Source of the DNA: Candidatus Zixiibacteriota bacterium
GTDB lineage: Bacteria; Zixibacteria; MSB-5A5; GN15; PGXB01
DNA: 33,070 nucleotides
Direction of reading: 5' to 3'
Assembly: GCA_900498245.1 (NCBI GenBank)
Contig: LS998015.1
Coordinates: 1,343,235-1,376,304 of the forward strand
Part shown: piece after piece, positions 1 to 33,070 of the stretch
Layout of the letters: the number at the start of each line of letters is the position of its first letter
Numbering within the stretch: the first letter of the stretch is position 1
Position numbers and translations under genes: made by a program
The notes under the pieces: model-generated
What the model was told of the DNA's origin: nothing
Seen by the model: the letters and a program-made list of their open reading frames with translations, nothing else
Databases searched by the model: none

Positions 1-1472
1 ATGCCGGTCAGAAGGCGGAAGGTCGGTTTCAATGTCTTGCGATCGAATTCAAAGGAAGCGTTTTCCATCTCAGGATGGAGCATCGGCAGGGTTTTCAACT
101 GGGAGTAGTGGGTAGTGACTATCACTTTGGCCTTCAAGGCGACCAGTTTCTGCAGGATCGATTCGGCCAGGGCGGCTCCTTCCTTGGGATCGGTCCCGGC
201 ACCGATTTCATCGAACAAGATGAGAGTCCTCTCGCCGGCATGACGCACGGCATAAATGATCTGCCGGATATGCGAGGAAAAAGTGGAGAGTGAAAGTTCA
301 ATCGACTGCTCGTCGCCGATATCGGCAAAAAGATTTCCGAAAAGGCCGAATTCGGAAGATTCCTCGACCGGGACCAGAAGCCCCGACTGTACCATAAGAA
401 TCATGAGTCCGACGGTTTTTAAAAGGACGGTCTTGCCGCCGGTATTGGGGCCGGTGACGATAATAGCGAGGCGGCAGTCGCCCAGGGCGATGTCATTGGG
501 AACGACCGTAGTTTTGTCCTTGGTATAGTACATCAGCAACGGATGGCGGGCGTGGCGGATATTGAAGGAGGCGTCGGAATTGACACGGGGTTTTTTACTG
601 TCGGTCTTGATTGCCAAATTGGAGGCGGCATGGATGGCATCGAGAATACCGATGGTCTCGCAATTAATATTCAATTGATCCGTCACGGCCCCTATTTTGG
701 CGGTGATTTCCCGCAGGATACGGTCAATCTCAAGCCGTTCATCCTGAAGATTAAGGCCCAGTTTGTTGTTCAGTTCCACCGTTTCGGAAGGTTCAACAAA
801 AAGAGTGGCGCCTGATTGGGAACGGTCATGAATAATGCCCGAATCGGCGCGGAACTGACCGGCGACGATCGGAATGACGTAGCGGCCATCGCGCTGCGTT
901 ACGGTATCATCCTGCCAACCGGGAGATTTGTGCCGATCGGCCATAATCTGCTCGAGACGATGAATAATCTTTCGCTTGGTCTCGAATATTTCCATCCGAA
1001 TCTGTTTCAGTCGGGGAGAAGCATCGTCGAATATGGTTCCATCGCGATCCACCGTTTTGGATATATGCTTGACTATTTCCGGGAATGGCTTTATTCGGTT
1101 GAGATATTCGGCGATGAGAGGAAAATTGGCCCGGTCATCCTGGCCGTATCGGGACAGGTCGGCAGAGATCTCAAGGAAATTTTTTATATTCAGAAGTTCG
1201 AAGGGGTCGAGAAAGATTCCCGATGTTTTCGATTTGGCGATAGAAGGAGAGATGTCATCCATCTGGGAGAGGGGAAAAGCCTCGCCAAAGCGGACAATGT
1301 CCTGCATCTGGGCGGTTTCCTCCAATTTCCGCCGGATGATTTCGATATCTTCAAGAGGGGCGATGTCATCGATTCGGCTCTGCCCATACGGTGTCAGGCA
1401 AAGTCCCCGCAGGATGGATTTTATTTTGGGGTATTCCAGAACTTCCTGAGTATGTGTATCAAAACCTGACAT
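1..1472 (-). CDS. mutS2: Endonuclease MutS2 (3' end beyond the window)
   Basis: MutS2 is a DNA-dependent ATPase of the MutS family. It acts on branched DNA and, in studied bacteria, on collided ribosomes; it lacks the mismatch-recognition domain of MutS. The reverse strand is open from an ATG at 1472 to the window edge, about 490 codons. The N-terminus (MSGFDTHTQEVLEYPKIKSI), the clamp/lever region with YVIPIVAGQFRADSGIIHDRSQSGATLFVEP, the Walker A motif GPNTGGKT near residue 340 and the Walker B region LILFDEIGAGTDPKEG are all readable. The reading ends at TTHYSQLKTLP...FRLLTG, so the rest of the ATPase domain and the Smr nuclease domain lie outside. It is the last gene of the rpsU-yqeY-cvpA-mutS2 run. 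No clear Shine-Dalgarno sequence precedes the start: the 20 bases upstream are almost all A and T. Confidence 0.95.
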   Translation of the reverse strand, partial: MSGFDTHTQEVLEYPKIKSILRGLCLTPYGQSRIDDIAPLEDIEIIRRKLEETAQMQDIVRFGEAFPLSQMDDISPSIAKSKTSGIFLDPFELLNIKNFLEISADLSRYGQDDRANFPLIAEYLNRIKPFPEIVKHISKTVDRDGTIFDDASPRLKQIRMEIFETKRKIIHRLEQIMADRHKSPGWQDDTVTQRDGRYVIPIVAGQFRADSGIIHDRSQSGATLFVEPSETVELNNKLGLNLQDERLEIDRILREITAKIGAVTDQLNINCETIGILDAIHAASNLAIKTDSKKPRVNSDASFNIRHARHPLLMYYTKDKTTVVPNDIALGDCRLAIIVTGPNTGGKTVLLKTVGLMILMVQSGLLVPVEESSEFGLFGNLFADIGDEQSIELSLSTFSSHIRQIIYAVRHAGERTLILFDEIGAGTDPKEGAALAESILQKLVALKAKVIVTTHYSQLKTLPMLHPEMENASFEFDRKTLKPTFRLLTG

Positions 1473-1491
1473 AATAATTAAAAAATAAATA

Positions 1492-1511
1492 AGGCCGGTT
1501 CGAACCGGCCT
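1492..1511 (-). terminator. Hairpin terminator after cvpA, before mutS2
   Basis: The 20-bp perfect palindrome AGGCCGGTTCGAACCGGCCT lies between the cvpA stop and the mutS2 start. On the minus strand it is followed by a T-rich run (TATTTATTTTTTAATTATT), as in a rho-independent terminator. The tract is interrupted by A residues, and the mutS2 ATG follows at once, so this may attenuate rather than stop transcription. Confidence 0.6.
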
Positions 1512-1551
1512 GAATATACGAACTTATATGGTAAACGGCAATAATAGGCGG

Positions 1552-2205
1552 TCAGATTCTCCTCTGGGGTTGGTCGCCGGTGCCGAAGAAACGATCGATT
1601 TGATAGATGACCCGATAGACCTGTTCGCGGGTCTGCCCGATATCGCTTCGCCCGACCCGGGAATTTCGGGGTGGGGCCTGCTGAATGAGAGTATTTTCCA
1701 CTTTCTGCATGAAGTTGGTACTCTTAGGGTGCAGGCCGGTGGAACTCTCATAAATGGCCGGGACGGTTTTGGCGAAGGCGACGCCGAGGAAAGAATTATC
1801 GAAATCGACATAGAACTTTTCCGGCATCGGTATCAGAAAAACGAGGAATATCATGAAAGAAATTACGATCCAGCCGCGAATAGCACCCACGATGGCGCCG
1901 CCGACCTGATCTTTTTTCCCCAGTTTCTGGAGATTGGCGATGCGATAAAACAAGAGGCCAAGCAGTTTGAAAATAGCATAGATAAAAGCCAGGAGGACAA
2001 TGAATGAAAGGATGGCGACCACAAGCGGAGAGCCGCCTACTTTGGCATAGATTTTGGTGGCGATGATATCGATATAGTTTACGGAGACGATAACGGTTGC
2101 GGTCAGAACTGCGAGGGCCATCAGTTCCCGCACCAATCCTTTCTTGGAGCCAATAATAACCGCGGCCACCAACAAAACGAGGAGAACGATATCGACCCAG
2201 TTCAT
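1552..2205 (-). CDS. cvpA: CvpA family inner-membrane protein
   Basis: This 217-residue protein matches the CvpA family, named after colicin V production and involved in envelope integrity; its biochemical role is not settled. Four hydrophobic segments are visible: about residues 3-23, 28-48, 60-88 (PLVVAILSFIVLLAFIYAIF) and 105-128 (AIVGAIRGWIVISFMIFLVF). The family signature GSKKGLVRELMAL and the GGAIVGAIRGW region are present. The C-terminal 80 residues are soluble and less conserved. The start ATG has GGGAG seven bases upstream. It lies 45 bp after yqeY in a minus-strand operon, and cvpA beside mutS2 is a common bacterial arrangement. Confidence 0.88.
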   Translation of the reverse strand: MNWVDIVLLVLLVAAVIIGSKKGLVRELMALAVLTATVIVSVNYIDIIATKIYAKVGGSPLVVAILSFIVLLAFIYAIFKLLGLLFYRIANLQKLGKKDQVGGAIVGAIRGWIVISFMIFLVFLIPMPEKFYVDFDNSFLGVAFAKTVPAIYESSTGLHPKSTNFMQKVENTLIQQAPPRNSRVGRSDIGQTREQVYRVIYQIDRFFGTGDQPQRRI

Positions 2206-2250
2206 CGGCTTACTCCCTTTCCGGCGCGCTCCATGCGCGCCACATCCCTG

Positions 2251-2706
2251 TTATTTTTTTTCGCCGGTAAGCATTTCGCCTACCAGCCGGCTGACCAGCT
2301 TGCCATCGGCCCGTCCCTTAACTTTGGGCATCAGATCCTTCATTACCAGTCCGGTTTTGGCCGGGGAATCGGCGCCGGTGGCGGCGATAGATTCCGCAAT
2401 CAGGGCGCGAAGTTGATTCTCGGGCAGTTGCTCGGGCAGATAGGCAATAATCATGGCTAATTCGGCTGATTCTTTTTCGACCAGATCGGGGCGGTTGCCC
2501 GCTCCGAAATGTTCGATGGAGTCGCGACGCCGCTTGCAGGCGGTATTCAAAACCGCAACAATTTCGTCGTCGCTCAAAGCGGCCCCCTTGTCGATTTGTT
2601 TGTATTTGATATCAGATTTAAGGCCCCGAAGGACAGTGGCTTTAAGCATGTCATGCGCCTTCAGGGCCGTTTTTAAATCTTCGTCAATCCGTTCCAGGAG
2701 AGACAT
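2251..2706 (-). CDS. yqeY: GatB/YqeY domain protein
   Basis: This 151-residue protein is a stand-alone YqeY domain, related to the tRNA-binding tail of the amidotransferase subunit GatB. Recognisable blocks are the N-terminus SLLERIDEDLKTALKAHD, the KATVLRGLKSDIKYKQIDKG segment, the central EKESAELAMIIAYLPEQL and the C-terminal helix MKDLMPKVKGRADGKLVSRLV. Its length is typical. The start codon is 5 bp after the rpsU stop, and its Shine-Dalgarno sequence (AGGAAAG) lies inside the end of rpsU, so the two are probably translationally coupled. The rpsU-yqeY order is widespread in bacteria. A precise function is unknown; an effect on tRNA charging is inferred from the GatB relationship. Confidence 0.93.
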   Translation of the reverse strand: MSLLERIDEDLKTALKAHDMLKATVLRGLKSDIKYKQIDKGAALSDDEIVAVLNTACKRRRDSIEHFGAGNRPDLVEKESAELAMIIAYLPEQLPENQLRALIAESIAATGADSPAKTGLVMKDLMPKVKGRADGKLVSRLVGEMLTGEKK

Positions 2707-2711
2707 ATAGT

Positions 2712-2903
2712 CTAACTTTCCTGATTGAATTTGCGATTTTTGCGACGGGCTGCGTTCAGTTTCCGTTTCCGCCGTTCAGAAGGTTTCTCGAAATGCTGAT
2801 GTTTCTTAATATCCGAAAGAATACCAGTCTTCTCGCAAAACTTATTGAAACGGCGCAGGGCTTTTTCGAACGATTCATCGTCCCGGACCCTAACACCGGT
2901 CAT
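2712..2903 (-). CDS. rpsU: 30S ribosomal protein bS21
   Basis: A 63-residue basic protein whose sequence ([20 protein letters not shown], then KPSERRKRK and a lysine/arginine-rich tail) is that of ribosomal protein bS21, a late-assembling small-subunit protein near the anti-Shine-Dalgarno end of 16S rRNA that takes part in initiation. It heads a minus-strand operon (rpsU-yqeY-cvpA). A consensus promoter lies 50-78 bp upstream, and an AAGGGGTGA ribosome binding site precedes the ATG. Confidence 0.95.
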
Positions 2904-2953
2904 TCAGATCACCCCTTTCAAATCGATTTTTTATATATTTTTCCACGAATTTC

Positions 2954-2981
2954 ATAATAGCATTTTGAAAGCAATTGTCAA
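2954..2981 (-). promoter_or_regulatory. Sigma70-type promoter for rpsU operon
   Basis: Read on the minus strand, a perfect -35 box TTGACA (2976-2981) and a -10 box TATTAT (2954-2959) are separated by 16 bp. This leaves a leader of roughly 45 bases before the rpsU ATG. The surrounding 100 bp is AT-rich and holds no gene. Confidence 0.7.
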
Positions 2982-3021
2982 CTAATTTATTTGGAACCGT
3001 GTCATAGACTTATCGTTCATT

Positions 3022-3357
3022 TTATCGCCTTGAACTGCTTTCGAGATGAGGAGCATTGGACATGAAATGAAAATGGAGATGCTCCACTATCTGGCCCGAT
3101 TTCGCCCCATTATTCAAAACCAACCTAAAATTATCCTCTATCCCCAGTTCCCGCGCAATGGTCCGGGCCCGATCGAGGATAGCGAGGAGAATTTCATCAG
3201 GGGTATCCAGAAGGGTCAAAAAGTGGCTTTTGGGGCAAATGAGAAGATGAAGAGCGGCTCGCGGCAGAATATCGGCAAACACAATCAGAGTGTCATCCTC
3301 AAAATGGATTTTTGCCGGTTTTTCCCGTTTTATGATGCCGCAAAATATACAACTCAT
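3022..3357 (-). CDS. HIT family nucleotide-binding hydrolase (HINT-like)
   Basis: A 111-residue histidine-triad protein, expected to hydrolyse purine nucleoside phosphoramidates or related adenylylated compounds in the cytoplasm. The start MSCIFCGIIKREKPAKIHFED carries the CxxC motif common in HINT proteins, and the catalytic triad reads HLHFHFM near the C-terminus. A longer reading from a TTG at 3393 would add 12 residues that do not resemble the family. The ATG at 3357 is preferred on homology, although neither start has a convincing ribosome binding site. The C-terminal tail after HFM is short (SNAPHLESSSRR) and lacks the usual W-region. It is divergent from motA and not part of an obvious operon. 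Confidence 0.85.
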   Translation of the reverse strand: MSCIFCGIIKREKPAKIHFEDDTLIVFADILPRAALHLLICPKSHFLTLLDTPDEILLAILDRARTIARELGIEDNFRLVLNNGAKSGQIVEHLHFHFMSNAPHLESSSRR

Positions 3358-3495
3358 GAGGGGGGAATTTATGAATGGCGGCCCGTTTAGCAAGGAAATT
3401 CGTCAGACGGGGCGATTTTTGAAAGATTTATGCAGAATTTGCCGAATTTGCCGATATCTCCAAGAGGAGGCAAAATAAAAGGGATGTAACTCTAT

Positions 3496-4389
3496 ATGAT
3501 ATCGGTAATTGGCATATTTGTAGTCGCGCTGGCGGTGGTCGGGGGATACCTGATGGAAAAGGGTCAAATCATGGTCCTTTTTCAGCCGGCCGAATTTCTG
3601 ATAATCGGGGGAGCGGCCCTGGGGACGCTTTTGATAAGTGTTCCTATGAAGGTCCTGAAAACTCTTCTGGGTCAGATGGGGAAAATTATGGGCTCCGGCC
3701 CGACCAAGGAGAAATACACCAACCTGCTGGTCATGATGTATGAACTTTTTAATGTGGCCCGCAAAGACGGCCTGGTGGGGCTGGAATCGCATATCGAAGG
3801 CCCGGACAAAAGTTCGGTTTTAACCAAGTACCCGGAAATGCTGAAAAACCATCATGCCCTCAATTTCCTGGTCGATACCATGAGACTTATTATCATGGGC
3901 GGCGTGCCGGAAAATGATCTGGAGGCGATGATGGATCTTGATCTGGAGACGCAGAAGGAAGAGAAATTGCATCCGTCAAGCGCCCTGGCCAGGGTTGCGG
4001 ACTCTCTACCGGGTCTCGGTATTGTGGCGGCGGTCCTCGGAGTGGTTATCACGATGGGTTCTATCGGGGGACCTCCGGAAATGATTGGTGAGAAAGTCGG
4101 AGCGGCGCTGGTCGGGACCTTTCTTGGCGTATTACTTTCCTATGGTTTTGTCGGTCCGCTCGGAGCCAATATTCAATCGCAGATTGAGACTGAGGAAAAA
4201 TATTCGCTCTGCTTAAAACAAGGTCTTCTGGCCTTTCATAAAGGATTTGCGGCCTCAATCGCCGTGGAATTTGCCCGCCGCACCATTCCCACCGACGTTC
4301 GTCCGTCATTTTCCGAAGTCGAGGAGGCCTGTCGGGCGGCCAAATCATCGGGCAAAATAGCCGCGGCGACGGCGACTGTGAACGCTTAG
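3496..4389 (+). CDS. motA: Flagellar motor stator protein MotA
   Basis: MotA forms the five-subunit ring of the ion-driven flagellar stator around a MotB dimer in the inner membrane. This 297-residue protein has the family start (MISVIGIFVVALAVVGGYLM, TM1), a second segment (AEFLIIGGAALGTLLISVP), a large cytoplasmic loop with PMKVLKTLLGQ and VARKDGLVGLE, and TM3/TM4 with the conserved SLPGLGIVAAVLGVVITMGSI and VGTFLGVLLSYGFVGPLG, including the functionally important prolines. The ATG choice follows the family start; the best purine-rich site (AAAGGGA) lies about 10 bases upstream, and an AGAGGAGG lies too far away to serve. motB follows after 6 bp. No other flagellar gene is in the window. 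Confidence 0.95.
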   Translation: MISVIGIFVVALAVVGGYLMEKGQIMVLFQPAEFLIIGGAALGTLLISVPMKVLKTLLGQMGKIMGSGPTKEKYTNLLVMMYELFNVARKDGLVGLESHIEGPDKSSVLTKYPEMLKNHHALNFLVDTMRLIIMGGVPENDLEAMMDLDLETQKEEKLHPSSALARVADSLPGLGIVAAVLGVVITMGSIGGPPEMIGEKVGAALVGTFLGVLLSYGFVGPLGANIQSQIETEEKYSLCLKQGLLAFHKGFAASIAVEFARRTIPTDVRPSFSEVEEACRAAKSSGKIAAATATVNA

Positions 4390-4395
4390 GGTATC

Positions 4396-5232
4396 ATGTC
4401 CGACGACGATAAACAGCGACCGATAATAGTCGTAAAGAAAAAGGGAAAGCACGGCGGTCATCACGGCGGCGCCTGGAAAGTGGCGTATGCCGATTTTGTG
4501 ACGGCCATGATGGCTTTCTTTCTGGTGATGTGGCTGGTGAGCCAGTCCGACGCCGTCAAGAAGGCGGTGGAAGGGTATTTCAATGACCCGGTCGGTTTCA
4601 TGAAAAACGCCGGCCAAGGTGTCATGCAGGGCGGGACATCGCCGATAAAAGATTTCAAAGAACAAAAGCAGGAAATGGCCAAGAAGATCGAGGAAGAGAA
4701 GAAGAAACTTACCGACGCCGGCAATAAAATTAAAGAAACCATCCGGGAATCGGCGGAAATAGCCAAACTCAAGGATTTTGTCGAAGTGGAAATGACGCCG
4801 GAGGGCCTTCGAATTCAACTTATTGACGCTTCGGATAAATCGGATTCATCGATCTTCTTCGATCTGGGGAGCGCCAAACTGAAACCGAAAACGGCGCTGC
4901 TTCTTTCAGCCATCGCCGGAGAGTTGGGGAAACTGCGCAATCATATTATGATCGAGGGGCATACCGATGCCCGCCCGATGATGAGTGAGAGTTACACCAA
5001 CTGGGAACTTTCGGCGGACCGCGCCAACAGCGCCCGGCGCCAGATGGAAATATCGGGGTTGCGCTCCAATCAGGTGGTGGAAATTCGCGGCGACGCCGAT
5101 GTGAATCTTCGGATACCGAGCGCCCCGGAGGACCCACGCAACCGTCGGGTGGCGATTATTGTACTGGATGAGGCTCACGACCCGAAATTCAAGGAAGTGG
5201 AAGTGAGCAGCGAAAACGCCAGTCTGAATTAA
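4396..5232 (+). CDS. motB: Flagellar motor stator protein MotB
   Basis: MotB anchors the stator to peptidoglycan and carries the ion-conducting aspartate. The 278-residue protein has a basic, His/Gly-rich N-terminus (KKKGKHGGHHGGAWK), a single TM helix in which Asp33 (YADFVTAMMAFFLVMWL) is the expected ion-binding residue, a charged plug/linker (about 60-120, EEEKKKLTDAGNKIKETI) and a C-terminal OmpA-like peptidoglycan-binding domain (IFFDLGSAKLKP...IEGHTDARP...WELSADRANSARRQ...RNRRVAI). The ion used (proton or sodium) cannot be decided from sequence alone. It is 6 bp downstream of motA and clearly co-transcribed. The 98 bp after it holds only a palindrome (5280-5302) before the convergent gene. 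Confidence 0.95.
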   Translation: MSDDDKQRPIIVVKKKGKHGGHHGGAWKVAYADFVTAMMAFFLVMWLVSQSDAVKKAVEGYFNDPVGFMKNAGQGVMQGGTSPIKDFKEQKQEMAKKIEEEKKKLTDAGNKIKETIRESAEIAKLKDFVEVEMTPEGLRIQLIDASDKSDSSIFFDLGSAKLKPKTALLLSAIAGELGKLRNHIMIEGHTDARPMMSESYTNWELSADRANSARRQMEISGLRSNQVVEIRGDADVNLRIPSAPEDPRNRRVAIIVLDEAHDPKFKEVEVSSENASLN

Positions 5233-5279
5233 GACGGTCCAATCCTCGATATTATCCAAGCAAATCATACAAATACAAA

Positions 5280-5302
5280 CCGTCAGGAGAGACTCCTGAT
5301 GG
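5280..5302. repeat. Intergenic palindrome, CCGTCAGGAG class
   Basis: Arms CCGTCAGGAG and CTCCTGATGG with an AGA loop form a 10-bp stem with one G-U pair. It lies between the convergent ends of motB and the dockerin-tailed gene and resembles the palindrome at 22871-22895. It could act as a bidirectional terminator, but the T-tract after it is weak (a single TTTT ten bases on). Confidence 0.6.
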
Positions 5303-5330
5303 TTCGCAGTTTTAGGATTAAATTTCCCGA

Positions 5331-6701
5331 TTATGGGCAATTCAAGGGCAAGCCGTGCTTGTATAGAAAATTAATCAGATAAGAGACATCGAGAATATTG
5401 ACGCCGCCGGAGTGATTTACATCGGCTGATGGCAGGGGAACCGGCACCGGACCGTGCTTATATAGATAACTGATGATGAAACTGACATCGAGGATGTTGA
5501 CAATGCCGTTTCTGTTGGCATCGCCACAAATGAAAGTGCACTCGTCGGGAAGGCCATCGGTGATATTCACAGAACAGCCGCTGGAGCCGCCGGTTTCGGA
5601 ATAATAGGGGTCAAATGAGACCGAGGAGCCATCGGCCTGGAGAGCCAGAAGGGAGCCGGTGGCCACGGCACTGACTTGGTTTTCCTGCCTGTCAATAATT
5701 GGCTTCAGCGTCATATCTCCGCTCAATCTCGGAGAAATGTCGGCCAGGGAAAGTTCGGCGCTACCGTCGCAAATAACAATGCGAAGAGACGCAAGAGAAT
5801 CGGCAAGAGGCGCATCGTCGGCTCCGAAAGTGTCATAATTGGAGAAGAATATCTGACGCGGATCGCGCAGAGTGTATTCAACCGTATATGTGCCGCTCTG
5901 CGCCAAATCGCCTGTTCCCGGCTGATAGCGAATTCCCTTAATTGTATTTTCCGTAAGAACTCCGAGGGAAATATAGCCGAACTGGGGAATAGGCCGAATG
6001 GCGAAAATTGGGACGGTTGACACCGGGAGGATATCGGAAACCACAATACCGGCGACAAGAGTATTGATCAGGACAATCATATATCCGAGGTCGGAACCGA
6101 CAAAAAGACGAGGTTTGCCGTCGGGAAATTCACTCCCGGGCAATTCGGTCAGGCAGGTGGCATGGCCGTAGGTGGCTACGTTGACTGACGGGGTTAAAAC
6201 AGCCTGTGCTCCGGCCACGGGGGTGCCGTCGGAATTGAAACTAATGGGAACGGTAAATAATTTATAGTCCCTGAAGACAATCCAAGGGACCGGATCAACA
6301 CCCATTATAGATTTAGCGACGGCGGAGAAGTTGTGGCACCACCTGATACCGACCGGTTCGGAGCCCTTGATGAAATCAAAATTCAGGCGGTCTCCCATTT
6401 GTGCACCGGTGCGGTAATCGAGGGTCATAATGATGAAGCCGGATTCGGACGTGACGAAATTCCGCCAGAGGATAAAGGGGCTCGGCTCCACCCCCGGCAT
6501 GTAGGCCGATGGTGACGCGGGAAACAGATATGCGTCTGACTTTTTGACCAGCGTAATCTGGCCCAGATCGATGGCGGTAAACTGGGTGTCGGACACGGCG
6601 GCTTCTGATCGATTGTTTTCCTGAAGTTGGGGTTGTTCCGCTAGCAGAGATAGGGGAACCAGGATAATTATGGCTGTGGCGATAATTAGTTTGCCCGTCA
6701 C
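5331..6701 (-). CDS. Secreted protein with C-terminal dockerin-like repeats
   Basis: A 456-residue protein of unknown function. The N-terminus has a hydrophobic signal peptide (KLIIATAIIILVPLSLLAEQ). Residues about 40-390 form a beta-rich body without a motif I can name. The C-terminus has two EF-hand-like dockerin type I repeats: about 392-420 (CGDANRNGIVNILDVSFIIS) and 425-452 (SADVNHSGGVNILDVSYLIN), each followed by a YLYKHG-type helix end. Such repeats bind calcium and in clostridia dock to cohesins; in FCB bacteria they are common surface or sorting tails without an obvious cellulosome. The start is a GTG whose GGGAGG lies only one base upstream, so the exact start is uncertain. A promoter is visible at 6741-6768, so it is probably transcribed alone. 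Confidence 0.75.
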   Translation of the reverse strand: MTGKLIIATAIIILVPLSLLAEQPQLQENNRSEAAVSDTQFTAIDLGQITLVKKSDAYLFPASPSAYMPGVEPSPFILWRNFVTSESGFIIMTLDYRTGAQMGDRLNFDFIKGSEPVGIRWCHNFSAVAKSIMGVDPVPWIVFRDYKLFTVPISFNSDGTPVAGAQAVLTPSVNVATYGHATCLTELPGSEFPDGKPRLFVGSDLGYMIVLINTLVAGIVVSDILPVSTVPIFAIRPIPQFGYISLGVLTENTIKGIRYQPGTGDLAQSGTYTVEYTLRDPRQIFFSNYDTFGADDAPLADSLASLRIVICDGSAELSLADISPRLSGDMTLKPIIDRQENQVSAVATGSLLALQADGSSVSFDPYYSETGGSSGCSVNITDGLPDECTFICGDANRNGIVNILDVSFIISYLYKHGPVPVPLPSADVNHSGGVNILDVSYLINFLYKHGLPLNCP

Positions 6702-6740
6702 GCCTCCCGGGCTTGAGATTGAAATAATTGAATTTGATTA

Positions 6741-6768
6741 AATATATAGAAATTGTCCTATTTGACAA
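6741..6768 (-). promoter_or_regulatory. Putative promoter for the 456-residue dockerin protein
   Basis: On the minus strand TTGTCA (6763-6768) and TATATT (6741-6746) are separated by 16 bp in an AT-rich region, about 40 bp upstream of the GTG start. Confidence 0.5.
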
Positions 6769-6828
6769 GGAATAGTTGACGAAAATTGTTTCAATTGAGG
6801 ATCTGATTATTACTGGAGATCGAATTTT

Positions 6829-6868
6829 CGTCGGCCGGAAGGCCAATATCAGGCTCTTCCGACCGGCG
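6829..6868. repeat. Long imperfect hairpin between two dockerin genes
   Basis: Arms CGTCGGCCGGAAG (6829-6841) and CTTCCGACCGGCG (6856-6868) can pair over 13 bp with one wobble or mismatch at each of two places. The hairpin lies just downstream of the 181-residue dockerin gene. No T-run follows on the minus strand, so a terminator role is only possible. Confidence 0.45.
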
Positions 6869-6904
6869 AATCTTAATCAATTTAATTTTTGTGAAATTAT
6901 CAAA

Positions 6905-7450
6905 TTAATTCGGCCATCCGCATCGCGAAATCCATATTCCGCAATCGCACGGCGGAGTACCGCCTTTGTAAAGGTAATTAATCAGATAAGACACATCCAG
7001 GATGTTTATCACGCAATTACAGTTGGCGTCTCCGGAACAGATGCTGTATGGCCTGGTTTGTGGTCCTCCTTTATAAAGGTAATTAATAATGTACGAAACA
7101 TCGAGAATATTGATTGTGCCATTGCCGGTAGCATCGCCGACACGGCAATCGCAGACGGAAGTAAAATCCTGATAAAATCCTGCCCTATGGGAAATATTAC
7201 TCGCAGCGCTGTTGCCGATGGCGTTTTGACCGATGGTCCCAATGATAACTATTGAACCGGCCGTCGCCATATTCCCGCCGGCCGCCGTTACATCCCAAAA
7301 ATCGGTCATGACAGAAGGCGTTGCGCCGCTTGTCTCGACCAATTCGACTTCCGCATTATTGGCGGTCGATGTTAGAGAGCCGGCCACGGTGGTGCAGCAT
7401 AAAAGAAGACTAACAGCGACGGTCAATCCCAATATTTGCAGCGTTCTCAT
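6905..7450 (-). CDS. Small secreted protein with paired dockerin-like repeats
   Basis: A 181-residue exported protein of unknown function. It has a signal peptide (RTLQILGLTVAVSLLLCCTT) and a short 75-residue body containing FWDVTAAGGNMATAGSIVIIGTIGQ, a motif reminiscent of repeat proteins found in other FCB genomes. Two dockerin-like repeats follow, at about 102-130 (GDATGNGTINILDVSYIINY) and 140-165 (GDANCNCVINILDVSYLINY). Cysteines flank the repeats (CDCR before, CDCG after), hinting at disulfide-stabilised ends. The ATG has GGAG six bases upstream and lies 3 bp after the stop of the HxH protein gene, so the two are almost certainly one transcript. Confidence 0.75.
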   Translation of the reverse strand: MRTLQILGLTVAVSLLLCCTTVAGSLTSTANNAEVELVETSGATPSVMTDFWDVTAAGGNMATAGSIVIIGTIGQNAIGNSAASNISHRAGFYQDFTSVCDCRVGDATGNGTINILDVSYIINYLYKGGPQTRPYSICSGDANCNCVINILDVSYLINYLYKGGTPPCDCGIWISRCGWPN

Positions 7451-7453
7451 ACA

Positions 7454-8758
7454 CTACTCCACGAAGATATTATATGTGATCCGTCCGCCGGTTCCACCTT
7501 CTTCTCTTATTTCAATCAGGTGTTCGCCCGGACCACTAATCATGGCCGTAAGATCCAGTTCTCCGGAATTAAACTCTCCATTAAACGGTCCTCCGGCCGG
7601 AGCGCCGTCGACATAAACCCGTACATTTGAAGGAAGTGCATTAGCCAAAATGCCGGATTGATTCAGACCGGAACCATATGAATTGATAGTGCCGGTAAAG
7701 GTATGGGAATGGGAAATATCCACGGTAGTGGTATTGCCCGAGTAATCGTGAGAATGATTCGCACTTGCGGTACCGCTTGTAAAGTCGTGAGAGTGGTTCC
7801 CAAGGCTAGAGTTGGTCGTGAAATTGTGTTGATGATTGCTTTGATTTTGATCGACAGACATGCTCGCAATGCTTGTTGCGGGGCCGCCGTCCGCAGTCAA
7901 TGAATTTACCTCACTTCTATGAACAATATAAAATCCATTCTGTGCATAACCATGTATCAATAAATCATGATGATGGGCCCCATCGGTATTAGTGGTCCCC
8001 GAATGAGTGTGGCCCAAGTTAAACGATAAGGTTGTGCCGGAGTGAGTATGATTGGCACCGCTATTCGTTGAGGTTCCAGAATAGCCATGATAATGCGGCA
8101 CAGTCTTTATCCCCACGACTCCGGTCATAGAGTGGGTGTGCGGATTGATTCCGGCATGGGTGTGAGCCGCCAGAGTCCCCTGAAATTCGCTTCCATATAA
8201 ATAAAGTGTGACCTTATGTGTTCCGGCTCGCGTAATTATGGGAATAGTTGTCGTTGAATTGGGATTGATATCCATAATTTGATGATAGAGCTCCCGGCCC
8301 TGGCGAGCCACTTCGGCGGTGTCGGCGTATTTGGCATGCTCGGATGAAGCGGAAACCTGGGCCGTTCCCGAATAGGGAACCGAAACCAACTTTGTTCTCG
8401 GGGTCAACTCACTATAGCCTTGCGGCTGGAGGGCAAGGTAGAGGACTCGACCGTCGAAAATACTCATATCAATCGGTATCCTGCCGCCGAGAATTATATC
8501 AAATAATCCCTTAAATGTCTCGACAGTGTCAGTTTCTTCCCACAGTTTTCTTAATGGGTCAGTGGACGTGCTATCATCATAAATCCTGAAAATTACCTGA
8601 TAAACGGCATCGGCTACAGGCGAGCCATCAACATTGGTCATGCGGCCCTGATAATTGATTTTGTTTGGCACCCCCGCAAATGCCATGCTGGCCAAAAGCA
8701 GAAGCAATAAGGCTGCGGCGATAATCGATGATCCTTGCAGAACTCTTTTGACGCCCAT
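7454..8758 (-). CDS. Secreted histidine-rich HxH protein, tail-fibre-needle-like
   Basis: A 434-residue exported protein. A signal peptide (about 1-28) is followed by an 'NKINYQGRMTNVDGSPVADA' domain ending near residue 130 (YDDSTSTDPLRKLWEE, GLFDIILGGRIP), which is common in secreted proteins of FCB bacteria. Residues 190-355 contain ten HxH motifs (199, 207, 222, 237, 250, 262, 309, 322, 335, 350) set in Gly/Thr/Ser-rich spacers (NHTHSGTT, GHTHSGTT, NHSHDFTS, NHSHDYSG). In phage T4 long tail-fibre protein gp37, HxH motifs in an intertwined trimer coordinate iron ions along a needle; the spacing here suggests a similar metal-stabilised trimeric fibre, by analogy only. The last 60 residues look like a small beta domain. 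The ribosome binding site is GGGGGAGAG. It is first in an operon with the 181-residue dockerin protein. Confidence 0.7.
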   Translation of the reverse strand: MGVKRVLQGSSIIAAALLLLLLASMAFAGVPNKINYQGRMTNVDGSPVADAVYQVIFRIYDDSTSTDPLRKLWEETDTVETFKGLFDIILGGRIPIDMSIFDGRVLYLALQPQGYSELTPRTKLVSVPYSGTAQVSASSEHAKYADTAEVARQGRELYHQIMDINPNSTTTIPIITRAGTHKVTLYLYGSEFQGTLAAHTHAGINPHTHSMTGVVGIKTVPHYHGYSGTSTNSGANHTHSGTTLSFNLGHTHSGTTNTDGAHHHDLLIHGYAQNGFYIVHRSEVNSLTADGGPATSIASMSVDQNQSNHQHNFTTNSSLGNHSHDFTSGTASANHSHDYSGNTTTVDISHSHTFTGTINSYGSGLNQSGILANALPSNVRVYVDGAPAGGPFNGEFNSGELDLTAMISGPGEHLIEIREEGGTGGRITYNIFVE

Positions 8759-9065
8759 AACATCTCTCCCCCGGTGTCACCGGTCAGTTAGGTGGTTAAA
8801 AGTTTAAGAGTTGAAATTGATGAAAATTAAGCAAGAATAAATGGTTTACCCCATGTTGCCGTCAGTTTTAGCAATAATATCGATTAATTTCCCCGGGTTG
8901 TGCTCAAACCCTGCTAATAATAAGTATGTTGAGATCAATTGTCAATATTTAAGGTGGATAGGGCGATCCTGCGGCTGGCGAGAGATCCATTATCCACTTG
9001 CAAATGGGGGGGAAAAGTATTAGAATTCAGGTAATAAACTTACAAAAATATACCTGGAGGAATAC
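8759..9065. other. Divergent intergenic region (307 bp)
   Basis: This gap separates the minus-strand HxH gene from yebC. I see no gene in it. It is AT-rich with homopurine stretches, and only the yebC promoter candidate at 8998-9026 and the two ribosome binding sites stand out. Confidence 0.6.
8998..9026 (+). promoter_or_regulatory. Putative promoter for yebC-ruvCAB
   Basis: TTGCAA (8998-9003) and TAGAAT (9021-9026) are separated by 17 bp. Transcription would begin near 9033, about 30 bases before the yebC ATG, which is preceded by a good GGAGG. Confidence 0.45.
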
Positions 9066-9815
9066 ATGTCCGGCCATTCAAAATGGGCGACGATTAAACG
9101 GAAAAAAGGTAAACTGGACGCCGAACGCGGGCGGATGTTCACCAAACTAATCAAGGAAATTACAGTCGCGGCCCGTCAGGGAGGCGGCGATATCGAAGGG
9201 AACCCGCGCTTGCGGACGGCGGTGGCGACGGCCAAAGGGGCCAATATGCCGGCCGACAATATCAAGAAAGCGATCCAGAAGGGAACCGGGGAACTCCCCG
9301 GAGTTAGTTACGAGGAAGTGACATACGAAGGATACGGCCCGGCCGGGGTGGCGGTATTTATTCAAGCCATGACCGACAACAAAAACCGGACGGTTTCGGA
9401 AATCCGGCATATTTTCACCCGTTTCAACGGGAACCTCGGGGAGAACGGCTGCGTGTCGTGGATGTTCGACCGGCGCGGGATTATCACGGTGCCGACCAAC
9501 GTGGCGGATGAAGATTCGATGATGGAAATTGTGCTCGACGCCGGGGCCTCCGATATGAGCAACGAAGGGGATGTGTACGAAATCATTACCCCGTTTAACG
9601 ATCTGGAAAAAGTGCGGGGGGCAATAGAAAAGAAATCGATACCGATAAGTTCGGCGGAAGCGACGATGGTGCCGCAAAATTATGTCAAACTGGACGAGAA
9701 GCATGCCGAGACGATGTTGAAACTGTACGAGGCCCTGGAAGAGCATGATGATGTCCAGAAAGTTTTCGCCAATTTCGATATCGACGAAAAAGTAATGGCC
9801 CGACTGGCCGGCTGA
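9066..9815 (+). CDS. yebC: YebC/PmpR family protein
   Basis: A 249-residue protein of the YebC/PmpR family, described as DNA-binding transcriptional regulators and, more recently, as factors relieving ribosome stalling. The diagnostic start SGHSKWATIKRKKGKLDAER is intact, followed by FTKLIKEITVAARQGGGDIEGNPRLRTAV, NMPADNIKKAIQKGTGE and YEGYGPAGVAVFIQAMTDNKNRT. The length is normal for the family. GGAGG lies five bases before the ATG. ruvC begins 13 bp downstream; yebC-ruvC-ruvA-ruvB is a classical bacterial order. Confidence 0.97.
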   Translation: MSGHSKWATIKRKKGKLDAERGRMFTKLIKEITVAARQGGGDIEGNPRLRTAVATAKGANMPADNIKKAIQKGTGELPGVSYEEVTYEGYGPAGVAVFIQAMTDNKNRTVSEIRHIFTRFNGNLGENGCVSWMFDRRGIITVPTNVADEDSMMEIVLDAGASDMSNEGDVYEIITPFNDLEKVRGAIEKKSIPISSAEATMVPQNYVKLDEKHAETMLKLYEALEEHDDVQKVFANFDIDEKVMARLAG

Positions 9816-9828
9816 ACCGTCTAAATCG

Positions 9829-10317
9829 ATGGTCATAATCGGCATTGATCCCGGTTTGCATATCACCGGTTACAGCGTGCTGGAATCGGAAGGGCCGAAA
9901 ATCAGGGTATTGGAGGCGGGAATTATAAGCACCGGGAAAAGGGCCGCATTCGAAGACAAACTGGGGGAGATATTTGCCGAGGTCGGCAAGATAATCGCGC
10001 AATTCAAACCGGATTATATGGCGGTGGAAGAATTATATTCGCATTACACTCATCCCAGGACGGCCATAATCATGGGGCACGCCCGGGGGATGGTGTTCCT
10101 TCAGGCGGCGCGGAACAAGGTGCCGATTGTGTCCTACGCCTCGACGCGCATCAAAAAATCGCTGACCGGCAACGGCCGGGCGACCAAGGGGCAGATGCAG
10201 AAAATGATTTGCGCCATGCTGAATATCAAACAGGCGCTATATTCGCCGGATACGGCCGATGCCCTGGCGGCGGCGCTCTGCCATCACAACGCCCTGATGG
10301 GAAAGAGGGGACGATGA
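9829..10317 (+). CDS. ruvC: Holliday junction resolvase RuvC
   Basis: RuvC cuts Holliday junctions symmetrically as a dimer in the RuvABC resolvasome. The 162-residue protein carries all expected acidic residues: Asp7 (IGIDPGLHITGY), Glu67 (MAVEELY), and Asp141 and Asp144 (SPDTADALAAALCHH). The conserved RIKKSLTGNGRATKGQM segment is present. Its stop codon overlaps the ruvA start (ATGA), so the two are translationally coupled. Confidence 0.97.
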   Translation: MVIIGIDPGLHITGYSVLESEGPKIRVLEAGIISTGKRAAFEDKLGEIFAEVGKIIAQFKPDYMAVEELYSHYTHPRTAIIMGHARGMVFLQAARNKVPIVSYASTRIKKSLTGNGRATKGQMQKMICAMLNIKQALYSPDTADALAAALCHHNALMGKRGR

Positions 10318-10967
10318 TTTCGAGAATCTCGGGCAAGGTCATCAATTTGACCGAAGATGTGGTCACGATTGAACTGAACGGATTGTACTATGACGTGATG
10401 ATACCATCGGGCCTGTACGACCGTCTCCGCGATGTCCAGTTGTCCGGCAACAACGTGACCCTGCATACTTTCGACTATATCGAGGCGGGGGATATGAAAA
10501 GTTATCATTATCCGCGGCTGGTAGGGTTCACCGACCCGATCGATAAGGAGTTTTTTCAGTCATTTACGACCGTATCAGGTTTAGGGATAAAGAAGGCGTT
10601 AAAATCACTGACCCTTCCAATTCGTCAGATCGCGACGGCCATTGAGACCAAAGACGGGGCGACCCTGGCGCGTCTGCCGGGAATCGGGCGGCGGATGGCC
10701 GAAAAAGTGATTGCGGAACTGTGCGGAAAAATGGCAAGATTTGCTTTATCGAAAGGAGAGGAGCCCCTGGTGGTGCCGACAAAGGAACGAGCCGATTTTG
10801 CCGAGGAAGCGATCGCGGTTTTGCTGCAGTTGCAGTATAAACGGGTCGAGGCCGAAAAAATGGTGGAAAATGCCTTGCGCGACAATCCCCGGATCAACAG
10901 CGCCGAGGATTTGATTACGGCGATCTTCAATCAGGTCAATCCGGTCGGAAAGAGAGAGAACCGTTGA
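10314..10967 (+). CDS. ruvA: Holliday junction branch migration protein RuvA
   Basis: RuvA binds the four-way junction as a tetramer and loads RuvB. The protein is 217 residues from the ATG overlapping the ruvC stop; an in-frame start further upstream would run into ruvC and is rejected. The N-terminal OB-fold (MISRISGKVINLTEDVVTIE), the helix-hairpin-helix pair (FTTVSGLGIKKALKSL and ARLPGIGRRMAEKVI) and the C-terminal RuvB-binding domain (FAEEAIAVLLQLQYKRVEAE) are visible. It ends in TTGA, whose TTG is the ruvB start. Confidence 0.96.
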   Translation: MISRISGKVINLTEDVVTIELNGLYYDVMIPSGLYDRLRDVQLSGNNVTLHTFDYIEAGDMKSYHYPRLVGFTDPIDKEFFQSFTTVSGLGIKKALKSLTLPIRQIATAIETKDGATLARLPGIGRRMAEKVIAELCGKMARFALSKGEEPLVVPTKERADFAEEAIAVLLQLQYKRVEAEKMVENALRDNPRINSAEDLITAIFNQVNPVGKRENR

Positions 10968-11995
10968 GCCGCGAAAGAATCATATCGGGAGAAATTATCT
11001 CACCCGAAGAGGAATCATTCATTCTCTCGCTACGGCCGAAATTTCTCAATGAGTATATCGGCCAAAAGGGCTTAAAAGAGAAATTGCGGGTTTCGATCGA
11101 GGCGGCCAAGATGCGGAAAGAGGCCTGCGAGCATATTCTTTTCTATGGCCCGCCGGGATTGGGCAAAACGACTCTGGCGCATGTTATCGCCAACGAGATG
11201 AGCAGCCGGCTGGTGGCGACCTCGGGGCCATCGTTGAGCCGCACCGGCGACCTGATGGGAATATTGACCAACCTCGGGGAGGGGGATATACTATTTATCG
11301 ATGAGATTCACCGGCTGTCACCGGCGATCGAGGAATTCATTTATCCGGCAATGGAGGATTTCAAGGTTGATTTCGTGGTCGATAAAGGGGCGTTCGCCAA
11401 AGTTATTAATATCCCGTTGAAGCGATTCACGCTGATAGGCGCAACCACACGGGCGGGGTTATTATCGCCGCCGCTTCGGGATCGGTTTGGATTGTACTAT
11501 CATATCGATTTTTATCCGCCGGAGGAACTGCGGGAAATTATCAGCCGATCGGCGCAACTTCTCAATGTGAAAATATCGACTGACGCCGCCGAAGAAATTT
11601 CACGCCGGGCCCGGGGGACGCCGCGCGTGGCCAACCGGCTGCTTCGCCGGGTCAGAGATTTTGCATCGGTGAAGGGAGATGGTGATATTGATATCACTAC
11701 GGCGCAGAAGGCGCTCGAAGCCGAGGGGATCGATGTTATCGGGCTGGACAGTCTAGACAGGAAGTTCCTCAAGGTGATTATCGATTACTACAAGGGGGGG
11801 CCGGTCGGTATCGAAGCGCTGGGAGCGACGCTCAATGAAGAGATCGACACCCTGGTAGATATCGTGGAGCCGTATTTACTGAAAATCGGGTTCCTTCAGA
11901 GAACAAGGCGGGGAAGGATGGTTTCCAACGATGCCTGCCGGCATTTGGGGGTCAATTTGAATCTTGACGATCAGCCGAATTTGTTTGAAGAATAG
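10964..11995 (+). CDS. ruvB: Holliday junction helicase motor RuvB
   Basis: RuvB is the hexameric AAA+ motor driving branch migration. The 343-residue protein begins at a TTG overlapping the ruvA stop by four bases. It shows the N-terminal LRPKFLNEYIGQKGLKEKL, Walker A GPPGLGKTT (residues 62-70), Walker B ILFIDEIHRL (Asp113, Glu114), sensor 1 (TLIGATTRAGLLSPPLRDRFG), the arginine-finger region and a C-terminal winged helix ending KIGFLQRTRRGRMVSNDACRHLG. Length is normal. Only 9 bp separates its stop from the convergent DUF1003 gene, and no terminator fits in that space. Confidence 0.97.
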   Translation: MSRERIISGEIISPEEESFILSLRPKFLNEYIGQKGLKEKLRVSIEAAKMRKEACEHILFYGPPGLGKTTLAHVIANEMSSRLVATSGPSLSRTGDLMGILTNLGEGDILFIDEIHRLSPAIEEFIYPAMEDFKVDFVVDKGAFAKVINIPLKRFTLIGATTRAGLLSPPLRDRFGLYYHIDFYPPEELREIISRSAQLLNVKISTDAAEEISRRARGTPRVANRLLRRVRDFASVKGDGDIDITTAQKALEAEGIDVIGLDSLDRKFLKVIIDYYKGGPVGIEALGATLNEEIDTLVDIVEPYLLKIGFLQRTRRGRMVSNDACRHLGVNLNLDDQPNLFEE

Positions 11996-12004
11996 TTAAT
12001 CTGA

Positions 12005-12727
12005 TCAATTATCATCCGTCCTGTCGTTCCGGCGGTTGATATCTTCCATAAGTTCCATCTGAATTTTCTGTATCTCCAATAGTCTCTGCCATTGATGCGA
12101 TATCAACTGGTCGATTTTGGCGTTGATGTGACGGATTTCCAGTTCGGCTTTGAGATTGACCTGGTAGTCATGTTCGGCGCGGAGACGATCCTTGGATTCC
12201 TGCCGGTTCTGGCTCATCATGATGACCGGGGCCTGAATGGCGGCCAGGCAGGAGAGAATCAGGTTGAGCAGGATGAAGGGATAGGGGTCATAATGGCGGC
12301 CAAAAAGGGCGGAGGAATTTATAATAATCCAGATTATAAGAACCAGCATAAAACTCGTAATGAAACCCCAACTGCCGCCGAAATCGGCGATTTTATCAGC
12401 GAGACGCTGGCCCGCGGTGAGTTTGCTGTCGAATTCCAGGTTAATATCTTTGGAAAGGACTTCGTGTTCACGCAAACTTTCCAAAACCGATTGCTCGAGA
12501 TTGGTCAACTCCCCTTTTTCATCACGCAGAACGTCTTCGACATATTCCGCCCGGTATTTGTTGAGGCAGGAGAGGCAGATATAGTCATGGGACGACCAGT
12601 CGGGGTGCTCTTTTTTGATCAGTTCGGCGACCGAGGTGGACAGGATTTCCAGGGGGCGGGTGTCATTACGGTCTTTCTGTTTATGGCAGGAAATGCAGAG
12701 CGAAGTCTGCTGATTGGCGGTTGACAT
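12005..12727 (-). CDS. DUF1003 membrane protein with N-terminal zinc-ribbon-like motif
   Basis: A 240-residue protein of the DUF1003 family (function unknown). The N-terminal 60 residues carry two cysteine pairs (CISCHK and CLSCLNKY) that look like a zinc ribbon. The DUF1003 core follows: ADKIADFGGSWGFITSFMLVLIIWIIINS (TM1), the conserved DPYPFILLNLILSCLAAIQAPVIMMSQNRQ (TM2), then a charged helical tail (KDRLRAEHDYQVNLKAELEI). I chose the ATG at 12727 because GGAGG lies five bases upstream; a TTG at 12739 would add four residues and overlap that site. It is convergent with ruvB and about 100 bp from its minus-strand neighbour. Confidence 0.85.
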   Translation of the reverse strand: MSTANQQTSLCISCHKQKDRNDTRPLEILSTSVAELIKKEHPDWSSHDYICLSCLNKYRAEYVEDVLRDEKGELTNLEQSVLESLREHEVLSKDINLEFDSKLTAGQRLADKIADFGGSWGFITSFMLVLIIWIIINSSALFGRHYDPYPFILLNLILSCLAAIQAPVIMMSQNRQESKDRLRAEHDYQVNLKAELEIRHINAKIDQLISHQWQRLLEIQKIQMELMEDINRRNDRTDDN

Positions 12728-12833
12728 CGAATCCTCCAATTTAATTTAGCGGAGTCTATTATGAGCAATTATACGAATTATTAGACCGGATGTCAGCGGG
12801 AAAGCGAAAGATGAAAACTATTGAAAATTGCGC

Positions 12834-13403
12834 TCAAATGGCCACGCCGAAACGGACAAATTGCATCTGCCCGAAGTTGACACCATACCGGATGGGGCCA
12901 TGACTGAGCCCGCAAACGAAGCCGTATTCCAGGACCAAGCCAAAATTTCCGGAGACCCAGTAATCAGCCTCGAGGAAGCCCTTAAGACTCAAGTATGATT
13001 CATCGGGAAAATATTTGGTTCCGGAGACTTTCAGGGCGCCGACGGCAATTCCCGGGCACAGGAAAACCCTCCGGGGGCGAAGACCCGGCCCGGCCTTGAT
13101 CCTGACGGCGAAATCCATGGCTGTTTGAGGCGGCGCACTGAGGTTTCCGACAGGGACAAGATGATAGAAATCAGCGGAGTACCCAAGGTAGATTCTTCGT
13201 GTTACAAGGAAATCCAGATGAAGGCCATAATCCAGATCCGGCTTTTTTCTAATACCGAATGCGGAGACATCGCCCTGACCGAGACGCCCGATGTTGAAGC
13301 CGAGGATTATTTTTTTGGGAGGAAAATCTTTTCCCGATGCCGGCGGAACCAGCAATACCAGAGTGATGACTGCAAATGCCAGGTATTTTAGTTTTGTACT
13401 CAT
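12834..13403 (-). CDS. Exported protein, probable small outer-membrane beta-barrel
   Basis: A 189-residue protein of unknown function with a signal peptide (KYLAFAVITLVLLVPPASG). The rest is made of alternating polar and aromatic/hydrophobic strands (YGLHLDFLVTRRIYLGYSADFY, AMDFAVRIKAGPG, LEADYWVSGNFGLVLEYGFV), and the chain ends MQFVRFGVAI, consistent with a beta-barrel of about eight strands. It shares a pattern with the gene at 13963-14568 (YG-LDF, A-VK/RIK, P-AVG, Y--LK--LE), so the two look like diverged paralogues. It is the last gene of a three-gene operon, 11 bp after the thioredoxin gene. Confidence 0.6.
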   Translation of the reverse strand: MSTKLKYLAFAVITLVLLVPPASGKDFPPKKIILGFNIGRLGQGDVSAFGIRKKPDLDYGLHLDFLVTRRIYLGYSADFYHLVPVGNLSAPPQTAMDFAVRIKAGPGLRPRRVFLCPGIAVGALKVSGTKYFPDESYLSLKGFLEADYWVSGNFGLVLEYGFVCGLSHGPIRYGVNFGQMQFVRFGVAI

Positions 13404-13414
13404 ATAATCAATAA

Positions 13415-13951
13415 TCAGGGGTGCATGTTATTTGACAATTTTTGCCCATACTTTCCGTCGCGAATATCTTCAAGTATGGGGGCAAGACCGGCGGCGTTTC
13501 GATATCCCGTCGCCCGGCCGATATAATTGCCTTTCTTTCCGAAGAAGCATAAATCCGGTATGCCGGAGATTTGATAAATCCGGGCTAGATCATTGCATGT
13601 CACCGCGGAATCATAATATCTGACGAGAGTATCGGAGTCGATATCGATTTTCGCCATATTAAAGGATTCCGAAAATATTTTTGAGACGGTCGGATCCCTG
13701 AATGTCTCCGATTCCAATTTCTTGCAGTAGCCGCACCAGGAGGCATGGAAATAAATGCAGGAGTAGTCTTTTTTCTCGAGAGTGGAATCATAGACGATAT
13801 CGGTTCCGACCCAGTTGACAGCGATGGCGGTATCGGACGGGTTTTTGTCAATCGCGGGAATGTTATTCAGTTTATCGTCGCAGGAACAGGCAAAAATCAG
13901 GGCCGATAGAAGAGTTATTTCAAGGCAGGCTATAAGGCATTTTGGTTTCAT
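13415..13951 (-). CDS. Envelope thioredoxin-fold protein, putative lipoprotein
   Basis: A 178-residue thioredoxin-like protein expected to act on disulfides in the periplasm. The N-terminus is hydrophobic and ends in a cysteine-rich stretch (ALIFACSCDD) that may be a lipobox, though it is not canonical. The active site is WCGYC (Cys73, Cys76), inside YFHASWCGYCKKLESETF, a pattern of thioredoxin_7-like proteins. The cis-proline loop reads SGIPDLCFFGK. Two in-frame ATGs are six bases apart; I chose the second because AAGGAGG abuts the first and is six bases from the second. The spacing is 11 bp to each neighbouring barrel gene. Confidence 0.8.
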   Translation of the reverse strand: MKPKCLIACLEITLLSALIFACSCDDKLNNIPAIDKNPSDTAIAVNWVGTDIVYDSTLEKKDYSCIYFHASWCGYCKKLESETFRDPTVSKIFSESFNMAKIDIDSDTLVRYYDSAVTCNDLARIYQISGIPDLCFFGKKGNYIGRATGYRNAAGLAPILEDIRDGKYGQKLSNNMHP

Positions 13952-13962
13952 AGTCATCCTCC

Positions 13963-14568
13963 TTACAAAGTAATGCCGCCTCGGACAATTATCATCGGCC
14001 CGGCGGTAAAATGATATTTTTCAGTATGGCCGACAGCATACAGGAGACCGGCTTCGGCGCAAATACCGCTGGAAATTCCGGAAAGGGCCAGGACCTCCAA
14101 ATAGGCTTTGAGGGTCATATAGCGGGTTTTGCCGATCCAGGAATAATTATAGGAATTAAACATGCCATATCCAACAGCCAACGCCGGGCGAAACACGAAC
14201 GGGTTTTCATGGCTCTCAAAGTTAAATTTTACGGCCAGGGAGGCATCGAGAGCATCGGTGGGCCTGATAAACTCGACATCGATTTCAGGAAATCTGGCGA
14301 CAATGCGATAAATGTCAAAAGCGACACCGGCGGACAATTTTTTCACCAGAGGGAAATCGAGAAATATACCGTAACTATATTTGGCCCGGGAATCGATGTC
14401 AATATTATTGCCCTTGACGTTGACGGGGCCCCAGGATATGGCGCCGAACTTAATTCCAAACATACCGTTTTTCTTTTGCGATGCCGTTCCGAAAACAAGG
14501 GCGGGGAATATAACTAAAATATATACAATGGCCCCAGAGAGAATGTATGATGCCGGGCGCCTTGTCAC
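13963..14568 (-). CDS. Exported protein, probable small outer-membrane beta-barrel
   Basis: A 201-residue protein of unknown function and first gene of a three-gene operon. A signal sequence (about 8-28, YILSGAIVYILVIFPALVFG) precedes alternating beta strands: YSYGIFLDFPLVKKLSAGVAFDIY, ALDASLAVKFNF, PFVFRPALAVGYG, YMTLKAYLEV and a final MIIVRGGITL. It resembles the 12834-13403 product. The start is a GTG with GGAGG four bases upstream. Promoter boxes at 14610-14638 lie within two palindromes, suggesting repressor control. The thioredoxin between the paralogues may fold them or be their partner, which is an inference from order only. Confidence 0.6.
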   Translation of the reverse strand: MTRRPASYILSGAIVYILVIFPALVFGTASQKKNGMFGIKFGAISWGPVNVKGNNIDIDSRAKYSYGIFLDFPLVKKLSAGVAFDIYRIVARFPEIDVEFIRPTDALDASLAVKFNFESHENPFVFRPALAVGYGMFNSYNYSWIGKTRYMTLKAYLEVLALSGISSGICAEAGLLYAVGHTEKYHFTAGPMIIVRGGITL

Positions 14569-14601
14569 AGGTCCTCCAGATGATAATACTGATATGACTT
14601 A

Positions 14602-14642
14602 TCAATCATATTTAATATGATTGATGCGATATTGTCAATATC
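14602..14642 (-). promoter_or_regulatory. Promoter with two overlapping palindromic operators
   Basis: On the minus strand a perfect -35 TTGACA (14633-14638) and a -10 TTAAAT (14610-14615) are 17 bp apart. The -35 lies inside the 15-bp palindrome GATATTGTCAATATC (14628-14642). The -10 lies inside an inverted repeat with 10-bp arms TCAATCATAT and ATATGATTGA around a 3-bp centre (14602-14624). This arrangement is what repressor binding sites over a promoter look like. Confidence 0.6.
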
Positions 14643-14680
14643 TTCCTGCGTAAAAATAGGCCTGGTGCAAAATAATCCTA

Positions 14681-14697
14681 CTGACAGAATCTGTCAG
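14681..14697 (-). terminator. Weak hairpin at the end of the minus-strand EamA gene
   Basis: The perfect inverted repeat CTGACAG / CTGTCAG with a 3-base loop overlaps the stop codon of the EamA gene. Downstream on the minus strand comes TAGGATTATTTT, a poor T-tract. It is a possible terminator. Confidence 0.4.
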
Positions 14698-15593
14698 GAT
14701 AGCATATCGGTTGATGACGGTGCGCTGCCGATTCCCTGATGCAAGACTATGAAAATACCGAAAAGAATCAAAACCCCTCCCGTTACAGTCCACCAGCCGG
14801 GAATCTGATGGAAGAAAAAGATCGCCAGAATGGTGGCGCCGATCGGCTCGCCCAGAATGGTGGTGGCGACTTTATGGGCGGAGACATATTTCAGGAGCCA
14901 ATTGTACAGGGAATGCCCCAATACGGTCGGAATTATGGCGAGTAAAAGAAAAAATATCCAGGATTTGGCCGGATAGGAAGTCAGATTTTCACCGTACAAA
15001 AGAGATATGGCAAGAAGGGTGGCGGCGGCGGTCGAATAAACCGGCAGGATATACCCGAGATTATCGATATGGGCCCGGAGATGCCGCCCGATGAAGAGAT
15101 ATATTCCGGCGCAAATCGCCCCGACCAGCGCCATCAGGTCGCCGAGAACATACTGACGCCCGAGGTTAAAATCACCGCGCGAGATCAAGATCATACCGGC
15201 CAGAGCCACGACCATGCCCAAGACGGAGCGGGAGGCGATCCGGTCCTTGAGAAGAAGCGCTTCCATCATCAGGACAAAAATCGGCTGAGTGGCGACTAGA
15301 ATGGTGGAGTTGGAAATAGTGGTATAGAAAAGCGATGTAACCCAGAAGGCAAAATGAAGCCCCAGAACGATGCCGGAAGCAAAAAGAAGATATTTCTGGC
15401 GTGTTGTCAGGATAGCCATCGATTTGCGGGCCCGAGGAAGGGCCGGAATAGCCAAAAGAGCGGAGGCAATGGCCATCCGGTAAAAGGCGACCGGAAGCGG
15501 CGGGGCATCGGCCAGTTTAATCAATATCGACGCCCAGGAAACCGCGAAAGTCGCCACAAATAGAGAAAGGTATAATCTTGCTTGGCCGGCCAT
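14694..15593 (-). CDS. EamA/DMT family transporter
   Basis: A 299-residue inner-membrane protein of the drug/metabolite transporter superfamily, with ten predicted hydrophobic segments in two EamA repeats (1-140 and 150-290). Recognisable features are the start LYLSLFVATFAVSWASILIKLAD, PLPVAFYRMAIASALL, the first-repeat end TTISNSTILVATQPIFVLMMEALLLKDRI with LGMVVALAGMILISRGDF, and the second-repeat ending VATTILGEPIGATILAIFFFHQIPGWWTVTGGVLILFGIFIV. Substrate cannot be predicted; relatives export amino acids or metabolites. It is divergent from two more EamA genes but differs from them clearly, so it is not a recent duplicate. Confidence 0.88.
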   Translation of the reverse strand: MAGQARLYLSLFVATFAVSWASILIKLADAPPLPVAFYRMAIASALLAIPALPRARKSMAILTTRQKYLLFASGIVLGLHFAFWVTSLFYTTISNSTILVATQPIFVLMMEALLLKDRIASRSVLGMVVALAGMILISRGDFNLGRQYVLGDLMALVGAICAGIYLFIGRHLRAHIDNLGYILPVYSTAAATLLAISLLYGENLTSYPAKSWIFFLLLAIIPTVLGHSLYNWLLKYVSAHKVATTILGEPIGATILAIFFFHQIPGWWTVTGGVLILFGIFIVLHQGIGSAPSSTDMLS

Positions 15594-15639
15594 AATTTTT
15601 CTGTATATTGTCCGTTCAATATAGCCAAATAGATAAATT

Positions 15640-16521
15640 ATGTCGATATTTTTGCTGATTGCTGTTGTCTTCTGGGGGTTCTCTTATATTGCCATAAAAG
15701 TGTCGCTTCAATATCTATCTCCGGTGGAATTGATCGCGGCCCGGTTCGTTCTCGGCGGGGTCACTCTCGGGGCAATTATCTGGTGGAAGGGCCTTTCGTT
15801 TTCCTTAAAGGGCCAATTCAAAACCCTGCTTCTCTCCGGCGGGATCGTTTTTGTCCATTTCTGGATCATGGCGACGGGGATGGAAACCACTACCGCCACC
15901 AATACCGCCTGGATATTGACGACCGCTCCGATATTTATCGCCCTTCTGTCGTTTTTCCTGTTGAAAGAGCCGTTCGGGAAAATTCAGATTATAAGTATCA
16001 TACTGGCGACTTTCGGAGTGGTGCTTCTGGTCTCCAATGGCAAACTGGGGTCGCTCGATTGGATAAAATCGACCGGCGACTGGATTGTTCTCGGTAGCTG
16101 TGTCACCTGGGCGATTTATACCATTGTCAGCCGAAAGACCGCCAAGCGACTCGATCCGCTGGTGGCGACCTTCTGGACTATCGCGCTGGCGGCGGTCGTG
16201 ATTGTACCATACAGTCTGACAGTCAGCGGTTATGCCGTATATGCGAAGATGGCGACGGACGGGATTATCGCGGTATTATTTCTGGGCATCGGATGCCTGG
16301 CGATATCATTCTGGTTCTGGTCGGAAGGATTGGCCCGCAAACCGGCCGGGGAAGTCGGCATTTATCTTTACCTGGAGCCGTTATTCGCGATGTTCGGAGG
16401 ATACCTGTTCCTGAAAGAAGGAATCACGTTCTGGCTCATTCTGGGAGCGCTGTTTATTGTGGCGGGGGTGTATCTTTCGGAGCGGCTGGGACGTATCCGG
16501 CTCGATGAGCATGATGTATGA
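15640..16521 (+). CDS. EamA/DMT family transporter, first of a tandem pair
   Basis: A 293-residue membrane transporter with two EamA repeats and about ten TM helices (MSIFLLIAVVFWGFSYIAIK, then YLSPVELIAARFVLGG, TTATNTAWILTTAPIFIALLSFFLLKE and STGDWIVLGSCVTWAIYTIVSRK). Its C-terminal half carries the GEVGIYLYLEPLFAMFGGYLFLKE signature. It overlaps the next gene by four bases (ATGA) and is closely similar to it (both have STGDWI, SCVTW/SAVTW, LEPL), so the pair arose by tandem duplication and may work as a heterodimer. Substrate unknown. Confidence 0.9.
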   Translation: MSIFLLIAVVFWGFSYIAIKVSLQYLSPVELIAARFVLGGVTLGAIIWWKGLSFSLKGQFKTLLLSGGIVFVHFWIMATGMETTTATNTAWILTTAPIFIALLSFFLLKEPFGKIQIISIILATFGVVLLVSNGKLGSLDWIKSTGDWIVLGSCVTWAIYTIVSRKTAKRLDPLVATFWTIALAAVVIVPYSLTVSGYAVYAKMATDGIIAVLFLGIGCLAISFWFWSEGLARKPAGEVGIYLYLEPLFAMFGGYLFLKEGITFWLILGALFIVAGVYLSERLGRIRLDEHDV

Positions 16522-17393
16522 TTAATTTGATGCTGCTTTTGACGGTTGCCGCCTGGGGGATGTCGTTTATTGCCACCAAGGCGGCTCTGGGATATCTGAC
16601 GCCGGTGGAGATTGTCGCGGTCAGGCTCCTTCTCGGAACCCCGGTTCTCTATCTGGTGATATTAATCAAAAAGATCGATTTGCAGTGGCGCCGCTCCGAT
16701 ATGATTTTACTTATGGCGGCCTCGGCTGTAATGACGGCTCATTTCCTGATTCAGGCGGTCGGGCTGGAGTACACCTCGGCGACCAACACCGCCTGGCTGG
16801 TGGCGACCATTCCGATCTTTATTGCCATTTTCTCCCGGATATTTTTAAAAGAGAAAATGACAATTCTGAAATTCGCCGGTATCTCTCTGGCGACACTTGG
16901 CGTTCTCCTCTTAGTTTCAAAAGGGGAAATTTACAGTCTGGGTTGGCTCAAGTCGACCGGCGACTGGATCATACTTTCGAGCGCCGTCACCTGGACGATT
17001 TATACTGTATTGACGCGCGACCTGTCGCGGAGGTATCATCCGCTTTCGGTAACTCTCTTGATATTGATTTTGCCCGCCGTAATTCTGAACGGCTATGCGG
17101 CCAGTACAACGCCAATATCAAAATTATGGAACCTTCCGGTGAGTATCATGCTGGCGATGGCTTTTCTGGGGGTTATCTGCCTCGGTTTGGCGCAGTGGGT
17201 ATGGATGGAAGGGTTGGCGCGCAAAGGGGCGACCGAGGTCGGGGTATTTATTTATCTTGAGCCCCTGGTAACAACCGCGGCGGCGATTCCGATTCTGGAT
17301 GAGAAGTTGACATTATTCACGGTAATAGGGGCGATATTGATTATCGGAGGGGTTTATATGGTGCAGAAGAAGTTTGCGGGGCGTACCGGATGA
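16518..17393 (+). CDS. EamA/DMT family transporter, second of a tandem pair
   Basis: A 291-residue paralogue of the preceding gene, translationally coupled through an ATGA overlap. It has the family start MLLLTVAAWGMSFIATKAAL, TSATNTAWLVATIPIFIAIFSRIFLKEK, LGVLLLVSKGEIYSLGWLKSTGDWIILSS, and a final EVGVFIYLEPLVTTAAAIPILDEKLTLF repeat. The hairpin repeats beginning 8 bp after its stop could contribute to transcription termination or mRNA stability. Substrate unknown. Confidence 0.9.
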   Translation: MINLMLLLTVAAWGMSFIATKAALGYLTPVEIVAVRLLLGTPVLYLVILIKKIDLQWRRSDMILLMAASAVMTAHFLIQAVGLEYTSATNTAWLVATIPIFIAIFSRIFLKEKMTILKFAGISLATLGVLLLVSKGEIYSLGWLKSTGDWIILSSAVTWTIYTVLTRDLSRRYHPLSVTLLILILPAVILNGYAASTTPISKLWNLPVSIMLAMAFLGVICLGLAQWVWMEGLARKGATEVGVFIYLEPLVTTAAAIPILDEKLTLFTVIGAILIIGGVYMVQKKFAGRTG

Positions 17394-17400
17394 CGCGAAT

Positions 17401-17742
17401 AGTCCGAACCGCAGGGGTTCGGACCTACGGTCTGAGGAACAATTTTCCGATGGTAGGCCGGACATTCTTGTCCGGCTATTTTAGGGACAAGCAGGAATGC
17501 TTGTCCTACTGCCTAAAATACAGACGATGATATTTACGGCCATTGAGTGATTAAAAAAGTCCGAACCGCAGGGGTTCGGACCTACGGTTTGAGGAACAAT
17601 TTTATAATGGTAGGCCGGGCACTCTTGTCCGGCTATTTTAGGGACAAGCAGGAATGCTTGTCCTACTGTCTAAAATACAGGCGATGATATTTACGGCCAT
17701 GGAGTGATTAAAAAAGTCCGAACCACAGGGGTTCGGACCTAC
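17401..17742. repeat. 157-bp tandem repeats, each with three hairpins
   Basis: Two full 157-bp units (17401-17557 and 17558-17714) differ at 9 positions and are followed by the first 28 bp of a third (17715-17742). Each unit contains three palindromes: GTCCGAACC/GGTTCGGAC (17402-17424), GCCGGACA/TGTCCGGC (17457-17476) and GGACAAGCA/TGCTTGTCC (17485-17506). Short GTAGG and CCTAC motifs border the hairpins. No open reading frame is convincing. The rest of the gap (17743-17883) holds only the leader of the OmpA-type gene. Confidence 0.9.
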
Positions 17743-17883
17743 TCACCTGAAGTAATATACGGACGGGCAGATGGAGACATCGGCCGCGCACGGATTCGAC
17801 GCCATCTTTTTGCTTGCGATTTCATCTAAAAAATTCCTAGATAATATTATTATCGAAAGCAATTCCTTAAGGAGAAAAGTATC

Positions 17884-19461
17884 ATGAAATCCCTCGGAAC
17901 AATAATGGTAATGATTCTTGCGGCGATTCTGCTGTTTGGTCTGTCGGCGGCGCAAGGTTCGACCGACACCAAACCGCTCCAGCAGATGCTCGATTCGGCG
18001 CGGGCGGTGGAGGCGCCGGTGTTTGCGCCGGTAACATATCTCAAGGCAGCCAGGAAACTGGATGAAATCCGCGAAGCGATTCGTCTGGAGAAAAAACAGC
18101 AATCGATCGATCAACTGGTTTCCGATTTCAACGGGTATGCGGAAAATGCCCTCAAAGCGACCGGGGTGGCGAAATTGTCGCTTTCGGAATATCTCGCTCC
18201 ACGAAATAAGGCGCGGGCCGCCAAGGCACAGATACTGGTGCCGGAATTATACCAAAAGGCGGAAGACCAATTTATTAAGGGGACATCCAAGGTCGAATCG
18301 GGCGATGTCAAAGGGGGACTTAAAGAGGCCGAGAAAGCATCGCCCCAGTTTGATACCGCTGAGATGGAGGCGATTCGGGTCGATGTGCTCGGGAACGCCG
18401 ATAAACTGATCGCGGCGGCGGTGGCCGATGAAGCGACCAAGTACGCATTCACGACGCTCGATAAGGCCAAAACGGCGCGCGAGAAAGCCAACGATATTTT
18501 GAACGGCGACCGGTATGAGCGGAAGCAGTCGGTGGCGTTTGCGTCGCGGGCGGAGTACGAAGCGCGGCATGCCTCGAATATCGCGCAGTCGGTCCGAGCG
18601 CTGGAGCGGAACGATCAGGCCTGGGAGAAATTGATGCTGGGGTACGAAATCGAAATGCAGAAAGCGGCGACCGCGGCGGGAGTCGATTTGCTCCGGTTCG
18701 ACAACGGCCCGATGGCGGCGGCCGATACGCTGGTGGCGCGGATAAAAGGCCTGAAAGGGAAAGTGAGCAATTTAGAAGAAAGCTCGGCCGGGATGCAGAA
18801 AGAATCGGAAGAGACCTCGTCGAAATTGGTCAACCAACTGCAGGTGACACTGGCGCATCTGGGCGAGGCCGACAACGGGCAGGATCCTCTGGTTCTGGCG
18901 CAGAAACTGGATGACAAGGTTTCGGAATTTCTGGCCCAGAAGGCGCAACTCGATTCGATGATGCAGGCCAAACAGGGAGAGTTGGCGCAATTGGAAAAGA
19001 CGCACGAAGAAGTGAGCGCGGAACTTCAGGCGCGGCAGGCCAAAGAGGAAAAATTGAAACAGGCCAAGACGATGATTAACCCGTCGGAAGGGGAAATCCT
19101 GTTCAACGCCACCAATGATATCGTGCTTCGCCTGACCGGGCTGGCGTTTGCCTCGGGCAAGAGCGATATCGCCGACGCGCAGGTGCCGATTTTGAACAAG
19201 GCGATAGAGATTATAAAACTTTTCCCCGATTCGAAGTTGATGATCGAGGGGCACACCGACAACGCCGGCGACCCCGGAAACAATACCCGCCTGTCGGAGA
19301 AGCGGGCGATTGCGGTGATGCAATTTATCCGCCAGGCGCTTTCGATTCCGGCGGAGAAGATAACCTCGGCCGGTTACGGTTCCGACCGCCCGGTGGCGAG
19401 CAACGCCACGGCGGACGGGCGGGCGAAGAATAGAAGGATTGATATAATAATAATGCAGTAG
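17884..19461 (+). CDS. OmpA family protein with long coiled-coil
   Basis: A 525-residue envelope protein. A signal peptide (1-25, GTIMVMILAAILLFGLSAAQ) precedes a helical region rich in Ala, Lys and Glu with repeated Tyr/Lys-A-x-x-K patterns (PVTYLKAARKLDEI, PELYQKAEDQFIKG; a DUF4398-like style). A coiled coil follows at about 290-400 (KVSNLEESSAGMQKES, QLEKTHEEVSAELQARQ). The C-terminal OmpA domain (about 415-525) has LAFASGKSDIADAQVPILNKA, the peptidoglycan-binding IEGHTDNAGDPGNNTRLSEKRA and GYGSDRPVASN...NRRIDI. It probably tethers an outer-membrane structure to peptidoglycan. AAGGAG lies eight bases before the ATG. It stands alone, separated from EamA by the tandem repeats. Confidence 0.88.
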   Translation: MKSLGTIMVMILAAILLFGLSAAQGSTDTKPLQQMLDSARAVEAPVFAPVTYLKAARKLDEIREAIRLEKKQQSIDQLVSDFNGYAENALKATGVAKLSLSEYLAPRNKARAAKAQILVPELYQKAEDQFIKGTSKVESGDVKGGLKEAEKASPQFDTAEMEAIRVDVLGNADKLIAAAVADEATKYAFTTLDKAKTAREKANDILNGDRYERKQSVAFASRAEYEARHASNIAQSVRALERNDQAWEKLMLGYEIEMQKAATAAGVDLLRFDNGPMAAADTLVARIKGLKGKVSNLEESSAGMQKESEETSSKLVNQLQVTLAHLGEADNGQDPLVLAQKLDDKVSEFLAQKAQLDSMMQAKQGELAQLEKTHEEVSAELQARQAKEEKLKQAKTMINPSEGEILFNATNDIVLRLTGLAFASGKSDIADAQVPILNKAIEIIKLFPDSKLMIEGHTDNAGDPGNNTRLSEKRAIAVMQFIRQALSIPAEKITSAGYGSDRPVASNATADGRAKNRRIDIIIMQ

Positions 19462-19547
19462 GATGTCCGGAGGAAGGGGCGGCGGTTGCCGGACTGCCGG
19501 CGGGAAGGGACATAATTAATATTTATTGGGATGCGTTATCTATTATT

Positions 19548-20558
19548 ATGGATGAATGGTGCATATATTGTTTTGACAAAAGGCAAGAATTAATGACGGA
19601 CGCTCATCTTTTCCCCGAAAGTATTGGGGGTAGATTTAGTTTCAGGCATTGTTGCGTTTATTGTAATAATTGGTTGGGACATCATATTGAAGGTAAATTG
19701 ATGAAGAGCTTATTTACTGCCTTTGCAAGAGACCAAACTGGAATCGCAAATAAAGAGGATGCCTTCCGTCAAATAAATATTATTGATACTCAATCGGGAG
19801 AGGATTACAGGTATTATGAAAAGGAAATTGTCGGCAAACCGAAAATGCGGTCTCCGCGAGAACGAATTGCGCCACCAAAGCAGCTTCGATCTTTGATAAG
19901 AAAGGATGTGCAAAAGAGATTTCCCAATTGGGTGGAGTACTATATGGACCAGTACGACAGTGGGGCAAATCGCATTTCGCTACCAGGAGAGATTCATACA
20001 TTTCGTAAAGAACGATTGAATGGCAATATTGAATTCAGAGGAGAAAATTTCTTCCCAGTTGATCTTTTGGCAAAAATATCTTATGAAGCTATGTTTATTT
20101 TTGGGTTTTTTTCAAGAGAGTCGATTGTTGGATTTTACAAAGATAATTTTGAGATTTATAGAGAAGAAGTTGCGCCATTTAAGACGCGAATTAAAATAAG
20201 AAGTGAGTTTGGGAAACGGGTAAAATTACTTAATCCATCTAAATGGCGGGGGAATATAGATTATGCAAAGATTAAATTTTATCCATCCCACAGTATTGAT
20301 TTGCGCATAAGCGATAAGGATGTGGCTTACATAGCCATTAATTTTTTTGAATGCCTTCGCTATTTGGTTGTTATTGGAAAAATCAATCGTGCGTTAATAG
20401 CATATTCCGACTTCTTAAATAGAAGAATATTTTTCCCCATTAGGGGCGAGCCATCAATTTTTTGTCAGCCATTCCCAAGAAAATATGAATCTATTAAGAA
20501 AGGTGAGGACATCATTGCGGATGTTGCTTGGATAATGTTTAATAAGGGCAAGCTATAA
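19548..20558 (+). CDS. HNH-type (HNH_5-like) nuclease-domain protein, AT-rich
   Basis: A 336-residue protein. The N-terminus has the pattern of an HNH_5-type endonuclease: CIYC (Cys5, Cys8), TDAHLFPESIGG (His20), CVYCNN (Cys36, Cys39, Asn40) and a following LGHH. Cysteines would bind a structural zinc and His20 would serve catalysis, as in this family. The remaining 290 residues match nothing I recognise and may define specificity or a partner. Base composition is strikingly AT-rich (one 60-base stretch at 20041 has 17 G or C) against about half in neighbouring genes, which suggests recent acquisition. The start ATG has no obvious Shine-Dalgarno sequence. Nuclease activity is inferred from motifs, not proven. 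Confidence 0.65.
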   Translation: MDEWCIYCFDKRQELMTDAHLFPESIGGRFSFRHCCVYCNNWLGHHIEGKLMKSLFTAFARDQTGIANKEDAFRQINIIDTQSGEDYRYYEKEIVGKPKMRSPRERIAPPKQLRSLIRKDVQKRFPNWVEYYMDQYDSGANRISLPGEIHTFRKERLNGNIEFRGENFFPVDLLAKISYEAMFIFGFFSRESIVGFYKDNFEIYREEVAPFKTRIKIRSEFGKRVKLLNPSKWRGNIDYAKIKFYPSHSIDLRISDKDVAYIAINFFECLRYLVVIGKINRALIAYSDFLNRRIFFPIRGEPSIFCQPFPRKYESIKKGEDIIADVAWIMFNKGKL

Positions 20559-20669
20559 TGTGTTCCACATTTAATTTTGTCGCAAATGATTGAATTTGAG
20601 GAAAAATAGTGCGATAGAATGCTTAAATTCAAACTACAAAATGATCTAATTACTCAATGAGGATAAGAT

Positions 20670-21116
20670 ATGTCAACAGAATATATCCTTGAACTTTATA
20701 AGCAACTAGGCCATGAGCAAAACAAATATGTGTACTTTATGCTTGCGGCTGCAGCTTCTGCAATGGGATTCGCCATTCAGAAAACGACTGGAATGAGGGT
20801 TGCATGGGCATTAGTTCCTATCGGTATTGCAATTGTCCTTTGGTCAATAAGCTTTTACTATGGATCGTTAAATAGGATTGCCACAAATGCGGTGTTGCAT
20901 GCTAATCTAGACCTATTGAAATTATATGGTAAGGTACATGAAAGACAACCACCCACCACGCAGACAACGGAAATTGCAATTAAATCAACTGAGGAAAAAT
21001 TGTCTATTGAAAACGAAAAAGCAGCTCGATACGGGATAAGGCAGTTTCGATTCCTAATTGCTGGCGGGATTGCATTTTTGATTTGGCACATAATAGAGAT
21101 GATACGGGTATCGTAA
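20670..21116 (+). CDS. Small three-helix membrane protein of unknown function
   Basis: A 148-residue protein with three predicted membrane segments: about residues 20-38 (YVYFMLAAAASAMGFAI), 43-66 (VAWALVPIGIAIVLWSISFYYG) and 126-144 (FRFLIAGGIAFLIWHIIEMI). Between the second and third lies a 55-residue soluble loop (LHANLDLLKLYGKVHERQPP, EEKLSIENEKAARYG). No family is recognised. The gene is AT-rich like the HNH-type gene 111 bp upstream and the pair lies between GC-richer genes, so they may have arrived together. GAGGATAAG precedes the ATG. Membrane proteins beside nuclease-like genes occur in some defence modules, but nothing here proves such a role. Confidence 0.55.
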   Translation: MSTEYILELYKQLGHEQNKYVYFMLAAAASAMGFAIQKTTGMRVAWALVPIGIAIVLWSISFYYGSLNRIATNAVLHANLDLLKLYGKVHERQPPTTQTTEIAIKSTEEKLSIENEKAARYGIRQFRFLIAGGIAFLIWHIIEMIRVS

Positions 21117-21196
21117 TTTATGGCCTTGCAGGGTGCCAGGCTTCGTCTTTATAACGACTTGATCCATTTGAATAGCCCAATAAATTGGAGGATTAG

Positions 21197-21955
21197 GTGC
21201 AGGCGTACGGACAGGGATTTGCCAAAGTTTATAATCTAAAATGGGCGGGGTTCGCCAAACAGGTCGCCCCGGCGATTCTCAATTATTATGAATCGACACC
21301 AATAGGCAAGGCGAACAAAAAGGCGCTTGATCTCTGTTGCGGCGCCGGGCATCTGGCGGTCTATCTATTAGAAAAAGGGTACCGGGTGGTGGGGATCGAT
21401 CTCTCGGAGCATATGCTTCATTACGCCAGAGAAAATACAAGGCAATATCTGGAATCGGGGCGGGCCGAATTTGTAAAGGGCGACGCCGCCGATTTCAAAC
21501 TTAAAGAACGGTTCGGGCTGGTTTATTCCACCTATGATTCGCTTAATCATCTGGAAAACGAAGAGGCCCTCAAAAAATGTTTCAAATGCGTTTATGATGT
21601 CTGCGACGGCTATTTCATTTTTGATCTCAACACGCAAAAGGGGCTCAAGAACTGGAACATGATTCATGTCAATGACAGCGCCGACGATTTGGTAATTATC
21701 ACCCGCAGTTTTTATGACGGGCAGGGGCCGAAGGCGTGGACAAAAATTTCGGGATTCATCCGTCAGGAAGGCGGTCTGTACGAGCGTTTTGAAGAAAATG
21801 TATTCAACACCGTTTTCAAACTGGAGCGGGTGAAAGAGGCGCTTTTTGAGGTGGGGTGGAAGAATGTTTATTTTGCATCGATGAGGGATTTGTCAGCACG
21901 AATTTTAGAGCCGGAGGAAGAGCTGAGGGTTTTTGTGGTGGCGGGCAAGATTTGA
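21197..21955 (+). CDS. Class I SAM-dependent methyltransferase
   Basis: A 252-residue cytoplasmic methyltransferase with a Rossmann-like fold. Motif I is ALDLCCGAGHLAVYL (about 43-57), motif II acidic residue GIDLS (Asp68), and later blocks are FVKGDAADFKL, LVYSTYDSLNHLENEEALKK and FDLNTQKGLKNW. This pattern is common in small-molecule methyltransferases; the substrate is unknown. The start is a GTG with GGAGG five bases upstream. Its C-terminus (SMRDLSARILEPEEELRVFVVAGKI) resembles the family end. It does not appear to be cotranscribed with the selenoprotein gene, which has its own promoter and is preceded by a hairpin at 21978-22003. Confidence 0.85.
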   Translation: MQAYGQGFAKVYNLKWAGFAKQVAPAILNYYESTPIGKANKKALDLCCGAGHLAVYLLEKGYRVVGIDLSEHMLHYARENTRQYLESGRAEFVKGDAADFKLKERFGLVYSTYDSLNHLENEEALKKCFKCVYDVCDGYFIFDLNTQKGLKNWNMIHVNDSADDLVIITRSFYDGQGPKAWTKISGFIRQEGGLYERFEENVFNTVFKLERVKEALFEVGWKNVYFASMRDLSARILEPEEELRVFVVAGKI

Positions 21956-21977
21956 GAAGTCATATCCAGCACAATAG

Positions 21978-22003
21978 AGGACAAACAGGAATGCTTGTCC
22001 TAC
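21978..22003. repeat. Dispersed hairpin, GGACAAGCA class
   Basis: The palindrome GGACAAACA/TGCTTGTCC with a GGAA loop repeats the third hairpin of the 157-bp unit with one change in the 5' arm. It is followed by TACTATTTTT on the plus strand, so it could also terminate the methyltransferase transcript. Confidence 0.65.
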
Positions 22004-22070
22004 TATTTTTGGGGCGGACAGAAAAGTCGGAGCTACAGTTATGAGAGTTTTGGCGGGAATATTCTTATAT

Positions 22071-22099
22071 TTGACAATTCTATCGGCATTTTCTATTTT
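22071..22099 (+). promoter_or_regulatory. Sigma70-type promoter for the selenoprotein gene
   Basis: A perfect -35 TTGACA (22071-22076) and a -10 TATTTT (22094-22099) are 17 bp apart. Transcription would start near 22106 and leave about 25 bases of leader containing GGGAGGAGGAG before the ATG at 22131, which supports that start. Confidence 0.65.
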
Positions 22100-22130
22100 G
22101 AAATATCAAATGTAGCCGGGAGGAGGAGAA

Positions 22131-22862
22131 ATGGCAAAACTGCCGTCAGGGTGCGATCGGGCCGCGGCGCGGGTGGTCAACAAGGCCGCCATGCAGAAGG
22201 CCGGATCGAAAGACAAATCCAAAAAGAACGAATCTGAAATAGTGGAGGAGGAGCCGATGTCAATGGCGCGTGTCGGCGGGCCGGCCCCCGATTTCGAGGC
22301 CCAGGCCTACCATAAGGGGAAATTTATCAATGTCAAATTGTCCGACAACCTGGGGAAATGGGTTCTGCTCTGTTTCTATCCGGGTGATTTTACCTTTGTC
22401 TGACCGACGGAACTGTCGGCGGTCGCCGGCAAATACAGCGAATTGAAGCGGCTGGGAGTGGAAGTTATCGCGGTCAGCGTTGACAGCAAATTTGTTCACA
22501 AAATCTGGGATGAGGAAGAGCTTTCCAAAATGACCAAAGGCGGGATACCGTACGCGATCGCCTCCGATACGGGGGGCGCGCTGGGCAAAATCTACGGTGT
22601 TTATGACGAGGCGATGGGGGTCAATATCCGGGGACGGTTTTTGATCGACCCCGACGGTATCATCCAGGCGATGGAAGTGATGACGCCGCCGGTGGGGCGG
22701 AAAATCGCGGAGACGATTCGTCAGGTGCAAGCGTTCCAGCAGGTCCGCGCCACCAAGGGAGCGGAGGCCTGTCCGGCCGGATGGGAGCCAGGGCAGCCGA
22801 CGCTCAAGGTCGGGCCGGATCTGGTCGGCAAGGTCTGGAAAGTCTGGAAGCCGACCGAGTAA
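22131..22862 (+). CDS. Selenocysteine peroxiredoxin (in-frame TGA at 22401)
   Basis: An AhpC/Prx1-type peroxiredoxin of 243 residues if the in-frame TGA (residue 91) is read as selenocysteine. The family motif normally reads DFTFVCPTEL; here it is GDFTFV-TGA-PTEL, so the peroxidatic cysteine is exactly the residue replaced. Peroxiredoxins with selenocysteine at this site (PrxU) are known in anaerobes such as Eubacterium acidaminophilum. Other family blocks are intact: [61 protein letters not shown]. Cys214 (EACPAGW) is the expected resolving cysteine. A SECIS-like hairpin follows the TGA. The first 42 residues are a charged, Lys/Glu-rich extension; an alternative start at 22257 also has GGAGGAGG before it. 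Gene callers would split the gene at 22403. Confidence 0.85.
22414..22431 (+). promoter_or_regulatory. Putative bacterial SECIS element
   Basis: UGUCGGC (22414-22420) and GCCGGCA (22425-22431) form a 7-bp stem with one U-G pair, capped by the tetraloop GGUC. The loop begins 18 bases after the TGA. This fits the bacterial SECIS pattern: a hairpin shortly after the UGA with G in the first two loop positions. E. coli fdhF uses a loop containing the same GGUC string. A competing short stem closer to the TGA (22404-22419) also exists. Confidence 0.7.
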
Positions 22863-22870
22863 ATTGAAGT

Positions 22871-22895
22871 GCCGTCAGGAGAAATTCCTGACGGC
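22871..22895. repeat. Dispersed palindrome, CCGTCAGGAG class
   Basis: A perfect 10-bp stem, GCCGTCAGGA and TCCTGACGGC, around a 5-base loop, 8 bp after the selenoprotein stop. It resembles the palindrome at 5280-5302. No T-tract follows it. Confidence 0.6.
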
Positions 22896-22908
22896 GTGAT
22901 AAAAGCAA

Positions 22909-22930
22909 GTCCGAACCCGGCGGTTCGAAC
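22909..22930. repeat. Dispersed hairpin, GTCCGAACC class
   Basis: GTCCGAACC/GGTTCGAAC with a CGGC loop is a close relative of the first hairpin of the 157-bp tandem units, with one C-A mismatch in the stem. It lies 13 bp after the previous palindrome. Confidence 0.6.
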
Positions 22931-23005
22931 CTGCAATTTGGATTCGGCGCTTTCTCCCAAGTTCACTAAGCGCGGAGAAAAACTTTCAAATTGTGAGGTG
23001 TGACT

Positions 23006-23713
23006 ATGAACGAAGGCAAGCACCCCGATGTGAGTCAATGGCTCTCCCAGGGATGGGAAACGTTCAAGAAATATCCGGCGCTTCTGATTGGTGTCACGGT
23101 TATGATGACGCTGATTTATGTGATTCTGGCGGTGCTGGCTTCCAGCGTCATCGGCATGATTATTTATTATCTGTTTCTACTCCTTTTCGGCCCGGTTCTC
23201 TGGATGGGCTGGTGTTATATCTGCTTGAGAGCGGTTCGCGGTGAAAATGTTGTCGCAGGCGATCTGTTCGCTCCTCTCTCTCATTACGGGCCGGTGTGGG
23301 TGGCCTATATATTATACGGTCTGATTGTTGCCGCCGGGTGTATTCTCCTGATAGTCCCGGGAATAATATGGTCCCTTAAATACGGTTTTTGCACTTTTGC
23401 GGTTATGGATAAAAAATGCGGCGGCATCGAGGCCATTTCATTTTCCGCCAAGATCACCAAAGGATTCAAAGGGCAGTTGTTTCTGTTTGTCCTGATTGAA
23501 TTGGTCTGCGGATTGTTGAGTCTTCCCTTTATATTCGGTTTTGCCCTGATGAAGCCGTTCATCGTGATGATGGGGCTTCTCCCCTTTGCGGCGATGGTGC
23601 TGGTTGTCGCTCCCTGGCTGGGGGTCAGTCTGGCGGCGGCGTATGAGTCATTGAGAGGACACTATGAATCGAAAATAGCGGAGCCGTCACTGCCTCCCAA
23701 TTCGGCAATCTAA
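23006..23713 (+). CDS. Multi-pass inner-membrane protein of unknown function
   Basis: A 235-residue hydrophobic protein with about five to six membrane segments (roughly 25-50, 52-72, 95-120, 150-172, 178-210). The region LLIVPGIIWSLKYGFCTFAVMDKKCGGIEAISFSAKITKGFKGQLF resembles the repeated block of DUF975/YciC-like membrane proteins (a P-G-I-x-W--R/K-Y pattern followed by a 'switch' helix with S--I-KG). No function is known. I chose the ATG at 23006 because GAGGTG lies five bases upstream; a GTG at 23000 would overlap that site. The hydrolase gene follows after 15 bp. Confidence 0.7.
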   Translation: MNEGKHPDVSQWLSQGWETFKKYPALLIGVTVMMTLIYVILAVLASSVIGMIIYYLFLLLFGPVLWMGWCYICLRAVRGENVVAGDLFAPLSHYGPVWVAYILYGLIVAAGCILLIVPGIIWSLKYGFCTFAVMDKKCGGIEAISFSAKITKGFKGQLFLFVLIELVCGLLSLPFIFGFALMKPFIVMMGLLPFAAMVLVVAPWLGVSLAAAYESLRGHYESKIAEPSLPPNSAI

Positions 23714-23728
23714 CAGGACCGGGAATGT

Positions 23729-24688
23729 ATGAAAATTAGATATTTAATATTAGTAATAATATTTGTTCTGATTAAGTCAGCAATTGCGGAAGGGCCACTC
23801 CCCGATTCCCTGCGGCTCATGTACGAATATAATCCCGCCGAATCTCTTGATTTCAGGGATACGATCATCAAAGATATCGACGGCGTCAAATTGCATGATG
23901 TTTCTTATATCAGTCCTAAAGGAGGGCGGGTGACCGCGTATCTGGTGGTTCCGCCGGGAGAGGGACCATTTGCCGGAATCCTTTTCGCGCACTGGGGGTA
24001 CGGGACCCGGACAGAATTTCTTCCGGAGGCGATAATGTACGCGCGGGCGGGAGTTGTTTCATTATTGGTTGATGCTCCCTGGGTTCGCCCGGCGCCGTAC
24101 CGTCGAGTGGTCCCGGATCTGGCCAATCCTGAAAGCGATCTGGACAAGTATATTCAGAATGTAATCGATTTCCGGCGCGGGATAGATTTATTCGGGCAAC
24201 TCGGATTTGTCGATACGAGCCGCATCGTATATATCGGTCACAGTTACGGGGCGCAGTGGGGTGCCATATTGAACGCGGTGGATAAGAGACCCAAAGGAGT
24301 GATCCTCATGGGCGGAGTACCGTCACTGGCCGATATCTGGCTCAAGAGCAATGATCCCGAAATGGTCGATTTGCGGGCCGGGGTGCCGAAAGGTCAGTTG
24401 GAAAAATATATCGAGGTGAATGGCCAATTTGACGCCATAAATTATGTGCCGTACGGGGCGTCGCCGCAATTTTTCCAGTTTGCCCAATTCGAAAGATATT
24501 ACGGGGAAGAGGCAATGAATCGCCTGGCAAATGCCGCGTGTGAACCGAAAGATGTCAAATGGTATAACACAGGCCACGAACTCAATGATATACAGGCACT
24601 TAAGGACAGGATAGCGTGGCTTGCCAGTGTTTTGGGGATTGCGCCGATTATAATTCAGGTCGAACTGCCTCAATCTCCCCAAAAGTAA
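23729..24688 (+). CDS. Exported alpha/beta hydrolase (dienelactone-hydrolase-like)
   Basis: A 319-residue hydrolase with an N-terminal signal peptide (RYLILVIIFVLIKSAIAEG), so probably periplasmic. The fold is shown by YLVVPPGEGPFAGILFAHWGYG, the nucleophile elbow GHSYGAQ (Ser172) and a catalytic-type His283 (YNTGHEL). The usual acidic residue after strand 7 appears as Glu255 (QFAQFERYYG) instead of the commoner Asp; this is an inference from alignment by eye. Substrate unknown; relatives cleave esters or peptides. It follows the membrane protein closely (15 bp) and may share its transcript. Confidence 0.82.
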   Translation: MKIRYLILVIIFVLIKSAIAEGPLPDSLRLMYEYNPAESLDFRDTIIKDIDGVKLHDVSYISPKGGRVTAYLVVPPGEGPFAGILFAHWGYGTRTEFLPEAIMYARAGVVSLLVDAPWVRPAPYRRVVPDLANPESDLDKYIQNVIDFRRGIDLFGQLGFVDTSRIVYIGHSYGAQWGAILNAVDKRPKGVILMGGVPSLADIWLKSNDPEMVDLRAGVPKGQLEKYIEVNGQFDAINYVPYGASPQFFQFAQFERYYGEEAMNRLANAACEPKDVKWYNTGHELNDIQALKDRIAWLASVLGIAPIIIQVELPQSPQK

Positions 24689-24778
24689 AAGCCGCATTTT
24701 AATACAAAAAGAGGACAATTTGAGTAAACTTTAGCGGGTTCGGAGTTGTCTTATATATATAGAAACGAGTAGGAAAGG

Positions 24779-25552
24779 ATGGACAATATGAACTCGCATA
24801 TGAAGATTAAATCAGCGTTGCTTCTGATTCTGCCTGCCCTGTTCGTGATCGCCTTTTCGTTTCAGACAGCATCGGCCGTGGCGGTCAAGCCGAATACCAT
24901 GTCGGTGCAGGCCAAAATCGAGCATAATCTTGCCAAGCATCATTTGCTGAAAAATAATGATATTCACGTTGTACTTTATGGTCATCTGGTGACCCTGCAG
25001 GGAACGGTTGCCACTCTGGCGGAAAAAAACCAGGCGGAGCATCAAGTTTCCAAAGCGGCCAAGGGATACGAGATTCAAAACAACCTGACGGTCCAGAGTG
25101 GCAGTCTGACCGATAGCCAACTGGCCGACCGGGTAACCGACAAATTGAACAAATATCTCTTTTACAGCGTCTTCGACTGGGTGACGCCGTCGGCCGATAA
25201 TGGCGTAGTCACTCTTAAGGGATATGCTCACGAGAGATGGCTGAAAGGGGCTTTCGAGAGACAGGTAGCGCAGGTGCCGGGAGTCACCCGCGTTGACAAT
25301 CAGATTGAAGTTCTGCCGGTGTCGATATTCGATAACGAAATCCGTCACCGCGCCATGCTTCTGATATATGACAATCCAATGTACGAGATGTATGCCTATG
25401 ACGCTTTCGAGCCGGTGCATATCATCGTCGACGGGGGCGATGTAACGCTCTACGGCAATGTGGCCTCGTCGTCCGAAAAAGGCTGGGCGGCGACATTGAT
25501 TAAATTCGGCACCAATGCCATGAAGATCGACAACCAGCTCCAAGTGCTTTAA
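24779..25552 (+). CDS. Exported BON-domain protein (three BON repeats)
   Basis: A 257-residue exported protein. A signal peptide (about 10-33, ALLLILPALFVIAFSFQTASA) is followed by three BON-type repeats: about 38-108 (VQAKIEHNLAKHH...VVLYGHLVTLQGTVATLAEK), 112-180 (LADRVTDKLNKY...GVVTLKGYAHERWLKGAFER) and 188-257 (NEIRHRAMLLIYDN...VHIIVDGGDVTLYGNVASSSEK). BON domains occur in osmotically induced and secretion-associated proteins and are thought to bind phospholipid membranes. AGGAAAGG precedes the ATG at 24779; a second in-frame ATG at 24788 is also possible. The function is not known beyond the domain. Confidence 0.85.
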   Translation: MDNMNSHMKIKSALLLILPALFVIAFSFQTASAVAVKPNTMSVQAKIEHNLAKHHLLKNNDIHVVLYGHLVTLQGTVATLAEKNQAEHQVSKAAKGYEIQNNLTVQSGSLTDSQLADRVTDKLNKYLFYSVFDWVTPSADNGVVTLKGYAHERWLKGAFERQVAQVPGVTRVDNQIEVLPVSIFDNEIRHRAMLLIYDNPMYEMYAYDAFEPVHIIVDGGDVTLYGNVASSSEKGWAATLIKFGTNAMKIDNQLQVL

Positions 25553-25704
25553 CTGGTTGTTTTCCGCAAGGGAGGGCAACTATGTGTAAGGCACCAACGC
25601 CGACCCGTTTAATATAAATTCAATTCCCCTCAATAAAAATCGATCGAAGCCGGGCGAGTCGGCCGCGCCGCAGGAACTTTCCTTTCGGGTTCCCAACAAG
25701 GGGC

Positions 25705-25733
25705 TTGACAGAACGGCCGTTAAAAGCGATAAT
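25705..25733 (+). promoter_or_regulatory. Strong sigma70-type promoter for the GNAT pair
   Basis: A perfect -35 TTGACA (25705-25710) and GATAAT (25728-25733) are separated by 17 bp. Transcription should begin near 25740, about 30 bases before the ATG at 25772. The rest of the 219-bp gap (25553-25704) holds no convincing gene. Confidence 0.7.
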
Positions 25734-25771
25734 GGGTCTGACCGGGGGACGATGTATTCGACGGGCCCATT

Positions 25772-26338
25772 ATGCAATTCAGAATATATAAACTGGATTC
25801 CTCCCGCCGGGAGGACTTTTTCCGGCTTCACAGTGAGCACAATGCCGCCGAGGAATGCTTTTGTACCACCTGGTGGGTTCCGACATGGGAGGAATGGGCG
25901 GAACAGACCGCCGAACAGAATCGGGACCTGAGACTTCGCCTTCTCAATGATGGAATTTTCGACGGCTACCTTTTGTATGACGGGGAGGAACCGATCGGGT
26001 GGTGCCAGTGCTGTCCGCGGGATCTATTGCCCAAAATTAGACAAACTTATAATCTCAGCCCGGATGAGAATATCTGGGCAATATGTTGTTTTTTTATACT
26101 TCCGCGATATCGTGAGATCGGATTGGCTCATTACTTTCTTAATGAAATTATCCAGAGCCTCAAGATTCAGGGGGTTTCTCATATTCAAAGTTTTCCCAAG
26201 CGGGGCCGGGAATTGACTCCGGAAGATGTCTGGACAGGGCCGGAAGCGATATTTCTGAGAGCCGGCTTCAAGCCGGAGCGGGATGACGAAATCCATCCGG
26301 TATTCGGTCTTGATATTAATAATAAAGGGGGGACCTGA
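25772..26338 (+). CDS. GNAT family N-acetyltransferase
   Basis: A 188-residue acetyltransferase of the GNAT superfamily, which moves acetyl groups from acetyl-CoA to amines. The core is shown by GYLLYDGEEPIGWCQCCPRD (strands 3-4), IWAICCFFILPRYREIGLAHYFLNEII, the place of the acetyl-CoA binding loop (here R-Y-R-E-I-G-L-A rather than the usual Q/R-x-x-G-x-G/A) and FLRAGFKPERDDEIHPVFGL at the end. The N-terminal pattern ECFCTTWWVP with WCQC is shared by a subfamily rich in cysteine. The substrate is unknown. It is two bases from the next GNAT gene and clearly in the same operon. Confidence 0.78.
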   Translation: MQFRIYKLDSSRREDFFRLHSEHNAAEECFCTTWWVPTWEEWAEQTAEQNRDLRLRLLNDGIFDGYLLYDGEEPIGWCQCCPRDLLPKIRQTYNLSPDENIWAICCFFILPRYREIGLAHYFLNEIIQSLKIQGVSHIQSFPKRGRELTPEDVWTGPEAIFLRAGFKPERDDEIHPVFGLDINNKGGT

Positions 26339-26340
26339 TT

Positions 26341-27591
26341 ATGATCACGGTTCGCGATTGGGACAGCGACACCGAATATTTTGTAGGGACCTGCTCTCAC
26401 ACGAATGAATCCGAGGAAATCGACATTTGCGGGCGTGAAAGAATCGAATACCTGAAAAAAAAGACCGCCGCGGGGCTCCAGATAAAAGTCGGGTTTATTG
26501 AAAATATGCCGGCCGGTTTCTTATATATGATGCCGGTCGAAATTTCACCCTGGGGTCCGCTGGGAAAGAATCTGATGTATATCCCATGCATGTATGTAAT
26601 TCGCAAGGCGGAGGGATTGGGAGTCGGTCGGGCGATGCTGGCGGCGGCCGAAGACGCGGCGCGACTATCCGGCAAGAAAGGGATTGTCACCACCGGATTT
26701 TATCATGATTTCTGGTTTATGCCGGCCGCTTTTTTCGAGCGGGCCGGCTTCAGAGTTCTTCGGAAGAGAAAAGATGAAGCCCTTCTCGGAAAGGATTTTT
26801 TTGACCCGGTCGCCCCGCCCGAAATGCTTCGCCGGAATTTCAGCTACGCGGCGCTTCCCGATAAGGTCAAAATTGAGATTTTCTGGAACCGATTCTGCCA
26901 GACCAGCAATATGGAGGCGCGGCGGGTCAGAGAAGTGGCGGCGGAATTCGGGGAACGGGTGCATCTGCAGGAGTATGACGCCGACAACGGCGACACTCTT
27001 CGCCAATATCAAATACCGCGGGGGATATACATTGACGGCAACGAGATTGGTTGGGGGTATGAGGCCCCGCGAAACGGGCTTCGGGCCGCCATAACCAAAG
27101 CGCTCGAAGAAAAGGATAAGAGCCGGTTGGATGTCCAACCGATACGCGCCGAGCAATATGAGGAATGCATGCGACTGATGCTTTCGCAGGCCGGAACCTA
27201 TTTAGAACGGACGATGGAATTAATGCAGATGGATCGGCGCCAGTTCGGCGAGCTTTTTCGGACGGTGGGCCAAGTCTTTACAATCCGCCATAAATCGATA
27301 AACGCCGGATTCTACTGGATTGAGGCAAGGGAAAAGATTCTTCATGTTCACGCCCTGATAATAAAAGACGAATTCCAGGGTCAGGGCCTCGGCTCAGCGA
27401 TCCTTCGGCGGTTGGAAAAAGAATATCGGGGCCGGATGAACCGTATCGAGATGGGCGTCCACACATCTAATGAAAGGGCGATAGCCCTGTATCGGCGGCT
27501 TGGTTACGAAGTCCATAAGAGTCTCGACTATCTCGGATTTCTGATAATGCAGAAGGATGTATTATTGCCGAAAGACGGGGAATCCGAATAA
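26341..27591 (+). CDS. Fused GNAT - YoaP-like - GNAT acetyltransferase
   Basis: A 416-residue protein with three parts. Residues about 1-165 form a GNAT domain (IPCMYVIRKAEGLGVGRAML, acetyl-CoA loop GLGVGR). Residues about 175-250 look like the YoaP-like/thioredoxin-type domain found behind some GNAT proteins (IEIFWNRFCQTSNMEARRV, with Cys186 in a CxxS arrangement, then YQIPRGIYIDG with the cis-Pro-like site). Residues about 262-405 form a second GNAT domain (ALIIKDEFQGQGLGSAILRR, GVHTSNERAIALYRRLGYEV) with a canonical loop. The whole is unusual in length; the first two domains match the YoaP architecture and the third appears to be an added acetyltransferase. The substrate is unknown. It follows the smaller GNAT by two bases. 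Confidence 0.75.
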   Translation: MITVRDWDSDTEYFVGTCSHTNESEEIDICGRERIEYLKKKTAAGLQIKVGFIENMPAGFLYMMPVEISPWGPLGKNLMYIPCMYVIRKAEGLGVGRAMLAAAEDAARLSGKKGIVTTGFYHDFWFMPAAFFERAGFRVLRKRKDEALLGKDFFDPVAPPEMLRRNFSYAALPDKVKIEIFWNRFCQTSNMEARRVREVAAEFGERVHLQEYDADNGDTLRQYQIPRGIYIDGNEIGWGYEAPRNGLRAAITKALEEKDKSRLDVQPIRAEQYEECMRLMLSQAGTYLERTMELMQMDRRQFGELFRTVGQVFTIRHKSINAGFYWIEAREKILHVHALIIKDEFQGQGLGSAILRRLEKEYRGRMNRIEMGVHTSNERAIALYRRLGYEVHKSLDYLGFLIMQKDVLLPKDGESE

Positions 27592-27667
27592 GGTAATGAG
27601 GAAAATCGTCACAAAAAATTCGATATGAAATCCTAAATTTTGGCGCTGCCGACGTAATATAAGTGAC

Positions 27668-28810
27668 ATGTTTGATCCGCCCAAATCCAAAGTAGCTATT
27701 TCGTCCTGCTCCAGTTACGATCCCGCCATTCTTCAGAAGAAAATCGCCCAGACATTTGAATTGATCGGGGGGCTGGATAAATTTATAAAGCCGGGGATGA
27801 AGGTTTTATTGAAACCGAATCTTCTTTCGGCCAAAGAACCGATGCGGGCCATAACCACTCATCCCGAAATAGTTGCGGCCACGGCGCGGGAGGTTCGCAA
27901 TCTGGGGGCGGAAGTCATTGTCGGGGATTCTCCCGGCGGGGCGAAAAGGGGCGTCAGGCGAGTCTGGGAAAATACCGGCATGCTGGCGATGGCAGAAAGA
28001 GAAAAGATCGAACTGGTCAACTTCGAAGCCGGCGGGGTGGTCAAGATGTCCATCCATGACCATCATTATTTTTTGGCCAAACCGGCGGTCGAGGCCGATT
28101 TTATCATCAATTTGCCCAAATTAAAGACCCATGTCCTGACTCTGATGACGGGAGCGGTGAAAAATATGTTCGGCCTTATTCCGGGATTCCGCAAGGGGGT
28201 ATATCACAAGGAAGCGCCCAAACCGGAGGAGTTTGCTCATATAATTGTCGATATTCTTTCTCTGCGACCGCCGCATCTGACTCTGATGGACGCCATTCTG
28301 ACGATGGAAGGAGATGGGCCATCATCCGGCAATCCCCGCTGGGTCAATCTTTTAATGGCCTCGACCGACCCGGTGGCGATAGACGCTATCGCCGCTACGA
28401 TAATAGGTCTGAACCCGGAACGGGTCCCGACCACAAGGCTGGCGTCGGAAGCCGGTCTGGGGTTAGGCTGGCCGGAGGCGGTCGAAATAGTGGGGGAAAA
28501 ATTGAGCGAAGTGCGTATCCACGATTTTAAATTGACTTCCAATCGGAAACTGGAACTGATTCCCTCGACTTTAAGCCGTCTTTTGGGTCATTATGTCTGG
28601 GTGAGACCGGCAATTGAAGATGACACCTGCACCCGCTGTAATGTCTGCGTAAATTCCTGCCCGACCGGGGCCCTGCAATCCTCCAATGACAGCAAAGCGC
28701 CCTTTTTCAACTATAAGGTTTGCATAAACTGCTGGTGTTGTCACGAACTATGCCCCTCCCGGGCGGTCTTTGTGGATCAGTCCTGGCTGGCGCGCAAGTT
28801 TATTCGCTGA
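27668..28810 (+). CDS. DUF362 protein with two [4Fe-4S] ferredoxin motifs
   Basis: A 380-residue protein of the DUF362 family, iron-sulfur proteins of unknown specific role found widely in anaerobes. The DUF362 core (1-310) has IKPGMKVLLKPNLLSAKEP, ITTHPEIVAATAREVRNLGAEVIVGDSPGG and FIINLPKLKTHVLTLMTGAVKNMFGLIPG. The C-terminus carries two ferredoxin clusters: CTRCNVCVNSCP (Cys321, 324, 327, 331) and CINCWCCHELCP (Cys352, 355, 358, 362). Electron transfer is likely but the partner is unknown. The start ATG at 27668 fits the family; the upstream ribosome binding site is poor. It stands alone between the GNAT pair and a strong promoter. Confidence 0.92.
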   Translation: MFDPPKSKVAISSCSSYDPAILQKKIAQTFELIGGLDKFIKPGMKVLLKPNLLSAKEPMRAITTHPEIVAATAREVRNLGAEVIVGDSPGGAKRGVRRVWENTGMLAMAEREKIELVNFEAGGVVKMSIHDHHYFLAKPAVEADFIINLPKLKTHVLTLMTGAVKNMFGLIPGFRKGVYHKEAPKPEEFAHIIVDILSLRPPHLTLMDAILTMEGDGPSSGNPRWVNLLMASTDPVAIDAIAATIIGLNPERVPTTRLASEAGLGLGWPEAVEIVGEKLSEVRIHDFKLTSNRKLELIPSTLSRLLGHYVWVRPAIEDDTCTRCNVCVNSCPTGALQSSNDSKAPFFNYKVCINCWCCHELCPSRAVFVDQSWLARKFIR

Positions 28811-28850
28811 ATCGGGCAGGGCGCATAAATTGCGCCGGCGCAAATTCTGC

Positions 28851-28879
28851 TTGACAATTTATTTATAAATTTATAAAAT
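28851..28879 (+). promoter_or_regulatory. Sigma70-type promoter for the small secreted protein and regulator
   Basis: A perfect -35 TTGACA (28851-28856) and TAAAAT (28874-28879) are separated by 17 bp in a very AT-rich stretch. A perfect 14-bp palindrome, TTGCGCCGGCGCAA (28830-28843), lies just upstream and could be a binding site or the end of the DUF362 transcript. Confidence 0.65.
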
Positions 28880-28929
28880 GTATATGGCAGATTGGGTTCT
28901 GCAAAAGGAAAGTAAATATATTTAAATAG

Positions 28930-28948
28930 CGGGAGTCAATGACTCCCG
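28930..28948. repeat. Leader hairpin CGGGAGTC/GACTCCCG
   Basis: A perfect 8-bp stem with a 3-base loop lies in the transcribed leader between the promoter and the ribosome binding site (AAGGAGG, 28961-28967) of the small secreted protein gene. It could stabilise or regulate the mRNA. Confidence 0.5.
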
Positions 28949-28975
28949 ATCAAGCGTGATAAGGAGGCAAGTGAT

Positions 28976-29338
28976 ATGAGGGTGACAAGAAGTCTGATAA
29001 TCTTGTTTGCTCTGATATTGTTCGTCATTTGCTTCAACGCTCCGGCCGTTTTTTCCGGTGATGAGCATCCGTGGGATGGCGAGGGTGGCAGCACTCATCC
29101 CGGAAGCACCGGCATTCCCGGTACCGATTCTACCAAGATCATTGTCAGGACAAGCACTTACACCAGCAGTGGTGGGAATTCAGGGACTCCGGGCATCAGT
29201 TGGGCCGCGCTGTACAGCCATGTAATAATCTATGCCAATTTCATTACTTGGTATCGCGACCTACCGGCTGATTGGTCCTTAAGAACGAGGGGTGTTGAGG
29301 AAAATGTGAGGAGCATTTCAACTGTTATTATGAGATAA
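28976..29338 (+). CDS. Small secreted protein of unknown function
   Basis: A 120-residue protein with a clear signal peptide (1-27, RSLIILFALILFVICFNAPA) followed by a low-complexity Gly/Ser/Thr-rich segment (HPWDGEGGSTHPGSTGIPGT, TYTSSGGNSGTPGIS) and a more hydrophobic tail (WAALYSHVIIYANFITWY). The tail is a possible membrane-active or docking segment. I recognise no family. AAGGAGG lies eight bases before the ATG, and a strong promoter is upstream. The sigma54 activator gene begins 18 bp after its stop, so the two are probably cotranscribed. The product could be a signal sensed or controlled by that regulator, but the evidence is only proximity. Confidence 0.6.
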   Translation: MRVTRSLIILFALILFVICFNAPAVFSGDEHPWDGEGGSTHPGSTGIPGTDSTKIIVRTSTYTSSGGNSGTPGISWAALYSHVIIYANFITWYRDLPADWSLRTRGVEENVRSISTVIMR

Positions 29339-29356
29339 TGAAAACCAGATTCGCAA

Positions 29357-32287
29357 ATGAATCAAGCCTCACACAAAGAAAAGGAATGCGATAGCCGGCT
29401 ACTGGAGATTGAAACTTTATTCCGCCAGAAGAAGCCCGAAATCGCCGGCGATTTGATCCGAAATCTGATTGCCTCGGGTTATCATGCCGAGGAACACGAG
29501 TCCGGATTGTTCAAATCGCTTCAGGCGCAGTTGCACTATAATACCGGTGAATATCATTCGGCGATCAAGCTGGCGACGGAAGCGGTCAAACTTTTGGCTT
29601 CCTCCGTGTCGCATATCCGTATCGGCGATGCCTTAATAATCCTCTTTAAGAGTTATTTTGCCATAGGTGATCTCAAGACGGCCCAGCGCCAGGCCAATGA
29701 TGCCCTGGCTTTCTATCGCCGGGCCGACTATCAACTGGGTATTGTTGAATCTTTTAACCGTCTGAGTCAGATTGCCTTTGTCCGTTGCGAGTATCCGCAG
29801 GCCGAAGAATTAATCAGCGAGGCGATCGCCGCCTGCCGGGGCAATAATGCCCAGATGGTGCAGTTGCTGGGGAACCTCGGACGTATTGAAATTCTTAATG
29901 GCAAGTGGTCATCCGCCGAGGAGAATCTCAAAACCGCCAATCAGATGGCCGAGGGTATGGGATTAAGGGCCTCCTTGGCCAGAAATCACCTGTCCCTGGG
30001 ATATCTATATACTCGGATGCGGCAGTTTATTCTTGCCGGGCGTTCCCTGCAGTCGGCTACCCGATTAATCGATGAGGAAAAGCTCCTTCGCGAGAAAATC
30101 ATATTGTCGGAATATGAAGGAGAACTGGCGCTGGAATCGGGTGATATTGTTAAGGCTGAGAAAATCCTGGAAGCGGCTTATGAAAAGGCCCGCGAACTGG
30201 CCCCGGATTCCTCTCTGGTGAGCCAGATTGGCCGCCGTCTCGCGGAGGCGGAGCATTTGCTCGGCAATACCGACGAGGCTCTGGTGACAGCGCAGAAGGC
30301 CCATGCTGTTGCATCGCGACTGGGTGAAAAGGCTGAAATCGGATTGACCCAGATGGTCATTGCCGATATACAGTCGGCCCGCGGGGAATTTCAGACGGCG
30401 AACGATGCCGCTCTTGACGGACTCGATATTCTGCGCAAAGTCGGCGACCCGTATGATATCGCGCGTTCCCTGCTTCTCGCGGCCGATATCAATATCCGTT
30501 CCGGTGATCTTTCCCGAGCCGGGATTGAGAAATATTTCGAGGAGGCCTATCGGCTTTTCAATACGCTGAAGTTGCATTACTGGTCGGCCGAAGCGAGATT
30601 TCGTCAGGGTGTTTACTGGTGTCAGCACGCCAATATCTCCGGCGGATTCAAAAATCTGCACGAGGCCGAGAAGATATTTGAGACCATTTCGGAGAAGGGG
30701 CGCATTCGCAGTGTTCGGCTCTTCCTTCAGGACCTGTCCCGCAAGGCAGTGGAACGATCCCTTTCAATGGAAAACGAATTCAAGATTTTCGGAAATTATT
30801 TCTCGGATAAAGAATACCGTCATTTGAAATCGGGTCAGATCGATGAGATCATGGAAATTTTGGCCAAGCGAACCGGTTCGGGACGAGTTGTCCTTTATCA
30901 GGCCGGGAAGGATGACGGATATATCCTTTCGAATCTGCCGCTGAGCGAACATCAGAAGAAGAGATTTTCTCAGCAATTTAACGATCTTTTGGGTGAGGAA
31001 TTCAGCAAGGAGAAGCCGACCCTGATTCTGGACAGCCGCCGCGATCCTTTCATAAACGAATTACTGACGCCGGAGCCGGGTCTGTCGGTCTCGAGCGTAA
31101 TTGTCAGTCCCCTGTTTCTCGGGGCGGAAATCGGCGGTTATATTTATCTCGATCGGCAGTCGGCAAACGGCAATCTGGCGCCGTTCGGGCAGAAGGAACT
31201 CAATTTTGTGGTCGGGTTCGCTGATCTGATCGCTCTTAAATTGGCGGAATACGACCGGATGACGCTTGAAGAAGATAACCGCCGGCTCAAGGCCCAGTTA
31301 TTGGAGAAAGCGATTTTCCCTAATATCGTCACCCAGAACAAACAAATGCTGGAGATGCTGGCCCGGGTTCAGCAGGTGGTTAATTCCAATATCTCGATAT
31401 CGATCGAAGGGGAAACCGGATGCGGCAAAGATCTTCTGGCCAAGACCATTCATTATAATTCCGACCGCAAGGATCGTCGTTTCATATCGGTAAATTGCGC
31501 CGCCCTCCCGGAGACACTACTCGAATCGGAGTTATTCGGACACAAGCGGGGCGCCTTTACCGGGGCCGATCGCGATAAGACCGGGCTATTTGAGGAGGCC
31601 GACGGCGGCACGTTCTTCCTCGATGAAATCGCCGACATGCCTCTTTCGATTCAAGCCAAGGTTCTGCGCATATTGGAAGAAAAGGAAATTGTCCGGCTGG
31701 GAGAAACCCGGCCGATAAAAGTCGATGTCCGCATCATTTCGGCGACCAACAAGGACCTGAAGATTGAGATGGAGGCGGGACGGTTCCGTCAGGATCTTTA
31801 TTACCGTCTGACCGCGCTCTGTTTCCGCATCCCGCCTTTACGGGAGCGCAAGGAAGATATTCCGCTTCTGATAAAGCATTTCGCCGGCGACAGCGCCCGT
31901 ATCACTCCGGATGCCATGCGCCAGCTGGTGGCTTTCGACTGGCCGGGTAATGTGCGTGAACTGGAAAATGAGGTCAAGAAATTGACTCTTCTGGCAGGGG
32001 AAAACGGCTTGATTGACGTTTCCCTGCTATCCGGCAAGATAATGTCATCGATAAAGACCGAAACGGCTCCCGATGTCAGCCTCAGCACCGATATAGACTT
32101 CACCAATAATTTTACACTCTATGATTATCTCGCCGAATACGAGAAGCGGTTCATAATCAAGGCCCTTCGGGATCAGGGGGGAATCAAAAAGCACGCGGCG
32201 GCAACTTTGAATATTCCGGAATCGACCCTGAGACTGAAAATCAAGCAGTACAATATCGATCTTGACAGCCTGAATACCGTTCACTGA
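29357..32287 (+). CDS. TPR-GAF sigma54-dependent transcriptional activator
   Basis: A 976-residue cytoplasmic regulator. Residues about 20-460 form a long array of TPR-like helices (YNTGEYHSAIKLATEAVKLL, AEENLKTANQMAEGMG, LGNTDEALVTAQKAHAVASR). A GAF-type sensor region follows (about 490-640, GSGRVVLYQAGKDDGY, SSVIVSPLFLGAEIGGYIYL). The AAA+ sigma54-contacting domain has Walker A GETGCGKD (685-692), the GAFTGA loop (732-737) that touches sigma54, Walker B FFLDEI (Asp756, Glu757) and RFRQDLYYRLTALCFRIPPLRER. A Fis-type helix-turn-helix (about 930-972, GGIKKHAAATLNIPESTLRL) binds DNA. No receiver domain or kinase is fused. GAF ligand and targets are unknown. No strong ribosome binding site precedes the ATG, so coupling to the upstream gene is likely. 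Confidence 0.92.
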   Translation: MNQASHKEKECDSRLLEIETLFRQKKPEIAGDLIRNLIASGYHAEEHESGLFKSLQAQLHYNTGEYHSAIKLATEAVKLLASSVSHIRIGDALIILFKSYFAIGDLKTAQRQANDALAFYRRADYQLGIVESFNRLSQIAFVRCEYPQAEELISEAIAACRGNNAQMVQLLGNLGRIEILNGKWSSAEENLKTANQMAEGMGLRASLARNHLSLGYLYTRMRQFILAGRSLQSATRLIDEEKLLREKIILSEYEGELALESGDIVKAEKILEAAYEKARELAPDSSLVSQIGRRLAEAEHLLGNTDEALVTAQKAHAVASRLGEKAEIGLTQMVIADIQSARGEFQTANDAALDGLDILRKVGDPYDIARSLLLAADINIRSGDLSRAGIEKYFEEAYRLFNTLKLHYWSAEARFRQGVYWCQHANISGGFKNLHEAEKIFETISEKGRIRSVRLFLQDLSRKAVERSLSMENEFKIFGNYFSDKEYRHLKSGQIDEIMEILAKRTGSGRVVLYQAGKDDGYILSNLPLSEHQKKRFSQQFNDLLGEEFSKEKPTLILDSRRDPFINELLTPEPGLSVSSVIVSPLFLGAEIGGYIYLDRQSANGNLAPFGQKELNFVVGFADLIALKLAEYDRMTLEEDNRRLKAQLLEKAIFPNIVTQNKQMLEMLARVQQVVNSNISISIEGETGCGKDLLAKTIHYNSDRKDRRFISVNCAALPETLLESELFGHKRGAFTGADRDKTGLFEEADGGTFFLDEIADMPLSIQAKVLRILEEKEIVRLGETRPIKVDVRIISATNKDLKIEMEAGRFRQDLYYRLTALCFRIPPLRERKEDIPLLIKHFAGDSARITPDAMRQLVAFDWPGNVRELENEVKKLTLLAGENGLIDVSLLSGKIMSSIKTETAPDVSLSTDIDFTNNFTLYDYLAEYEKRFIIKALRDQGGIKKHAAATLNIPESTLRLKIKQYNIDLDSLNTVH

Positions 32288-32374
32288 TTTCACTTTTCAA
32301 AAAATTTCGACAGCCTATCATATCATCGATGTCTTTTTATTTTCGATAAAATTCCGTTCGGATATAAAAAATTC

Positions 32375-32404
32375 TTGCCAAATTATTTAAGAGTTTCATA
32401 GAAT
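32375..32404 (+). promoter_or_regulatory. Putative promoter for the lysine-rich micropeptide
   Basis: TTGCCA (32375-32380) and TAGAAT (32399-32404) are separated by 18 bp. Transcription from here would give a leader of about 115 bases before the micropeptide ATG. A second weak -35-like TTGACG follows at 32404. Confidence 0.45.
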
Positions 32405-32480
32405 TGACGAGAATATTTTATATAGGGAATTGAAAATTAAAAGAGGGTAAAAACCCAGTTTTTAGCAACCATTTAACCAG

Positions 32481-32499
32481 ACCGATTGACTCAAGCGGT
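32481..32499 (+). promoter_or_regulatory. Leader hairpin upstream of the micropeptide
   Basis: ACCGATTG and CAAGCGGT pair around an ACT loop, with one A-G mismatch, 16 bases before the GGGAGGTG ribosome binding site. It may shape access to the translation start; no known riboswitch family is recognised. Confidence 0.4.
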
Positions 32500-32524
32500 T
32501 CAATCACCGGGAGGTGAAAAAGAG

Positions 32525-32584
32525 ATGGCAGGAAAGACGCCCACAAAGAAAGAAAAGAAGAAACCCAAAAAGGGCAAAAAGTAA
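32525..32584 (+). CDS. 19-residue lysine-rich micropeptide
   Basis: A short gene encoding MAGKTPTKKEKKKPKKGKK, with 10 lysines in 19 residues and only one acidic residue. A strong ribosome binding site (GGGAGGTG) sits eight bases before the ATG, a promoter candidate lies upstream and a rho-independent terminator follows the TAA by 28 bp, so it appears to be a complete transcription unit. The charge suggests nucleic-acid or ribosome binding, by analogy with other tiny basic proteins such as Thx; no homologue is recognised. It is too short for routine gene calling. Confidence 0.6.
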   Translation: MAGKTPTKKEKKKPKKGKK

Positions 32585-32612
32585 TATCGGTTTCTATTTC
32601 TTGAAACAGATT

Positions 32613-32645
32613 AAGGGTTCCGCAGAGCGGAACCCTTATTTTTTA
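32613..32645 (+). terminator. Rho-independent terminator after the micropeptide
   Basis: A perfect 11-bp stem (AAGGGTTCCGC and GCGGAACCCTT) with an AGA loop is followed by ATTTTTT on the plus strand. This is the best terminator in the window and closes the micropeptide unit before the HIT gene. Confidence 0.88.
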
Positions 32646-32717
32646 TGGTCCTTTCCGCCCGAGAACGATTTTAGAAACCATTTGTGAAGCGGTCGTTTTT
32701 TTATATATTGCATTGCT

Positions 32718-33070
32718 ATGAGCGAGAAATTTATCTGGGCGCCCTGGCGGTCCAATTTCATTCTTGGAAAGAAAGAAAAAGGGTGCATCTTCTGCAACCG
32801 GATCCGGCGCCACAATGACGGGGCCGATCTGATCGTATATCGCGGTGAAAAGGCTTTTGTCATCCTCAACCGCTATCCGTATAATTCGGGGCATGTCATG
32901 GTCGTGCCGAAACGTCATGTCGGTTCATTGAATCGGCTGACCGACGCGGAGGCGGCGGAACTTTTTGAATTGACCCGAACCACGGTCGATGTCATAAAAA
33001 AAGTCTTTCATCCCGATTCCTTCAATCTGGGCATGAATCTGGGGCGCGGCTCGGGGGCGGGGGTTCCGGG
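32718..33070 (+). CDS. HIT family hydrolase (cut by window end)
   Basis: The first 117 codons of a histidine-triad protein. The start MSEKFIWAPWRSNFILGKKE with GCIFCNRI (CxxC) is typical of the bacterial HIT group related to Ap4A hydrolases/phosphorylases (APWR motif). RGEKAFVILNRYPYNSGHVMVVPKRHVGSL and FNLGMNLGRGSGAGVPG follow; the catalytic HxHxH should come directly after the window end, where the frame is still open. It differs from the short HINT-like gene at 3022-3357. No clear Shine-Dalgarno sequence is visible (GCATTGCT lies upstream). Confidence 0.88.
   Translation, partial: MSEKFIWAPWRSNFILGKKEKGCIFCNRIRRHNDGADLIVYRGEKAFVILNRYPYNSGHVMVVPKRHVGSLNRLTDAEAAELFELTRTTVDVIKKVFHPDSFNLGMNLGRGSGAGVP

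Follow-up and report, generated by a model that had tools for sequence, protein, structure and literature searches.

A putative metal-threaded surface adhesin with a MAT-like base domain in a Zixiibacteriota bacterium

Results and discussion

The window (the whole 33,070-nt stretch of Candidatus Zixiibacteriota DNA that was analysed) contains an ORF on the minus strand (8758-7454, ATG start) which codes for a protein of 434 aa with ten HxH motifs. Judged from its sequence, this protein is likely to be a secreted, homotrimeric, MAT-like chimeric adhesin, carrying a metal needle of the gp37 kind and probably displayed with the help of a dockerin-tailed partner. The layout of the tip is like that of gp37 and the base is that of a bacterial surface fibre; together, these make it probable that the protein (hereafter the HxH fibre) is the bacterium's own metal-stapled adhesive fibre.

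The fibre gene and its surroundings

An earlier note on this DNA had described a signal-peptide-bearing ORF in which an NYQGRM domain is combined with HxH motifs, ten in number, and both the coordinates and the motifs proved to be exactly as given. The signal peptide (residues 1-28, 8675..8758, minus strand) is a classical one, with KR followed by AAALLLLLLASM and then AFA/G, and the homologues described below also have a signal-peptide-like start. It is followed by the N-terminal NYQG beta-domain, the MAT-like fibre base (residues 30-132, 8363..8671, minus strand), with NYQGRM at residues 35-40. Residues 133-153 (8300..8362, minus strand) form a linker that varies in the homologue alignment and is possibly helical; a helix at 140-162 is present only in a low-confidence AlphaFold2 (AF2) model. 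Upstream of the gene lies a promoter-like site (TTGACA-17-TATTAT, 11/12; 8917..8945, minus strand), found by consensus scan only.

The neighbours of the fibre gene, named by eye, are the chromosomal genes for YebC, RuvC, RuvA, RuvB, MotA and MotB. The statement in the note that no phage genes are nearby held for the whole window, the flanks consisting of chromosomal housekeeping genes (also named by eye). Elsewhere in the window, three adjacent EamA/DMT-like transporter ORFs (named by eye) are found at 14694-17393, one of them on the opposite strand.

Spacing and invariance of the HxH motifs

The ten HxH motifs start at residues 199, 207, 222, 237, 250 and 262 and, after a gap, at 309, 322, 335 and 350, and span residues 199-352. 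Their number is far above chance for the protein as a whole: 20,000 shuffles of the complete sequence gave a mean of 1.6 and a maximum of 7. When only the His-rich stretch 195-356 was shuffled (20,000 times), the mean was 3.1 and the maximum 11, so that for this region the number of motifs does not settle the matter by itself. What does is their regular spacing and the invariance of their histidines in homologues.

The spacing in the query is 8,15,15,13,12 in an arm of six HxH motifs, 47 across a loop of 44 residues, and 13,13,15 in an arm of four. We designate these parts the outgoing arm (residues 199-264, 7967..8164, minus strand), the head loop (residues 265-308, 7835..7966, minus strand) and the returning arm (residues 309-356, 7691..7834, minus strand). 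Read outward from the loop, the arms mirror each other, with 12,13,15,15,8 in the outgoing arm against 13,13,15 in the returning arm.

Three full-length homologues were found, all in the same phylum: L004 (= L033, genome G002), L005 (= L040, genome G011) and L006 (= L034, genome G128). They are 44-51% identical to the query. The note had named freely varying histidines in homologues as evidence against a metal needle; instead, all 20 HxH histidines are invariant in the four proteins, compared with 22 of the 94 other needle columns (Fisher p = 5e-11). At the DNA level 50 of 120 pairwise comparisons of the His codons (42%) differ synonymously, and therefore the amino acid itself is under selection. 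Charged residues occupy only 5 of the 114 needle-strand positions.

Two of the homologues, L005 and L006, contain twelve HxH motifs, with an extra 13-residue HxH unit on each arm, giving spacings of 8,15,15,13,13,12 in the outgoing arm, 43-46 across the loop and 13,13,13,15 in the returning arm. In a chain folded as a hairpin, a longer outgoing arm demands a longer returning arm, whereas a flexible repeat is under no such constraint. With only four members known, the paired 13-residue insertion may represent a single evolutionary event.

A further regularity is found within the motifs. Position +4, two residues after the second histidine, is hydrophobic in 73% of the motifs of the HxH fibres. 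This HxHx-hydrophobic alternation is expected if both histidines point to the inner side of a strand together with the hydrophobic residue.

Comparison with T4 gp37 and other HxH-iron tips

Each gp37 chain of the T4 needle reportedly goes outward and then back. As calibration we used 50 distinct tips of T4 gp37-type phages from IMG/VR. The great majority (47/50) showed spacings of 32,14 before a loop of 35-56 and 14,9,9 after it, the loop being the length-variable part. The three variants altered both arms together (42 before and 9,9,9 after the loop, twice; 42,14 before and 14,9,9,9 after it, once), with length changes of -4/-5 and +10/+9 residues. Position +4 was hydrophobic in 77% of the motifs of the phage tips; positions +3 and +5 were so in at most 14%, in the phage tips as well as in the HxH fibres.

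The needle structure of the T4 gp37 tip is known (PDB 2XGF; described in PMC10175313 and PMC6116203), and in gp37, as in R-pyocin fibres and in P2 gpV, iron is bound octahedrally by HxH motifs that three chains contribute (PMC6116203). With gp37 and the related phage tips the HxH fibre has in common the HxH motifs in an outgoing and a returning arm that enclose a variable loop, the HxHx-hydrophobic pattern, spacers rich in G, S and T, and arms that change length together. However, the T4 tip has seven HxH motifs and the HxH fibres have ten or twelve; the spacing is mostly 12-15 in the HxH fibres and 9-14 in the gp37-type tips; and the HxH fibre has another collar and C-terminal domain, to which a signal peptide and a bacterial base domain are added. 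Alignment of the two tips with hhalign was not significant (probability 11.5%). Of the resemblance to the gp37 needle proposed in the note, the layout therefore stands, in its mirrored spacing, paired arm gains and HxHx-hydrophobic pattern, but without detectable sequence homology. The evidence supports a tip that would work like the gp37 needle; the likeness is one of layout, and we do not claim kinship.

For R-pyocin fibres and the P2 and phi92 spikes an octahedral iron site has been described that lies on the threefold axis and is built from six histidines (PMC6116203), and such a site is proposed here for the HxH fibre. The R-pyocin fibre is described with one HxH iron site, and these fibres and spikes are parts of contractile particles (PMC6116203). 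Trimeric autotransporter adhesins end in a YadA-type beta-barrel anchor; Pfam gave no match to this anchor, and the C-terminus of the HxH fibre is a conserved beta domain.

Conservation across the tip and structure models

Among the four HxH fibres the most conserved region is the N-terminal half of the proposed collar (residues 154-198, RELYHQIMDINPN...VTLYLYGSEFQG; 8165..8299, minus strand), with a mean pairwise identity of 62%. The C-terminal beta cap, which would form the second half of the collar (residues 357-434 plus stop, 7454..7690, minus strand), has 59%. Within the tip, the head loop, the proposed receptor-binding part, is the least conserved, with 34% identity against 53-62% elsewhere and with only 6 of 40 columns invariant.

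The AF2 monomer model of the whole HxH fibre, built from three sequences, was too poor to show the direction of side chains (pLDDT 34.5). Modelled alone, the C-terminal cap gave a moderately good fold that was all beta (pLDDT 75). Foldseek found no match to this model at E<0.001 in the PDB or BFVD (best E 0.41 and 0.22, respectively). A phage baseplate protein headed the PDB matches of the cap; not being significant, it was not counted as evidence. Nothing meaningful was found in Pfam with the HxH fibre, or among PDB sequences with the whole protein, the tip profile or the N-terminal domain, and the proposed collar (154-198 plus 357-434) was likewise without a match in Pfam or PDB sequences.

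Distribution of the HxH tip

In 132 genomes of the phylum, a profile of residues 136-434 matched only the four HxH fibres. When 84,980 species were scanned by pattern, a method that misses distant relatives, only two of these four loci were matched. One further match to the tip profile came from G282, a genome outside the phylum in a set of 386 (E=6.7e-4); the ORF encodes a papain-like protease and the match was taken as chance.

In G128, the HxH gene is preceded by two more long fibre-type ORFs, of which the nearer begins with a related domain. Long fibre-type and S74 genes surround the HxH fibre in this genome (L034:7-4141 and G128:C208, ~90-120 kb), in an apparent adhesin island.

A base domain probably related to that of MAT fibres

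Residues 18-91 of the HxH fibre matched the NCBIfam family NF053851 (Bdello_MAT_N) with E=1.4e-8 and 34.7 bits, which is below the curated cut-off of 60. The same family matched in 105 of the 132 genomes of the phylum and in none of 14 controls. A search for relatives of the N-terminal domain, suggested in the note, retrieved a related domain from 122 of 146 genomes, mostly of the same phylum and often in several copies. One paralogue lies in the genome of the HxH fibre itself (L002 = L146) and combines the NYQG domain with a stretch of repeats and an S74 chaperone; the S74 trimerisation chaperone also ends 3 of the 8 other NYQG proteins scanned.

In PMC10769870, the MAT proteins of Bdellovibrio bacteriovorus are described as having a conserved beta-domain of ~130 aa after the signal peptide, and as forming long trimeric fibres on the surface of the predator, with tips that are swapped and of which one binds glycans. 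Sequence comparison indicates that the N-terminal domain of the HxH fibre is probably related to this MAT base domain. Both kinds of protein are exported and begin with a signal peptide, followed by the probably related beta-domain; MAT tips are exchanged between members, and the relatives of the HxH-fibre base domain include S74-tipped proteins. The HxH fibre differs in its very short stalk and in its NF053851 score under the curated cut-off. The MAT tips described are an S74 beta-helix, a beta-sandwich, a TNF-like domain and a C-type lectin, and no HxH needle is among them (PMC10769870).

The dockerin-tailed partner gene

Three bases downstream of the fibre gene lies a gene for a protein of 181 aa (6905..7450, minus strand) with a signal peptide, a 'GTIGQ...GFYQ' domain and a dockerin tail. 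The tail had been called dockerin-like in the note, and Pfam identified it as Dockerin_1 (E = 2.9e-10). All four HxH fibres are immediately followed by this partner or a homologue of it, and so is the S74 paralogue L146 of the query's own genome. When 20 further NYQG loci were searched with a profile of the non-dockerin domain, five strong and two weak matches were obtained, all seven on the strand of the fibre and downstream of it. This family of small exported proteins comprises 6905-7450 in the window, L033:2895-3536, L034:6310-6969, L040:7329-7955 and L146:1456-1947, with further members at L154, L156, L157, L162 and L163. It is recognised by 'WQVIxSGG...NGTIGQ...GFWQ' plus the dockerin tail, and adjoins MAT-like fibres of different tip types. 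This recurrence directly downstream of MAT-like fibres suggests that the partner serves as a fibre anchor or in fibre assembly.

The two weak matches (L165:2797-3349 and L161:1172-3098, in fibre-strand coordinates) have, in place of the dockerin, a C-terminus of the QNYPNPFN/QNFPNPFN type, which we take to be a type IX sorting signal. In the genome to which the window belongs (G000, a single contig of 3.5 Mb), 72 matches to dockerin domains and six to cohesins exceed the curated cut-off, which makes a dockerin-cohesin tether of the fibre possible. About 200 bases beyond the partner, on the same strand, an exported-looking protein with a C-terminal dockerin (E=1.8e-9) is encoded at 5331-6701 (minus strand).

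Proposed model and alternative explanations

From these sequences we infer the trimer, the identity of the metal, the hairpin geometry, the adhesive function and the role of the partner. The MAT-like beta-domain would be the base of the fibre. Each chain would run outward (residues 199-264), turn in the head loop (265-308) and come back (309-356) to be received by a collar of residues 154-198 and 357-434. Each HxH motif would meet its counterparts from the other two chains on the threefold axis, where their six histidines would hold a metal octahedrally, and the metals, most likely iron(II), would fix the register of the needle; we predict about ten per trimer in the query and twelve in two of the homologues. 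The exposed, fast-changing head loop would bind a surface ligand, which may be a glycan, another cell, a mineral or a particle, and the dockerin-tailed product of the next gene probably aids in displaying or tethering the fibre at the cell surface.

A protein so rich in histidine might instead be a flexible, unstructured scavenger or store of metals that forms no fibre: many proteins without kinship to one another bind metals through HxH motifs, and the AF2 monomer contains no confident structure in the HxH region. We consider this unlikely, as a flexible chelator would not be expected to show exact spacing, paired gains in two arms and the HxHx-hydrophobic alternation. Moreover, other His-rich stretches in the phylum, found with the same DNA pattern and inspected by eye, are mostly mixed runs of codons for histidine and charged residues and are not spaced by G, S and T; the scarcity of charged residues on the needle strands points the same way. 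No more probable is a trimeric, metal-bound needle that acts as a structural or scaffold element of the cell surface and not as an adhesin. There is no known ligand, and the dockerin and cohesin-like proteins of the genome could make the fibre part of a scaffold, but within the tip it is the head loop that changes fastest, as in receptor-binding tips, and the relatives of the base domain that have a known function are adhesins (PMC10769870).

A captured phage gene, that is, a tail fibre of a prophage, tailocin or gene transfer agent with an incidental signal peptide, is slightly less probable still. Besides the needle-like layout, a weak match to a PHROG tail-fibre family (E=0.003) and the equally tentative matches that tblastn gave with tail genes of cyanophages (best E=0.01) speak for it. 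Against it, no phage genes were present in the window or around the relatives; neither the tip profile nor the pattern scan found a relative of the tip in IMG/VR contigs; and the C-terminal cap had no relative in IMG/VR or INPHARED and no match in PHROGs. In addition, a large family of exported bacterial proteins shares the N-terminal domain, and export by a signal peptide is not used by phage fibres. A direct phage origin of the HxH fibre was considered and is not supported; the tip alone may have come from a phage.

Significance

Metal-threaded HxH needles have been described in the open-access literature from phage tails and phage-derived particles, and in the same literature we found no report of such a needle in a bacterium's own exported surface fibre. 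As far as sequence can show, the protein is supported as a chimera of a MAT-like fibre and a metal-needle tip, which would be a new combination of known kinds. A wider proposal, for and against which we see equal weight, is that of a non-phage adhesin tip: a threefold HxH needle of ten or twelve metals, independent of T4-type phages or the product of a long-lost exchange, lengthened by paired 13-residue units and displayed via a dedicated dockerin partner common to other fibre types.

If the adhesin reading is correct, the HxH needle would be a general means of building a stiff adhesive tip, and phage receptor binding would be linked to bacterial adhesion. Others could then be found by a simple sequence rule, namely that HxH units on the two sides of a loop are gained in pairs. 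The operon of fibre and dockerin partner also hints at how cells may keep MAT-like fibres on their surface.
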